This document shows, piece by piece, positions 1 to 52,184 of a DNA stretch of 52,184 nt. Position 1 is the stretch's first letter; each line of letters begins with the position of its first letter. A program made the position numbers and the translations under genes. The notes under the pieces are model-generated. The model saw only the letters and a list, made by a program, of their open reading frames with translations, had not been told where the DNA came from and ran no database searches. Source of the stretch: Candidatus Zemynaea palustris (lineage in GTDB: Bacteria > Vulcanimicrobiota > Vulcanimicrobiia > Vulcanimicrobiales > Vulcanimicrobiaceae); assembly GCA_003134695.1 (NCBI GenBank), contig PLCB01000006.1, positions 46,853-99,036 of the forward strand, written 5' to 3'.

Positions 1-2
1 TC

Positions 3-293
3 GAAGTCATCGACTTGCGTTCGATTCGACCGATGGACAAGACGACGATCCTCGCAAGCGTGCGCAAGACGCGCAAGTTGCTCATCATTCAAGAGGACAA
101 CAAGTTCGGCGGAATCGGCGCCGAGATCAGCGCGATGGTCGTCGAGGAAGCGTTTTTCGACTTGGATGCGCCGATCCGACGGCTGGCCGGGCCGGACGTC
201 CCCGCGATGGGCTATGCGCAGACGCTCGAAGAAGAGTTCATGATCCCGACCTCGCGCATGGCCGACGTGATGCGCGAGATGGTGGCCTTCTGA
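3..293 (+). CDS. 2-oxo acid dehydrogenase E1 beta subunit, C-terminal part
   Basis: The window opens inside this gene, so only the last ~96 residues are visible. The reading frame is open from base 3 and begins with the segment EVIDLRSIRPMDKTTILASV, typical of the C-terminal transketolase domain of E1 beta subunits of pyruvate or branched-chain 2-oxo acid dehydrogenase. This domain forms part of the E1 heterotetramer, which decarboxylates the 2-oxo acid with thiamine diphosphate and passes the acyl group to E2. Its stop TGA shares a base with the ATG of the E2 gene, so the two are translationally coupled. Whether the complex uses pyruvate or branched-chain oxo acids cannot be settled from this fragment. 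Confidence 0.9.
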   Translation, partial: EVIDLRSIRPMDKTTILASVRKTRKLLIIQEDNKFGGIGAEISAMVVEEAFFDLDAPIRRLAGPDVPAMGYAQTLEEEFMIPTSRMADVMREMVAF

Positions 294-1636
294 TGCCGAC
301 GACGATCACGATGCCGCAGCTCGGCGAGTCTGTCACCGAAGGGACCGTCGCGCAGTGGCTCAAGAAACCCGGCGACGCGATTGAAAAATACGAATCGTTC
401 GTCGAGATCTCGACCGACAAAGTGACGGCCGAAGTGCCGTCGCCGGTGAGCGGCGTGCTCAAGGAGATCATCGTGAAGGAAGGCGAGACGGTGCCGACCG
501 GGACGCCGATCGCGGTGATCGATGAAGTCGGCGCCGCCACGCAACCGGAACCTGCCCTCAAGGTGCCGCATGCTTCGCCGATGCCCGCGCGTCCGCAACC
601 GGCGCGCCCGTTTGTGGCGCGCCCGGCGTCGCGGAACGGCGGCGCGCTCAATCCGCCGGAGACTCTGCGTCGCGTTTCGCCGGCCGTGCGCAGACTCGCA
701 CGCGAAAACAGTGTCGACTTGACGACGGTGCGCGGTACCGGCGACCAAGGACGAATTACGGCAAACGATGTGCTCGCTGCCGCGCAACAGGGCCCGGGGG
801 CAGCGATGGCGGCCGGCATCATGGCCGCGCCTCCGACGCGTCAACCGGCGCCCGCTGCGCCGGCTCCGCCCGCTCCGACCTCTCCGCCGCGTCCAGGCGC
901 ACCGCCCGCTCCCGGACGCTCGACGTACGATCGACCGATTCCCGGGACGCTCGTGCCGCTGTCGCAAGCGCGCAAGATCATCGCGCAGCGCATGGTCGAG
1001 TCGAAGCACACCGCGCCGCACGCGTGGACGATGGTCGAAGTCGACGTCACCGATCTTTGGAATCTGCGCCGCGCCGAAAAGGATCGCTTTCAGCGCGAGA
1101 AGGGTTACGCGCTGACGCTTCTGCCCTTCTTCATCCACGCGGTGGTGCAATCGCTCAAGGCCTATCCTTTGATGAACGCGCGTTTCACCGACGAAGGCAT
1201 CCAGGTGCTCAAGGAGATCAACGTCGGCATCGCCGTCGCGGTTAGTTCGAATTTGATGGTGCCGGTGATCCGTCACGCCGACAACTATTCGATCGCCGGT
1301 CTCGTCGTTGAAGCGGGGAAGCTCATCGAGAAGGCGCGCGCCGGTAAGTTGACGGCCGATGACCTTACCGGCGGCACGTTCACGGTCAACAACACCGGCG
1401 CGAACGGTTCGGTGTTGTCCGCGCCGATCCTGAACGGCGGCCAGGCCGGCATCGTGACGATGGAGGCCGTCGTCAAGCGCCCGGTCGTCGTCGACGACGA
1501 CAAGATCGTGATCCGCTCGATGATGAACGTCTGTCTCTCACTCGACCACCGCGTGGTCGACGGCGCCATTGCGAGTGCGTTCCTGGTCGATCTGAAGAAA
1601 CGCCTCGAAGCGCGTCGTTCAGGCGAGGCACTCTAA
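293..1636 (+). CDS. Dihydrolipoamide acyltransferase (E2) of a 2-oxo acid dehydrogenase complex
   Basis: The 447-residue protein has the full E2 layout. A lipoyl domain (about 1-80) has the lipoyl lysine K43 in EISTDKVTAEV. A Pro/Ala linker is followed by a peripheral subunit-binding domain (about 126-163, RRVSPAVRRLA...GRITANDVL), a second Pro/Ala linker (about 165-210) and a catalytic domain from about 218. The catalytic motif DHRVVDG near the end gives H419 and D423. It transfers the acyl group from E1 to CoA. It starts at the ATG overlapping the E1 beta stop (TGATG). Domain order resembles branched-chain E2 (BkdB) as much as pyruvate E2, so the substrate is left open. No E3 gene follows. 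Confidence 0.93.
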   Translation: MPTTITMPQLGESVTEGTVAQWLKKPGDAIEKYESFVEISTDKVTAEVPSPVSGVLKEIIVKEGETVPTGTPIAVIDEVGAATQPEPALKVPHASPMPARPQPARPFVARPASRNGGALNPPETLRRVSPAVRRLARENSVDLTTVRGTGDQGRITANDVLAAAQQGPGAAMAAGIMAAPPTRQPAPAAPAPPAPTSPPRPGAPPAPGRSTYDRPIPGTLVPLSQARKIIAQRMVESKHTAPHAWTMVEVDVTDLWNLRRAEKDRFQREKGYALTLLPFFIHAVVQSLKAYPLMNARFTDEGIQVLKEINVGIAVAVSSNLMVPVIRHADNYSIAGLVVEAGKLIEKARAGKLTADDLTGGTFTVNNTGANGSVLSAPILNGGQAGIVTMEAVVKRPVVVDDDKIVIRSMMNVCLSLDHRVVDGAIASAFLVDLKKRLEARRSGEAL

Positions 1637-1672
1637 CCAAGAAAATTGGTCAGCGAGCGACGCTCCTCGACG

Positions 1673-2671
1673 TCAGTGGATTCCGATTGCGCTGACCAGG
1701 CCGTAACTGCAGAATGCCATGATGGTTGCCAACAGAAAGCCGACGATCATCGGCTTGGGGCCGAGGTCGATCATCTTCTTCAAGTCGACGTTAAGGCCGA
1801 CACCGGCCAGAACGACGACGATCAGGAAGCTCGCAATCAGCGCGAGCGTGTGAGCGAAGGCCGCCGGGAAGACGCCGAGGCTATTGAGCGCTGCCATCGC
1901 GACGAAGCCTAAGATGAACCAGGGCATCGCCTTGAACGCGCGCTGGGCGACCGTCCCGCTCTCGGCTTGGTGCGTCCTGGCCGCATACACGAGACCGACG
2001 ATCAGCGCAAGCGGCACCAACAGAACTGTCCGTGTCAGTTTGACGATCGTCGCGACACCGCCGGCCATCGCGCCAAAAACGTAGCCCGTCGCGACGACCA
2101 CCGAGGTATCGTTCACGGCGGTCCCGGCCCAACTGCCGAACGCCGTCTGGGTCATGTTCAGCGCATGGCCGATCACCGGATAGACCAAGAGCGCGACGAT
2201 GTTGAACGCGAAGATCGTCGTGATGGCGTAGGCCAGCTCTTCGTCGGCCGCGCCGATGATTGGGCCGACCGTCAAAATCGCGGAGCCGCCGCAGATCGCC
2301 GTACCGGCGCCGATCAACGTTCCGATCTTGCCCTTCAATTTGAACAGTCGCGCGAGCACGAGGCCGAGCAGCATCGACGTGACGACGAGCGTCACGATCA
2401 AGAGCAGCGTAGCGCTTCCGGTCTTGATCACGGCCTGCAAGCTCAAGCCGGCACCGAGCAAGATGATCGCCGTGCGGAGGACGTAAAACAGCGTGAACTT
2501 CGTCCCGGCCTCGATGCCTTTCGGTTTCGCAAGGTTGCGAATCGTCATGCCGATCACAAGCGCAAGGACGACATCCGGAATCGGACCGCTGAATCGCCCG
2601 ATGAGCCGCGCGGCGATGGCGACAAGCAACACCAGGCCCAAACCCGGCATCCAGACTGCGACCGACTTCAT
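1673..2671 (-). CDS. YeiH-family putative sulfate exporter (UPF0324)
   Basis: This 332-residue, strongly hydrophobic protein has about ten membrane segments and the conserved features of the YeiH/YadS family (PF03601), including PDVVLALVIGM near residue 30, a GAGTAICGGSAI segment near 120-135 and WAGTAVNDTSVVVATGY near 190. Family members are annotated as putative sulfate exporters; the substrate is poorly established. A GGAAG ribosome-binding sequence lies just upstream of the ATG. It converges with the E2 gene (36-bp gap holding only short palindromes) and diverges from the CoA-transferase gene. Function here is inferred from family only. Confidence 0.85.
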   Translation of the reverse strand: MKSVAVWMPGLGLVLLVAIAARLIGRFSGPIPDVVLALVIGMTIRNLAKPKGIEAGTKFTLFYVLRTAIILLGAGLSLQAVIKTGSATLLLIVTLVVTSMLLGLVLARLFKLKGKIGTLIGAGTAICGGSAILTVGPIIGAADEELAYAITTIFAFNIVALLVYPVIGHALNMTQTAFGSWAGTAVNDTSVVVATGYVFGAMAGGVATIVKLTRTVLLVPLALIVGLVYAARTHQAESGTVAQRAFKAMPWFILGFVAMAALNSLGVFPAAFAHTLALIASFLIVVVLAGVGLNVDLKKMIDLGPKPMIVGFLLATIMAFCSYGLVSAIGIH

Positions 2672-2699
2672 GTAAGCTTCCGTTCAGGATTTTATTTCA

Positions 2700-2705
2700 T
2701 ATAAT
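2700..2705 (+). promoter_or_regulatory. Candidate -10 box in the 45-bp divergent region
   Basis: A perfect TATAAT lies 12 bp before the GTG start of the CoA-transferase gene in an AT-rich patch between divergent genes. No good -35 is seen 16-18 bp upstream. If used, the transcript would be nearly leaderless, which fits the lack of a clear Shine-Dalgarno before 2717. Confidence 0.35.
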
Positions 2706-2716
2706 CCGAACTCCTG

Positions 2717-3904
2717 GTGATGAGTTCCAATGGCGACCAGCGTCCGCCGCTCGAGGGCGTCCGCGTTCTCGACTTCACGCACATCATCGCCGGCCCGTAT
2801 TGCACGATGATGCTGGCCGACATGGGCGCCGACGTCGTGAAGATCGAGCGCCCGAACGTCGGCGACGATCTGCGCCACATCGGGCGGTATCCGGGGCGGG
2901 CAGCGCACGACGAGGATTACTTCTACACGATCAATCGTCGCAAGCGCAGCATCGTCCTCGACCTCACAAACCGCGAGGATCTCGAGCTCGTCTACAAACT
3001 CGCGGAAAAGGCCGACGTGGCGGTTTTCAACTTCGCGCCGCAGACGGTCAAGAAACTCGGCTTCGCTCCTGAGGAACTCCTCAAACGCAACCCGTCGCTC
3101 GTCTACTGCGCGCTGTCAGGCTTCGGCCAGACCGGTCCGTTGCGCGATCGACTCGCGATGGACTCCGTCGTTCAAGCACTCTCCGGGATCATGAGCGTAA
3201 CCGGCGAGCCCGCGAAGGCTCCGATGTCGGTCGGCGCGCCGATCGCCGACGTCATCTCCGGGATGTTCGGCGCGTACGCGATCGTCTGCGCACTCGTGGA
3301 AGCGCGACGCAGCGGCAAGGGTGCGGTCATCGACGTGAGCATGCTCGAGTCGATGATCTCGGTGCTCGGGCCGCGGATGGGCGAAACGTTGCAAGGCGGC
3401 AAGCTCCCCGATCGCGTCGGCAATGAAAATCCGATGCGCGTGCCGGCCGGGATGTTCGAGGCGAAAGACGGCCGCTATGTTGCGCTCATCTCGCACGAAC
3501 AAAGTCAGTGGCCACGGTTCTGCCGCGCGATCGGCCATCCCGAATGGACCGACGACGCGCGCTTCGCGACGCTGCCGCAACGCGTGGAAAATCGCGAGGA
3601 ATTACACGGGATGATCGCCGGCGTTATTCAAACCGACGGGAGCGCCGACGAGTGGGATGCGCGCTTCGGCGCCGAGCGCGTGCCGTGCGCCCCAGTCAAC
3701 AACTATCAGGAAGCGCTCGAACAGGACCATATCCGCGAGCGCGGATTGCTGCTCGCAGTCGAGCATCCGAAGTCGGGGCCGATCAAGCTCGTCGGGCCGC
3801 CGTGGAAGTCGTCCCTTCCGCAGCCGCCGCTCACTCCACCCCCGTTGCTCGGAGCCGACAAGGCAGACGTGTTAAACGAGTGGCTCGGCCTCGCGAGTTC
3901 CTAG
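2717..3904 (+). CDS. Class III CoA transferase (CaiB/BaiF family)
   Basis: The 395-residue protein begins with the family signature LEGVRVLDFTHIIAGPYCTMMLADMGADVVKIE. The likely catalytic aspartate is D178 in PIADVISGM, aligned by recall to the Asp of formyl-CoA transferase. Length matches the family. Such enzymes move CoA between organic acids (formyl, oxalate, carnitine, succinate, mesaconate); the acceptor cannot be read from sequence. It begins with GTG (2717) directly followed by ATG (2720), and either could be the start. It stands alone, 75 bp ahead of the broken ammonium transporter gene, so context does not help. Confidence 0.9.
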   Translation: MMSSNGDQRPPLEGVRVLDFTHIIAGPYCTMMLADMGADVVKIERPNVGDDLRHIGRYPGRAAHDEDYFYTINRRKRSIVLDLTNREDLELVYKLAEKADVAVFNFAPQTVKKLGFAPEELLKRNPSLVYCALSGFGQTGPLRDRLAMDSVVQALSGIMSVTGEPAKAPMSVGAPIADVISGMFGAYAIVCALVEARRSGKGAVIDVSMLESMISVLGPRMGETLQGGKLPDRVGNENPMRVPAGMFEAKDGRYVALISHEQSQWPRFCRAIGHPEWTDDARFATLPQRVENREELHGMIAGVIQTDGSADEWDARFGAERVPCAPVNNYQEALEQDHIRERGLLLAVEHPKSGPIKLVGPPWKSSLPQPPLTPPPLLGADKADVLNEWLGLASS

Positions 3905-3979
3905 CTTATCGGCAGGGTCGGCGCCGTTGCGCAAACGAACGAGCGAGGAAACGCCCGAGGAAAGCACTGAGGTAAGCCT

Positions 3980-4218
3980 GTGAGTGCTCAAGCCATTCCG
4001 ATCAATATAGGCAACACCGCGTTCATGCTCATTTGTGCGAGCCTGGTCATGTTGATGACTCCCGGGCTCGCCTTCTTTTACGGCGGCCTGGTGGGGCGCA
4101 AGAACGTGCTGAGCATCATGATCCAGAGCTTCGTGTGGCGTTTTTCGGTAAGCAGTGCGCGGCGATCGTTATATCGAGCATTTGGGCGTTCACGTTCACG
4201 TACGGAATGCTTTCGTTG
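3980..4218 (+). pseudogene. amt: Ammonium transporter (Amt) pseudogene, 5' part with internal deletion
   Basis: After a GAGGTAA ribosome-binding site, a GTG opens a frame reading the Amt N-terminus: NTAFMLICASLVMLMTPGL, then FFYGGLVGRKNVLSIMIQSFV (52 residues, to about 4135). The reading then jumps to another frame, where AFFGKQCAAIVISS and WAFTFTYGMLSL match the last transmembrane segment of Amt proteins. About 300 central codons are therefore missing, with a frame change near 4135. The frame continues to 4218, where the IS begins; the true C-terminus resumes at 5657. Amt proteins are trimeric ammonium channels; this copy cannot make one. An assembly error could mimic the deletion but would not explain the IS. 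Confidence 0.88.
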
Positions 4219-4380
4219 GGCGCACCTACGCTGCGACCTCCTGATCGCAGCGAGCAAGCTCCGCGCCTGCGTCTGGCACACTTCGCGGGTCAGTGAGGTC
4301 TTCCAATGAAGCGCCTCTCGCCGCGGGCCGCAACTCGGCCCGCCCCCGGATCACCAGCGCCGCATTGACGTCGGCATGGA
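4219..4380 (-). ncRNA. Predicted omega (re)RNA at the right end of the TnpB element
   Basis: In characterised TnpB systems the guide RNA is transcribed across the 3' end of tnpB to the right end of the element and continues into flanking DNA, which acts as guide. Here only 7 bp separate the tnpB stop (4226-4228) from the inferred right end (4219), so any scaffold must lie almost wholly within the tnpB coding end. The guide would be the minus-strand sequence running from 4218 to about 4199, inside amt. The upstream limit given is a guess; there is no direct evidence of transcription. Confidence 0.35.
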
Positions 4381-5461
4381 CTCGAAATCCACAGCCGATG
4401 CAAACGTAGCGCCTTTCCCGGCGGCTCTCCGCCGCAACGTTTGCGCACCGCGCGCATTCTTGCGACGAATATCTGGGGTCCACCTCGACGACCGTTCGAG
4501 CAGCCTCTACCGCTTTCTCGACGATCATCTGCCGAAGCAGACCAAAACTCGAATCTAGGAGTGCCCGGTTCAATCCCGCCTTTGCTCGGACATTCCGGCC
4601 CGGAGTCTCCATCGTTCCCTTCGCGCTGCGCGTCATCGAGCGGAGGTTGAGGGCCTCGAGGACGATCGCGTCGGAGGCATTGACGATCTTCCGCGCCGCC
4701 TTGTGCAGAAAGTCGCGCCGTGCTTCTTTGATCCGTTCGTACGCGCGCGCCAAGAGCCGCACCGCTTTACGGCGATTCTTCCCTCCCCGCCGTTTTCGAG
4801 ATACGGCGCGCTGGAAACGCTCGATCAGCAGCCGGGCTCTTGCAAGAAATCTTGGGTTGCCAATCAGCCGGCCTTCGCTCGTCGCCGCCAGCACGTGGAC
4901 GCCGCGGTCGATTCCAATCGACTTGCCCGTTCTCGGGAGCGGTGCGACGTCCCGCTCGCACTCGAAGCACGCGAACCAATGCGTCCCTCTGCGCACGAGC
5001 CACGCTCTGCCAAACGTCGGCACCCTGCGTCCCTTGCGTAAAGAGACCAAGCCGATCCCAGGAATCTTGACCTTGGTCTGCTCTGCGTTGAACTTCAGAG
5101 CGCGGTCGCCGTGGGGGAACTCGAGCTGGCCCCAACGCAAGTGGCCCCTGAACCGGGGGTAACCTGGAGTCTCCCCCTGTTTGATTCTTCGAAAGAACGC
5201 CGCGAAGGCAAGGTCCAGGCGGTGCAAGACGGCATCTTGGCACTCGCGATAGACTGCAGCGACCCGAGCATCCTCGGCACGCAAGGCGGTCAGTTCGCGG
5301 TACTGCTCCTTGGTCGAGACGCTGTACCGACGCATCCGCCACGCATCACGGCGTTGTTGCAGGAGCGCATTAAAGAGTTGCCGGGTGACATCCAAGGCAA
5401 AGTTAAGTCGCCGCCGTTGGCCGGCAGTCGGGTAGAGCCGCACGCGTTCGATGCGCTTCAT
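4226..5461 (-). CDS. tnpB: TnpB RNA-guided nuclease / OrfB transposase accessory protein
   Basis: The 411-residue protein starts at MKRIERVRLYPTAGQ; an upstream extension to 5584 is open but unlike TnpB. RuvC-like catalytic residues are all present: D185 (GIDRGV), E269 (VLEALNL) and D364 (HADVNAA). A zinc ribbon lies between the last two (C336, C339, C354, C357). Family members are omega-RNA-guided DNA endonucleases that cut the empty donor or target site beside a TAM and help retain the element. The open frame and intact catalytic residues suggest it is functional or recently so. It lies antisense to the amt gene it interrupts. Confidence 0.93.
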   Translation of the reverse strand: MKRIERVRLYPTAGQRRRLNFALDVTRQLFNALLQQRRDAWRMRRYSVSTKEQYRELTALRAEDARVAAVYRECQDAVLHRLDLAFAAFFRRIKQGETPGYPRFRGHLRWGQLEFPHGDRALKFNAEQTKVKIPGIGLVSLRKGRRVPTFGRAWLVRRGTHWFACFECERDVAPLPRTGKSIGIDRGVHVLAATSEGRLIGNPRFLARARLLIERFQRAVSRKRRGGKNRRKAVRLLARAYERIKEARRDFLHKAARKIVNASDAIVLEALNLRSMTRSAKGTMETPGRNVRAKAGLNRALLDSSFGLLRQMIVEKAVEAARTVVEVDPRYSSQECARCANVAAESRRERRYVCIGCGFRVHADVNAALVIRGRAELRPAARGASLEDLTDPRSVPDAGAELARCDQEVAA

Positions 5462-5486
5462 TCCAAGACAATGGTGCCCCGCGGGT

Positions 5487-5504
5487 GTGCCAACTGGGTG
5501 GCAC
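5487..5504. repeat. Hairpin in the left-end region of the IS
   Basis: A perfect inverted repeat GTGCCA / TGGCAC with a 6-base spacer lies just upstream of the tnpB start. IS200/IS605 elements use subterminal hairpins, not terminal inverted repeats, at their ends. This could instead be a 5' UTR element of tnpB. Confidence 0.45.
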
Positions 5505-5579
5505 TCTGGCGTGCCCCTCCACAAAAAATTCGCCCCGCGCGAGCGATACGTTCCGGCGCCAGCCTGCACGCTGCTCGTC

Positions 5580-5607
5580 CCCACGGCCTTTGATCGGTTT
5601 CCGTGGG
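5580..5607. repeat. Subterminal hairpin near the left end of the IS
   Basis: The 7-bp perfect stem CCCACGG / CCGTGGG encloses a 14-base spacer and lies about 50 bp inside the inferred left end at 5656. Position and form fit the imperfect palindromes recognised by TnpA Y1 transposases in IS200/IS605 elements. Confidence 0.5.
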
Positions 5608-5656
5608 TCCCCGGCGCGCATACACGCGATCATCCAGAAATCGCTAAGTGTGGCTG

Positions 5657-5755
5657 ATCAACCGAATAACGCCGGCAAAGGTCGACTCTGCGGCAGAGGA
5701 ACACGGTTTGGACATCGAGCTTCACGGCGAGGAAGCGTACCCGCTCGGCGTCTGA
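5657..5755 (+). pseudogene. amt: Ammonium transporter (Amt) pseudogene, 3' part
   Basis: Right of the IS the frame reads INRITPAKVDSAAEEHG, then LDIELHGEEAYPLGV and TGA. This is the conserved cytoplasmic C-terminal tail of Amt proteins (GLD...HGEEAYP). It is in frame with the 4138-4218 segment once the IS is removed, so the fragments on either side belong to one gene. It has no start of its own. Confidence 0.88.
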
Positions 5756-5763
5756 GCGGCCTC

Positions 5764-6252
5764 CTAGCTCAAGAAGCGTATGGTTATCGGATAATGATAG
5801 CGCTCGCCGTTGCTGGTTTTAACGGCTGCGACGAGAGTCAGAATGAAGTCGGCAATCGCGAAGCCGAACAACATTGGAAGTCCTATCACCACCATGATGA
5901 GGATCGCCGAGACCATCATGTAGATCGACATCGAGATCTGGAAGTTCAGCGACTCCTTCCCTTCCTCGTCGACGAGCGTCGACTCGTTCTTCTTCAAGAG
6001 CCAGACGACGAGCGGGCCGACCACGTTGCCGAAGGGCACGACGCAACCGAGCAGCGCGGAGAGATGACAGGCCATCGCCCAATTTCGCTCCTCGGCAGCT
6101 GCCACGGTCGCCGCCGGTCTCGAGCTGGTCGGTATGGTCGCGGGTTCGACCTGCGGTGTTGCAGTCGCGGGGGCGACCCCGACCTCCGTACCGCAAGACG
6201 AACAAAATTTTGCACCGGCCGCAATTTGACTGCCACAAGTTTCGCAAATCAT
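5764..6252 (-). CDS. Zinc-ribbon DUF4870 membrane protein
   Basis: From the chosen ATG (MICETCGSQIAAG) the protein is 162 residues; a start five codons upstream (6267) is also possible. The N-terminus is a zinc ribbon with two CxxC pairs (CETC and CSSC), followed by a Thr/Pro/Ala linker and a DUF4870 domain (Tic20-like, PF09685) with NWAMACHLSALLG, a hydrophobic segment, the conserved EEGKESLNFQIS motif and two further membrane segments. DUF4870 proteins are small inner-membrane proteins without firm function. The gene follows the pyrimidine operon on the same strand with a ~22-bp gap and could be co-transcribed, but no link to that pathway is visible. Confidence 0.8.
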   Translation of the reverse strand: MICETCGSQIAAGAKFCSSCGTEVGVAPATATPQVEPATIPTSSRPAATVAAAEERNWAMACHLSALLGCVVPFGNVVGPLVVWLLKKNESTLVDEEGKESLNFQISMSIYMMVSAILIMVVIGLPMLFGFAIADFILTLVAAVKTSNGERYHYPITIRFLS

Positions 6253-6274
6253 GGAATCGCTCACCAAAGCCTAC

Positions 6275-7570
6275 CTAGAACGTAGCAATGACTTCGCTGA
6301 ATGCTTTCAGGAATTCAGCGGTGTCGTGGTCGTCGAAGACGAGCGCCGGTTGGATGCGGATGACGTTACCGAAGCGGCCGCCGCGACCGACGAGGATGCC
6401 CTTCTCGCGCATGAGTTCCAAGAAGCGGCCCGCTTCTTCGGTCGCGTACGCTTTCGTCTTTGAGTCCTTGACGAGTTCGACGCCGATCATGAGCCCGCGT
6501 CCGCGCACTTCGCCCATGATCGGATAGCGTTTCTGCAAATCGCGTAAACCCGCCAGCATATTCTGACCCTGGCGTTTGGCATTAGCGATCAGGTCCTTCT
6601 TCTCGATCACTTCGATCGTGACGCGCGCGGCGCGCGTCGAGAGCGGATTCCCGCCGAACGTATTGATGTGCGGGCCCTTGAAGATATCCGCCAGCTCCGG
6701 TCGCGTGATGACGAGCCCGAGCGGTAATCCGCTCGCGGCGCCCTTCGCGGAGGTGATGATGTCCGGCACGACGCCGTAGGTCGAGTTGATTCCGAACATG
6801 CCGTCGCCAAGACGGCCCCAACCGGCCTGCACTTCGTCGGCGATCAGGAGCGTCCCAAACGGCTCGAGCGTCTCCTGGAGCACTTTGAAGTACTCCAGCG
6901 GCGGCGCGATGATCCCGCCGACGCCGGCGATCGTTTCGGCGATCATCGCCGCCGGCGCGCCGTTGGTCGCCGTCTCGATCACGCGCTGCGCCGCTTTGGC
7001 ACAGGCGATCTCGCACGACGGATACGTCAGATTGAGCGGGCAGCGATAGCAGTACGGATTCGGCACGAACGCGACGTGCGGCATGTCGGGCCCGAAATTC
7101 CGCCATTGACTTTGTCCGGCAAGCGCAACCGTATACAACGTCCGGCCGTGGTAGGCGTGCTCGAGCGCGAGGAAATCCGCGGACTTCTTATAGGTTCGCG
7201 CGATCACCGCCGCCGTCTCGTTGGCCTCGGAACCAGAGTTGGTGACGAACGTCTTGGTCATCCCCTCGGGCGCGACGTCCGCAATCTTCTCGACGTAATC
7301 GAGCAATTCGTCGGTCAGATACAGCGTCGAGACGTGCGTCAGTTTTTTCGCCTGCTCGGCGACCGCCTCGGCGACTTCGTTGTCGCCGTAGCCGAGTGTC
7401 GTCGTCGCGATCCCGGCGAAGGCGTCGAGGTATTCATTCCCCTCGTCGTCGCGGACGCGCGTCCCCTGACCGTCGACCAGCGTCAGCGGCTTCGCATAGT
7501 ACGTCGCCTGCGACGCGAAGAGATGTTTTTTGGCGCGTTCGGCGTTCGAGGTCTTGCCTAGCACCTTCAT
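6275..7570 (-). CDS. Class III PLP aminotransferase, probable beta-alanine:pyruvate/glyoxylate aminotransferase
   Basis: Starting at MKVLGKTSNAERAKKHLF, the protein is 431 residues, normal for AGXT2-like class III (omega) aminotransferases. NSGSEANE (111-118) binds PLP phosphate, D245 in IADEVQAG contacts the PLP ring nitrogen, and K276 in SAKGAASGLPLG forms the Schiff base. As the last gene of the pyrimidine operon, after beta-ureidopropionase and with a semialdehyde dehydrogenase in the same operon, its expected substrate is beta-alanine, giving malonate semialdehyde. That specificity is inferred from context; AGXT2 relatives also use alanine/glyoxylate. Its start lies 10 bp after the permease stop. 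Confidence 0.88.
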   Translation of the reverse strand: MKVLGKTSNAERAKKHLFASQATYYAKPLTLVDGQGTRVRDDEGNEYLDAFAGIATTTLGYGDNEVAEAVAEQAKKLTHVSTLYLTDELLDYVEKIADVAPEGMTKTFVTNSGSEANETAAVIARTYKKSADFLALEHAYHGRTLYTVALAGQSQWRNFGPDMPHVAFVPNPYCYRCPLNLTYPSCEIACAKAAQRVIETATNGAPAAMIAETIAGVGGIIAPPLEYFKVLQETLEPFGTLLIADEVQAGWGRLGDGMFGINSTYGVVPDIITSAKGAASGLPLGLVITRPELADIFKGPHINTFGGNPLSTRAARVTIEVIEKKDLIANAKRQGQNMLAGLRDLQKRYPIMGEVRGRGLMIGVELVKDSKTKAYATEEAGRFLELMREKGILVGRGGRFGNVIRIQPALVFDDHDTAEFLKAFSEVIATF

Positions 7571-7580
7571 GCGAATATCC

Positions 7581-9092
7581 TCATCCAGAAGCGGGTTGTT
7601 CGGCCGGCACGGATTCGACCCTGGTGATCGAAGCGAAGGCGGCTTCGTCGATCGCCGACCGCTCGTTTCGCATGAGGAACCAGTACGCGAAGAGGCCGCC
7701 CAGCAAGCCGAAGAGCCAGCCGCCGGCCCACAAGAAATATAACGACGGAATTCGCAGACCGATGAGCGCGACACCCCACCCGATGACCAGCGCTGCGACG
7801 GCGCGTGGGTTGACCCCGCGCGCGTACGAGTAGATGCCGTCGGGTGTGTAAAGTTGCGCCAGATCGAGCCGGCGCCGGCGCACGAGCCAATAATCGGCGA
7901 TCGCGATCCCGTCGAACGGGCCGAGCAACGCTCCGTAAGTCCCGAGCCACGTGAAAATGTAATTCTGGAACGTGGCGAGCACGTACCACGGTTGCATCAG
8001 TAAACTGAGCAGTCCGGTAAACACGGCGCCCATCGCAAAGGTGATGTAGCGCGGCCACAGGTTCTCGAAGGCACGCGCCGGCGCCATGACGTTCGCACCG
8101 ACGTTGATCGTCACCGACGACAAGATGATCACGATCCCGGCGACGATCACGACGAACGGCGGAAACTTGACGATCAACTCGACCGGGTTCCAGAGTGCCG
8201 TCCCGTAGAGCTGCACGGTCACCGACGTCACCGCGATTCCGACGAACGAGAAGAGCGCCATCGTCAGCGGCATCGACAAGACTTGGCCCAGCATTTGTCC
8301 GCGCTGCGTCTTCGCATAGCGCGTGTAGTCGGGGATATTGAGCGCGAGCGTTGCCCAGAACGCGATCACACCGATCACGGACGGGAAGAATGCGGCCCAG
8401 AAGGTGACGCCCTGAATCTTCGCCGGTGCGGCGAGCATCGGCCCGAAGCCGCCGACCCGCGTCGACGCCCAAACGAGCAACGCGAGCGCGCCGACGGCAA
8501 GCGTCGGCGCCGCGATCTGCGCGAGACGGCCGATCGCCTGCGGTCCGCGCATTGCGATGGCGACGTTGATCGCCCAAAAAATGGTGAACGCGATCGCGAG
8601 ATGCGGCCCCAAGCCGTTCCAGAACGGCAGGGTGCGCGTCAGAATCGCATCGAGCGCTTGACCGCCGAACCACGAGTTGATGCCGAACCAGCCCGCCGCG
8701 ATGACGGCGCGCGCCAGCGCCGGGAGATGCGCGCCGCGCGTCCCGAACCAGAGCCGCGCGAAGACCGGGTACGGGATGCCGTACCGCGTCCCCGCGTGCG
8801 AGACGAGCAGGATCGCGCCCATTACGATGAGGCTGCCGACCAAAATCGTCAGCACCGATTCCCACCAGTTCATCCCGAGCGCGATCATCCCGCTGGCGAG
8901 CGAATACGTCGGCAGGCAGATGCACATCCCGATCCAAAGCGACGCGAACTTCGAGCCCGGCCACGAATGCTCGGCGAGCGTGCAGGGCCGCAGATCCTCG
9001 TTCCACATGCTGTCGTTCTGCGAAAGCCGCTTCTCCGCGTCTTGGGTGAGAACGACGACGTCGCCGATTTGAACTTGGGTCGCCGTCGGCAC
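7581..9092 (-). CDS. NCS1-family nucleobase permease (probable uracil/dihydropyrimidine/hydantoin importer)
   Basis: The 503-residue protein has about 12 membrane segments and typical NCS1 sequence (PF02133): NDSMWNEDLRPCTLAEHSW at the start, GTRYGIPYPVFARLWFGTRG near 105-125 and WFGINSWFGGQALDAIL near 145. These transporters bring nucleobases, hydantoins or allantoin into the cell with H+ or Na+. Because it sits between beta-ureidopropionase and the aminotransferase, uracil or thymine is the most likely cargo; that is inference. Its start codon shares one base with the stop of the upstream gene, so expression is coupled. Confidence 0.9.
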   Translation of the reverse strand: MPTATQVQIGDVVVLTQDAEKRLSQNDSMWNEDLRPCTLAEHSWPGSKFASLWIGMCICLPTYSLASGMIALGMNWWESVLTILVGSLIVMGAILLVSHAGTRYGIPYPVFARLWFGTRGAHLPALARAVIAAGWFGINSWFGGQALDAILTRTLPFWNGLGPHLAIAFTIFWAINVAIAMRGPQAIGRLAQIAAPTLAVGALALLVWASTRVGGFGPMLAAPAKIQGVTFWAAFFPSVIGVIAFWATLALNIPDYTRYAKTQRGQMLGQVLSMPLTMALFSFVGIAVTSVTVQLYGTALWNPVELIVKFPPFVVIVAGIVIILSSVTINVGANVMAPARAFENLWPRYITFAMGAVFTGLLSLLMQPWYVLATFQNYIFTWLGTYGALLGPFDGIAIADYWLVRRRRLDLAQLYTPDGIYSYARGVNPRAVAALVIGWGVALIGLRIPSLYFLWAGGWLFGLLGGLFAYWFLMRNERSAIDEAAFASITRVESVPAEQPASG

Positions 9093-9976
9093 TACTCAGC
9101 TACCATGGCGCCGTAACTATCGGGACGGCGGTCGCGGAAGAATTGCCAGGTGTTGCGCACCTCGCGGATCAGGTCGCGATCCAAATCGCCGATGACCACC
9201 TCGTCCTTATCGCGACTGCCCATCGCGACGAACTGCCCGCGCGGATCGACCAAGTAGGATTGGCCGTAAAACTCGCCCATGTTCCAGGGTTTTTCGAAGC
9301 CGACACGGTTGATAGCGCCGACGTAATAGCCGTTCGCGACCGCGTGCGCCGGTTGTTCGAGCTTCCACAGATACTCCGATAGGCCCGCGACGGTCGCCGA
9401 CGGATTGAAGACGATCTCGGCGCCGTTCAGACCGAGCAAACGCGCGCCTTCGGGGAAGTGGCGGTCGTAACAGATATAGACGCCGACCTTTGCAAACGCG
9501 GTCTCGAAGACCGGATACCCGAGATTTCCCGGGCGGAAATAATACTTCTCCCAGAAGCCGCAACCGGGCGGGCCGGCTTGCACCTGCGGGATATGGTGCT
9601 TGCGATACTTTCCAAGATACTTGCCGTCGGCGTCGATCACCGCCGCCGTGTTGTAGTAGATGCCGGGCTGATCTTCTTCGTACATCGGCACGACCAGCAC
9701 GATCCCGAGTTCCTTCGCGAGGCCTTGCATCATCTGCGTCGTCGGCCCGTCGGGGATGCGCTCGATCGCTTCGTACCACTTCGTCGTCTGCTCGGTGCAA
9801 AAGTACGGACCGTAAAAGACTTCCTGCAGGCAGACGATCTGCGCGCCCTTCTTCTTCGCATCGTGAATGAGGCGAACGTGTTTTTCGATCGCCGACTTCT
9901 TGTGTTTTTCGACCGGTTCGCCGCCTTCGACGTCGTGATGCGCTTGAACGAGTCCGATTTTAATTTTCTCAGCCAC
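9092..9976 (-). CDS. pydC: Beta-ureidopropionase (N-carbamoyl-beta-alanine amidohydrolase), nitrilase superfamily
   Basis: The 294-residue nitrilase-fold protein has the triad E52 (LQEVFYGPYF), K126 (YRKHHIP) and C169 (VYICYDRHFPEG). The surrounding motifs match N-carbamoyl-beta-alanine and N-carbamoylputrescine amidohydrolases. It would hydrolyse N-carbamoyl-beta-alanine to beta-alanine, CO2 and ammonia in the third step of reductive pyrimidine breakdown. Placement directly after dihydropyrimidinase (9-bp gap) supports the assignment over the carbamoylputrescine alternative. The symbol follows usage for bacterial reductive pyrimidine genes and rests on context. Confidence 0.9.
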   Translation of the reverse strand: MAEKIKIGLVQAHHDVEGGEPVEKHKKSAIEKHVRLIHDAKKKGAQIVCLQEVFYGPYFCTEQTTKWYEAIERIPDGPTTQMMQGLAKELGIVLVVPMYEEDQPGIYYNTAAVIDADGKYLGKYRKHHIPQVQAGPPGCGFWEKYYFRPGNLGYPVFETAFAKVGVYICYDRHFPEGARLLGLNGAEIVFNPSATVAGLSEYLWKLEQPAHAVANGYYVGAINRVGFEKPWNMGEFYGQSYLVDPRGQFVAMGSRDKDEVVIGDLDRDLIREVRNTWQFFRDRRPDSYGAMVAE

Positions 9977-9985
9977 CGAACACTC

Positions 9986-11377
9986 CTACAACTGAACCGG
10001 GTAGAATTTGCTGCTCTTCTGAAACTTGCCGTGACCCTTGCGGCCGGTGAAGGTGTCGCCGTCGGCGACCTTGGCGCCGCGCGAATAGACGAAGCGCGGG
10101 CGCCCCTTGACCTTCCGTCCCTCGAAGACGTTGTTGTCGACGTTCATGTGGTGCGTCTTCGCCGAAATCGTCCGTTCGGCGTTCGGATCCCAGACGACGA
10201 CGTCGGCATCGGCGCCGGCGATGAGCGCCCCCTTGCGCGGGAAGAGCCCGAACAGCTTCGCCGGGTTGGTCGAACCGAGCGCGACAAATTGATTCGGACC
10301 CATCAAGCCGCCGTTGACGCCGACGTCCCAGAGGATCGCGAGCCGGTCCTCGATCGTCGGCGCGCCGTTCGGGATCTTCGAGAAGTCGTTCTTCCCGAGA
10401 TCCTTCTGGCCGCACAAGTTGAACGAACAGTGGTCCGAACCGAACGCGTGCAGCTCCATGTTCTTGAGTTTGCGCAAGAGCACGTTCTGGTTCCACTTGT
10501 CGCGGATCGGCGGCGACAACACGTATTTCGCGCCCTCGAAATCCGGGCGCTCGTAGTCGCTGAAGTCGCAGACCAGATACTGCGGGCAGGTCTCGCCGTA
10601 GATGGCAAGCCCACGTTTCCGGCCGTCGGAGATCGCGTCGGCCGCCATCGCGCTCGAGACGTGCACCACGTAGAGCGGGGCGCCGGCGATCTCGGCGAGC
10701 CGGATCGCGCGGTGCGTCGCCTCGCCCTCGCACTCGACCGGCCGCGAGAGCGCGTGATATTTCGGGCCGGTGTGGCCGGCTGCGAGCGTCTGCTTCACGA
10801 GGACCTCGATCACGTCGCCGTTCTCGGCGTGGACTTGAACCAGGCCGCCGTGCTTGGCGCACGTTTGCAGCGTCTTAAAGATCGTCTCGTCGTCGACTTG
10901 CAGGACGTGCTTGTAGGCCATGAAGACTTTGAACGAATTGACGCCCTGCTCGCCGATGAGTTTGGGGATCTCGGCCATCGTCTCGTCGCGGCCGTCGGCG
11001 ATCGTGAGGTGAAAGGCGTAGTCGATGACGGCCTTCCCATCGGCTTTCCCGTGCCACGTCTTGAGGGCGTTGTGCAGCGAGTCGCCGCGCGTGTGGAGCG
11101 CGAAGTCGACGATGCAGGTCGTCCCGCCGAGTGCCGCGCCGCGCGTCCCCGATTCAAAGTCGTCGGCGGTGATCGTCCCGCCGAACGGCATGTCGAGGTG
11201 CGTGTGCGGGTCGATGCCGCCCGGCATGACGTACGCTCCGCCGGCGTCGACTGACTCGTGGCCGCTCACATCGAGCTTGTCGCCGATCGAGGCGATCTTC
11301 TCGCCTTCGATCAAAACGTCGGCTTTATAGAGGTCGGTCGCCGTAGCGACCGTCCCGCCGCGGATCAGGATGCCCAA
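9986..11377 (-). CDS. hydA: Dihydropyrimidinase / D-hydantoinase
   Basis: The 463-residue amidohydrolase carries the full binuclear zinc site: H58 and H60 (DPHTH), the carboxylated lysine K150 (NSFKVFMAYK), H183 (QVHAENGD), H239 (VVHVSS) and D315 (GSDHCSF). Length and motifs match dihydropyrimidinases. It opens dihydrouracil or dihydrothymine to N-carbamoyl-beta-alanine or its methyl homologue. It is preceded on the same strand by preA (30-bp gap) and followed by beta-ureidopropionase, exactly in pathway order. Confidence 0.95.
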   Translation of the reverse strand: MGILIRGGTVATATDLYKADVLIEGEKIASIGDKLDVSGHESVDAGGAYVMPGGIDPHTHLDMPFGGTITADDFESGTRGAALGGTTCIVDFALHTRGDSLHNALKTWHGKADGKAVIDYAFHLTIADGRDETMAEIPKLIGEQGVNSFKVFMAYKHVLQVDDETIFKTLQTCAKHGGLVQVHAENGDVIEVLVKQTLAAGHTGPKYHALSRPVECEGEATHRAIRLAEIAGAPLYVVHVSSAMAADAISDGRKRGLAIYGETCPQYLVCDFSDYERPDFEGAKYVLSPPIRDKWNQNVLLRKLKNMELHAFGSDHCSFNLCGQKDLGKNDFSKIPNGAPTIEDRLAILWDVGVNGGLMGPNQFVALGSTNPAKLFGLFPRKGALIAGADADVVVWDPNAERTISAKTHHMNVDNNVFEGRKVKGRPRFVYSRGAKVADGDTFTGRKGHGKFQKSSKFYPVQL

Positions 11378-11407
11378 GGCCGAACCCCCCTTATAAAGTA
11401 GACGTAC

Positions 11408-12661
11408 TTACGAGACGAGCGTCGCCGACCGCTGTTTCCAGGACTCCGGCGGCAGGCCGGTGTCGATTTCGGCCATCGTGATGCAGTCTTCGACCGGACA
11501 CACCATCATGCATAGGTTGCACCCGACGCAATGGTCGGCATCTACGACGAGGATCGCCGTTCCGTCCACGACGTTGCGGTCGATGCACTGGTGGGCCGCG
11601 TCCTCACAGGCGATGTAGCATTTGCTGCAGTGGATGCACGTCTCCTGATCGATCTCGGCGACGATTTTGTAGTTGAGATTCAGGTTCTCCCAGGTCGTAA
11701 CCCGGTTCTGCGCTGCCCCGATCAATTCCGACGCCGACTTCATCCCGCGCGCATCCAGGTAGTTGTTCAAGCCGTCGATCATGTCTTCGACGATGCTGAA
11801 ACCGTGGTGCATGACCGCCGTGCAAACCTGGACGTTGGTCGCGCCGAGCAAGAAGAATTCGACGGCGTCCTGCCAATTCGAGATGCCCCCGATCCCTGAG
11901 ATCGGAATCGGGACCTCGGCGTCGCGCGCACACTCGTTGACCATGTTGAGCGCGATCGGCTTGACGGCCGGCCCGCAGTAGCCGCCGTGCGAGCTCTTGC
12001 CGTCGACGTGCGGGATCGGGTTCCACGTCTCGAGATCGACGCCGATCAGGCTGTTGATCGTATTGATCATCGAGACCGCCGCCGCGCCGCCGCGCGCTGC
12101 GGCCCGCGCGCAATGACGGATATCGGTGATGTTCGGCGTCAATTTGACGATCACCGGAAGTTCGGCCGCCTCGACGGCGTACGAGGTCACCATCTCGATG
12201 AGGTCGGGCTGCTGCCCCACGGCGGAGCCCATTCCCCGCTCCGACATCCCGTGCGGGCAGCCGAAGTTCAGTTCGAAACCGTCGACGCCGGCATCTTGGA
12301 CGGCCTTCACGAGTTCGTGCCACTTCTCGCGCACCGGGACTTCCATCAGTGAGCCGATGATCGCGCGATCGGGGTACGCTTTCTTGCACTCGCGGATCTC
12401 TTTGAGATTCTCGTCGAGCGGGCGGTCGGTGATGAGTTCGATGTTGTTGAGTCCGATCACGCGGTTCTGTTTCCAGTTGAGCGCCGCGAAACGCGACGTC
12501 ACGTTGACGATCGGATCGCCGAGGGTCTTCCAAACGGCGCCCCCCCAGCCGGCTTCAAAGGCGCGCATGACCTGGTAGCCGCTGTTGGTCGGCGGCGCCG
12601 AGGCGAGCCAAAACGGATTCGGACTCCTAATCCCGGCGAGATTGTTCGAGAGATCGGCCAT
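11408..12661 (-). CDS. preA: NAD-dependent dihydropyrimidine dehydrogenase, catalytic subunit
   Basis: From MADLSNNLAGIRSPNPFWLA the protein is 417 residues. The N-terminal ~320 residues are an FMN-binding dihydroorotate-dehydrogenase-like barrel (GFELNFGCPHGMSERGMG, VKLTPNITDI, NGG-type loop at SGIGGISNW). The C-terminus has two [4Fe-4S] motifs, CIHCSKCYIAC and CVGCNLCMMVCP. This matches the C-terminal half of mammalian DPD and E. coli PreA. It reduces uracil or thymine to the 5,6-dihydro form with electrons from PreT. The ATG shares its A with the final base of the preT stop (TAATG), a strongly coupled pair. Confidence 0.95.
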   Translation of the reverse strand: MADLSNNLAGIRSPNPFWLASAPPTNSGYQVMRAFEAGWGGAVWKTLGDPIVNVTSRFAALNWKQNRVIGLNNIELITDRPLDENLKEIRECKKAYPDRAIIGSLMEVPVREKWHELVKAVQDAGVDGFELNFGCPHGMSERGMGSAVGQQPDLIEMVTSYAVEAAELPVIVKLTPNITDIRHCARAAARGGAAAVSMINTINSLIGVDLETWNPIPHVDGKSSHGGYCGPAVKPIALNMVNECARDAEVPIPISGIGGISNWQDAVEFFLLGATNVQVCTAVMHHGFSIVEDMIDGLNNYLDARGMKSASELIGAAQNRVTTWENLNLNYKIVAEIDQETCIHCSKCYIACEDAAHQCIDRNVVDGTAILVVDADHCVGCNLCMMVCPVEDCITMAEIDTGLPPESWKQRSATLVS

Positions 12662-13974
12662 TAGCGTGAAACTCCTAGGAACGCGCTGACGCTGCGCGCG
12701 GCTACCTTTCCCTGTTCTGCCGCCTCGACGACCATCGCTTCGCGCATCCCTTTGGCGAAGATGCAGTCGCCCGCGGCCCATACACCCTTACGCGTGGTTC
12801 GCAACTCGTCGTCGACCTTCACGACGCCGCCGTCGGTTTCTATTCCGGCCGCCTTAAAGACGTCGTTCAAACGGCTCTGACCGATCGCTCGGATGACCGT
12901 ATCGACCTTCTCGACGAACGCGGAACCGGGGACCGGGATAGGCGCGGGTTTTGCGGCGCCTTTGGGAATCTCGGTGCGGACAAACTCGACGGCAGCGACG
13001 TGGGTCTCGCCGACGATCTTCGTCGGAGCACAGAAAAAGCGGAACTCGATGCCTTCTTGCTTGGCGAACTCGTATTCGAACTCGTACGCCGTCATCTGCT
13101 CTTCGCCGCGGCGGTAATACATCGTGACGCGCTCGGCGCCGAGCCGCTTCGAACAGGTCAACGCATCGATCGCGGTGTTGCCGGCGCCGATCACCGCGAC
13201 GTGCTTGCCCAGATTGGCGACGCTCTTGCCCAACTTCGCGCGCTCGATGAAGTCGAGCGCGTCCCACACGCCGGGCAGATTCTCGCCGGGAATGCCGAGT
13301 TTAGGGACGTTGCCCATTCCGCACGCGACCACCATCGCATCGAAATCCTTCAACAGAGAGTCGAAGCTCACGTCGACGCCGACGCGCGTCTTCGTCTTCA
13401 CGTCGACGCCCAAGTTGACGACCTGTTGCGCCTCCCAGAGCGCGACGTCGTACGCAAGCCTGAACGGAACGATGCCGTAGGTGTTCAGCCCGTTGAGTTC
13501 GTCGTGGGCTTCGAAGATCGTGACCGCGTGGCCGAAGAGCCGCAGATCGCGCGCCGCCGAGAGACCCGCGGGGCCGCCGCCGACGATCGCGACCCGCTTC
13601 CCGGTCGGTTTGCCGGGCTCGAAGAGGTCGATACCGCTCTTCATCACGTGGTCGATGGCGTAGCGCTGCAGATCGCCGATGCGAATCGGCGTGTCATCCT
13701 TCTCATAGACGCACGCGCCCTCGCAGAGTTCTTCGGTCGGGCAGACCCGCGCGCAACTCGCGCCCATCGGATTGGCCTCGAGGATGACGCGCGCGCTGCC
13801 TTTGAGGTTTCCGGTCGCGATCTTTCCGATGAACGACGCGACGTCGATGTGCGTCGGACACGCCCGCATGCAGGGCGCGTCGTAGCAATACAGGCAGCGG
13901 TTCGCTTCGAGCCGGATTTCAAGGTCGGTTAAGGGCTTATGGATCGGCTCGCCGAGTTGCGGAAGAGTAGCCAC
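12661..13974 (-). CDS. preT: NAD(P)-dependent dihydropyrimidine dehydrogenase, electron-input subunit
   Basis: The 437-residue protein corresponds to the N-terminal half of DPD and to GltD-like oxidoreductases. Cysteines C27, C30, C35, C39 and C74, C78, C84, C88 supply two N-terminal Fe-S clusters. An FAD-binding GGGPAG lies at 132-137, and a second Rossmann motif VAVIGAGNTAIDA binds NAD(P)H. It oxidises NAD(P)H and feeds electrons to PreA. It lies second in the operon after mmsA (35-bp gap) and overlaps preA by one base. Confidence 0.95.
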   Translation of the reverse strand: MATLPQLGEPIHKPLTDLEIRLEANRCLYCYDAPCMRACPTHIDVASFIGKIATGNLKGSARVILEANPMGASCARVCPTEELCEGACVYEKDDTPIRIGDLQRYAIDHVMKSGIDLFEPGKPTGKRVAIVGGGPAGLSAARDLRLFGHAVTIFEAHDELNGLNTYGIVPFRLAYDVALWEAQQVVNLGVDVKTKTRVGVDVSFDSLLKDFDAMVVACGMGNVPKLGIPGENLPGVWDALDFIERAKLGKSVANLGKHVAVIGAGNTAIDALTCSKRLGAERVTMYYRRGEEQMTAYEFEYEFAKQEGIEFRFFCAPTKIVGETHVAAVEFVRTEIPKGAAKPAPIPVPGSAFVEKVDTVIRAIGQSRLNDVFKAAGIETDGGVVKVDDELRTTRKGVWAAGDCIFAKGMREAMVVEAAEQGKVAARSVSAFLGVSR

Positions 13975-14009
13975 CCGTCCGCGTTCGCGGCGGCCTGGGT
14001 CGTTCCCGG

Positions 14010-15521
14010 TTATTTATGCGTGGGGAAGCCGAGATTGATGCCGGCGCTCGCCTCGTCCCAGCGGCTGGTAACGACCTTCCCGCGCGTGTAGAAGCGGAAG
14101 CCTTCTTCACCATAGATGTGCAGGTCGCCGAACAGCGAGTTCTTCCAACCGCCGAAGCTGTAGTAGCCGACCGGCACGGGGATCGGAACGTTGATCCCGA
14201 CCATCCCGACGTCGACCTCGCTTTGAAATTTGCGCGCGGCGGCGCCGTTGCGCGTGAAGATCGCGGTGCCGTTGCCGTACGGATTGCGCGCGATGAGTCC
14301 GATCGCATCTTCGAGCGTCGTGCAGCGAACGTTGACCAGGACCGGCCCGAAGATCTCGTCGCGATAGATCGACATCTCCGGCTTCACGTTGTCGAACAGC
14401 GTCGGACCTATGAAGAAACCGCCTTCATACCCGTCGACCCGCAGGTCGCGTCCGTCGATGGCGAGCGTCGCGCCGGCGTGCACACCTTGTTCGATGTAAT
14501 TGAGGACGCGGTCCCGCGCTTGCGGCGTCACCACAGGACCCATGTCGTTGTTTCGATCGTGTCCCGGTCCCACTTTCAACTTGGCGACGCGCTTGCGCAG
14601 CGCGTCGAGCAGCGGTTCCGCGGCGTCACCGACCGTTACCGACGCCGAGATCGCCATGCAGCGTTGCCCGGCCGAACCATACGCCGCCGATACCAGCGCG
14701 TCGGCAGCCGCATCCATATCGGCGTCGGGCATCACGACCATGTGATTTTTGGCACCGCCGAGCGCTTGAACGCGCTTTCCGTTCTTGGCTGCGGTTTCGT
14801 AGATGTACTTCGCGATCGGCGTCGAGCCGACGAAGCTGACCGCGTCGACCATCGGGTGCATCAAGAGCGCGTCGACCGCGACCTTGTCGCCGTGCACGAC
14901 GTTGAAGACGCCATCCGGCAAGCCGGCTTCCTTCCAAAGTTGCGCCACCAATACCGAGACGGACGGATCGCGCTCCGATGGTTTGAGGATGAACGCGTTC
15001 CCTGCGGCAATCGCCGGCGCGAACATCCAAGCCGGGACCATCATCGGAAAGTTGAACGGCGTGATCCCGGCGCAGACACCGACCGGTTGGCGCAGCGAGT
15101 AGGTGTCGACACTGCGCGAGACGTTTTCGCTGAACTGGCCCTTCATCTGTTGGGCGAGCCCGCAGGCGAAGTCGACGACCTCGAGCGCGCGGCCGACTTC
15201 GCCTTCGGCGTCGTTGACGATCTTGCCGTGCTCGCTCGAAACGATCTGCGCGAAGTCCGCGACGTGTTTGCGCGCGAGTTCGCGGAACGCAAACAGAATC
15301 TCGGTGCGCTTGCCGAGCGGCGTGCGGCTCCAGCCCGGAAACGCCTGGCGCGCGGTGCGGACGGCATGGTCGACGGTCGCCTCGTCGGCGAACGCGACGC
15401 GCGCCTGAACCTCGCCTCGGGCAGGATCGAAGACGTCGCCGAAGCGCGTCGCGGACGTCGTGTCGACGGCGGCGCCGCCGATGAAATGTCCGATGGTCTT
15501 GGGGCGCGGTGGTGCTTGCAT
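14010..15521 (-). CDS. mmsA: (Methyl)malonate-semialdehyde dehydrogenase, CoA-acylating
   Basis: From MQAPPRPKTIGHFIGGA the protein is 503 residues, the usual MmsA/IolA length. The catalytic cysteine is C288 in GSAGQRCMAIS. The segment aligned with the general aldehyde-dehydrogenase glutamate reads ALGGAKNH and lacks that Glu, a hallmark of the CoA-dependent MMSDH family. It converts malonate semialdehyde to acetyl-CoA and CO2, or methylmalonate semialdehyde (from thymine) to propionyl-CoA. It is the first gene of the pyrimidine operon and lies 55 bp from the divergent queD, so the operon promoter is probably in that short gap. Confidence 0.93.
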   Translation of the reverse strand: MQAPPRPKTIGHFIGGAAVDTTSATRFGDVFDPARGEVQARVAFADEATVDHAVRTARQAFPGWSRTPLGKRTEILFAFRELARKHVADFAQIVSSEHGKIVNDAEGEVGRALEVVDFACGLAQQMKGQFSENVSRSVDTYSLRQPVGVCAGITPFNFPMMVPAWMFAPAIAAGNAFILKPSERDPSVSVLVAQLWKEAGLPDGVFNVVHGDKVAVDALLMHPMVDAVSFVGSTPIAKYIYETAAKNGKRVQALGGAKNHMVVMPDADMDAAADALVSAAYGSAGQRCMAISASVTVGDAAEPLLDALRKRVAKLKVGPGHDRNNDMGPVVTPQARDRVLNYIEQGVHAGATLAIDGRDLRVDGYEGGFFIGPTLFDNVKPEMSIYRDEIFGPVLVNVRCTTLEDAIGLIARNPYGNGTAIFTRNGAAARKFQSEVDVGMVGINVPIPVPVGYYSFGGWKNSLFGDLHIYGEEGFRFYTRGKVVTSRWDEASAGINLGFPTHK

Positions 15522-15576
15522 GGTCACAAACTTCGCGAACGGGCGACGCGCCCCCCGGGGACGAAGCAGAACGGCC

Positions 15577-15954
15577 GTGCAGATTCGCAAACGGTTCCGG
15601 TTTGAGGCGGCGCACGTGCTGCCGCATCACCCCGGAAAGTGCAGCCGGCCACACGGCCACTCGTACCGGTTCGACGTCGTGGTCGAGGGGCCGCTGCATG
15701 CAACCGGCCCGGCTCAGGGGATGGTGATCGACTTCGACGAGATCGCGGCGATCGTCAAACCGGCGGTCGTCGAGCGGCTCGATCACACGTCCCTCAACGA
15801 CCTCATGCCGAATCCGACCGCCGAGCATATCGCGCTTTGGATTTGGAACGAACTCGCCGCGCGCTTGCCCGGTTTGCGAGAGATCGTCGTGTGGGAGACG
15901 CGGACTGCATGCGCGGTCGTCCGCGCCGGCGATGCGGGCATCGGAGCAGACTAG
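15577..15954 (+). CDS. queD: 6-carboxy-5,6,7,8-tetrahydropterin synthase
   Basis: The frame is open from 15460, but the protein family begins at the GTG at 15577 (VQIRKRFRFEAAHVL), giving 125 residues. Zinc ligands are H13, H26 and H28 (AAHVL and PHGHSYR), and C22 in GKCSRPHGH is the catalytic cysteine. WET near the C-terminus is the conserved substrate-binding glutamate region. It makes CPH4 from 7,8-dihydroneopterin triphosphate, the first committed step toward the 7-deazaguanine of queuosine. It is followed 6 bp later by queE; queC is not in the window. Confidence 0.92.
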   Translation: MQIRKRFRFEAAHVLPHHPGKCSRPHGHSYRFDVVVEGPLHATGPAQGMVIDFDEIAAIVKPAVVERLDHTSLNDLMPNPTAEHIALWIWNELAARLPGLREIVVWETRTACAVVRAGDAGIGAD

Positions 15955-15960
15955 AACCCG

Positions 15961-16539
15961 ATGCTTCAGCTTGCGGAGATGTTTTACAGCATTCAAGGCG
16001 AGGGATTCTGGACCGGAACGCCGGCGGTCTTCGTTCGGCTGGCGGGCTGCAACTTGAATTGCCGCTTCTGCGACACCGATTACTCGCTCAAGTTCCTCGC
16101 GTCGGTCGACGACGTCGTTGCACGCGTGCGCGAACTCGGCGGCGACTGCCCGATGGTCGTGCTGACCGGCGGCGAACCGCTCGCCCAAACGGAGAGCTCG
16201 AAGTTGATCGACGCCTTACGCGCCGACGGGCGGCGCGTGCACATCGAATCGAACGGTACGATCCCCGTCGAGTTAGCGCCCGACGTGTGGCTGACGGTCT
16301 CGCCGAAGGAGCGCCTCGACCCCGCGATGGCCGGACGAGCCGATGAAGTAAAATTGATCGTCGACGGCCGCGTCCCCGATGAATGGCTCAGCGCGTTTGA
16401 AGGCCGAGACGTGCCGGTGTTCTTGCAGCCCGAAGGGAACAAGCCGGCGAACGTCGCGCTCGCGCTTGGAGCCGCGCAGGCGGCGCCCGCTCGATACCGG
16501 CTCTCGCTGCAGACCCACAAATTCATCGGCGTACCTTAA
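15961..16539 (+). CDS. queE: 7-carboxy-7-deazaguanine synthase, radical SAM
   Basis: The 192-residue protein begins MLQLAEMFYSIQGEGFWTG, the QueE signature, and has the radical SAM cluster motif C30, C34, C37 (CNLNCRFCDTDYS). VLTGGEPL supplies the SAM-binding GGE motif. It converts CPH4 to CDG using SAM and Mg2+. The protein is at the short end of the family, typical of compact QueE forms. Its stop codon lies inside the first copy of a 13-bp tandem repeat (16528-16553). Confidence 0.94.
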   Translation: MLQLAEMFYSIQGEGFWTGTPAVFVRLAGCNLNCRFCDTDYSLKFLASVDDVVARVRELGGDCPMVVLTGGEPLAQTESSKLIDALRADGRRVHIESNGTIPVELAPDVWLTVSPKERLDPAMAGRADEVKLIVDGRVPDEWLSAFEGRDVPVFLQPEGNKPANVALALGAAQAAPARYRLSLQTHKFIGVP

Positions 16540-16553
16540 TGGCGTACCTTAAT
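16528..16553 (+). repeat. Perfect 13-bp tandem duplication across the queE stop
   Basis: GGCGTACCTTAAT occurs twice without spacing (16528-16540, 16541-16553). The first copy contains the last codons and TAA of queE; the second lies just before the ribosome-binding site of the next gene. It looks like slippage and does not alter coding. Confidence 0.9.
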
Positions 16554-16567
16554 AAGGAAGACACACG

Positions 16568-16984
16568 GTGACCAATCCGCTCGAACTTCCGCTCTTGGCC
16601 GAGTACGCGACGTATCATCGCGACAAGCGCAATCAACTCTGCCATGAGATCGGGATCCCATTGATCGTCCTGGCGATCGTCATCGCGCTGCGGCTCGTCC
16701 ATTACGGGCCCGTGGATCTGGCGATGATCGCCATCGTCGCAACTTGTTTTTATTACGCGTCGGTGGCCGGTGCTGCGGCGGTCAATGCGATCGTGGGATT
16801 CATCGTGCTGTACGCGATCGCGACCCTGCTGACATGGCCGTTCGCGGTCGCGTTTTTCGTGATTGGTTGGATTTTGCAGTTCGTCGGCCACTACTTTGAA
16901 GGGAAGAGTCCGGCATTCCTGACCAACCTCGTCCACCTGCTGATCGGACCGCTGTGGATCTCGCTCTTGATCGGCCGGCGTTGA
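16568..16984 (+). CDS. Mpo1-like (DUF962) membrane protein
   Basis: This 138-residue protein starts at GTG after an AAGGAAG ribosome-binding site. It has the family pattern YATYHRDKRNQLCHEIGIPL at the start, then about four membrane segments, and GHYFEGKSPAFLTNLVHLLIGP near the end. Conserved histidines in YHRD...CHEIG and GHYFEG match yeast Mpo1, an Fe(II) dioxygenase of 2-hydroxy fatty acids (PF06127). The bacterial role is not established; fatty-acid alpha-oxidation is a family-based guess. Its stop overlaps the TTG start of mqnB. Confidence 0.85.
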   Translation: MTNPLELPLLAEYATYHRDKRNQLCHEIGIPLIVLAIVIALRLVHYGPVDLAMIAIVATCFYYASVAGAAAVNAIVGFIVLYAIATLLTWPFAVAFFVIGWILQFVGHYFEGKSPAFLTNLVHLLIGPLWISLLIGRR

Positions 16985-17589
16985 TCCTCGTCATCTATGC
17001 CGTCTCCGCCGAGTTGCGCGGCTTCCCGAAGCGCGACGACGTCTCGATGCTGGCCTGCGGAATCGGCCCGGTTGAAGCGGCCGCCGAAACCGCCCGGATG
17101 CTGGCCTTCGGAAAATTCGACGCGGTGATCAACGCGGGAATCGCCGGCGCGTTTCGCGGGCGCGCCAAGGTCGGCGAAGCGGTGATCGTGCGCGAAGAGT
17201 TTCTGGCCGATCTCGGGCTCGAAGGCGGCGGGCCGCTGACGTTGCCCGACGAGGCCAAGTTGATCACGGAGGTCGCCGCCGCTCCAGCGTTGCTCGCAAG
17301 ATGCGACGGGTTGCCGTATCGTGTCGGACGGGGCGTCACCGTTACCCAGGTAACGGCGACGCGCGCCACCGCCGACCGCCTAACCGCCGGGTATAACGCC
17401 GACGCCGAATCGATGGAAGGCTTCGCCGTCTTGCGCGCCGCCGCGCTCGCCGGCGTCCCGGCGCTCGAAGTGCGCGGAATCTCGAACTACGTCGGCGACC
17501 GCGCGCAGAGCGAGTGGGATTTCGGAGCGGGAACCAAAGCGCTGCACGCGGCCCTGAGCGACGTGCTCGCGCGCATCGCGACGCCATGA
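16981..17589 (+). CDS. mqnB: Futalosine hydrolase
   Basis: The best start is TTG at 16981, overlapping the previous stop as TTGA and giving ILVIYAVSAELRGF at the N-terminus; the product is 202 residues. It is a nucleoside-phosphorylase-fold protein with INAGIAGAF near residue 55 and the catalytic region ADAESMEGFAVL and GISNYVGDR near the C-terminus, as in MqnB. It splits futalosine into dehypoxanthinyl futalosine and hypoxanthine in the alternative menaquinone pathway. Adjacent mqnD confirms the assignment over an MTA/SAH nucleosidase. Confidence 0.92.
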   Translation: MILVIYAVSAELRGFPKRDDVSMLACGIGPVEAAAETARMLAFGKFDAVINAGIAGAFRGRAKVGEAVIVREEFLADLGLEGGGPLTLPDEAKLITEVAAAPALLARCDGLPYRVGRGVTVTQVTATRATADRLTAGYNADAESMEGFAVLRAAALAGVPALEVRGISNYVGDRAQSEWDFGAGTKALHAALSDVLARIATP

Positions 17590-18434
17590 ACCGGCACCTT
17601 ACGCTCGCGTACTCGCCCTGTCCAAACGACACCTATATCTTCGCCGCCTGGACGAACGGCTTGCTCGCCGATGCGCCGCTGGTCGAGGTCGTGCTGGGCG
17701 ACGTCGAAGAACTCAACGTCGCCGCGCGAAAGGGCCGCTACGCGTTGACCAAAGCCTCGTATGGCGCGATCCCCTATCTGCTCGACAAGTATCGCATCTT
17801 GCGCGCGGGCGGCGCGCTCGGCCGGGGTTGCGGTCCACTCCTGGTCGCGAAGCCGGGGCCGAACGGTGCGGCGCCTGCACTTGCTTCGTTCATCCCGCAC
17901 GCGCGCATCGCGATTCCCGGCAAGCTGACGACGGCATATCTTCTTCTTCGGCTGGCGCACCAGCAGCCGATCGACGCGGTTCCGATGCCGTTCGACCAGA
18001 TTGTCGCGGCGGTCGTCGCGGGCGAGGTCGACGCCGGCCTCATCATCCACGAGTCACGGTTCACGTATCAGGCGAGCGGCTTGACAAAGGTGATCGATCT
18101 CGGCGAGTGGTGGGAACGCCAAACCGGCTACCCGATCCCACTCGGTGCGATCCTCGCGCATCGCGATCTCGAGGCTGAGGCCGTCGGAGGTCTCAACCAG
18201 ACAATCCTCGCGAGCCTCGCGTACGCGCAAGCCAACGAAAGTGCCGTCATGCCCTACGTCCGCGGGCACGCGTTCGAGATGGATCCAAGCGTTATGCTCG
18301 CACACATCGCGCTTTACGTGAACGATTATACGCGAGATATCGGCCAAGAGGGCATCCTCGCCGTCGACGAACTCTTCACCCTCGCCGGAACGGCCGGACT
18401 CCTTCCGCTCGGCATCGGACCCGACTTTGCGTAA
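17586..18434 (+). CDS. mqnD: 1,4-dihydroxy-6-naphthoate synthase
   Basis: The 282-residue protein starts at ATG overlapping the mqnB stop (ATGA). The N-terminus LTLAYSPCPNDTYIF is the MqnD signature. It is a periplasmic-binding-protein-fold lyase acting on cyclic dehypoxanthinyl futalosine. KLTTAYLLLRL, the GEVDAGLIIHESRFTY segment and the C-terminal YVNDYTRDIG are family-conserved. mqnA, mqnC and mqnE are not in the window. Confidence 0.94.
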   Translation: MNRHLTLAYSPCPNDTYIFAAWTNGLLADAPLVEVVLGDVEELNVAARKGRYALTKASYGAIPYLLDKYRILRAGGALGRGCGPLLVAKPGPNGAAPALASFIPHARIAIPGKLTTAYLLLRLAHQQPIDAVPMPFDQIVAAVVAGEVDAGLIIHESRFTYQASGLTKVIDLGEWWERQTGYPIPLGAILAHRDLEAEAVGGLNQTILASLAYAQANESAVMPYVRGHAFEMDPSVMLAHIALYVNDYTRDIGQEGILAVDELFTLAGTAGLLPLGIGPDFA

Positions 18435-19680
18435 ACCTCGTGTCAACGCTGCCCTCGTGCACCGTCTCTGCTGCTTGCTGCTGCTCGCGTCGGCCCTGGG
18501 AACGGCCGCTCCCGCGCAGGCGGTGCCATTGCCGCCCGCGCGCGTCGAGCTCGGCGACGACGTGTTCCTGCGCGAGGCCTGGCACGATCTGCGAGGGCGC
18601 TGCGTCGGCGTCGTCACCAATCAAACCGGCGTCACGTCGCGTCTCGAGACGATCGTCGATGCGATCCGGCGCAACCCTCAGATCTGCTTGAAGGCGATCT
18701 ACGCGCCGGAGCATGGCCTGCGCGGCGACCGGCCGGCGAACGCCTACGTCGCTTCGTACGTCGACCAGCACACCGGATTGCCGGTCTACAGTCTGTATGG
18801 AGCGACGCGCAAGCCGACGCCGCAGATGCTCGAAGGCGTCGACGTCTTGCTCTTCGACATCCAAGACGTCGGCGATCGCGCCTACACCTATATCTCGACG
18901 ATGGCGTACGTGATGCAAGCGGCCAAAGCGGCGCACAAGGAAGTCTGGATCCTCGACCGGCCCAACCCGCTCGGCGGCGACGTCGTGGAAGGGCCGGTGC
19001 TGGATCCGCGCTTCGAATCGTTCGTCGGCTTGTATCCGATCCCGATCCGCCACGGCATGACGATCGGCGAACTGGCGCAGATGTTCAACGACAAATTCGG
19101 CATCGGTTGCGAATTGCGCGTCATTCGGATGGAAGGTTGGAAGCGTTCGATGCTCTGGCCGGATACAGGTCTCTTCTGGGTGCAATCGTCGCCGAACATT
19201 CCCGAGTGGGAGACGACGCTCGTCTATCCGGCGACCGGATTGATCAGCTCGGCGGGTCTGAACAACGGCACCGACTATACCAAGCCGTTCAAGTATGCCG
19301 GCGCACTCGGCGTCGACGGACTCAAACTCGCCGAGTACTTGAACTCGCGCAACGTCCCCGGCGTGCATTTTCGTGCGGCGGCGTGGTCGCCGTTGAGCGG
19401 TTTTTGGGAGGGCAAGACCCTCACCGGCGTCGAGTTGGTCGTGACCGACGCGCGTGCGTTTCGCGCCGTGCACGCGGCTGTCGAAATCCTCGTGGCCGCA
19501 CGCAAACTCGCCCCTTCGGCGCTGGCGAGCGAGAGCGCGAAAGCGCTCGATCGCGACTGGGGCACCGACACCCTACGGATCGGATTGCAGCAAGGCTGGT
19601 CGGTCGAAGAAATCCTGCGCCAGTGGGACGCCGCCACGCGCACCTTTATCGTCGCCCGCACGCCGTATTTGCTGTACTAA
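18427..19680 (+). CDS. namZ: Exported exo-beta-N-acetylmuramidase NamZ (DUF1343)
   Basis: Up to 417 residues, with an N-terminal signal peptide (hydrophobic core LCCLLLLASALG, AQA cleavage site). A TTG at 18427 overlaps the mqnD end by 8 bp; GTG at 18457 is an alternative. The mature protein has DUF1343 motifs: VGVVTNQTGVTS, IYAPEHGLRGD, LLFDIQDVGDRAYTYISTM, WILDRPNPLGG and GLNNGTDYTKPF (PF07075). The family founder, B. subtilis YbbC/NamZ, removes terminal MurNAc from peptidoglycan fragments. Here it would act outside the cytoplasmic membrane in wall turnover. It ends sharing 4 bp with the convergent hicB. Confidence 0.87.
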   Translation: MRKPRVNAALVHRLCCLLLLASALGTAAPAQAVPLPPARVELGDDVFLREAWHDLRGRCVGVVTNQTGVTSRLETIVDAIRRNPQICLKAIYAPEHGLRGDRPANAYVASYVDQHTGLPVYSLYGATRKPTPQMLEGVDVLLFDIQDVGDRAYTYISTMAYVMQAAKAAHKEVWILDRPNPLGGDVVEGPVLDPRFESFVGLYPIPIRHGMTIGELAQMFNDKFGIGCELRVIRMEGWKRSMLWPDTGLFWVQSSPNIPEWETTLVYPATGLISSAGLNNGTDYTKPFKYAGALGVDGLKLAEYLNSRNVPGVHFRAAAWSPLSGFWEGKTLTGVELVVTDARAFRAVHAAVEILVAARKLAPSALASESAKALDRDWGTDTLRIGLQQGWSVEEILRQWDAATRTFIVARTPYLLY

Positions 19681-19889
19681 GACGCTACCTCGATCGCGCG
19701 CACAAACGAGGTCGGCTCCGGAATCGGTCCGCCGTCATCGCGTATTCCCTTGAGGTGCAGCTGAATAGCTTCGCGGATATTGCGCTCCGCCTCATCGAAA
19801 TCGGTCCCAGTCGAAACGCATCCCGGAAGATCTGGAACGTAAACCGAGAGCCCCGTATCCGTCGGCTCGAAAACCGTCATGTATTTCAT
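19677..19889 (-). CDS. hicB: HicB-family antitoxin
   Basis: The 70-residue protein reads YMTVFEPTDTGLSVYVPDLP then GCVSTGTDFDEAERNIREA, the degenerate RNase-H-like fold of HicB antitoxins. There is no C-terminal DNA-binding domain, as in short HicB forms. The ATG overlaps the stop of the hicA remnant as ATGA, the normal hicAB arrangement. Since the toxin partner appears broken, this may be an orphan antitoxin that could still neutralise HicA proteins encoded elsewhere. Confidence 0.85.
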   Translation of the reverse strand: MKYMTVFEPTDTGLSVYVPDLPGCVSTGTDFDEAERNIREAIQLHLKGIRDDGGPIPEPTSFVRAIEVAS

Positions 19890-19993
19890 TTCGTGAGCCT
19901 CGCTTGTCTAAGAATGCTTCGCCAGGTGCCCAGCGCAATTGTATCGATTCGCCTACCCGGCACGGTTACGCGCCCGGGCTTGCTGGTATGATT
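19886..19993 (-). pseudogene. hicA: HicA toxin remnant (C-terminal part)
   Basis: The segment NHTSKPGRVTVPGRRI then DTIALGTWRSILRQARLTK matches the C-terminal half of HicA mRNA interferases (KPGRVTVPG...GT.RSILRQA.L). Just upstream, the frame breaks: reading one base over gives PHRFK, the residues expected before the HTSKPG motif, so a single-base insertion near 19994 is likely. The N-terminal half with the catalytic histidine cannot be reconstructed, and the region beyond 20033 is used by the divergent acetyltransferase gene. A non-functional toxin is inferred. Confidence 0.72.
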
Positions 19994-20032
19994 TGAAGCG
20001 GTGCGGCATGGTGAGTCATCGAAGCGGCCGGC

Positions 20033-20569
20033 ATGTCGCAACCGGGGTCGCGATCCGAAGAAACCTCTTCCGTTCCCGAGAACGTTCAGGTGCGTCGCGC
20101 CACAGAATCGGATATCGCGCGCTTCCTCGATCTCTTGGAAGCCGTGGCCGCCGAGGGGCGTTGGATCGCCACCGAAAGTCCCGTCGAACGCGAACTTCGT
20201 GCAAAGAGAATCCAGGCCACATTGGCTCGCGATGATTCGGCAGTTTTTGTCGCCGTCGCCGGAGACGCTCTCATCGGCCAACTGGGAATGTACACCCAGT
20301 TTCCCGGACTCTATGAGATCGGGATGCTCGTCGATCCGACGTGGCGCAGCAAGGGCATCGGGAGCCGTCTGCTCGAGGCGGCGATCGCCTGGGCGCGTTC
20401 GGTCGGCGCTCACAAGATTAGCCTCGACGTTTTTCCGCACAACACGGCTGCGATAGCTCTTTACGAAAAATTCGGATTCGTTCGCGAAGGCGATCACCCG
20501 AAGCATTTGCGCCGCAAGACCGGCGAAATTTGGGACGTCATCTCGATGGGCCTAGTGCTCGCGTCTTAG
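20033..20569 (+). CDS. GNAT-family N-acetyltransferase
   Basis: The 178-residue protein has the GNAT fold: VQVRRATESDIARFLDLL at the start, GMLVDPTWRSKGIGSRLLEAA as the acetyl-CoA-binding motif A (R-x-x-G-I-G), and HNTAAIALYEKFGFVREGDH as motif B. It resembles the RimI/YhhY-type single-domain acetyltransferases; the substrate (protein N-terminus, amine or antibiotic) is not evident. It diverges from hicAB and converges with the NRAMP-like gene (3-bp gap). Confidence 0.85.
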   Translation: MSQPGSRSEETSSVPENVQVRRATESDIARFLDLLEAVAAEGRWIATESPVERELRAKRIQATLARDDSAVFVAVAGDALIGQLGMYTQFPGLYEIGMLVDPTWRSKGIGSRLLEAAIAWARSVGAHKISLDVFPHNTAAIALYEKFGFVREGDHPKHLRRKTGEIWDVISMGLVLAS

Positions 20570-20572
20570 GGT

Positions 20573-21841
20573 CTAGCCCGAGCGCAGCGAGACGAGCAGC
20601 GCGACGAGTGCGAGGCTCATGAAGGCGAACAGGAGCCAACCCATCACGTTCACCCCGAGCGAATTCACGTAAGCGCCCATGATCTTGCGGCTGCCCGCGA
20701 TTTGCACCACGATGAACAGCAACGGCGGAGCGATGATTCCACTGAGAATTGCCGTGTAGTATAGCAATTTGAACGGCGGAATAGGCAGCAGATTGATCGC
20801 GAGGCCGAGTAGTGCCGAGAGGATGATCGTCCGATAAAACGCCGGCTCCTGGTGGAAATTCTTCTCTAGGCTGCACGGCCAACCGAAGGTGTCGCAGATT
20901 GCGTAGGCCGACGATCCGGCCAGGACGGGGAGTGCGAGCAAGCCGGCGCTCACGATTCCGACGGTGAACAGCACGAATGTCGCGGGACCAGCCAGCGGCC
21001 GCAGCATCTCGGCGGCTTGCGCGGCCGTGTCGATATTCCCGACCCCATGTTTGCCGAGCGTGAACGCCGCCGTCAAGATGATGAAGAACATGATGAGATT
21101 CGAGAAGAACATCCCGAAAATCGTGTCCCAACGCAAGAACCGCATCGCACCCGACGTTGCAACGACTCCCTCCTCGACTTCTTGACTCGCCTGCCAGAAG
21201 AACTCGTAGGAAGAAATCGTCGTCCCAAAAACCGCGACGATGTTGAGCCAGTAGGCTTTGTCGAATCTCAAAGAGGGAGCAAAGGTCGCGCGCACGACTT
21301 GCAGCCAATCGACCTTGACCGTGAATGCGGTGACGATGTACGTGAGGAGGGCAAGGCCCAGAAATCTGAGATAGAACGCGTACACGTGGTACGGAACCAA
21401 CACGACCAGCGCGAGGGTAAGCACGGTGATCGCCAGCAGCAAGACGTAATATGGAACGTGCCACAACAGCTGCGCCGACTGGGCCATCGCGCTCAGGTCG
21501 GCACCGATGTTGATCGTGTTGGTCAGCACCTGGATGAACACGATGACGTAGAGTACCGGCTTCACGTAATGGAGCCGTATGACCGACCCTAACCCACGCC
21601 CGGTGACGGCGCCGATGCGTCCGCACATCTCTTGGATCGCGGCCATGAACGGGAACAAGAACAGCGCGCTCCAGAGCTGCAGCGTCCCAAACTGCGCGCC
21701 GGCTTGGGCGTAGGTGCCGATCGCGGAGGGATCGTCATCGGAAGTTCCGGTGATGAAGCCCGGGCCGAGCACTCGAAAGAGCCTCAGCACGAAGGGCTGG
21801 GTCGGTTGCGGCCTGGAGGCGGCGTCTGAGGTCGGTCGCAT
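20573..21841 (-). CDS. NRAMP-related divalent metal transporter
   Basis: From MRPTSDAASRPQPTQPF (422 residues; GGGGG just upstream) the protein has 11 or so membrane segments. Starts at 21856 or 21871 are possible. The TM1 region reads GTSDDDPSAIGTYAQAGAQFG, where classical NRAMP has DPGN, and the TM6 region reads FGTTISSYEFFWQASQEVEEG in place of the MPH motif. It belongs to the divergent bacterial NRAMP branch, so Mn/Fe import should not be assumed; Mg2+ or another ion is possible. It diverges from glcD. Confidence 0.85.
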   Translation of the reverse strand: MRPTSDAASRPQPTQPFVLRLFRVLGPGFITGTSDDDPSAIGTYAQAGAQFGTLQLWSALFLFPFMAAIQEMCGRIGAVTGRGLGSVIRLHYVKPVLYVIVFIQVLTNTINIGADLSAMAQSAQLLWHVPYYVLLLAITVLTLALVVLVPYHVYAFYLRFLGLALLTYIVTAFTVKVDWLQVVRATFAPSLRFDKAYWLNIVAVFGTTISSYEFFWQASQEVEEGVVATSGAMRFLRWDTIFGMFFSNLIMFFIILTAAFTLGKHGVGNIDTAAQAAEMLRPLAGPATFVLFTVGIVSAGLLALPVLAGSSAYAICDTFGWPCSLEKNFHQEPAFYRTIILSALLGLAINLLPIPPFKLLYYTAILSGIIAPPLLFIVVQIAGSRKIMGAYVNSLGVNVMGWLLFAFMSLALVALLVSLRSG

Positions 21842-21903
21842 TTGCGCCCCCAGCATAACCCTGAGGGTCAACTCCAGGAAGCCCTGGAACGCTTCCTAGA
21901 CGG

Positions 21904-23352
21904 ATGACGAGGATGAGGAGCGGCGTGCGCGAGCGCCTCGCAGGGCGATTGATCGACGCGATCGGCGCCGATGCCGTGCGAACTGAGCCCGAAGACCTCG
22001 CGGTCTACTCGTTCGACGCGTTCAGCGGGGAGACGTTGCCCTCGGCCGCCGTTCTCCCGAAAGATGCGCGCGACGTCAGCGCGATCGTGCGCATCGCGAG
22101 TGAACTCGGCGAGCCGATCGTCCCGCGCGGCGCCGGCACCGGTCTCTGCGGCGGCGCTACGCCGGCGCGTGGCGGAATCGTCATGTCCTTCGCGCGGATG
22201 AACCGCATCCTTTCACTCGACGCCCGCAATCGGCGCGCGCGCGTCCAACCCGGCGTGATCAACCTCGAACTTTCTAAGCAGGCGGAGCCGCATGGCCTTT
22301 TCTTCGGCCCCGATCCCTCGTCTCAGAAAATCTCGACGCTCGGCGGCAACGTCGGTACCAACGCCGGCGGTCCTCACGCCTTGTCGTATGGTTCGATGAC
22401 CAATCACGTCATCGGCCTTGAGTTCGTCACACAGAATGGCGAGGTACACCACACCTCGCAAGACGATCCGGGCTATGATCTCACGAGCGCGCTCGTCGGC
22501 AGCGAAGGGACACTTGGCATCATCACCGCGATCGATTTGAAACTGTTGCGAGTCCCGCCCGCGATTCGCGTCTGCGTCGCGGCGTTCGGTGACGTCGAGA
22601 GTGGATCGGCGGCGGTCTCGGCGATCGTCGGCGCGGGCATCGTCCCGACCGCGCTCGAGATCATGGATCGCACCATCACCCAAGCCGTCGAAGCGCACTA
22701 TCATGCGGGTTTCCCGCTCGACGCCGGCGCGGTGCTCTTGGTCGAGATCGCGGGCGAACCCGACGACATGGACGCCAGCGAACGTGCCATCGCGAAGATC
22801 GCGAGAGAACATGGCGCGCTCTCCTGGCGCTCGGCCTCGGAAGCAGCCGAACGCGACGCACTTTGGGCCTCGCGCAAGGGCGCGGCCGGAGCGATCGGGC
22901 GCATCGCGCCGAACTACTACATTCAAGACGCGACCGTGCCGCGGACGCGGCTTCCGCAGGCGTTACACCGCGTCGACGAGATCGCGCGCGATCACCACCT
23001 CCAGGTCGGCAACGTCTTCCATGCCGGCGACGGCAACTTGCACCCACTCTTGATGTTCGATCGCCGCGAGTCCCGGCAAGTCAAAGCCGTCATGGCGGCG
23101 GGAACCGAGATTCTCGAAGCCTGCATCGCGCTCGGCGGAACGATCTCGGGCGAGCACGGCATCGGCTACGAGAAACGCAACGCGCTGCCGTACGTCTTCT
23201 CAGCCGACGACCTCGCCACGATGGCGCGCGTTCGCGAGGTCTTCGATCCGAAGCGACTCTTCAATCCCGACAAGATCTTTCCGAGCGGAGCCGTATGCGG
23301 CGAAGTTCGCGCCCAACCGCAGGCGGCGGTCGGCGCGGGCGCCTGGCTCTAA
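21904..23352 (+). CDS. glcD: Glycolate oxidase subunit GlcD (FAD-linked)
   Basis: The 482-residue protein is a VAO/PCMH-type flavoprotein. The FAD domain has VPRGAGTGLCGGA near 75-87 and STLGGNVGTNAGGPHALSYG near 145-165. The C-terminal FAD-oxidase domain has GNVFHAGDGNLHPLLMFD and SGEHGIGYEKR. This pattern fits GlcD of glycolate oxidase, and D-lactate dehydrogenases are close relatives. It oxidises glycolate to glyoxylate, with electrons passed through GlcE and GlcF to quinone. glcE follows; glcF does not. Confidence 0.9.
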   Translation: MTRMRSGVRERLAGRLIDAIGADAVRTEPEDLAVYSFDAFSGETLPSAAVLPKDARDVSAIVRIASELGEPIVPRGAGTGLCGGATPARGGIVMSFARMNRILSLDARNRRARVQPGVINLELSKQAEPHGLFFGPDPSSQKISTLGGNVGTNAGGPHALSYGSMTNHVIGLEFVTQNGEVHHTSQDDPGYDLTSALVGSEGTLGIITAIDLKLLRVPPAIRVCVAAFGDVESGSAAVSAIVGAGIVPTALEIMDRTITQAVEAHYHAGFPLDAGAVLLVEIAGEPDDMDASERAIAKIAREHGALSWRSASEAAERDALWASRKGAAGAIGRIAPNYYIQDATVPRTRLPQALHRVDEIARDHHLQVGNVFHAGDGNLHPLLMFDRRESRQVKAVMAAGTEILEACIALGGTISGEHGIGYEKRNALPYVFSADDLATMARVREVFDPKRLFNPDKIFPSGAVCGEVRAQPQAAVGAGAWL

Positions 23353-24629
23353 CCCAGGCGACCGCACCCGCGCCTGACCCCACGCCCGCCGAACTTAGGT
23401 TGGGCGAGATCGTTCCGCGCGAAATCCTCACGCCCGCGAGCGTCGACGAACTCGCGGCGATCCTGCGGGCGCGCAACGAAAGCGGCGAAGCGGTCGTCAT
23501 CGTCGGCGGCGGGACGTTGCAAGGAATCGGTCACGCGCCGCGTCGCTACGACCTCGCCTTGCGCACGACCGCGCTCAATCGCACGATCGAATACGAATAT
23601 CGCGATCTCACGATCGCCGTCCAAGCCGGCATGAGCCTCGCCGAGCTGGACGCGACGCTCGCCGCGCGCGGCCAGTTCGTCCCGCTCGACGCGCCGCAAG
23701 CCGGGAGCGGGACGGTCGGCGGCGTCCTTGCGAGCGGCTGGCTCGGCCCGCGGCGCGCGGCGTACGGACGCCCGCGCGATCTGGTGATCGGAACGACCGT
23801 CGTCCTCGCCGACGGAACGGTCGCCAAAGCCGGCGGGATGGTCGTGAAAAACTCGACGGGTTATGACATGAGCCGCTTCTACTGCGGCTCGCTCGGAACG
23901 CTCGCCGCCATCGTGCGTGCGAATTTCAAGACCTTGCCGTTACCCGAGGTGCGCCGCGTCGCGCTCGCCACGTTGCCCGAAGCGACGCGCAAGCACGTCC
24001 TCGAAAATCTCATGCGACTCGACGTGGAACCGGTCGCCGCATTCGCGATCGACGGTTTTGCCGACGCCGTGGGCCTCCACGACGACATCGACGGCCGGCT
24101 TTTCCTGTTGTTCGAAGGCTCGCGCGTCCTCATCGAGCGTGCGACGCGCGAACTGCGCTCGCTGCTCGGCGCCGCCGGCGTCCCCGATACGATCTTGATC
24201 GACGCCGGTGCCGGTCAATCGTTCGCGCGGCTGATCGACGCCTATACCGTTCGCATCGGCGACCGGTCGGCGACCTATCGCAGCCGCGGCTTACCCGGCG
24301 ACCTCTTTGGGCGCAGCGCAACGACCGTGCGCCTCGCGCGCACGCACGAGCTGCACCTCGAGCGCATGGAAGACATGCGCACCGGCGACCTGATCGCCCG
24401 AGTCAGCGCGCCCGTCGACGCACAATTCGACGAACGGATCGTGCCGTTCGATACGGCCTTGCACGCGGCAACGCCGCGCGCTCAGGTCATCGCAGCGCCG
24501 GAGTCGTGGCGCGGAAGCCTCGCGATGTGGGGCGCACCGCCGCCGTCACTCGACGTGATGCGCGCCATCAAGGCGCGCTTCGACCCGAAAGGAACGCTCG
24601 CGCCCGGCCGCTTCGTCGGCGGAATCTAA
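23295..24629 (+). CDS. glcE: Glycolate oxidase subunit GlcE (FAD-binding)
   Basis: The C-terminal ~400 residues (EIVPREILTPASVDELAAIL, VVIVGGGTLQGIG, APQAGSGTVGGVLASGWLGP and NSTGYDMSRFYCGSLGTLA) match GlcE, a shorter relative of GlcD. The start is uncertain. ATG 23295 gives 444 residues and overlaps glcD by 58 bp but adds a basic, low-complexity N-terminus; a later start such as TTG 23400 is plausible. GlcE pairs with GlcD and GlcF. The next gene is convergent, so the usual Fe-S subunit glcF is absent from this locus. Confidence 0.85.
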   Translation: MRRSSRPTAGGGRRGRLALTQATAPAPDPTPAELRLGEIVPREILTPASVDELAAILRARNESGEAVVIVGGGTLQGIGHAPRRYDLALRTTALNRTIEYEYRDLTIAVQAGMSLAELDATLAARGQFVPLDAPQAGSGTVGGVLASGWLGPRRAAYGRPRDLVIGTTVVLADGTVAKAGGMVVKNSTGYDMSRFYCGSLGTLAAIVRANFKTLPLPEVRRVALATLPEATRKHVLENLMRLDVEPVAAFAIDGFADAVGLHDDIDGRLFLLFEGSRVLIERATRELRSLLGAAGVPDTILIDAGAGQSFARLIDAYTVRIGDRSATYRSRGLPGDLFGRSATTVRLARTHELHLERMEDMRTGDLIARVSAPVDAQFDERIVPFDTALHAATPRAQVIAAPESWRGSLAMWGAPPPSLDVMRAIKARFDPKGTLAPGRFVGGI

Positions 24630-24638
24630 GGCAGTAGC

Positions 24639-25826
24639 CTAGGCGGCCGAGCGAACCCGGAGTGCCGGGGCGCGGACGCGCACAATGACGTACGAAAGCG
24701 CTGCGATCAGCGGCGACAAGCTCGCGGCTTCGAGCGCCGAAGCCGCGCCGAACTGTGTAACCACAATCCCGATCCCGGCGACGAGCGCCGAGCCCACACC
24801 GAACGAGACGCCGTTCATGAGGCCGAGCGCCATCCCCAAGTTTTTCGGAAGCATCGCCTGGACCATTGAGACGCCGGGCGCATTCTGCACGGCAAGGAGT
24901 GCACTGCCGGTGAGCAACGCGAGAATGCCAAGCGGAATCGGTAACACGAAGAAGCCAAGCAAGAACGGCACGGACCCGCACAGCGCCGCGATCGAGATGC
25001 GAACCGGACCGTAGCGGTCTGAGAGCGTTCCACCGGCATACAAGCCGACCGACGAAATCAACAAGAACGCCGTCACGACCTCGCCCGCCACCGGAATCGA
25101 GAAGCCACGACCGACCAGCAAGTTCGGCAAGAACGCGATGAACGCGCCGCTCGTGAAATGACGCAGCGCCGTGCTCGTCATGATCAAACCGACGCCGACG
25201 CGATCGACCGGCCCGTGCGAAGCCGAGTGCGCCTGTGAAGAGCCGTGGATCTCTTCCGCCTTCCGATCGACGTGCCGCATGAGCGCAAAGAGCGAACCGA
25301 TAGCGAGGATACCCGGCACGGCCATCAACAGCGATCCCCGCGAACCGAGATTTGCATACAGCAGCGCGATCGCGACGGGACCGAGCGCGTAGCCGAGCTG
25401 TCCGCCGATCTGGAAGATCGAGATTCCGCTCGCGCGGCGCGCGCCGCTGAGCATCGCGGAGTATTTTCCGGCTTCCGGATGCAGCACCGCCGAACCGATC
25501 CCGCCGACGACGAGGCACAAGGTGAGCAGCCAAATCGACGAGAGCGTCCCCGCGATCGAAAGTGCCGTCATCGTCAAGGTCAGCGCAGCCGGCAAGAACC
25601 ACCATCGGCCGTGCCGGTCGGTGTATGCGCCGAAGAACGGCTGAACGATCGAACTCGTCAGATACCAAACGAAAACGAGCACGCCCTGATACACCGGCGA
25701 GATATGTTGGCTCGAGAGGACGAGGAAGATCGTGAAGGGAGCGGTGCCCGAGTAAAAGTCGCTGACGCCGTGCGCAAAGGCGATGACGGAGAGCCCGCGC
25801 AGGCTCCATTGCCGGGGGGAGGGCAT
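24639..25826 (-). CDS. MFS exporter, fosmidomycin-resistance (Fsr)-like
   Basis: From MPSPRQWSLRGLSVIAFAHG the protein is 395 residues with 12 predicted membrane segments. GVSDFYSGTAPF, QPFFGAYTDRHGRWWFLP (the MFS loop 2-3 motif), GGIGSAVLHPEAGKYSAMLS and a second-half GTLSDRYGP loop match the Fsr group of drug:H+ antiporters. Likely a small-molecule exporter in the inner membrane; the real substrate is not deducible. It converges with glcE with only 9 bp between, and diverges from the small secreted protein gene. Confidence 0.85.
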   Translation of the reverse strand: MPSPRQWSLRGLSVIAFAHGVSDFYSGTAPFTIFLVLSSQHISPVYQGVLVFVWYLTSSIVQPFFGAYTDRHGRWWFLPAALTLTMTALSIAGTLSSIWLLTLCLVVGGIGSAVLHPEAGKYSAMLSGARRASGISIFQIGGQLGYALGPVAIALLYANLGSRGSLLMAVPGILAIGSLFALMRHVDRKAEEIHGSSQAHSASHGPVDRVGVGLIMTSTALRHFTSGAFIAFLPNLLVGRGFSIPVAGEVVTAFLLISSVGLYAGGTLSDRYGPVRISIAALCGSVPFLLGFFVLPIPLGILALLTGSALLAVQNAPGVSMVQAMLPKNLGMALGLMNGVSFGVGSALVAGIGIVVTQFGAASALEAASLSPLIAALSYVIVRVRAPALRVRSAA

Positions 25827-25928
25827 GCCCGTCGGCTTCGACGGAGGACCGTTCCTCCATCCCCCGAAGCGCGGTCCAGCGGCCGCTTCGCGGCGCCGAA
25901 AAACCGCGTCTTCCAAGGAGACGTTTGT

Positions 25929-26153
25929 ATGCTTCGTATTCTCTGTCTCGCACTTATCATAGCGTTCGTCGGCAGCATTACCCCATCGCTTGCCCAAGGC
26001 ACGACCGGCTCGAGTGGGCACGCGTTGAAACACAAGACAGCAACGGTGCACAGCCCGACGATAATGATGAAGAGTAAGAAAAACCACCATCCCAAGGTCG
26101 GCAAGAAGGGCAAGAAGGGCAGCGGCAACACCGGCGGCCACCCGCCGAAGTAA
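25929..26153 (+). CDS. Small secreted Lys/His/Gly-rich protein, unknown function
   Basis: A good ribosome-binding site (AAGGAG, 8 bp before ATG) precedes a 74-residue product. Residues 1-22 are a clear signal peptide (MLRILCLALIIAFVG...SLAQ). The mature part is ~50 residues, with no acidic residues, many Lys, His, Gly and Ser, and a C-terminal KKGKKGSGNTGGHPPK. No family is recognised. Such a basic, disordered exported peptide could bind cell wall, nucleic acid or metal; that is speculation. It stands between the divergent MFS gene and pepP. Confidence 0.6.
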   Translation: MLRILCLALIIAFVGSITPSLAQGTTGSSGHALKHKTATVHSPTIMMKSKKNHHPKVGKKGKKGSGNTGGHPPK

Positions 26154-26224
26154 CGCTTCCGCGCGGGCCTTGACGCTCACCAGCGCTCGGGGGCCCGGAG
26201 GGTCGAATAGAGAAAGGACGCGGC

Positions 26225-27544
26225 GTGAAGATCTATGCTGAACGCCGCGCCGCTTTTGCCCGCTCGATGGGCGAAAACGCCGTCGCCATCATCCCCTCAG
26301 CGCGCCACGCGACGCGCAACGCCGACACCGACTACGAGTTCCGGCAAAACTCGGATTTCTATTACTTAACGGGCCTCAAGGAGCCGGACGCCGTGCTCGT
26401 CATCGCGCCGCACCTCGAGAAGCAGCGCGTCATCATGTTTCTTCGGGCACGCGACCGGACGGCCGAGATTTGGAACGGGAAACGGGTCGGCATCGAAGGT
26501 GCGGTCGCCGATTTCGGGATGGAGGCAGCCTTTCCGATCGACGAATTGGCCGCGAAGTTGCCCGAGTTTCTGGTCGGTGCCGCGACGCTCTACTACGGCC
26601 TCGGCTACGAGGAGAAACTCGATCGCACGGTGCTCGATGCCGTCAAGAACGCGCGCTGGCAAGTCCGGCGAGGCGGGACGGCTCCGCTCACGTTCTCCGA
26701 GCCGGGGACGTCGCTCCACGAGATGCGCTTGCGCAAGACGCCGCAAGAACTCGACGCGATGCGCCGGGCCGCGGCGGCTTCGCGCGCCGGTCATGAGGCC
26801 GGGATGCGCGCGACGCGTCCGGGGATGTGGGAGTACGAACTCGAGGCGATCATCGAGTATCAGTACAAACTGGCCGGCGCCCAAGACACCGCGTATCCGT
26901 CGATCGTCGCCGGCGGCGCTAACGCGACGATCCTTCATTACAATACGAACCGCGACAAGCTCAGCGCCGGCGACCTCGTCTTGATCGACAGCGGAGCCGA
27001 ATTCGACGTCTACGCGAGCGACGTGACGCGCACGTGGCCGGTCAACGGAAAATTCAGCGCCGAGCAGCGCGCCATCTACGACATCGTCTTACGCGCCCAA
27101 AAAGCCGGCATCGATCAAGTGCGGCCGGGCCGTTCGTTCAACGCCTATCACGACGCCGCGGTGCGCACGATCACCGAAGGGCTCGTCGACATCGGCCTGC
27201 TGAAGGGCTCGATCGACCAACTGATCGAGACCAACAAGTTCTTCGATTTCTATCCGCATCGCACGGGCCACTGGATCGGTCTCGACGTCCACGACGTGGG
27301 CCGCTACAAGACGCCCGACGACAAATACCGTGCGCTGGAACCGGGGATGGTGATGACCGTCGAACCCGGGATCTACGTGCAAGCCGATCTGGACGTGCCG
27401 GAACGCTGGAAAGGCATCGGCGTGCGCATCGAAGACGACGTGCTGTGCACGACGAGCGAACCAGACGTCCTGACCGCTGAGATTCCGAAAGAAGTCGGCG
27501 ACCTCGAAGCGATCGTCGGCAGCGAAGCCCTCGCGCGCGTTTGA
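26225..27544 (+). CDS. pepP: Xaa-Pro aminopeptidase (M24 family)
   Basis: The 439-residue protein starts at GTG after AGAAAGGA. The N-terminal creatinase-like domain (RNADTDYEFRQNSDFYYLTGL) is typical of PepP. The pita-bread catalytic domain has the five dinuclear metal ligands: two Asp in LIDSGAEFDVYASDVTRTWPV, His in HRTGHWIGLDVHD, Glu in VMTVEPGIY and Glu in GVRIEDDVL. It removes N-terminal residues preceding proline, in the cytoplasm. The stop overlaps the TTG start of the next gene (TTGA). Confidence 0.93.
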   Translation: MKIYAERRAAFARSMGENAVAIIPSARHATRNADTDYEFRQNSDFYYLTGLKEPDAVLVIAPHLEKQRVIMFLRARDRTAEIWNGKRVGIEGAVADFGMEAAFPIDELAAKLPEFLVGAATLYYGLGYEEKLDRTVLDAVKNARWQVRRGGTAPLTFSEPGTSLHEMRLRKTPQELDAMRRAAAASRAGHEAGMRATRPGMWEYELEAIIEYQYKLAGAQDTAYPSIVAGGANATILHYNTNRDKLSAGDLVLIDSGAEFDVYASDVTRTWPVNGKFSAEQRAIYDIVLRAQKAGIDQVRPGRSFNAYHDAAVRTITEGLVDIGLLKGSIDQLIETNKFFDFYPHRTGHWIGLDVHDVGRYKTPDDKYRALEPGMVMTVEPGIYVQADLDVPERWKGIGVRIEDDVLCTTSEPDVLTAEIPKEVGDLEAIVGSEALARV

Positions 27545-28392
27545 AGGTCACCGTCGTCGGAGCCTCGGGCTTCGTCGGGCGACATCTCGTCATGGCGTTG
27601 GTCGCTCGCGGCGATCGGGTGATCGCAGCGTCGGTGCGCAGCGACGTGGGTGGGGCAGCACAGGCTTGTGACGGCGCCGACGCGGTCGTCGTTCTGGCGG
27701 GTGAAAGCATCGCGCAACGCTGGACCGAAGCCGCGAAGCGCCGCTTTTGGGAGAGCCGCGTCGAGCGGACGCACGCGCTCATCGCGCGCTTCGCGCAACT
27801 CGCTGCGCCCCCGAACGCCTATATCTCGGCTTCGGCGACCGGCTATTATCCGACGAGCGAAACCGCAACGTACGACGAATCGAGCCCGCCGGGCGACGGC
27901 TTTCTGGCACGACTCTGCGTCGCGTGGGAAGCCGCAGCGGACGAGGCGACTTCAAGCCAAACGCGGGTTGCCAAGATTCGCACGGGACTCGTACTCGGCA
28001 CCGACGGCGGTACGCTCAAGGCGCTGCTGCCGCTGTTTCGACTCGGCCTAGGCGGCCCGATCGCGAGCGGCCGCCAGTGGTACTCGTGGATCCACATCGA
28101 CGATCTCGTCGGAATCTATCTTGCCGCGATCGACGGAATCGGCGGCGTCCTCAACGCCACCGCGCCCCACCCCGTCACCAACGCCGAATTCACGCGCGCG
28201 CTCGCGTCGGCCGTGCACCGGCCCGCGTTCTTGCCGGTTCCCGCATTTGCCCCGCGCCTGATCCTCGGCGAAGGCGGCGACATCGCCATCCTCGGCCAGC
28301 GCGTCCTGCCGGAGCGAACGCTTGCCAACGGCTATCGCTTCAAATTCGAGACGCTCGACGGTGCGCTGACCGACCTTCTTGCGAAAACCTGA
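27541..28392 (+). CDS. SDR39U1/YfcH-type NAD(P)-dependent epimerase (TIGR01777)
   Basis: The 283-residue protein begins at TTG in a TTGA overlap with pepP. An N-terminal Rossmann motif VTVVGASGFVGRHLV is followed by VVLAGESIAQRWTEAAKRRFWESRVERT, the hallmark of the YfcH/SDR39U1 family, then ISASATGYYP (catalytic Tyr region) and WYSWIHIDDLVGIYLAAI. A C-terminal DUF1731 segment (PVPAFAPRLILGE) is present. Members have no firmly assigned substrate. Confidence 0.88.
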   Translation: MKVTVVGASGFVGRHLVMALVARGDRVIAASVRSDVGGAAQACDGADAVVVLAGESIAQRWTEAAKRRFWESRVERTHALIARFAQLAAPPNAYISASATGYYPTSETATYDESSPPGDGFLARLCVAWEAAADEATSSQTRVAKIRTGLVLGTDGGTLKALLPLFRLGLGGPIASGRQWYSWIHIDDLVGIYLAAIDGIGGVLNATAPHPVTNAEFTRALASAVHRPAFLPVPAFAPRLILGEGGDIAILGQRVLPERTLANGYRFKFETLDGALTDLLAKT

Positions 28393-28393
28393 G

Positions 28394-29335
28394 TTACCCG
28401 GTCAACGTCATCGCGCGCTCGGCCTCGCGAGCTTCGAGATACTTTTCGGCCTCCATCGAGGCTTTGCAGCCCATTCCGGCGGCAGTGACGGCCTGGCGAT
28501 AGCGATGATCGTACACGTCGCCGGCGACGAAGACGCCCTCGATGGCCGTTCGCACGCCGTCCCTCGAGACAAGGTACCCTTGTTTGTCGAGTTCGAGTTG
28601 GTCGCGAAAAATCGCGGTGTTCGGATCGTGGCCGATCGCGACGAACATCGCGTCCGCTTCGAGTTCGAAGGACGTGCCGCTGGACAGATCGCGCACTACC
28701 AGCGACTCGACCTTGAACTCGCCTTTGACTTCCTCGACGGCGGCGTTCCAGATGAACTCGATCTTCGAATGGTTCATCGCTCGCTCGGCCATGATCTTGC
28801 TGGCGCGCAGCGCGTCGCGCCGGTGAACAACCGTGACCTTCGAACCGAAGCGCGTCAGAAAGAGCGCTTCTTCCATCGCGGAGTCGCCGCCGCCGACGAC
28901 CACGATGCGCCGATCCCGGAAGAACGCGCCGTCGCACGTGGCGCACGACGAGACCCCCTGGCCGCGTAATCGCTCTTCGCCCGGAATACCGAGCCAACGG
29001 GCGCTCGCGCCGGTCGCGACGATCACGCTCTCGGCCTGATACTCCCGGTCGTCGGTCCACACGCGCAGCGATCTTTTCGTGAAGTCGACCTTGACCACGT
29101 CGACGTTTTCGATCTTCGCGCCGAAGCGTTCCGCCTGAGCGCGAAACGTCTCCATCAACTCGGGGCCCATGATTCCGTTGGGGAACCCCGGGTAATTCTC
29201 GACTTCGGTCGTCAGCATCAGTTGACCGCCGTACTGATAGCCGGCGAAAACGAGCGGTGCCAGGTTCGCACGCGCCGCGTAGATCGCCGCCGTCAAGCCC
29301 GCCGGCCCGGAGCCGATGATGATGAGCCGTTCCAT
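28394..29335 (-). CDS. trxB: Thioredoxin reductase
   Basis: From MERLIIIGSGPAGLTAAIYAA the protein is 313 residues. FAD binding is by GSGPAG near the start, the redox-active pair is C131/C134 (CATC), NADPH binding is by VVGGGDSAMEEALFLT, and the C-terminal FAD motif is GVFVAGDVYDHRYRQAVTAAGMG. It reduces thioredoxin with NADPH. No thioredoxin gene adjoins it, although a thioredoxin-fold fusion is encoded at 35.3-36.9 kb. It converges with the epimerase gene (1-bp gap). Confidence 0.95.
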   Translation of the reverse strand: MERLIIIGSGPAGLTAAIYAARANLAPLVFAGYQYGGQLMLTTEVENYPGFPNGIMGPELMETFRAQAERFGAKIENVDVVKVDFTKRSLRVWTDDREYQAESVIVATGASARWLGIPGEERLRGQGVSSCATCDGAFFRDRRIVVVGGGDSAMEEALFLTRFGSKVTVVHRRDALRASKIMAERAMNHSKIEFIWNAAVEEVKGEFKVESLVVRDLSSGTSFELEADAMFVAIGHDPNTAIFRDQLELDKQGYLVSRDGVRTAIEGVFVAGDVYDHRYRQAVTAAGMGCKASMEAEKYLEAREAERAMTLTG

Positions 29336-29372
29336 TCCAGGTACTTCGACTACGAGACGGGCCCGTCCGGTT

Positions 29373-30392
29373 TCACGGTACCAGAACGACCTTGCCGACG
29401 TTCTTCGCTTCCTGCAATCGGCGCAGCCCAACGCCGGCCTCCGAGAATGGGACGACCAAATCCAGCAGCGGCTTAACGACGCCGGCTTCGTAGAGCTCGC
29501 CAATGGCGCGCATCTCCTCCGCGAGCATCGCCGTCTCGCCGAAGAGATGCCCCATGTTGACGCCGGCAACCGTACGATTGTCGGAAAGGAGCTTCATCGG
29601 ACTGAACTTGGGGACGCGCAAGATCTGCCGGAGGACGTGCAACATGTTTCGTTTCGATCCCGACATCAAGTTGGCGAATCCGAAGCAGACGAGCCGCCCG
29701 CAGGGCTTGAGCAAGTCGTAGCCCCTGCGCCAATCGGCGCCTCCCAGCGCATCGAGCACGATATCGACTCCAGAGCCACCCGTCAGCCGGCGCACTTCCT
29801 GTGCGTAGTCGGCGGTACGGTAGTCGATCGGATAGGTGCACCCGTTCGCTCTCAGGGCATCGAGCTTGGCGCGCGACGCCGTTCCGAACGTCGTTACGCC
29901 GCCGACGTTGCGACACAACTGGAGTACCGCGGTCCCGACACCGCCTGCGGCCTGATGGATGAGCACGGATTCGCCGGGGCGCAAAGAAGCTATCCGATGC
30001 AGCATGTGATACGCCGTGAGGTAATTGACTGGAATCGCCGCGGCTTCTTCGAACGTCATGGTGTCGGGAATCGGAACGATCTGCTGCGCACCGAGGCACA
30101 GCGTGTCGGCGTGCGCGCCGAATTTGATCATCGCCATTACGCGCCGGCCGATCAGCCCGCCGCCGACGCCCTCACCGACGGCGTCGACGATCCCCGCGGC
30201 TTCGTAGCCGAGGACGCACGGCGTGCGCGGCGCGTCGGGATACAACCCGCAGCTCGCCAGGAGGTCTGCGAAGTTTAGGCCGGCGGCGCGAACGCGAATC
30301 CGTACCTGACCCGCAGCCGGCGTCGGATCCGGGCTGTCGCGCACCTCGAACGACTCCGGTCCACGGTGCCCAGTTAACCACAGCGCTCGCAT
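29373..30392 (-). CDS. Zinc-independent MDR/quinone oxidoreductase (VAT1-like)
   Basis: The 339-residue protein starts at MRALWLTGHRGPESFEVRD. It is a medium-chain dehydrogenase/reductase: GLNFADLLASCGLYPDAPRTP near 50 and IHQAAGGVGTAVLQLCR, the NADPH-binding motif, near 150. Zinc-ligand patterns of alcohol dehydrogenases are absent, so it is a quinone or enone reductase. The segment GSKRNMLHVLRQIL and the C-terminal VPFSEAGVGLRRLQEAKNVGKVVLVP recall the VAT1 subgroup. Its substrate is not evident. It lies 37 bp after trxB in the same direction of transcription and may share an operon with it. Confidence 0.88.
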   Translation of the reverse strand: MRALWLTGHRGPESFEVRDSPDPTPAAGQVRIRVRAAGLNFADLLASCGLYPDAPRTPCVLGYEAAGIVDAVGEGVGGGLIGRRVMAMIKFGAHADTLCLGAQQIVPIPDTMTFEEAAAIPVNYLTAYHMLHRIASLRPGESVLIHQAAGGVGTAVLQLCRNVGGVTTFGTASRAKLDALRANGCTYPIDYRTADYAQEVRRLTGGSGVDIVLDALGGADWRRGYDLLKPCGRLVCFGFANLMSGSKRNMLHVLRQILRVPKFSPMKLLSDNRTVAGVNMGHLFGETAMLAEEMRAIGELYEAGVVKPLLDLVVPFSEAGVGLRRLQEAKNVGKVVLVP

Positions 30393-30425
30393 GTTCGGGT
30401 CGCTTCGCGGCGAACAAACGGTCAC

Positions 30426-31244
30426 ATGCTCGAAGACGATTTCAGCGATGTTTTTCGAAAGGCCAAACGCGGCACCGGCGTCAGCGACGCGACGATCGCG
30501 GCGCAGACGGGCCTCAACCTCGCCAAATTGCAAGCCTGGACCAACGGCGACGGCGTCCCGAGCGATGCGGAGGCGCGCGCGATCGCGCGCTGTCTCGATC
30601 TCGACCCGGGAAAACTTGCCGATCTGGCCGGGCAGCGCTGGCATCCGCACGTCGCGCTTCCGAATGAAGTCCGGCATCATCCGCACGATCCGCATCCGTC
30701 CAACGGCTACCTGTTTCACTTGGAAGACGGGAAGACGGCGGCGTTGATCGACCCGGCGGGGCTGCCGGCGAATCTCATGCGCGCGATCGGCGAAGGTCCG
30801 TACGCGTTGCGCTACATCCTGATCACCCATAAGCACGCCGATCACTGCGATGCGACCGCCGACGTCGCGCGCGTGTTCCCCGACGCGCAGATCGTGATGC
30901 ACCAGGCCGACGCTTTTGCCATCGGCGCGCTCGCCCATAAAGCCTTGCCCGTGAAGGACGGCGAGAGCGTGCCCTTCGGCGACGGTGCCGAAGTTCGCAT
31001 GCTGCACACGCCCGGGCACACCGACGGCTCGTCGTGTTTCATGTTCCGATCGACCCTGTTCACCGGCGACACGCTGTTCGCGGGGAGCGTCGGCGGTGCG
31101 TTCGGCGACGTCAGCACGTATGCCGACATCCTCGACAGCGTTCGCAACAAACTCTTCAGATTAGACGACGAGACCGTGATCATGCCGGGTCACGGCCCAC
31201 CCTCGACGATCGCCGAAGAGAAAGCGCACAACCCGTTCTTCTAG
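30426..31244 (+). CDS. Metallo-beta-lactamase-fold hydrolase with N-terminal XRE-like HTH
   Basis: The 272-residue protein has two parts. Residues ~1-70 look like a Cro/XRE helix-turn-helix (FRKAKRGTGVSDATIAAQTG, LNLAKLQAWTNGDGVPSDAE). Residues ~75-272 are a glyoxalase-II-type metallo-beta-lactamase fold with THKHADH (134-140), the metal-binding HTPGHTDGS, FTGDTLFAG and PGHGPPSTI. All metal ligands are present, so a thioester or persulfide hydrolase activity is likely. The HTH could target it to DNA or be a recognition module; I know of no function for this fusion. Its last 27 bp are repeated at 32422. Confidence 0.83.
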   Translation: MLEDDFSDVFRKAKRGTGVSDATIAAQTGLNLAKLQAWTNGDGVPSDAEARAIARCLDLDPGKLADLAGQRWHPHVALPNEVRHHPHDPHPSNGYLFHLEDGKTAALIDPAGLPANLMRAIGEGPYALRYILITHKHADHCDATADVARVFPDAQIVMHQADAFAIGALAHKALPVKDGESVPFGDGAEVRMLHTPGHTDGSSCFMFRSTLFTGDTLFAGSVGGAFGDVSTYADILDSVRNKLFRLDDETVIMPGHGPPSTIAEEKAHNPFF

Positions 31245-31245
31245 G
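31219..31245 (+). repeat. 27-bp direct repeat, left copy (3' end of the HTH-MBL gene)
   Basis: The run AGAAAGCGCACAACCC-N-TTCTTCTAGG includes the last codons (KAHNPFF) and stop of the MBL gene. It recurs at 32422-32448 with one difference (G31235 to C). The pair bounds a ~1.2-kb lower-GC module. Confidence 0.9.
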
Positions 31246-31248
31246 GGT

Positions 31249-31280
31249 CGCCGAGGGTAGCCCAAGGTTACCGATGGGCG
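31249..31280 (+). terminator. Hairpin immediately after the HTH-MBL gene
   Basis: GGTAGCC / GGTTACC (7 bp with one G-U, loop CAA, 31256-31272) sits inside a CGCC / GGCG outer stem. There is no T-run, so it may be a weak or Rho-assisted terminator, or part of the leader of the next gene. Confidence 0.4.
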
Positions 31281-31355
31281 CCAAAGGCCGGGTTGTGCCT
31301 CGCAGGATAGCTTCAATAAATTGATGCACCACCCATGCGGGCTAGGAGGTCGGCG

Positions 31356-32309
31356 ATGAAACGTCCCGTTTCGGCGCTATCTGCTGCACTGTTCATCATC
31401 ACGCTCGGCGTGCCGGCCTGGGCCGCGACGTACGGTAGCGTCAACCTCATGGTTCCACTTACCATCGACGGCATACCCAACGTCCCAACGCCGGTTTTAA
31501 ATTGCATCATGCGCTCGAGCGCGGTCGGTGCTCTACCGTCCGCTTACCCCATTCCTAATGGCATTACGAGCTTGCTGCTGGCCCAGGCTCCGAATAGCCC
31601 AGGTTCTTCCTCATATCGTTATCGTGGCCCGGCCGTGGCTGTCGTTATCGTCAATTATGGCAATCCGAATTATCTTGGTACGGGTGCTGTCATCCGTTGC
31701 ACTTTCGACCCTGTCTGGGGATTCCAAATGACGCCCGCCTCGAACTATTATGTCGATTTCACGCTTCCCTCAGCGACGGGCACAGGCCCGACTTTCACAA
31801 CGAGCCCCATCGCAATTCAGGGCGTGCCGAAGCCGACGCCGACGCCGACGTTGTTGAGCGAGCGACTGATCATCATCGGCGTGGCGAAGCAGGAGATACG
31901 GGGCAACGCGTACCCGGTCCAGCCGCCGACTCGGGGGCCGGCTCTGACGAGATACGGAAACATCGCGCTGTTGGCCCCGCCTACCGCCAAGAAAACCTAC
32001 TACGACTTTATGTTGTGGCTTCCGCTAAGCGTCGACAGCTTGCCCAAACAGTCTCAAGAACCCGGTGTGCAGTGCTTGATTTTCTCAAGCCCCGTCGCCT
32101 TCCCAAAGGATAATTATTCCTCTACAGCCGCCGTGCCGCTGAGCCAGGGTTCAAACGGATATTTTTATCATGGTACCCCTGTTGCGGTACACATGGTCAG
32201 CAACGGTGAGATCGTGACGGGCACCGTCCTCCGCTGCAGTTTTTTCACTTTCCCAATGACGCGGTTCGCCCCAGGTTCGAAGGATCATGTTGATTTCATT
32301 CTTCCGTAG
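31356..32309 (+). CDS. Secreted protein of two duplicated ~105-residue domains, unknown family
   Basis: AGGAGG about 9 bp upstream decides for the ATG at 31356. The 317-residue product has a signal peptide (residues 1-24, ending PAWA). Two domains follow, 27-138 and 215-317, that align with each other: (V/L)PL(T/S)(I/V)D(G/S)(I/L)P near the start, one Cys after ~23 residues (C50, C240), GxPVAV, a second Cys in V(I/L)RC (C115, C294), and a closing YVDFTLP or HVDFILP. A Thr/Pro-rich linker (PKPTPTPTLL) separates them. The paired Cys probably form one disulfide per domain. Base composition is visibly less GC-rich than its neighbours. No known family is recognised. Confidence 0.72.
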   Translation: MKRPVSALSAALFIITLGVPAWAATYGSVNLMVPLTIDGIPNVPTPVLNCIMRSSAVGALPSAYPIPNGITSLLLAQAPNSPGSSSYRYRGPAVAVVIVNYGNPNYLGTGAVIRCTFDPVWGFQMTPASNYYVDFTLPSATGTGPTFTTSPIAIQGVPKPTPTPTLLSERLIIIGVAKQEIRGNAYPVQPPTRGPALTRYGNIALLAPPTAKKTYYDFMLWLPLSVDSLPKQSQEPGVQCLIFSSPVAFPKDNYSSTAAVPLSQGSNGYFYHGTPVAVHMVSNGEIVTGTVLRCSFFTFPMTRFAPGSKDHVDFILP

Positions 32310-32421
32310 CGCGTGGTTTAGTTCGCCGCCACTGTATCCGACCGATGGCTACCGAATGGCCACCGCGGCAAGATTTAGAAGCGGAAAAGCCTATGAAATC
32401 AAAGTTTCAGGCTAACAATAA

Positions 32422-32448
32422 AGAAAGCGCACAACCCCTTCTTCTAGG
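32422..32448 (+). repeat. 27-bp direct repeat, right copy
   Basis: This is a near-perfect (26/27) copy of 31219-31245, including codons for KAHNPFF and the stop, but outside any gene. Together the two copies delimit a segment of about 1.2 kb. Confidence 0.9.
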
Positions 32449-32548
32449 CTGACGCCTCCGGACGGGCGAAAGGGCCCCGTTCGAGGGTGGCGTAAGAGTA
32501 ACTCGAGCACGGGATTTCCGGTGCTCCTTAGTTCTTAAGAGGTTTTTT
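32449..32548 (+). promoter_or_regulatory. Candidate structured 5' leader with overlapping hairpins before the propeller lipoprotein gene
   Basis: An ACGCC / GGCGT stem (32452-32456, 32489-32493) encloses ACGGG / CCCGT (32462-32466, 32476-32480). Next comes GAGCAC / GTGCTC (32505-32510, 32521-32526). The 3' arm of this last stem overlaps a second possible hairpin, CTCCTTA / TAAGAG (about 32524-32541), followed by six T and then the ATG. The last two hairpins are mutually exclusive, as in attenuators or riboswitches. AAGAGG in the second would serve as ribosome-binding site. No known riboswitch class is recognised. Confidence 0.4.
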
Positions 32549-32550
32549 GC

Positions 32551-34251
32551 ATGTTGTCTAAGCCCAGTAGACGACTACGAACGCCCCTCGTGCGGATTGT
32601 GGTGTCGGTCGTATTGGCCGGCATTCTATCCGCCTGCTCGGGCGGAGGGGGAACGCAATCCGTGCCCTCTTCTCCGCAGAACCCGAACGCTCAGATGGTC
32701 CAAGTCACCTTCACGTACAATTGGAACGGGACGCTCTCGACGGCCCGGTCGCCGAAGTACGTACCGGCGACCGCGCGCAGCATCGGCGTCTCGGTCAACG
32801 GCGGAACATCGCAGTTTCTCAATGCGCCGGCGAGCACGCTCGTCATCGACGCACCCGTCGGCACCGACACGTTCACGATCACGGCGTTCGACGCCCAAAA
32901 CGGCCAGGGCAACGTCTTGAGCCGCGCCTCGGTGACCAAGCAAATCGTCGCCGGAGCGGCCAACACGGTGTCCGCCACCTTGAACGGCGTCGTTACCTCG
33001 ATGGCGATCAGCCTCAGCAATCCGAGCCCGAACGCCGGAGTGCCGGCGACGGTCAACGTCAATCTGGCGGCAAAGGATGCCGACGGCAACGTGATCGTCG
33101 GTCCGGGCGACTATAGCACCACGATTCACCTCACGATCAGCGACCCATCAGCCAGCGGCACCTTGTCGCTCTCGACGAACGACCTTCCGAATTCGGCGAC
33201 CACCGCCACGCTGACGTACAACGGCGGGACGCTGGCGAGCGGCCTCCCGGGCGCGCCGCTCGCGGCGGTCGTCGCGAGCGCTGCCGGCGTGACGACCGTG
33301 TCCGCAAGCTTCACACCGACGCCGACGTTCTATCAGTTCTCGATTCCGGTCTCCACAAATCGGCCTCAATGGATCGCAGCCGGGTCCGACGGCAACATGT
33401 GGTTTACGGAGAATCCCGGCGGTAAGGTCGCGCAGATTACCCCAGCGGGCGTGGTGACGGAATTCACCGTGCCGACCGCCAACGCGCAGCCGCAGATGAT
33501 CATCGGCGCCTCCGATGGCAACCTGTGGTTCACCGAGTTCTCGACGACGCCGCCTCCCGGCACAAGTAAAATCGCAAAGCTCACGACCAGCGGCACGTTC
33601 ACGGAATTCAGCACGCTGTTCGCTCCGCCGCCGCCGGACAATCCGCTCGGACTCGTTGACAGGCTCGACGGCAACATCTGGTACGTCGCCAACGGCAGCA
33701 GCCGGATGGGCTTCCAGGGTATAAGCTCGGGCGTTGCGGGCGAGACGAGCATCCCTACCGCGAACTCCGGCCCCTTTGGGATCGCGGCCGCACCGGACAA
33801 CAACCTCTACTACACGGAATCGGCGACCGACAAGATCGGCCGGATCGCCAACCTGTTCACCGCCCAGAGCGAGATTAGCTTGACCGCTGGGACGGTTCCC
33901 GAACAGATCGTGCGAGGTCCCGATGGCAACTTGTGGTTCACCGAATTCGGGAGCAACAAAATCGGACGGCTCTCGCCGAACTCGTTCTCGGTCACGGGCG
34001 AGTTTCCGACGCTCACGCCGAACGCCGGCCCGACGGGGATCACCGTCGGACAAGACGGCGCGCTGTGGTTTACCGAGACGGGTCTCGATAAGATCGGCCG
34101 CATCACGACCGGTGGCACCGTATCGGAATACACGTCTCCCGTCACCGGTCTCGGTTTGAGGGGCATCGGAGTCGCTCCCGACGGTTCGATCTGGTTCGCG
34201 GAACCTGGCAGCGGCCTCAGTCCCGGAAGCGTCGGAAAGTTGGTGTACTGA
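32551..34251 (+). CDS. Lipoprotein with seven-bladed Vgb-like (virginiamycin B lyase) propeller
   Basis: The 566-residue product has a lipoprotein signal with Cys C29 (LAGILSAC) followed by a Gly/Ser linker. Residues ~45-265 form one or two beta-sandwich (Ig-like) regions. The remainder is a beta-propeller of seven blades marked by DGNMWFTE, DGNLWFTE, DGNIWYVA, DNNLYYTE, DGNLWFTE, DGALWFTE and DGSIWFAE. Virginiamycin B lyase has this fold, but the catalytic residues cannot be confirmed and such lipoproteins are far commoner than the enzyme; a surface binding or cell-envelope role is at least as likely. It is followed one base later by the next lipoprotein gene, so the two form an operon. Confidence 0.85.
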   Translation: MLSKPSRRLRTPLVRIVVSVVLAGILSACSGGGGTQSVPSSPQNPNAQMVQVTFTYNWNGTLSTARSPKYVPATARSIGVSVNGGTSQFLNAPASTLVIDAPVGTDTFTITAFDAQNGQGNVLSRASVTKQIVAGAANTVSATLNGVVTSMAISLSNPSPNAGVPATVNVNLAAKDADGNVIVGPGDYSTTIHLTISDPSASGTLSLSTNDLPNSATTATLTYNGGTLASGLPGAPLAAVVASAAGVTTVSASFTPTPTFYQFSIPVSTNRPQWIAAGSDGNMWFTENPGGKVAQITPAGVVTEFTVPTANAQPQMIIGASDGNLWFTEFSTTPPPGTSKIAKLTTSGTFTEFSTLFAPPPPDNPLGLVDRLDGNIWYVANGSSRMGFQGISSGVAGETSIPTANSGPFGIAAAPDNNLYYTESATDKIGRIANLFTAQSEISLTAGTVPEQIVRGPDGNLWFTEFGSNKIGRLSPNSFSVTGEFPTLTPNAGPTGITVGQDGALWFTETGLDKIGRITTGGTVSEYTSPVTGLGLRGIGVAPDGSIWFAEPGSGLSPGSVGKLVY

Positions 34252-34252
34252 T

Positions 34253-35227
34253 ATGAACGCCATGACAAAGACATATCTTGGCATTCGCTCGGCGTTTGCG
34301 GCCCTCGCCTTCGGCGCGGTCGCACTCACGATGGCGAACTGTACGTCCACCAACTCACCTCCGATCATCATCCTCACGCCACTCCCGGCGGCGACGCCAA
34401 CGCCCAGCGCGATCCTGGTCAATCCAGGCTCGGTAGCCTTCACCGCGACCGGACAGACGCAAGCCTTCACCGCTACCGAGAACTTCTACACGGGAACGCT
34501 GACTGCGTCGACCGCGAACTGCACCGGCATCGCGACGATCTCGCCCGCCTCCGGAACGGGACCCGCCGCCTCGTTCACAGTCACGTCGGCCGGCAACGGG
34601 ACGTGTCAGTTCTCCGTGAAGGACTCGTTCAACCAAAGCACGTCGGTCAACGTCGTCGTTTCCCCGGGCGCGCTTCAGCCGCTCAACGTGAACCCGACTG
34701 GGCTGACTTTCAGCGGCGGGGGCGGGTCTCTGACCTTCACCGCGACCGAAAACGGATACTCGGGAACGATCACGGCCTCGACGACGAATTGCGGCGGCGT
34801 CGCGACCATTGCGCCGGCATCCGGAGTCGGACCAAGCGCCTCGTTCACGGTGACCGCGGTCGCCGTCGGATCGTGTCAGTTCTCGGTGAAGGACGCGACC
34901 AATCAAACCGCAGCGGTGAACGTCATCGTCAATCCGACGAGCAGCACCAACCCGCTGACCGCGAACACCGGTGCGGTATCGTTCACCGTCCCCGGTCAAG
35001 CCGCGAGCTTCACGGCCTCAGAAACTGGCTACGCCGGTACGCTGACCCAGACCAACAACTGCGCCGGCATCGCGACCGTCTCGCCGGCCTCCGGTACTGG
35101 GCCGAGTGCAATCTTCACGGTGACCGCGGTCGCCGCTGGGATCTGCCAAGTCACGGTCAAGGACTCCAGCAACCAAGTCACAATGGTCGGCGTCACGGTG
35201 ACGACGACTTCGGTGACCGCCAACTAA
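34253..35227 (+). CDS. Probable lipoprotein of three exact-period 90-residue Ig-like repeats
   Basis: The 324-residue product has a signal sequence with C30 in ALTMANC, a somewhat atypical lipobox (Asn before Cys). A Pro/Thr linker leads into three repeats starting near residues 54, 144 and 235. Each has F(T/S)ATE..Y.GT(L/I)T, NC.G(I/V)AT(I/V).PASG.GP, FTVT and CQ(F/V)(S/T)VKD..NQ. Cysteines at 90/118, 180/208 and 270/298 are exactly 28 apart with an exact 90-residue period, suggesting one disulfide per domain. The fold is probably bacterial Ig-like; function is unknown. It starts 1 bp after the propeller gene stop. Confidence 0.82.
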   Translation: MNAMTKTYLGIRSAFAALAFGAVALTMANCTSTNSPPIIILTPLPAATPTPSAILVNPGSVAFTATGQTQAFTATENFYTGTLTASTANCTGIATISPASGTGPAASFTVTSAGNGTCQFSVKDSFNQSTSVNVVVSPGALQPLNVNPTGLTFSGGGGSLTFTATENGYSGTITASTTNCGGVATIAPASGVGPSASFTVTAVAVGSCQFSVKDATNQTAAVNVIVNPTSSTNPLTANTGAVSFTVPGQAASFTASETGYAGTLTQTNNCAGIATVSPASGTGPSAIFTVTAVAAGICQVTVKDSSNQVTMVGVTVTTTSVTAN

Positions 35228-35254
35228 CCCACTCGGAAGTCGATCCCAGAACGG

Positions 35255-35286
35255 AAGGCCCGGACGCGAGTCCGGGCCTTCTTCTT
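35255..35286 (+). terminator. Strong intrinsic terminator
   Basis: A perfect 11-bp stem AAGGCCCGGAC / GTCCGGGCCTT with loop GCGA (35255-35280) is followed by CTTCTTTT. It ends the two-lipoprotein operon on the plus strand. It lies directly beyond the stop of the convergent redoxin gene and may act on that side too, although the minus side lacks a T-run. Confidence 0.9.
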
Positions 35287-36945
35287 TTACGTCGTGGCGC
35301 TCGAGGTGTGCCGGCCGTCGGTGCCGGTGACGCGCACCTTTCCTATCTTCGCCTTCTCGTCGGGCGGCACGAGTTGGAATTCGATGATCTTGACGCCTGA
35401 TTGCGGGATCGCGACGCTCACTTTGAACGGTGAGCAGACTCGATCGGTGCAGAACGACGCCACCCAACCCTTCGGGACGCCGGAGGCGTGAAGCGCGACA
35501 TTCGTTCCGACCGCGTCGGCGACAACCAGACGGTACTTGAAGGTACTCTCGACGCTGCCGGGCAGATCGGCGCCCGTCCACGGCGCAAGCGAGACGGTCG
35601 TGGTCGTGACCGGCTTCGACAGGCCGAGCGCGACGATCGCCTCTTGTCCCTCTTCGAGGTACATGTCGTGCCGGATGTCGTCGGCCGGTAGCTTCTGCGT
35701 CCAGGCGATCACCTGTTCGAATTCGGCAAGGGCGTGCGCGTGGTCGCCGCCCTTGGCGTACGCGCGCCCGGCGTAGAGATGCGTCCAGGCGAGCTTGCGA
35801 ATGACGGCCGGCTTCGGCGTCGCATCGACGTGCTTTTTGCCGAGGGCGATCGCTTTACCGAAGATCGCGTAGGCTTCCGAAAAGCGCTTCGCCTTTCCGA
35901 GCGCGAGACCCAATTCGACGAGCGCGTCGACGCTATCGGGTTGCAGGAGAACGAGTCCCTGATCGGCGTCGATCTGCACGTCGGATTGATTCAGCCGTCC
36001 CGCCACGAACGCGATGCCGGAAAGAGCGTCGTCGTCCTTCGCGGAGAGCGCGACGGCGTCGCGGTACGCGGCAAGCGCGTCGCTCCATCGCTCGCGGTCG
36101 CGCGCGGCGTCCCCGCGCAGCCGCGCCAAGAGCTCCTTCGATTCGTCACTGGTTGCAGTGCTCGCGAGCGCCGCGATCCCGACGTCGCGAATCGTCGCCT
36201 CCTCGACGCGCGTGCGCAGCAAATCGGTCGAGTTGCCCTTGGCGGCATCGCTCTCGTTGAGCAGATCTTCGGCCTTATTGATCGCGGCGTCGACCTTCTT
36301 CGCATAGGCAAGCGTCGCCGCCGCGTCGGCGCCGGACGCCAAACCGGGATCGGCGAGCGCCAAATCGATCTTCTGCTGCAGTGGCGAAACGATCTCGGCG
36401 TTGCGACCGGCTTTCGCCGCGTCGACCATCAATGCCAGCTGCTGCGGTGCGACCACGTCAATGTAGCGTGCCCGCAAGATGCCTTGCGGGTCGATCACGA
36501 ACGTCGTCGGGAAGTACTGGATGTCATAGTCTTTCTGAAACTTCTTCTGCGCATCGATCGCTTGAGCGTAGGGCACGTTCTTGGCGACGACGTAGGCGCG
36601 CACGATCGGTGCCTCCTCGGTCGTGTCCACACCGAGAAACTCGACGCTCGTGGTGCGCAGCTTCGCATAACTCGAAAGCAGATCGGACATCTCTTGCCGG
36701 CACGGCGGGCACCAAGTCGCCCAGACGTTGATGACGAGCGTTTTCCCACGATAACGTGCGAGCGAGACGCTTTTTCCGTCGAGCGTGCGGAAGGAAAAGT
36801 CCGGCGCCGGCGCACCGACCTGGGGACCCGTGAGCGACTGCGTCCCGGCGGACGGAGGAGCGAGCGGCTCGGTTGCGCCGGCGAGGCGCGGACCGAGGGC
36901 AGCAGCCAGTCCGGCGGCCGCGGCGAGGGCAAGAAGACGTTTCAT
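35287..36945 (-). CDS. Exported thioredoxin-fold (TlpA/ResA-like) protein fused to TPR repeats
   Basis: The 552-residue product has a signal peptide (MKRLLALAAAAGLAAALG, cleavage near AGA). Residues ~42-175 are a TlpA-type redoxin with WCPPC (C79, C82), VINVWATWCPPC, the cis-Pro region YFPTTFVIDPQG and the insertion typical of periplasmic reductants. Residues ~200-450 are helical with TPR-like repeats (YRDAVALS, FGKAIALGK, ALAEFEQVIAW). Residues ~460-552 form an all-beta domain. Such proteins reduce disulfides outside the cytoplasmic membrane, for example in cytochrome c maturation; the TPR part suggests a protein partner. Its role here is not known. Confidence 0.82.
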   Translation of the reverse strand: MKRLLALAAAAGLAAALGPRLAGATEPLAPPSAGTQSLTGPQVGAPAPDFSFRTLDGKSVSLARYRGKTLVINVWATWCPPCRQEMSDLLSSYAKLRTTSVEFLGVDTTEEAPIVRAYVVAKNVPYAQAIDAQKKFQKDYDIQYFPTTFVIDPQGILRARYIDVVAPQQLALMVDAAKAGRNAEIVSPLQQKIDLALADPGLASGADAAATLAYAKKVDAAINKAEDLLNESDAAKGNSTDLLRTRVEEATIRDVGIAALASTATSDESKELLARLRGDAARDRERWSDALAAYRDAVALSAKDDDALSGIAFVAGRLNQSDVQIDADQGLVLLQPDSVDALVELGLALGKAKRFSEAYAIFGKAIALGKKHVDATPKPAVIRKLAWTHLYAGRAYAKGGDHAHALAEFEQVIAWTQKLPADDIRHDMYLEEGQEAIVALGLSKPVTTTTVSLAPWTGADLPGSVESTFKYRLVVADAVGTNVALHASGVPKGWVASFCTDRVCSPFKVSVAIPQSGVKIIEFQLVPPDEKAKIGKVRVTGTDGRHTSSATT

Positions 36946-37008
36946 ACGCGCGGGACGTTCGGCACGCGCTCCGCCGGCTCCAGCCGAGGCCCTGCTATAG
37001 AGGCCCTG

Positions 37009-37809
37009 TTATAGACGGAGCTTCACGCCAAGCACCATCATGCGCAGGGCGATCGCGAGAGCCGCGAACGTCAACACCGTCACGGTGCCGAGCGAGACGG
37101 CGAGCGGGACGTCGCCCGTCCCCGTAAACGCGAAACGGAAGGCGTCGATCATATAGAACATCGGGTTGGCGAACGAAATCTCGCGCACGAGCGGCGGCAT
37201 GAAGCGCGTCGAGGTGAAGACGCCGCCGACGAAAACGAGCGGCGTGATCACGAACGTCGTGAGCACCGCGATGTGATCGAACTTCTCGGCGAGCAGGCCG
37301 AAAACGATGCCGAGCGAGCAGAAGAGCGTCGCGACCAGCGCCGTCACCAACACGTAGAGCGGCCAGTTGTGCGGCAGCGCGTGCACCAGCAAGGCGCCGA
37401 CGACCAACACGAGCGTCGCAATGAGCAGCGCCCGTAAGATCGACGCGATCACGAAGCCGGCGACCATCTCGACGGCGGACATCGGCGCGATCAACATCTC
37501 TTGGATCGAATTCATGAAGCGCCCTTGGAAGATCGAGCTCGAAACCTCGCTGTAGGTCGCGTCGATGACCTGAAGCATGATGAGGCCCGGAACCAGGTAG
37601 GCCGCGTACGAGACTCCCTGAATCTGCGGGATACGGCTGCCGAGGCTCAAACCGAAAACGAGGACGTAAAGAACCGTCGTAATGATCGGCGGCCAGATGA
37701 CTTGATTGATCACCTTCATCGTGCGGACCAGTTCGCGCTTCACCAGCGTCGCGAGTCCGGTCCGGTTGCCGAAGCCCAACACGCCGGCCGCCGCCTGCCG
37801 CGCGCTCAC
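37009..37809 (-). CDS. ABC-2 type transporter permease
   Basis: The start is GTG at 37809, overlapping the ATPase stop as GTGA; the product is 266 residues (MSARQAAAGVLGFGNRTG). Six membrane segments and FVGGVFTSTRFMPPLVREISFANPMFYMIDAFR, the ABC-2 signature near the C-terminus, are present. With the preceding ATPase it forms an exporter of the NodIJ/DrrAB type, moving polysaccharide, lipid or a drug. Substrate is not evident. It ends a four-gene operon that begins at 40331. Confidence 0.92.
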   Translation of the reverse strand: MSARQAAAGVLGFGNRTGLATLVKRELVRTMKVINQVIWPPIITTVLYVLVFGLSLGSRIPQIQGVSYAAYLVPGLIMLQVIDATYSEVSSSIFQGRFMNSIQEMLIAPMSAVEMVAGFVIASILRALLIATLVLVVGALLVHALPHNWPLYVLVTALVATLFCSLGIVFGLLAEKFDHIAVLTTFVITPLVFVGGVFTSTRFMPPLVREISFANPMFYMIDAFRFAFTGTGDVPLAVSLGTVTVLTFAALAIALRMMVLGVKLRL

Positions 37810-38750
37810 GGGCGCACCAGCTCCAAGAAGATATCCTGCAGGCTCGCGCGCCGGAACTCCACGTTCTCGATCGTGTAGCCGGCCGCTTCCAGCTCGATCA
37901 GCATCGGCGCGATCTGCGCCGGATCGAGGCCGTCGAAGTGCAGCGTGCGCAGGTCGCCGTCGCGTCGCGCGCCGCGCGCGAGCGAGGGCGCGCTGAATTC
38001 GCGGTCGAGCGTGACGCTCAACGTCGCGGGACCATGCCGTCCCATGAGCCGCTCGGTCGGTTCCATTGCGACGATGCGGCCACTCTCGATGATCGCGATG
38101 TTCCGGCAAAGGGATTCCGCTTCTTCGAGATAGTGCGTCGTCAAGATGATCGTCGTTCCGGCCGCGTTGAGTTCGCGCAGCAAATCCCACAGTTCGATGC
38201 GCAGTTCGACGTCGACGCCGGCCGTTGGCTCGTCGAGGATCAGCAGCTTCGGCTCGTGGATCAGCGCGCGTGCCAGGGTGAGGCGGCGCTTCATCCCGCC
38301 AGAAAGCTTGACGTACGTGTCTCTCGCCTTGCTCGTCAACCCGAAGCGCTCGAGTAACATGTCGGCGCGCTCGCGGACGGCGCGCGCAGGGAACCCGTAA
38401 TATCCCGCCTGGTAGATCAGGATGTCGCGAATCGAGAGATAGCGATCAAAATTATATTCCTGCGGGGCAAGACCGATCAGGCGCCGCGCCGTCCGCCAGT
38501 CGCGGACGTTATCGTGCCCGAAGATTTCGATCGTCCCCGAGCTGATCGCGGCCAGGCCAACGATAGCGTTGATGGTCGTGGTCTTTCCGGCGCCGTTCAT
38601 CCCGAGGAAACCAAAAAAATCACCGGCTTCGACGCGCAGCGAGATATTATCGACGGCGAGAAAATCGCCGTAGCGCTTGGAGAGTCCATCGATCTTCAGT
38701 GCCGGCGACCGCGTCGACGATCCGTCGTAGAGTTCAGGGGATCCGTTCAC
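37806..38750 (-). CDS. ABC transporter ATP-binding protein (ABC-2 exporter)
   Basis: A GTG at 38750, preceded by AAGGAG, gives 314 residues (MNGSPELYDGSSTRSPALKIDGLSKRYG). The start lies within the 3' end of the metallophosphatase gene (17-bp overlap). Walker A is GMNGAGKTTT, the signature is LSGGMKRRLTLARAL, Walker B is LLILDEPTAGVD, and the switch His is in LTTHYLEEAE. The C-terminal ~80 residues form the regulatory domain typical of DrrA-like ATPases. It energises the permease encoded next. Confidence 0.94.
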   Translation of the reverse strand: MNGSPELYDGSSTRSPALKIDGLSKRYGDFLAVDNISLRVEAGDFFGFLGMNGAGKTTTINAIVGLAAISSGTIEIFGHDNVRDWRTARRLIGLAPQEYNFDRYLSIRDILIYQAGYYGFPARAVRERADMLLERFGLTSKARDTYVKLSGGMKRRLTLARALIHEPKLLILDEPTAGVDVELRIELWDLLRELNAAGTTIILTTHYLEEAESLCRNIAIIESGRIVAMEPTERLMGRHGPATLSVTLDREFSAPSLARGARRDGDLRTLHFDGLDPAQIAPMLIELEAAGYTIENVEFRRASLQDIFLELVRP

Positions 38751-39462
38751 CGAGCTCCTTGTAGCGGTGACGGCGCAAGACTTCGATCCGACGCTTCCGG
38801 CGCGGCATTCCGCTCTTCTCGATATCGCGTACGACCTTCTCGACGTCGAAAGCGACGCGCCGGTGTTTGACTTCCCAACCGCCAGGGCGCTGTGTGAAGA
38901 GCGCATAACACGCGCGCGGATCGCCGTCTTTCGGCAAGCCGGCCGAAGCGACGTTCACCAACAATCGATCGCGCCAGACGCGAACGTACGAAAGGTGGAG
39001 GTGTCCGAACGCGAGCGTCCGTTCCTCGACGCCGGCGAATGCGCGTTCGAGCGTCGCGTCATCGGCGTCCGGCCACAGGTGCTCGTCGTCGGATTGCGGG
39101 TTGGCATGGACGACCAGAAGGGCGTCGCGACCTTCCCCAATGCGTAGCGAAAACGGCAACTCGCGCAGCCGGCGCATCCAGTCGGCGCCGATCCGTTCTC
39201 GCTGCCAGACGACACCTTCGGCTTCTTCCTCGTCGTCGATCGAGGCTTCGCTCTCACCAATCATCCGGTCGGTGTTACCGCGAACGCAGCGAGCGCCGAT
39301 CGACTCCAAGCGCTCGAGCACATCGAGCGGGCGCGGCCCGTCGAGGCACAGATCACCGGCGACGACGATCGCCTCGGCTCCGCCTTGCTCGGCAAGATCG
39401 TCCAAGCAGGCGTCGAGCCCACGAATGTTGCCGTGGATGTCCGAGCAGACCGCGACGCGCAT
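38734..39462 (-). CDS. Calcineurin-like metallophosphatase (YfcE/MJ0936 type)
   Basis: The 242-residue protein carries the metallophosphoesterase motifs in order: VCSDIHGN, VVAGDLCLDGP, VRGNTD, LVVHANP and GHLHLSYVRVW. The family includes phosphodiesterases and protein phosphatases; the substrate is not apparent. The start overlaps the stop of the DDAH-like gene (TGATG), and its 3' end overlaps the ABC ATPase gene, so all four are likely co-transcribed. The C-terminus is strongly basic (PRRKRRIEVLRRHRYKELG). Confidence 0.88.
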   Translation of the reverse strand: MRVAVCSDIHGNIRGLDACLDDLAEQGGAEAIVVAGDLCLDGPRPLDVLERLESIGARCVRGNTDRMIGESEASIDDEEEAEGVVWQRERIGADWMRRLRELPFSLRIGEGRDALLVVHANPQSDDEHLWPDADDATLERAFAGVEERTLAFGHLHLSYVRVWRDRLLVNVASAGLPKDGDPRACYALFTQRPGGWEVKHRRVAFDVEKVVRDIEKSGMPRRKRRIEVLRRHRYKELGERIP

Positions 39463-40331
39463 CAGCCGCGTCTGAGCGCGAGCGCGAGCGACGACGGCGT
39501 CGCTCCGATTTTTCCGAATTCCCAGAGGTCGATCGCGTCGACGGCGATCTTCGCTTTGCGCAAACGCGGAATCGCTTCGCGAAAACGGAGGTTCGCGATC
39601 ACGCGCCGCGGACCGAGCACGAGCAGGCCGGCAGCATAATCCTCGCCGCGCGGAACCTCGATCCGTTCCAGCCCGGCGAATTTTTCGCCATCGAGAAAGC
39701 CTGGCGCGTACACGATGGTCCGCGCGTCGACCAGCGACGCGACCGACCGAAGCCGCCGGACTTGCGCCGCGAGCGGCACGTCGACGACGTTGAGGCCGCG
39801 TTGACGCGCATAGGCCGCAAGTTGCTCACGGCCGTGCGCGTTGCCGTGCGTCCCGCCGGCGATGCCGACTTCGGATGCTTGCCGCTCGGAGACCCCGATG
39901 AAAACGCTGTCCCTCGCGAACAAGACGTCGCCGCCGTCAAGCAAGCCGGGTGGCTCGATACGCCCGATGACCGGGATGTCGGCGCGTTGCAGCGCCGCTT
40001 CGACCGCACCGACTTCGCGGCGCCGGTTCAAGTCGCTCGGTCGCATCAGGAACGCGCCGTCGGCCAGCACGATCGCGATGTCGACGCAGAGCGCGCCGAG
40101 CGGCGCGAGGGGGTCGGCGTCGAGCTTGACGACCTTCACCCCGTGCGCAGCCAAGCGTCCTAGAAAGATATCGTGTTGCGCGAGCGCGCGTTCGGCGATC
40201 GCATTCGGCTCGCCGGGCAACGGACGCTCGCGCTCGATCGCGCTCGACGGCGGCACGACCAGCACCGAGCGCAGCGTCGCCACCTCGTCGCGAACGAACG
40301 GCGGCTTGAGTGGTTTCGATGTGGAGATCAC
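39462..40331 (-). CDS. DDAH-like guanidino-modifying-enzyme fold, probably non-catalytic
   Basis: GTG at 40331, with AAGGGAG 6 bp upstream, gives 289 residues; an ATG at 40355 has no good ribosome-binding site. The order of motifs follows dimethylarginine dimethylaminohydrolase: MRPSDLNRRREV, PPGLLDGGDVLF, VIANLRF, and a C-terminal WEFGKIGATPSSLAL. Aligned from memory with the P. aeruginosa enzyme, the acidic residue is D132 (Glu there), the catalytic His is replaced by R193 and the catalytic Cys by S281. Hydrolase or amidinotransferase chemistry is therefore unlikely. A binding or scaffolding role is inferred. It heads the operon with the metallophosphatase and ABC genes. Confidence 0.75.
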   Translation of the reverse strand: MISTSKPLKPPFVRDEVATLRSVLVVPPSSAIERERPLPGEPNAIAERALAQHDIFLGRLAAHGVKVVKLDADPLAPLGALCVDIAIVLADGAFLMRPSDLNRRREVGAVEAALQRADIPVIGRIEPPGLLDGGDVLFARDSVFIGVSERQASEVGIAGGTHGNAHGREQLAAYARQRGLNVVDVPLAAQVRRLRSVASLVDARTIVYAPGFLDGEKFAGLERIEVPRGEDYAAGLLVLGPRRVIANLRFREAIPRLRKAKIAVDAIDLWEFGKIGATPSSLALALRRG

Positions 40332-40382
40332 GCCGCTCCCTTCTCGTAGGACCATGCAATCACCGCTGGGAAGGCGAGCAGC

Positions 40383-41420
40383 ATGCGCGCGATCGTTAAA
40401 ACGAAACCGTCCGTCGGCGTCGAGTTCGTCGAGCACTATCCCGAACCCGACATCGACGTCGACCAAGTCTTGGTGGAGGTTGGCGCCACGTCGATCTGCG
40501 GTACCGACGCCCACCTCTACGCGTGGGACGCGAGCGCGCAGGCCTTCGAACCGCAACTTCCCTTCGTGATGGGTCACGAGTGCGCCGGCACGGTCGTGCG
40601 GACTGGGGCAAACGTCCGAAGTCTCGCCGCCGGCGATCGCGTCGCCGCCGAGTCGCACATCTTCTGCGGCGCGTGCTATATGTGCCGAATCGGAAACGCG
40701 CACAACTGCTACAACCTGAAATTGCTCGGCGTGACGCGGCCGGGTGCGTTCGCGAACTACGTCGCGCTTCCGGCGTCGGTCTGCTTCCCGCTACCGCCGA
40801 CCTTGCCGTTCGATATCGGCGCGCTCTTCGAACCGAGCGGCAACGCCGTCCACGCGGTTCAGCGCGCGGGAAATCTCGACGGCTGCAGCGTCCTCATCAC
40901 CGGTGCCGGACCGATCGGCCTGGTTCTCATTCAGCTCGCCTTCGCGATGGGCGCGAGCTCGGTCGTGGCGCTCGAACCCAATCCGTTTCGCCGCGGCCTG
41001 GCTACGAAGTACGGAGCGCGCGCGCTGGATCCGGCCGAAGCCGACCTCGACGCCATCGTGCGTGCGGATTACGCGCGCCACGGCGGTTTCGACGTCGGCT
41101 TCGAAGTTTCGGCGGCGCCCGGGACCCACGAGCAGATCCTGCGCGCCGTCCGGCGCGAAGCGATCGTGGTCTGCATCGGCTTACCGAATCGCGCGATCTC
41201 GCTCGACATCTCCGAATTCATCGCAAAGAAGATGATCGTGCTCAAGGGCGTCTTCGGGAGGCGCATCTGGGAGACGTGGGAGATACTGCTCGCCCTGGTC
41301 GAAGCGAAGCGTCTCGATCTCGCCGGGATGATCACCCATCATCTCTCGATCCGCGAATTCGAGCGCGGCATCGCGCTCTTAAAAGGCGACTCCGCGAAGG
41401 TCATCATCTCACCGAACTGA
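40383..41420 (+). CDS. tdh: L-threonine 3-dehydrogenase or related zinc sorbitol/threonine dehydrogenase
   Basis: The 345-residue protein is a zinc MDR enzyme. Catalytic zinc is held by C39 (ATSICGTDAHLY), H65 and E66 (MGHECAG). Structural zinc is held by C95, C98, C101 and C109. GAGPIGLVLIQLAFAMG binds NAD. The pattern SICGTDAHLYAWDAWA-like sequence and the C-terminal LDLAGMITHHLSIREFERGIALLKGDSAKVIISP match threonine dehydrogenases. It would convert threonine to 2-amino-3-oxobutyrate. No kbl partner is in the window, so a related sugar-alcohol activity is not excluded. Confidence 0.85.
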   Translation: MRAIVKTKPSVGVEFVEHYPEPDIDVDQVLVEVGATSICGTDAHLYAWDASAQAFEPQLPFVMGHECAGTVVRTGANVRSLAAGDRVAAESHIFCGACYMCRIGNAHNCYNLKLLGVTRPGAFANYVALPASVCFPLPPTLPFDIGALFEPSGNAVHAVQRAGNLDGCSVLITGAGPIGLVLIQLAFAMGASSVVALEPNPFRRGLATKYGARALDPAEADLDAIVRADYARHGGFDVGFEVSAAPGTHEQILRAVRREAIVVCIGLPNRAISLDISEFIAKKMIVLKGVFGRRIWETWEILLALVEAKRLDLAGMITHHLSIREFERGIALLKGDSAKVIISPN

Positions 41421-41426
41421 CGGCGT

Positions 41427-44237
41427 TCAGCGCACGACGGCTAACGCTTGCTCGTAGAGCGTTTGCTGTGCGTGCTCGTATGCCGCCGCCGGCATCGACT
41501 TGCGCCGCTTCGCCAGCTTGTCGGCCTCACGCGAAAGGCCGATGAGCCGGGGGCCACGTGGGTCGGCGTCGGGACCCGATTGGTCGGTGAGTCGCAGTAA
41601 TGCCGCGATGCGATTCCCTTCGACGCTCGCCGTCTGTGCCGGTACGTCGATGTGCCTGTACGGCGTCGCGTCGGGCGTCGGCGTAAAAAAATCCGTCATG
41701 TCGGTCGCGAGGAGATCGCCGAGCGAAAGCGGTGGCAGGCCCAGAATCTCTTCTTCGGTCTTCAGGACGCTAACGGTCGAGAGGTGGCGCATCCCGAGGT
41801 AGTGCCGCTTCGCGTAGGGCGAAACCACGATCGCATAGGTGCGATGCTCGTTGACGTGATCGCGCGTCGACTGCGCGTCGTCGGGCATGATGAAGATCAC
41901 CGTCGAACTCCACTGCGGCGTATGGCTTAGGTACTCGACGATTTGGCCGAGCGCGCGATCGCCGTCGGCGACTTCCTCCGGAATCGGCGGGACGTTCTTG
42001 TCGGAGCCCCAGTAGTAGCCGTGGTCGGCCGGTAGCCAGATGTGCGTGAAATCCGGCATCCGGTCGGCCTTGACCCACGGATCGAAATCGCGCAGAAACT
42101 CGGCGGCGCGGCGAGTGTCGCGAACGCGAAGATTCCAGCCCGGATAATTGAGATCGACGTTGTCTTTCAGCACCGCAAGCGCCGGAGCGTCGTAGCGATA
42201 GAGGCCGCCGAGGCCTTTGGTCGGCGCGGACTGATCGCCGGGCCCGGTGAAATTAGGATCGTCGGCCTTCGGGTCTTGGTCCTCGCCTTCGTCGTAGCCC
42301 GAGACGCGAATCAAGTCGCCGTAGTCGCGAAAGGTCTTCGCGTGCAGCGCGAGGTTGTTGAAGATGTAGCCGGCACGCGGATAATCTTCGGTGTCCTCGT
42401 TCTTGTCGGTCAAAGGATTACGCGCGTAACTGACCGCGAGCGTTCGCTCGGAATAGTCGCTGGCGATGCCGGCGTTCACGAATTGGTGTCCGGCGTTGGA
42501 TTCCTCGGAGTCGGCGAAGATGTTGCCGGCCAGGCCGAAGGTCGACGCGAGCGCGTGCAGATTGGGCGTGATCGTCTTGTCGAAGGCGACCAGCGACGGA
42601 TCGCCGGGGCCGTAAGGATTCCCGTTCGCGTCGCTCAGGTCGCCGAGCATCGAATCAAACGTCTTGTTCTCCTCGAGGATCAGCACCACGTGTTTGATCG
42701 GCGACGGCGCCGCGCCAAGCGACTGCGGGACGATCGGGTCGCTACTCGCGACGTGTGCCGTCCGAAGATACGAGAGCGCCTGGCGGGTCGTCTGTCCCAA
42801 GTTGAGGCCGGTCAGGTCGATGCGTTCGAATGTCGCCCAGATCGCGTGACTGTCCGCGTCGACAACGAGCACGCGACCGCCCTTTCCGGTCGTGATCGGA
42901 TTCGCGCCCGAAAAACCGCGATCGTGACTCATGCCCTTGGCGTTGGTCACGAACAACCGCTTTCCGTCGGGGGAAAGTACGATCGCCGAGGGATACCAGC
43001 CCGTCGGTATCAGGCCGAGCCGATGCGGTCGAACCGGATCCGAGACGTCGAGGACGGCGATCGCGTTGATGCCGGCGAGCGCGACGTACAGCCGCTTCTT
43101 CGTTTCGGCGAGCGCCAGCGCGACCGGCTGCGTGCCATAGGGTCCCTTATCGAACAAACGGAGTTCGCTGCCGCCGGCGACGCGCGGCAACCCGCTGCCG
43201 AGCGCGACCGTTGCAACGCGATCGATGTTGGCCATGGCTACGAACGCATACGGTTTCTTTTTCATCACCGCGACGGCCGCGGGATGGGCGCCGCCGACGT
43301 TGCGTAAGCCGTCCGGCCGCCGGTCGAGCGGAACGGCGGCGACGAGCCGCGAGACGGCGCCGAGCTTGTCGATCTTGACGACCGAGAGCGACGATGCTCG
43401 TTTCAGATCTTCGCTGACGTTCTGGAACGGCGGAGCCGGCGCCGGCGACGGCAGCACGTTGTAACTCGCCAAGCCTTCGTTCGCGACTAGCAAGCCGAAC
43501 TTGCTGAACGCCGCCCCGAACGGCAGAAAACCGACGTCGACCGGCGTCCCGGTCACGGTGCGAGTTCGCGTATCGATCGCGACGACGGTATTACCGAGGT
43601 TATTGACGACATAAGCATGCGCGTGGCTCGGCGCGAGCACGATCGTGCTTGGAAACGCTTTGCCGTTGTTGGCCGCTTGCGGGTTGGACGGCGCCGGCAT
43701 GGTGATCGCATGCTGCGCATCGGGCGTCAGATGCCCGCCCGCGTCCAGGTCGAACGCGTAGACGACGTTGTCGCCGCCGCCCGAGGCGAACACCAGCGTC
43801 CTCGACGAATTGGCGGGGTCCTTCAGCGCGACGATGCCGGCGAAGAACTTGTGCTTGGAATCTTTGAAACGATCGACGACCGTCATCGTTTGGATGTCGA
43901 CGACCGCGAGCGTGAAGCCGCCGGTCGACGCGCGATCGAGCGCACTCACGGTTTGGGATTGCGCTTGATCGTCGTTCGAAACGATCGCGAAACGCCCGCT
44001 CGGCGACAGCGCGAAGCCGAGCGCGTTCATCCCGACGACAACGCTCTTGCCGGAAGGATGGACGATGCGGCCCGACGGCAAGACCTGCTGGTAAGGATCG
44101 TTCGGACTCAACGGCCCGGCCTGGAGTTGACCCGCGGGCGCTTCAAAGGTGACGGCGGCCGCCGGCCCCGCACCGCGAGTTGGTTGCGTCGAACCTGCGA
44201 GCAACACCAACAGTGTCATCAGTGCGGACGGCTTCAT
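41427..44237 (-). CDS. Exported YVTN-propeller / phosphoesterase-superfamily protein
   Basis: From MKPSALMTLLVLLAGSTQPT the protein is 936 residues, with a signal peptide. The N-terminal ~500 residues form a YncE/YVTN-like propeller (LGFALSPSGRFAIVSNDDQ, GKRLFVTNAKG). The C-terminal part is an alkaline-phosphatase-like phosphoesterase domain (PF04185-type) with HVVLILEENKTFDSMLGD, NIFADSEESNAGHQFV and ADHGYYWG near the metal site. Such bimodal proteins are probably exported phosphoesterases or phospholipase-C-like enzymes; the substrate is unknown. A hairpin at 44240-44258 sits just before the start. Confidence 0.85.
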   Translation of the reverse strand: MKPSALMTLLVLLAGSTQPTRGAGPAAAVTFEAPAGQLQAGPLSPNDPYQQVLPSGRIVHPSGKSVVVGMNALGFALSPSGRFAIVSNDDQAQSQTVSALDRASTGGFTLAVVDIQTMTVVDRFKDSKHKFFAGIVALKDPANSSRTLVFASGGGDNVVYAFDLDAGGHLTPDAQHAITMPAPSNPQAANNGKAFPSTIVLAPSHAHAYVVNNLGNTVVAIDTRTRTVTGTPVDVGFLPFGAAFSKFGLLVANEGLASYNVLPSPAPAPPFQNVSEDLKRASSLSVVKIDKLGAVSRLVAAVPLDRRPDGLRNVGGAHPAAVAVMKKKPYAFVAMANIDRVATVALGSGLPRVAGGSELRLFDKGPYGTQPVALALAETKKRLYVALAGINAIAVLDVSDPVRPHRLGLIPTGWYPSAIVLSPDGKRLFVTNAKGMSHDRGFSGANPITTGKGGRVLVVDADSHAIWATFERIDLTGLNLGQTTRQALSYLRTAHVASSDPIVPQSLGAAPSPIKHVVLILEENKTFDSMLGDLSDANGNPYGPGDPSLVAFDKTITPNLHALASTFGLAGNIFADSEESNAGHQFVNAGIASDYSERTLAVSYARNPLTDKNEDTEDYPRAGYIFNNLALHAKTFRDYGDLIRVSGYDEGEDQDPKADDPNFTGPGDQSAPTKGLGGLYRYDAPALAVLKDNVDLNYPGWNLRVRDTRRAAEFLRDFDPWVKADRMPDFTHIWLPADHGYYWGSDKNVPPIPEEVADGDRALGQIVEYLSHTPQWSSTVIFIMPDDAQSTRDHVNEHRTYAIVVSPYAKRHYLGMRHLSTVSVLKTEEEILGLPPLSLGDLLATDMTDFFTPTPDATPYRHIDVPAQTASVEGNRIAALLRLTDQSGPDADPRGPRLIGLSREADKLAKRRKSMPAAAYEHAQQTLYEQALAVVR

Positions 44238-44239
44238 GA

Positions 44240-44258
44240 GCCCGTTCCCGTTACGGGC
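44240..44258 (-). promoter_or_regulatory. Small hairpin over the start region of the phosphoesterase gene
   Basis: GCCCGT / ACGGGC with a 7-base loop ends two bases before the ATG on the minus strand and would cover the likely Shine-Dalgarno (GGGAACGGG). It could limit translation initiation; no more can be said. Confidence 0.3.
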
Positions 44259-44281
44259 GTCCGTCGGAAGGCTCCTGTAAC

Positions 44282-45742
44282 TCAGGCACGCGCCAAGCAA
44301 CGCCCGAGCGCACGACCGAGCCGCGCGATCGCCTCGCGCGCCGAGGCCTCGTCGCGGTCGCCGAAGCCGAGCCGGAGCGCCGCCGGCCCGCTACGTGTCG
44401 GATACCAAGGGTCGGCCGGCATCACGAGGACGCCTTCGCGCGCGCACTCGTCGAAGGCGGCTTGTGTCGAGATGCGCGGCGGCAGCGGGAGCCAGAGCGT
44501 GACGCCGGCCGCCGGCGGCTGTACCGCGGCCCAAGGCAGCGCTTCCGCGAGCGTTTCGACGAACGCGTCGCGCCGCGCGCGATAGAGGGCTTTCGCCGCA
44601 CGCAGATGCTTGGGGTATGCCGACGAACTCAAGAACCTCCAAAGCGCGCGCTGCGTCAACGTCGAGGTGAACGAATCGGCGCGCATCTTCGCCGACTCGA
44701 GCGGCGCGCGCAATCCGCCGCGCGCGTACAGATAGCCGACGCGCAGCGCCGGAAACATCGTCTTCGAAAGACTTTCGATCAGCACGACGCGGCCGTCGAC
44801 GTCGTGCGCGGCGAGCGGTGCGGGTGGCGCACCGTCGTAGGTGAAGACCCAACCGGTCTGATCTTCCAAGATGACGACGTCGTAGCGACGCGCGAGCGCG
44901 ACGATCGCCTTCGCGCGCCGATCGGGCAGATTCGCTCCGGTCGGATTCTGCGCGAACGGATTCACGTAGAACAGCCGCGGCCGGTATTCCGCAAAGACGC
45001 GCTCGACGTCGTCGAGCCGAAGGCCGTCGGCGTCGGCGGCGATTTCGACGTAGCTCGCGCCGCGCGCATCAAAGACGCCCAGCGTCGGCGCATACGAGGG
45101 ACTCTCCGCAGCGACGACGGCACGCGTTTCGAGCAACGTGGTTGCGACCACATCGGCGGCCTGTTGCGCTCCCGAACAGACGACGATGTCCGACGCGTCG
45201 GCCGCGACGCCGCGCGCGTGCAGCGCCCGCGCCAACACCTCGCGCAAGTCGCGATCGCCGCTGCCGGTGGCGTATTGCATCGTCTCGGGAGGATCGTCGC
45301 TCAGCGTTCGCTGCACGCAGCGACCGAATTCAGCCAGCGGAAACGTCTCCGGCGCCGGATGACCGGTGGCAAGCGAGATCGTGCCCGGCGCCTCCGCGCG
45401 CGTCAACTGCTCGAGAACGCCTTCCATTCGCGCGCGCGAGACGCTGCCGAGATCGGGCTCCCAGCGCCGCGCGAACGGCGCGCTCGGTGCGCGCGGCGCG
45501 CTGACGTAGGTGCCTTTTCCTATACGAGCGATCGCGCGGCCGCGCGCGACCAGCGAATCGTACGCCTGAGAAACGGTGACCAGGCCGCAGCCCAAACGGC
45601 CGGCCAGCTCGCGCATACCCGGCAACCGTTCACCTTCGCCAAGTTCGCCGCGTTCGATCCGAGCCGCGAGTTCGTCGGCGATCTGTACGTAGAGCGGCCG
45701 CTTGTCGTGCGGATCGAGTGCGATCTCGCCCGGCGCGCTCAA
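44282..45742 (-). CDS. MocR-type GntR regulator fused to a class I aminotransferase domain
   Basis: TTG at 45742 overlaps the response-regulator stop (TTGA), giving 486 residues starting MSAPGEIALDPHDKRPLYVQ. Residues 1-85 are a GntR winged helix (LAARIERGELGEGERLPGMRELA, LVTVSQAYDSLVARG). Residues ~110-480 form an aminotransferase-like domain with the PLP lysine in LIESLSKTMFPALRVGYL and NPFAQNPTGANLP. MocR proteins regulate PLP, GABA, taurine or pyridoxal-related genes by sensing PLP-amino acid adducts; the ligand here is unknown. The coupling to a response regulator is unusual. Confidence 0.9.
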   Translation of the reverse strand: MSAPGEIALDPHDKRPLYVQIADELAARIERGELGEGERLPGMRELAGRLGCGLVTVSQAYDSLVARGRAIARIGKGTYVSAPRAPSAPFARRWEPDLGSVSRARMEGVLEQLTRAEAPGTISLATGHPAPETFPLAEFGRCVQRTLSDDPPETMQYATGSGDRDLREVLARALHARGVAADASDIVVCSGAQQAADVVATTLLETRAVVAAESPSYAPTLGVFDARGASYVEIAADADGLRLDDVERVFAEYRPRLFYVNPFAQNPTGANLPDRRAKAIVALARRYDVVILEDQTGWVFTYDGAPPAPLAAHDVDGRVVLIESLSKTMFPALRVGYLYARGGLRAPLESAKMRADSFTSTLTQRALWRFLSSSAYPKHLRAAKALYRARRDAFVETLAEALPWAAVQPPAAGVTLWLPLPPRISTQAAFDECAREGVLVMPADPWYPTRSGPAALRLGFGDRDEASAREAIARLGRALGRCLARA

Positions 45743-46437
45743 GGCGCGTCCAGCCGGTAGCCGATCCCCCGTACCGAAGCGATTTGTAGCTCCGCCTCGA
45801 CCTCGTTCAACTTCTTGCGCAGTGCGGCGATGTGAACGTCGACGACGCGCGTCGGGACACCGGAGACGTCGTTCCAGACGCGTTCGAGAATCTGCGCGCG
45901 CGTCAAGAGCCTTCCGTCGGCTTCGCCGAGGAACCACAGCAACCGAAATTCGAGAGCCGTCAGACTCAGCGAACGTCCGGCGCGTTCGAGCACGTGGAGG
46001 TCGCGCACTAAGGTCACGTCGCCGACCTGCAACCTCCCGTCGTGATCGCGGGCTCGCGAGCGCTCGCGCCGGCGCAGAAACGAGCCGATGCGCGCCACGA
46101 GTTCGTTGCCCGAAAACGGTTTGGTGATGAAATCGTCGGCGCCCAGACCCAGGCCGATCAGTTTGACGTCTTCGCTCGAGTGGCCGCTCACGAGGAGAAT
46201 GTACGAGTCGGCGGATTCCGCGATCTTGGTGCAGAGGTCGAGTCCCGACATGTCGGGGAGGCCGATGTCGAGCAGCACCACTTCCGGTTTGAATTCGCGC
46301 AGCTGCTCCAAACCGTCGGCGCCGGTCCCCGCGATGCGCGCCTCGTAACCCGCACGCGTCAACATCGCATTCTCGAACGCCGCGATGTCGGGGTCGTCTT
46401 CGATGATTAGAACGCGAGCCTCGGACGAATCAGTCAT
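45739..46437 (-). CDS. OmpR-type response regulator
   Basis: From MTDSSEARVLIIEDDPDIAAF the product is 232 residues. The receiver has acidic E13/D14/D15, phospho-acceptor D57 (VVLLDIGLPDMSG) and conserved Lys in DDFITKPFSG. The C-terminal winged helix has LSLTALEFRLLWFLGEADGRLLTRAQILERVWN and VDVHIAALRKKL, typical of the OmpR/PhoB family. No sensor kinase is next to it. The gene starts 13 bp from the end of the malic enzyme gene, so it may be co-transcribed with it. Confidence 0.93.
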   Translation of the reverse strand: MTDSSEARVLIIEDDPDIAAFENAMLTRAGYEARIAGTGADGLEQLREFKPEVVLLDIGLPDMSGLDLCTKIAESADSYILLVSGHSSEDVKLIGLGLGADDFITKPFSGNELVARIGSFLRRRERSRARDHDGRLQVGDVTLVRDLHVLERAGRSLSLTALEFRLLWFLGEADGRLLTRAQILERVWNDVSGVPTRVVDVHIAALRKKLNEVEAELQIASVRGIGYRLDAP

Positions 46438-46450
46438 TTCTTCAAGAGAT

Positions 46451-47893
46451 TTATACCCGAGCCGCGGTCTCCTCGCCTTCGGCGTAGAGAAGTTGCCGGC
46501 GCGCGACACCGTCCTCGGCGGCGGCTGCGGCCACGGCCTTCGCAACCGCCTCGACCACGCGCGCATCGAAGACGCTCGGGATCACATATTCGGGGCCGCG
46601 TTCTTTCTCAGTGATGATGCCCGCGATCGCGCGCGCGGCGGCGAGCTTCATCCCCTCGGTAATTCGGCTCGCGCGAGAGTCGAGTGCACCGCGAAAGATC
46701 CCCGGAAAAGAGAGCAGGTTGTTCACCTGGTTGGGGAAGTCCGACCGGCCGGTCGCCATCACGGCAACGTAGGGAGCCGCGAGTTCCGGCATGATCTCGG
46801 GCGTCGGGTTCGCCATCGCGAACACGATCGGATCCCTCGCCATCCCCTTGATATCGTCGACCTCCAGGATGTTCGGAGCGGAGACGCCGATGAAAACGTC
46901 GGCTCCCTTGAGGGCTTCGCCGAGCGACCCGCGCCGGTTTTCGCGGTTGGTGTGTTGGGCCAGCCACGTCCAGTGAGAGTTTTCGTACTTGTCGATTCGA
47001 TTCAGCGCCCCGGGACGATCGTAGGCGATCACGTCCCGCACTTGCGCGGCCAGCAGCATCTTGATCGTCGCGGTGCCCGCGGCCCCGCTGCCGGCGACGA
47101 CGACCTGCAAGTCCGTGACGTTCTTGCCGACGACGCGCGCCGCGTTGATCAGCGCCGCCAAGATCACGACGGCCGTCCCGTGTTGGTCGTCGTGCATGAC
47201 CGGAATGTCGAGCGCCTCCTGCAAACGCCGTTCGATCTCGAAACAACGCGGCGCCGAGAAATCTTCTAGGTTGATTCCGCCGAAGATTGGGGCGATGCGC
47301 ACGACGGTGTCGACGATCTCGTCGACATCCTTCGTCGCCAAACAGATTGGCCACGCGTCGATGTCGGCAAACTCTTTGAACAACATGCATTTGCCTTCCA
47401 TCACCGGGGCGGCGGCGAGCGGCCCGATGTCCCCGAGCCCGAGCACGGCCGTGCCGTCGGTCACGACCGCGACCGAGTTACGCTTGATCGTCAGCTGGAA
47501 TGCCTTGCTCGGGTCTTCCGCGATCGCCATCGAGACGCGCGCGACGCCGGGCGTATAGACGGTCGAAAGATCGCTGCGCGTCTTGACCGGAATCTTGCCT
47601 TGGACGCGGATCTTTCCGCCCAGATGCGCGAGAAACGTCGAGTCCGACGCGAAGATGATGCGTACGCCCTCGATACTTTCGACCGCGCTGCGAACCGCTA
47701 GCGCGATCGCATCGGAGCCGACGGTGATTGTCACGTCGCGGGCGACGCGCGCCTTCGACGTGGAGCGCATGTCGACCGCGCCGATGCTACCGCCGGCCTC
47801 GCCGATCGCCGACGCCAGCCTGCCGAACGCGCCGGGGTTCGCCGGCATGTCGACGCGCATGATGAGCGTGTAGCCGATCCCCTGTGAAGCCAT
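46451..47893 (-). CDS. NAD-dependent malic enzyme with N-terminal ACT domain
   Basis: From MASQGIGYTLIMRVDMPANPG the protein is 480 residues. The first ~75 residues form an ACT domain (YTLIMRVDMPANPGAFGRLASAIGEAGG). The rest is a short bacterial malic enzyme: TVYTPGVARVSMAI (catalytic Tyr), AVVTDGTAVLGLGDIGPLAAAPVMEGK (catalytic Lys), HDDQHGTAVVILAAL (metal-binding Asp) and an NAD motif VVAGSGAAGTATIKM. It makes pyruvate from malate. The ACT domain suggests allosteric control by an amino acid or similar small molecule. It lies between the response regulator and tldE, all on the minus strand. Confidence 0.92.
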   Translation of the reverse strand: MASQGIGYTLIMRVDMPANPGAFGRLASAIGEAGGSIGAVDMRSTSKARVARDVTITVGSDAIALAVRSAVESIEGVRIIFASDSTFLAHLGGKIRVQGKIPVKTRSDLSTVYTPGVARVSMAIAEDPSKAFQLTIKRNSVAVVTDGTAVLGLGDIGPLAAAPVMEGKCMLFKEFADIDAWPICLATKDVDEIVDTVVRIAPIFGGINLEDFSAPRCFEIERRLQEALDIPVMHDDQHGTAVVILAALINAARVVGKNVTDLQVVVAGSGAAGTATIKMLLAAQVRDVIAYDRPGALNRIDKYENSHWTWLAQHTNRENRRGSLGEALKGADVFIGVSAPNILEVDDIKGMARDPIVFAMANPTPEIMPELAAPYVAVMATGRSDFPNQVNNLLSFPGIFRGALDSRASRITEGMKLAAARAIAGIITEKERGPEYVIPSVFDARVVEAVAKAVAAAAAEDGVARRQLLYAEGEETAARV

Positions 47894-47928
47894 AAGGCAG
47901 AGGGGTTCCCGGCCCAAGAAGGCCGCCC

Positions 47929-49260
47929 CTAGGTTCCCGAGACCGTCATCTCGGCGACGCGAAACGACGGCGAGACGACGGAACCGTCGAACCGCAGGTC
48001 GTTCGCGACCGCGTCGATCCCGGCCAGCATTTCGACGACGTTTCCCGCGATCGTGAATTCGTCGATCGGATAGCTCAGCTCGCCGTTTTCAATCATGAAG
48101 CCGCGCGCGCCGCGGCTGTACGTACCGGTGACCGATTCGGTCGAGAAGCCGATGGTGTCGACAATCAACACGCCCCGCGCGGTCGATTCGACCAGCGCCG
48201 CGAGACTCGCCGTCCCCGCTTGCAGATAGAAATTCGTCGGCCCGACCCCGCCCGACGAAGCGTTCCCCGTGCTCGCAGCACCGAGTTTTCGACCGTAGTA
48301 CGTATCGTAGAGGAACGTCTCGAGCACGCCGTCTCGGAAGACGACGGTGCGGCGCGTCGGCACGCCTTCGGAGTCGAACGGCGCGCTGCCGAGGCCTCCC
48401 GCCAGCCTCCCGTCGTCGAAGATCGTAACCAGGCCGCTCCCGATTTTGTGCCCGCCTTTTCCGATCAGGAACGAGTTGCCGACCGCGACGTTCGCAGCAT
48501 TGAGCGCCGAGAAAACGTCGGACAGCACGAGCGCCGCGATGTCGCGTTCGAAGATGACGGGGCAACGCGTCGTCTGCGGCTTGCGTGCACCGCACATGTC
48601 GACGGCACGCCGTGCCGCGGTGCGCGCGATCGAGTCCACCGCTTCGACCGATGCGTAACCGCGCGCCGCCGAGCCGTAGTGGGCGACCCGCTTGCTCGCG
48701 CCGTCTTGCGCGATCGGCGCGGAGTCGCGCGTCACCTGAGTGCCGCGGTAGCTGCCGTGGAACCCCTTCGAGTTCGCGAGCGTGATCGTGGCGACGACGT
48801 CGACCACGTGCGAACCGCCGGAATTCACGATGCGCGGATCGTAGGCGCGCGCCAGCGCCTCGAGCCCGAGCGCGTCGTCGATTTTCGCTTCGTTCGGACG
48901 CTCGCGAACGTCGGCGGCGTACATCTCGAGCGCCGAGCCGTCGCCGGAGAAGGCCTGCGCCTCGGGCAGACCGGCGTACGGGTCGTTCGCGACGTGCCGC
49001 GCCGCCTCGACCGTCTCGCGCGCGAATTTCCGCAGACCGTCGCGGCTGAGGTCGCTCGTGGCGAGCATCGCCTTCTTTCCGTCGACGAAGACGCGCAACG
49101 TCAGCGAGCGGCCCGTCGACTGTTCGAGCGTCGTGACCTCACGATCGCGCGCCTCTACGCTAAAGCGCTCGACGACGGTCAGCGTCGCCTCCGCTTCACC
49201 GGCGCCGGAAGCTACCGCACTTTCGACGGCGCCGGCGGCGAGCGCGATCGAATCAGCCAA
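47929..49260 (-). CDS. tldE: TldE/PmbA-family metalloprotease partner subunit
   Basis: The 443-residue protein has the PmbA/TldE layout and segments such as SGGVGPTNFYLQAGT and GFMIENGELSYPIDEFTIAGN. Like other TldE proteins, it lacks the HExxxH motif. It forms a heterodimer with TldD, whose zinc centre does the proteolysis of unfolded or modified peptides, including microcin B17 and CcdA in E. coli. It overlaps the tldD end by 8 bp, a classic tldD-tldE pair. Confidence 0.92.
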   Translation of the reverse strand: MADSIALAAGAVESAVASGAGEAEATLTVVERFSVEARDREVTTLEQSTGRSLTLRVFVDGKKAMLATSDLSRDGLRKFARETVEAARHVANDPYAGLPEAQAFSGDGSALEMYAADVRERPNEAKIDDALGLEALARAYDPRIVNSGGSHVVDVVATITLANSKGFHGSYRGTQVTRDSAPIAQDGASKRVAHYGSAARGYASVEAVDSIARTAARRAVDMCGARKPQTTRCPVIFERDIAALVLSDVFSALNAANVAVGNSFLIGKGGHKIGSGLVTIFDDGRLAGGLGSAPFDSEGVPTRRTVVFRDGVLETFLYDTYYGRKLGAASTGNASSGGVGPTNFYLQAGTASLAALVESTARGVLIVDTIGFSTESVTGTYSRGARGFMIENGELSYPIDEFTIAGNVVEMLAGIDAVANDLRFDGSVVSPSFRVAEMTVSGT

Positions 49261-50656
49261 GCGACGAACCGCCGACGGTGACGCTCGCGATCTTGACGGT
49301 GGGCATCCCGACGCCGACCGGCACGTATTGTCCGCTTTTGCCGCAGGTATAGGAGCGGCCCGCGAACCGCGTGTCGTTTCCGACCATCACGACGCGCGTC
49401 ATGACGTCGGGGCCGTTGCCGATCAGCGTCGCGCCGCGGATCGGTGCGCTCAACTTGCCGTCCTCGATCAGATAGCCTTCGGCCAGCATGAACACGAAAT
49501 CGCCTTTGCTGATCTCGACCTGACCGCCCGCAAACGATTTCGCGAAGACGCCCTTCTTCACCGAAGCGATGATTTCGTCGTACGTCGAGGCGCCGTCGGG
49601 CATGTAGGTATTGCACATTCGCGGCAGGGGCGGGGTGCGAAACGACTGCCGCCGGCCGCTTCCCGTCGACTCGGCGCCCATCAAACCGGCGTTGAGCCGA
49701 TCCTGCATGTAACCGCGCAGGATGCCGTTCTCGACCAGGACCTTGTGCTGCCCCGGCGTCCCCTCGTCGTCGATCGCGAGGCTGCCGCGCTCGCCCGCGA
49801 GATTACCGTCGTCGAAGATCGTGACGAGATCGCTCGCGACGCGCTCCCCGACGCGACCGCTATACAGCGAGCGCCCCTGGCGATTGAAATCGCCCTCGAG
49901 CCCATGTCCGACCGCTTCGTGCAGCAAGACGCCGCCGCTACCCGCACCGACGACGACCTCCATCTCGCCGGCCGGCGCCTCGATCGCTTCCGTATTCACG
50001 CAGGCGATGCGCGCCGATTCGCGTGCGATCTCTTCGGGAGAGCGTCGCGTGAAATAGCCGATGTCGGTTCGGCCGCCGTCGCCGAACATTCCGGTGCCGC
50101 GCGCGGCGCCGTGCGCGACGCTCTGCACCGCGAGCGAGACGAGCGGACGCCGATCGCGCACGTAGCGCCCCTCGCTGGTCGCGACGACGACCTCTTGCGA
50201 CTCCTCCGAGAGCGTCGCGTTGACCGCTCGAACGCGTGGATCGTAGGCGCGCGCGGCGACGTCGGCGCGCGCCAACAGGTCGACGTACGTCGCGGATTGT
50301 CCGTTCGCCGACAGCTCGTCCGCAGCATCGTAGACCGAGTGCGCCTGCGCCGGTTCGCCGACGATGCGAACGATGCTCACCTTGGCGGCGCGATCGCGCG
50401 CGATGAGGGCCGCGACCCGCGCGGCATGCAGCAGGGCCTCCTCGGAGAGGTCGTCGCTGTACGCGTATCCGGTGCACTCGCCGGAGAGCGCCCGGATGCC
50501 GACGCCGCGCGAAACGACCAGGCCGGCTTCATGAATCTTGCCGTCCTGCAAACGGAACGAGCGGTTGACGCGCCGCTCGTAGAACGCGTCGGCATATTCG
50601 CCCGCGCCGAGCGCGTCCGTCAGGATCTTTTCGAACGCCGCTGCGTCAAGATGCAT
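49253..50656 (-). CDS. tldD: TldD-family zinc metalloprotease
   Basis: The 467-residue protein has the zinc-binding HEAVGHGLEGDF motif at about 245-255 (HExxxH), with a further ligand near the conserved TCGKSGQ at the C-terminus. GRSLYSGRVGERVASDLVTIFDDG and AEGYLIEDGKLSAPIRGATLIGNGP are TldD-specific. It is the catalytic subunit of the TldD/E heterodimer, degrading or maturing peptides. No RiPP precursor or biosynthetic genes are seen nearby. It starts with ATG and is followed by tldE. Confidence 0.93.
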   Translation of the reverse strand: MHLDAAAFEKILTDALGAGEYADAFYERRVNRSFRLQDGKIHEAGLVVSRGVGIRALSGECTGYAYSDDLSEEALLHAARVAALIARDRAAKVSIVRIVGEPAQAHSVYDAADELSANGQSATYVDLLARADVAARAYDPRVRAVNATLSEESQEVVVATSEGRYVRDRRPLVSLAVQSVAHGAARGTGMFGDGGRTDIGYFTRRSPEEIARESARIACVNTEAIEAPAGEMEVVVGAGSGGVLLHEAVGHGLEGDFNRQGRSLYSGRVGERVASDLVTIFDDGNLAGERGSLAIDDEGTPGQHKVLVENGILRGYMQDRLNAGLMGAESTGSGRRQSFRTPPLPRMCNTYMPDGASTYDEIIASVKKGVFAKSFAGGQVEISKGDFVFMLAEGYLIEDGKLSAPIRGATLIGNGPDVMTRVVMVGNDTRFAGRSYTCGKSGQYVPVGVGMPTVKIASVTVGGSSLG

Positions 50657-50679
50657 GGCGCCGAGGTTCGCGCGAACCG

Positions 50680-52161
50680 CTAGAACTCCGCCAGCGCGTC
50701 GAGCGCGCGATCCTGCGCTTTATAGACGGCTTGCGACTCCGAGCGCGGATCGTTGACCAGGAACGCGAAGGCAACGCGCCCGTGAGCGTGCGTCTGAACG
50801 GTACCGGCGAGAGCGTTCACGTCGCGCAAATGCCCGCTCTTCGCCCGCGCGCGACCGAGTGCGGCGTGCAGTTCGTGATATCGAACCGTCCCCTCCAACG
50901 CGACCCGCGGTAGGCTCAGCAAGAACGCCCCGCGATTCGGACCGCGCAACGCGGCGGCGATCACCTGCGCAAGCGCGAGGGACGCGATCTTGTCGCTCGG
51001 GGCGAGACCGCTGCCGTCGTATGCCGTCATATGCGGATGGAGAACGCCGAGCCGGCGTAACTCGCTTCGTTCGAAGGCAAGCCCCGCTTCGTCGGTACCG
51101 GGCCGGCCCGAGCGTTCGCCGATAAGACGCAACAATTGTTCCGCGCTGTGATTGTTGGAGTGAACCAGCATCTCGCCGACGATCGCGGCGAGCGGCTGCG
51201 AACGATGCAGCCACAGCGTCTCTCCGACGAGCGGCGACGTCCCGTTTTGCGCGCCACCCGTAACGACGATCTTCTGCTGCGCGAGGAGTGCAACGAGCGC
51301 TCCGCCGACGTATGACGGAATCCCGAGCACCGGTTTCCAGTACTTCTGCATCGCGCCGGGCCCGACCGTACCGTCGACGACGAACGCGTTGGACGCGTCG
51401 CCCGCGCGGCGCTTGATGGTCAGGTCGGTCGTCCAACCGGTTTGAATCGTTCCGTCGATCGTGATGTCGTCGTTGGGCGGATCGATCGTGACGCGCGCCG
51501 GGCGCCCCGGGACCGTCGGCACGACGTGAAACTCGACGGTGCCTTGATCGAGCGAGAGCGCGCTCGTCGCGGCGGCGTAGCCCTCTTCGAGATCGCTCGG
51601 ATCCCAACGCGAATTCTGTTCGGGGCCGGCGAACGCACCGTCGTCGACGATCACGGGGCCGTCGATCTGCCGAATGCCGAGTCGCCGCAACGCCCCGACC
51701 CCGCCGCGCAAGTCGTCGGAGGTCAACAGCGGATCGCCGCCTCCTACCAGCCACAACGAACCGTGCAAGACGCCGTCCGGGCCGGGCTCGTCGAGCACGA
51801 CGAAGCTCGTCTCGAAGCGGTGTTGCGGGCCGAACAGGTCGAGCGCGGTAGCGGCGACGACGAGTTTTAACGTCGAGGCCGGCGTCATCGGTACGTTTGC
51901 ACGATGCGAATAGAGCACGCTGCCGTCGGCGGCGAGGATCGCCAGGGCGCCGCTGTGCGCGAAGATCTCGTCGTTGAAGATCGCATCCATGCGCCGCCGT
52001 AACGCGGTTCGGTCCGCTCGCGTCCAAGGCGGTACCGTCGGAAGCGGCCGTGCAATGGGCGCGGCTCGCGGCAAACTTGCGCTCGGCGGCGGCGCGCTCG
52101 GCCGAGTGCAACTCGAAAGGCACGCGATCGCGGCCGCCAATCCGAACGCGCGCAGCAGCAC
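50680..52161 (-). CDS. dacB: D-Ala-D-Ala carboxypeptidase/endopeptidase (PBP4, DacB), lipoprotein
   Basis: The 493-residue product has a lipoprotein-type signal (LAAAIACLSSC, Cys18). The peptidase S13 (PBP4) motifs are present in order: SxxK at S96-K99 (PASTLKLV), SNN in VHSNNHSAEQLL, and KSG in RAKSGHLRDVNALAG. It trims or cleaves peptidoglycan cross-links outside the cytoplasmic membrane. It sits at the window's right edge, with its ATG at 52161, 23 bp from the end, and precedes tldD on the same strand with a 23-bp gap. Confidence 0.92.
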   Translation of the reverse strand: MLLRAFGLAAAIACLSSCTRPSAPPPSASLPRAAPIARPLPTVPPWTRADRTALRRRMDAIFNDEIFAHSGALAILAADGSVLYSHRANVPMTPASTLKLVVAATALDLFGPQHRFETSFVVLDEPGPDGVLHGSLWLVGGGDPLLTSDDLRGGVGALRRLGIRQIDGPVIVDDGAFAGPEQNSRWDPSDLEEGYAAATSALSLDQGTVEFHVVPTVPGRPARVTIDPPNDDITIDGTIQTGWTTDLTIKRRAGDASNAFVVDGTVGPGAMQKYWKPVLGIPSYVGGALVALLAQQKIVVTGGAQNGTSPLVGETLWLHRSQPLAAIVGEMLVHSNNHSAEQLLRLIGERSGRPGTDEAGLAFERSELRRLGVLHPHMTAYDGSGLAPSDKIASLALAQVIAAALRGPNRGAFLLSLPRVALEGTVRYHELHAALGRARAKSGHLRDVNALAGTVQTHAHGRVAFAFLVNDPRSESQAVYKAQDRALDALAEF

Positions 52162-52184
52162 TAGATCCCCGCGCCGAATTCGAA

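What the first reader, a model, noticed from the sequence alone, without database searches (positions are those of the whole stretch)
31219..32448. 1.2-kb lower-GC module bounded by 27-bp direct repeats of a gene's 3' end
The last 27 bp of the HTH-MBL gene, including KAHNPFF and the stop, recur 1.2 kb downstream (26/27 identical). Between them lies a single lower-GC gene for an exported protein. The pattern resembles a cassette that integrated at, and duplicated, the 3' end of a gene, as integrative elements do at tRNA ends, but here at a protein gene and without an integrase.
Basis: partly seen in the sequence, partly recalled or inferred. Interest (0 to 1): 0.75.

Follow-up and report, generated by a model that had tools for sequence, protein, structure and literature searches.

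The report
Tiny integrase-less island behind a gene
A 1.2-kb stretch with one secreted-protein gene appears to have been inserted site-specifically at the end of a conserved hydrolase gene in a soil bacterium, keeping the DNA landing marks of a phage-type integrase but not the integrase gene, which suggests that very small pieces of DNA can move with recombinases supplied by other elements.

Summary
The last 27 bp of the HTH-MBL gene (31219-31245) recur at 32422-32448 (26/27), bounding a 1,203-bp unit of lower GC (56.7% against 64.1%) with one exported-protein gene. Relatives carry this 3' end once; this genome carries four copies. One of the others flanks a different cargo whose left end sits directly behind the same MBL gene in another genus (63/64 bp). 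Inside the right repeat, 56 bp from it, lies a paired ~11-bp arm repeat, GGCTACCGAATGGCCACCG. Across the class this arm pattern has 62 hits in 33 of 117 genomes (reversed control: about 6). Most of the loci examined lie ~45-75 bp from a tRNA end, and many directly follow a tyrosine-integrase gene. Intact islands show integrase, arms, ~48 bp, repeat at the tRNA. The window unit shows the same right end without the integrase. A 1.46-kb integrase-less unit with a perfect 39-bp repeat at tRNA-Ser is a parallel. So this is an integrase-less, tyrosine-recombinase-type mini-element with the MBL 3' end as attB. Its recombinase was not found. Whether it is a decayed remnant or a unit mobilised in trans is open.

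The parts
30426..31244 (+). HTH-MBL-fold hydrolase gene; its 3' end is the integration site (attB)
   Evidence: ORF; Pfam Lactamase_B; a match in all 60 relatives searched
31219..31245 (+). left repeat (attL core): AGAAAGCGCACAACCCGTTCTTCTAGG, includes the stop codon of the MBL gene
31246..31287 (+). left subterminal repeats, four ~10-bp units (GGTCGCCGAG GGTAGCCCAA GGTTACCGAT GGGCGCCAAA); putative recombinase arm sites
   Evidence: sequence; three units found by pattern at 31246, 31256, 31266; similar arrays right after the MBL stop in G129 and G130. Function inferred
31356..32309 (+). cargo: gene for an exported protein of two related domains, no Pfam or NCBIfam match
   Evidence: ORF 31335-32309, start 31356 preferred because of AGGAGG; no family; related to exported protein C45:172319-172795 of the same genome (phmmer 8.5e-10 in a local set); absent from 59 relatives
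32347..32365 (+). right arm repeat GGCTACCGAATGGCCACCG (two ~11-bp units), 56 bp inside the right repeat
   Evidence: same pattern next to integrase genes and tRNA att sites in the class
32422..32448 (+). right repeat (attR core), displaced copy of the MBL 3' end, AGAAAGCGCACAACCCCTTCTTCTAGG
   Evidence: its CCCC matches the MBL 3' end of same-genus G001

Best explanation
The unit 31219-32448 is a very small integrated element of the tyrosine-recombinase (phage-integrase) type that has no integrase gene of its own. A recombinase, supplied by another element or since lost, bound arm repeats at the element's ends and recombined a ~27-bp core on the excised circle with the identical core at the 3' end of the MBL gene. 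The element carries a copy of that 3' end, so the gene stays intact and the displaced original end marks the far boundary. The payload is one secreted-protein gene. Shown: the repeats, the arms and their spacing to the core, the same arms in integrase islands at tRNA genes, the recurrence of MBL 3' ends with other cargo. Inferred: circular intermediate, recombinase class and supply in trans or loss, and that the distal copy is the native one.
For: 27-bp repeat at the gene end. Four copies of the 3' end in this genome against mostly one in relatives. Cassette X: C55:51315-52784 has a 16-bp core on the left and a ~60-bp MBL 3' end on the right, and its first 64 bp lie directly after the MBL stop in G031 (63/64), so the unit travels with a copy of the 3' end, as att recombination predicts. 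Arm pattern: 62 hits in 33 of 117 genomes, about 6 for the reversed control; 18 of 30 loci have a tRNA-like end 30-120 bp downstream and 8 have an integrase gene close upstream. Intact islands have integrase, arms, +46 to +48 bp, repeat (L289, L290); the window has arms, +56 bp, repeat. Integrase-less parallel L277: 1.46 kb, perfect 39-bp repeat at tRNA-Ser, arms at +51, while G018 carries arms with the integrase at the same tRNA. Own contig C23: integrase C-terminus, then GGCTACGGAATGGCTAC, then ~85 bp to what reads as a tRNA end. G129: MBL, arm repeats, TPR-like cargo, arm block, degenerate MBL end, ~0.98 kb.
Against: No integrase was found in the unit or near the MBL gene among the integrase matches listed (that list was cut), and no element with both these arms, an MBL core and an integrase was found, so the cognate recombinase is unknown. 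No exact empty site in the same genus: G001 has other genes there. Cassette X and G130 lack the arm block beside the distal copy. The G129 distal end is weak (score 27, shuffle maximum 26). The left arm repeats are defined by few examples. All genomes are draft assemblies.
Confidence: 0.8

Rival explanations
1. Decayed remnant: a once larger island with its own integrase integrated at the MBL 3' end and lost everything except the ends and one gene (a CIME-like relic); no special small-element mobility. This is a sub-case of the best explanation.
For: Integrase fragments and relic islands occur in this genome (partial integrase matches on C16 and C23; C55 repeats of a tRNA end). CIMEs are defined as having lost integration and transfer genes but kept attL and attR (PMC5704250).
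Against: Near-perfect repeats (26/27 here, 39/39 in L277) with a similar size of ~1-1.5 kb and mostly one exported-protein cargo in several units, and absence of the integrase in each, fit recurrent small units better than independent decay. Not decisive.
Confidence: 0.45
2. Transposition with target-site duplication by a Cas1-type integrase (casposon-like), which also favours 3' ends of genes; the 27 bp is the target-site duplication.
For: Solo Cas1-HTH elements and their remnants are in this genome and relatives; a Cas1-element end lies close to an MBL 3' end at C45:173511; known casposon duplications are 1-27 nt and some sit at the 3' part of a protein gene (PMC4046053).
Against: The window unit has no Cas1-element termini; cassette X carries a longer copy of the MBL end into a site without the MBL gene, which a target duplication would not do; the arms match tyrosine-integrase islands.
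Confidence: 0.08
3. Homology-facilitated illegitimate recombination: foreign DNA recombined in the MBL gene on one side and joined illegitimately within its 3' end on the other, leaving a truncated duplicate.
For: The length of the duplicated end varies between cases (27, ~41, ~60, 530 bp); G130 with 530 bp fits this well.
Against: Does not predict the conserved arm block at a fixed ~50-bp distance from the repeat nor the 16-bp core on the other side of cassette X.
Confidence: 0.08
4. Chance similarity or a general downstream motif of such genes.
For: None beyond the shortness of the repeat.
Against: Score 49 against a shuffle maximum of 26; no second copy within 6 kb in 41 relatives.
Confidence: 0.01

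Closest known systems
Tyrosine-recombinase genomic islands and integrative mobilizable elements at gene 3' ends (e.g. SGI1 at trmE, MGIs at yicC, IMEs at rpsI or rpmG; PMC5704250)
   Same: 8-60 bp direct repeats that include the end of a protein gene and leave it intact; arm repeats near the core as in integrase islands of the same bacterial class
   Different: 1.2 kb with one cargo gene; no integrase, relaxase or oriT recognised; target is an MBL-fold hydrolase gene not in the review passages read
CIMEs (cis-mobilizable elements): decayed elements that keep attL and attR (PMC5704250)
   Same: att-like ends kept, integration genes absent
   Different: no adjacent integrase-bearing partner at the MBL site was found; cis mobilisation untested; several similar small units with mostly single exported-protein cargo
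SCC elements at the 3' end of rlmH in staphylococci (own knowledge)
   Same: integration at the 3' end of a protein gene, repeats at both ends, recombinase-less versions known
   Different: SCC uses serine recombinases (ccr); the signs here are of the tyrosine-recombinase kind; much smaller
Casposons (PMC4046053)
   Same: some insert at the 3' part of a protein gene with duplications up to 27 nt
   Different: no Cas1, PolB or casposon ends in the unit

Membership tests
[quoted passage not shown]
   (272-aa ORF intact)
Integrative element of the tyrosine-recombinase kind | arm-type repeats near the core like those of integrase-bearing islands | tested here: met
   spacing +56 bp against +46 to +52
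Integrative element of the tyrosine-recombinase kind | element present in some genomes and absent from relatives at the same site | tested here: met
   cargo only in G000 of 60; MBL followed by other or no DNA in relatives; no exact empty site in the same genus
Integrative element of the tyrosine-recombinase kind | encodes its own integrase | tested here: not met
   ORFs 31246-32421 have no integrase; none near MBL among the matches listed
Integrative element of the tyrosine-recombinase kind | excises as a circle and re-integrates | not testable with these tools
   needs reads or PCR
CIME | no integration or transfer genes, attL and attR kept | tested here: met
   definition in PMC5704250
CIME | derived from a larger element; mobilised in cis by an accreted partner | not testable with these tools
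   no partner at the MBL site was found; derivation unknown
Casposon | Cas1 (casposase) and PolB genes with terminal inverted repeats | tested here: not met
   no such genes in the unit; no inverted repeat of its two ends was reported
SCC | ccr serine recombinase genes, rlmH target | tested here: not met
   target is an MBL gene; no PF07508 recombinase in the whole genome
Integron gene cassette | attC site with integron integrase platform | not tested
   no integron integrase recognised near; attC folding not searched

The most novel reading that the evidence does not exclude
Bacteria of this class (Eremiobacterota) host a population of integrase-less cassettes of about 1-1.5 kb, usually with one secreted-protein gene, that keep only the core and arm sites and are moved in trans by the tyrosine integrases of larger islands with the same arms: a counterpart, for phage-type integrases, of MITEs or integron cassettes, using tRNA genes and the 3' end of an MBL hydrolase gene as homes.
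Probability: 0.35. Interest if true: 0.75.

Novelty: new variant of a known kind. Interest (0 to 1): 0.52.

Why it matters
Genomic islands are usually recognised by their integrase. If units that keep only the landing sites are common, much small-scale gene gain at the ends of tRNA and protein genes is invisible to present island finders. A searchable arm signature (GGCNACCGAATGGCNACCG about 50 bp from a repeat) is offered here, which makes the question of trans-mobilisation testable in a phylum with almost no genetics.

Tried and rejected
Phage, plasmid and viral-contig searches for the cargo, the 3' end and cassette X gave no match. Structure prediction of the cargo alone failed (mean pLDDT 30) and was not used. 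Casposon-type integration was pursued at length because Cas1-HTH remnants lie near one MBL 3' end, then set aside in favour of the tyrosine-integrase arms. Integrase next to the MBL gene in relatives: none among the matches listed (list cut). G021 has a possible decayed second copy at +731, within noise. A regular-expression search for integrases near the arms missed most of them and was replaced by a profile search.

Full report
Observation. The two 27-bp copies (31219-31245, 32422-32448) are real and differ at one base. The match scores 49 against at most 26 in shuffles. The first copy is the last 26 bp, stop included, of a 272-aa MBL-fold gene with an HTH-like N-terminus, plus one base. The DNA between them is 56.7% GC in a 64.1% GC window and holds one exported-protein gene without a family match.

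Where it is. The window lies in a draft genome of 2.70 Mb, 61 contigs, 96.7% complete. All 60 relatives searched have a match to the MBL protein. In several relatives the next gene is a TlpA-like gene on the opposite strand or an ABC-2 permease, which in the window start at 36945 and 38190. So the stretch between the MBL stop and the TlpA-like gene is accessory. In genus g8 this stretch measures 103 bp (G134), 1,076, 1,290, 2,616, 2,917, 2,967 and 6,464 bp in seven genomes: a hotspot. The window cargo was not found in any of 59 relatives.

The repeat is not a general motif. A pattern for the 3' end (up to one mismatch) has four matches in this genome and usually one or none in others. No second copy lies within 6 kb in 41 relatives.

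The same 3' end with other cargo. At C55:52764 an MBL 3' end of about 60 bp ends a 1.45-kb unit (X) with two genes on the minus strand, and a 16-bp core AATCCGTTTTTCTAGG begins it near 51320. In G031 the MBL stop codon is followed directly by 64 bp that match the left end of X at 63 of 64 positions; the contig then ends. X therefore sits at the MBL 3' end in one genus, and in a tRNA-linked region with an MBL 3' end attached in another. At C45:173532 a third MBL 3' end lies in an island that holds the only homologue seen of the window cargo (C45:172319-172795). In G130 a complete MBL gene, a 602-aa cargo gene and the last 176 codons of an MBL gene follow one another. In G129 the MBL gene is followed by arm repeats, a TPR-like gene, an arm block and a degenerate MBL end 0.98 kb on (weak by score).

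The ends of the unit. Right after the MBL stop the window has four ~10-bp repeats (31246-31287); G129 and G130 have similar arrays at the same place. Near the right end, 32347-32365, lies GGCTACCGAATGGCCACCG, 56 bp before the right repeat. In 1.85 Mb of fetched sequence this pattern occurred with at most one mismatch only in the window, G129 and G130, each behind an MBL gene. In 117 genomes of the class it has 62 hits in 33 genomes, against about 6 for the reversed pattern. Of 30 loci read, 18 have a tRNA-like end 30-120 bp downstream (ARAGORN confirms 12), and 8 have a tyrosine-integrase gene close upstream. Two intact islands show integrase, arms, 46-48 bp, then a 24-30 bp repeat at a tRNA (L289, L290). 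The window's own genome has an integrase fragment followed by GGCTACGGAATGGCTAC and, about 85 bp on at the contig end, what reads as a tRNA end.

A parallel without integrase. In G125 a 1.46-kb unit is bounded by a perfect 39-bp repeat of tRNA-Ser, has the arm block at the same spacing (51 bp), an exported-protein gene and no integrase, while in G018 of the same genus the arm block at that tRNA follows an integrase gene. It is the closest match to the window's unit.

Mechanism. The data fit site-specific recombination of the tyrosine-recombinase kind: core at the gene end, arms at a fixed distance, the gene restored by the incoming copy. That the distal copy is the native one is suggested by a single base (CCCC as in G001, against CCCG in the proximal copy). 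A target-site duplication does not explain why X carries an MBL end to a place without an MBL gene. The recombinase was not identified: no integrase lies near the MBL gene among the integrase matches listed for relatives (the list was cut), and no arm-plus-MBL-core element with an integrase was seen. Supply in trans and later loss cannot be told apart here.

Known kinds. Integrative elements at the 3' ends of protein genes with 8-60 bp repeats, and CIMEs that have lost their integration genes but keep att sites, are described (PMC5704250). The window unit works like these. It fails one usual feature of an autonomous element, its own integrase, and is filed as an integrase-less variant. It fails the tests for casposons and SCC.

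Limits. Draft metagenome assemblies; few examples with arms and MBL core together (window, G129, G130); no exact empty site; the motif was first derived from MBL loci and then tested on the class, where its link to integrases and tRNA ends is independent.

Noticed in passing
own contig C45:160-195 kb (L047-L049); L151:8358-11133, L152, L153:7068-8705, L154: Solo Cas1 genes with a C-terminal HTH (about 545 aa, TIGR00287 E 1.3e-28), near a protein with a weak PolB match in one locus. The 3' end of this gene (...GTRVPHPRHW...) recurs as 5'-truncated copies with a common 3' end, several of them alternating with small exported-protein genes, and in G020 bounding an Mrr restriction gene. Possibly casposon termini or cassette boundaries.
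   Followed up: partly
own contig C55:51117-84883: Repeated tRNA 3' ends (near 51117, 53686 and the contig end) with an integrase gene at 83603-84769: an accreted tRNA island, with unit X and its MBL 3' end at its edge.
   Followed up: partly
G125 C33 (L277, L295): 1.46-kb integrase-less unit with a perfect 39-bp tRNA-Ser repeat and one exported-protein gene.
   Followed up: yes
genus g8, MBL region (L237, L244-L252, L204): A ~180-bp segment that lies upstream of the MBL gene in G130 lies downstream of it in G131, G133, G135 and G008, so the gene or the segment has moved relative to the backbone.
   Followed up: no
window 32551-35227: A virginiamycin-B-lyase-like propeller lipoprotein gene and a repeat-rich exported-protein gene follow the unit; also accessory relative to relatives where the MBL gene meets the TlpA-like gene directly.
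   Followed up: no
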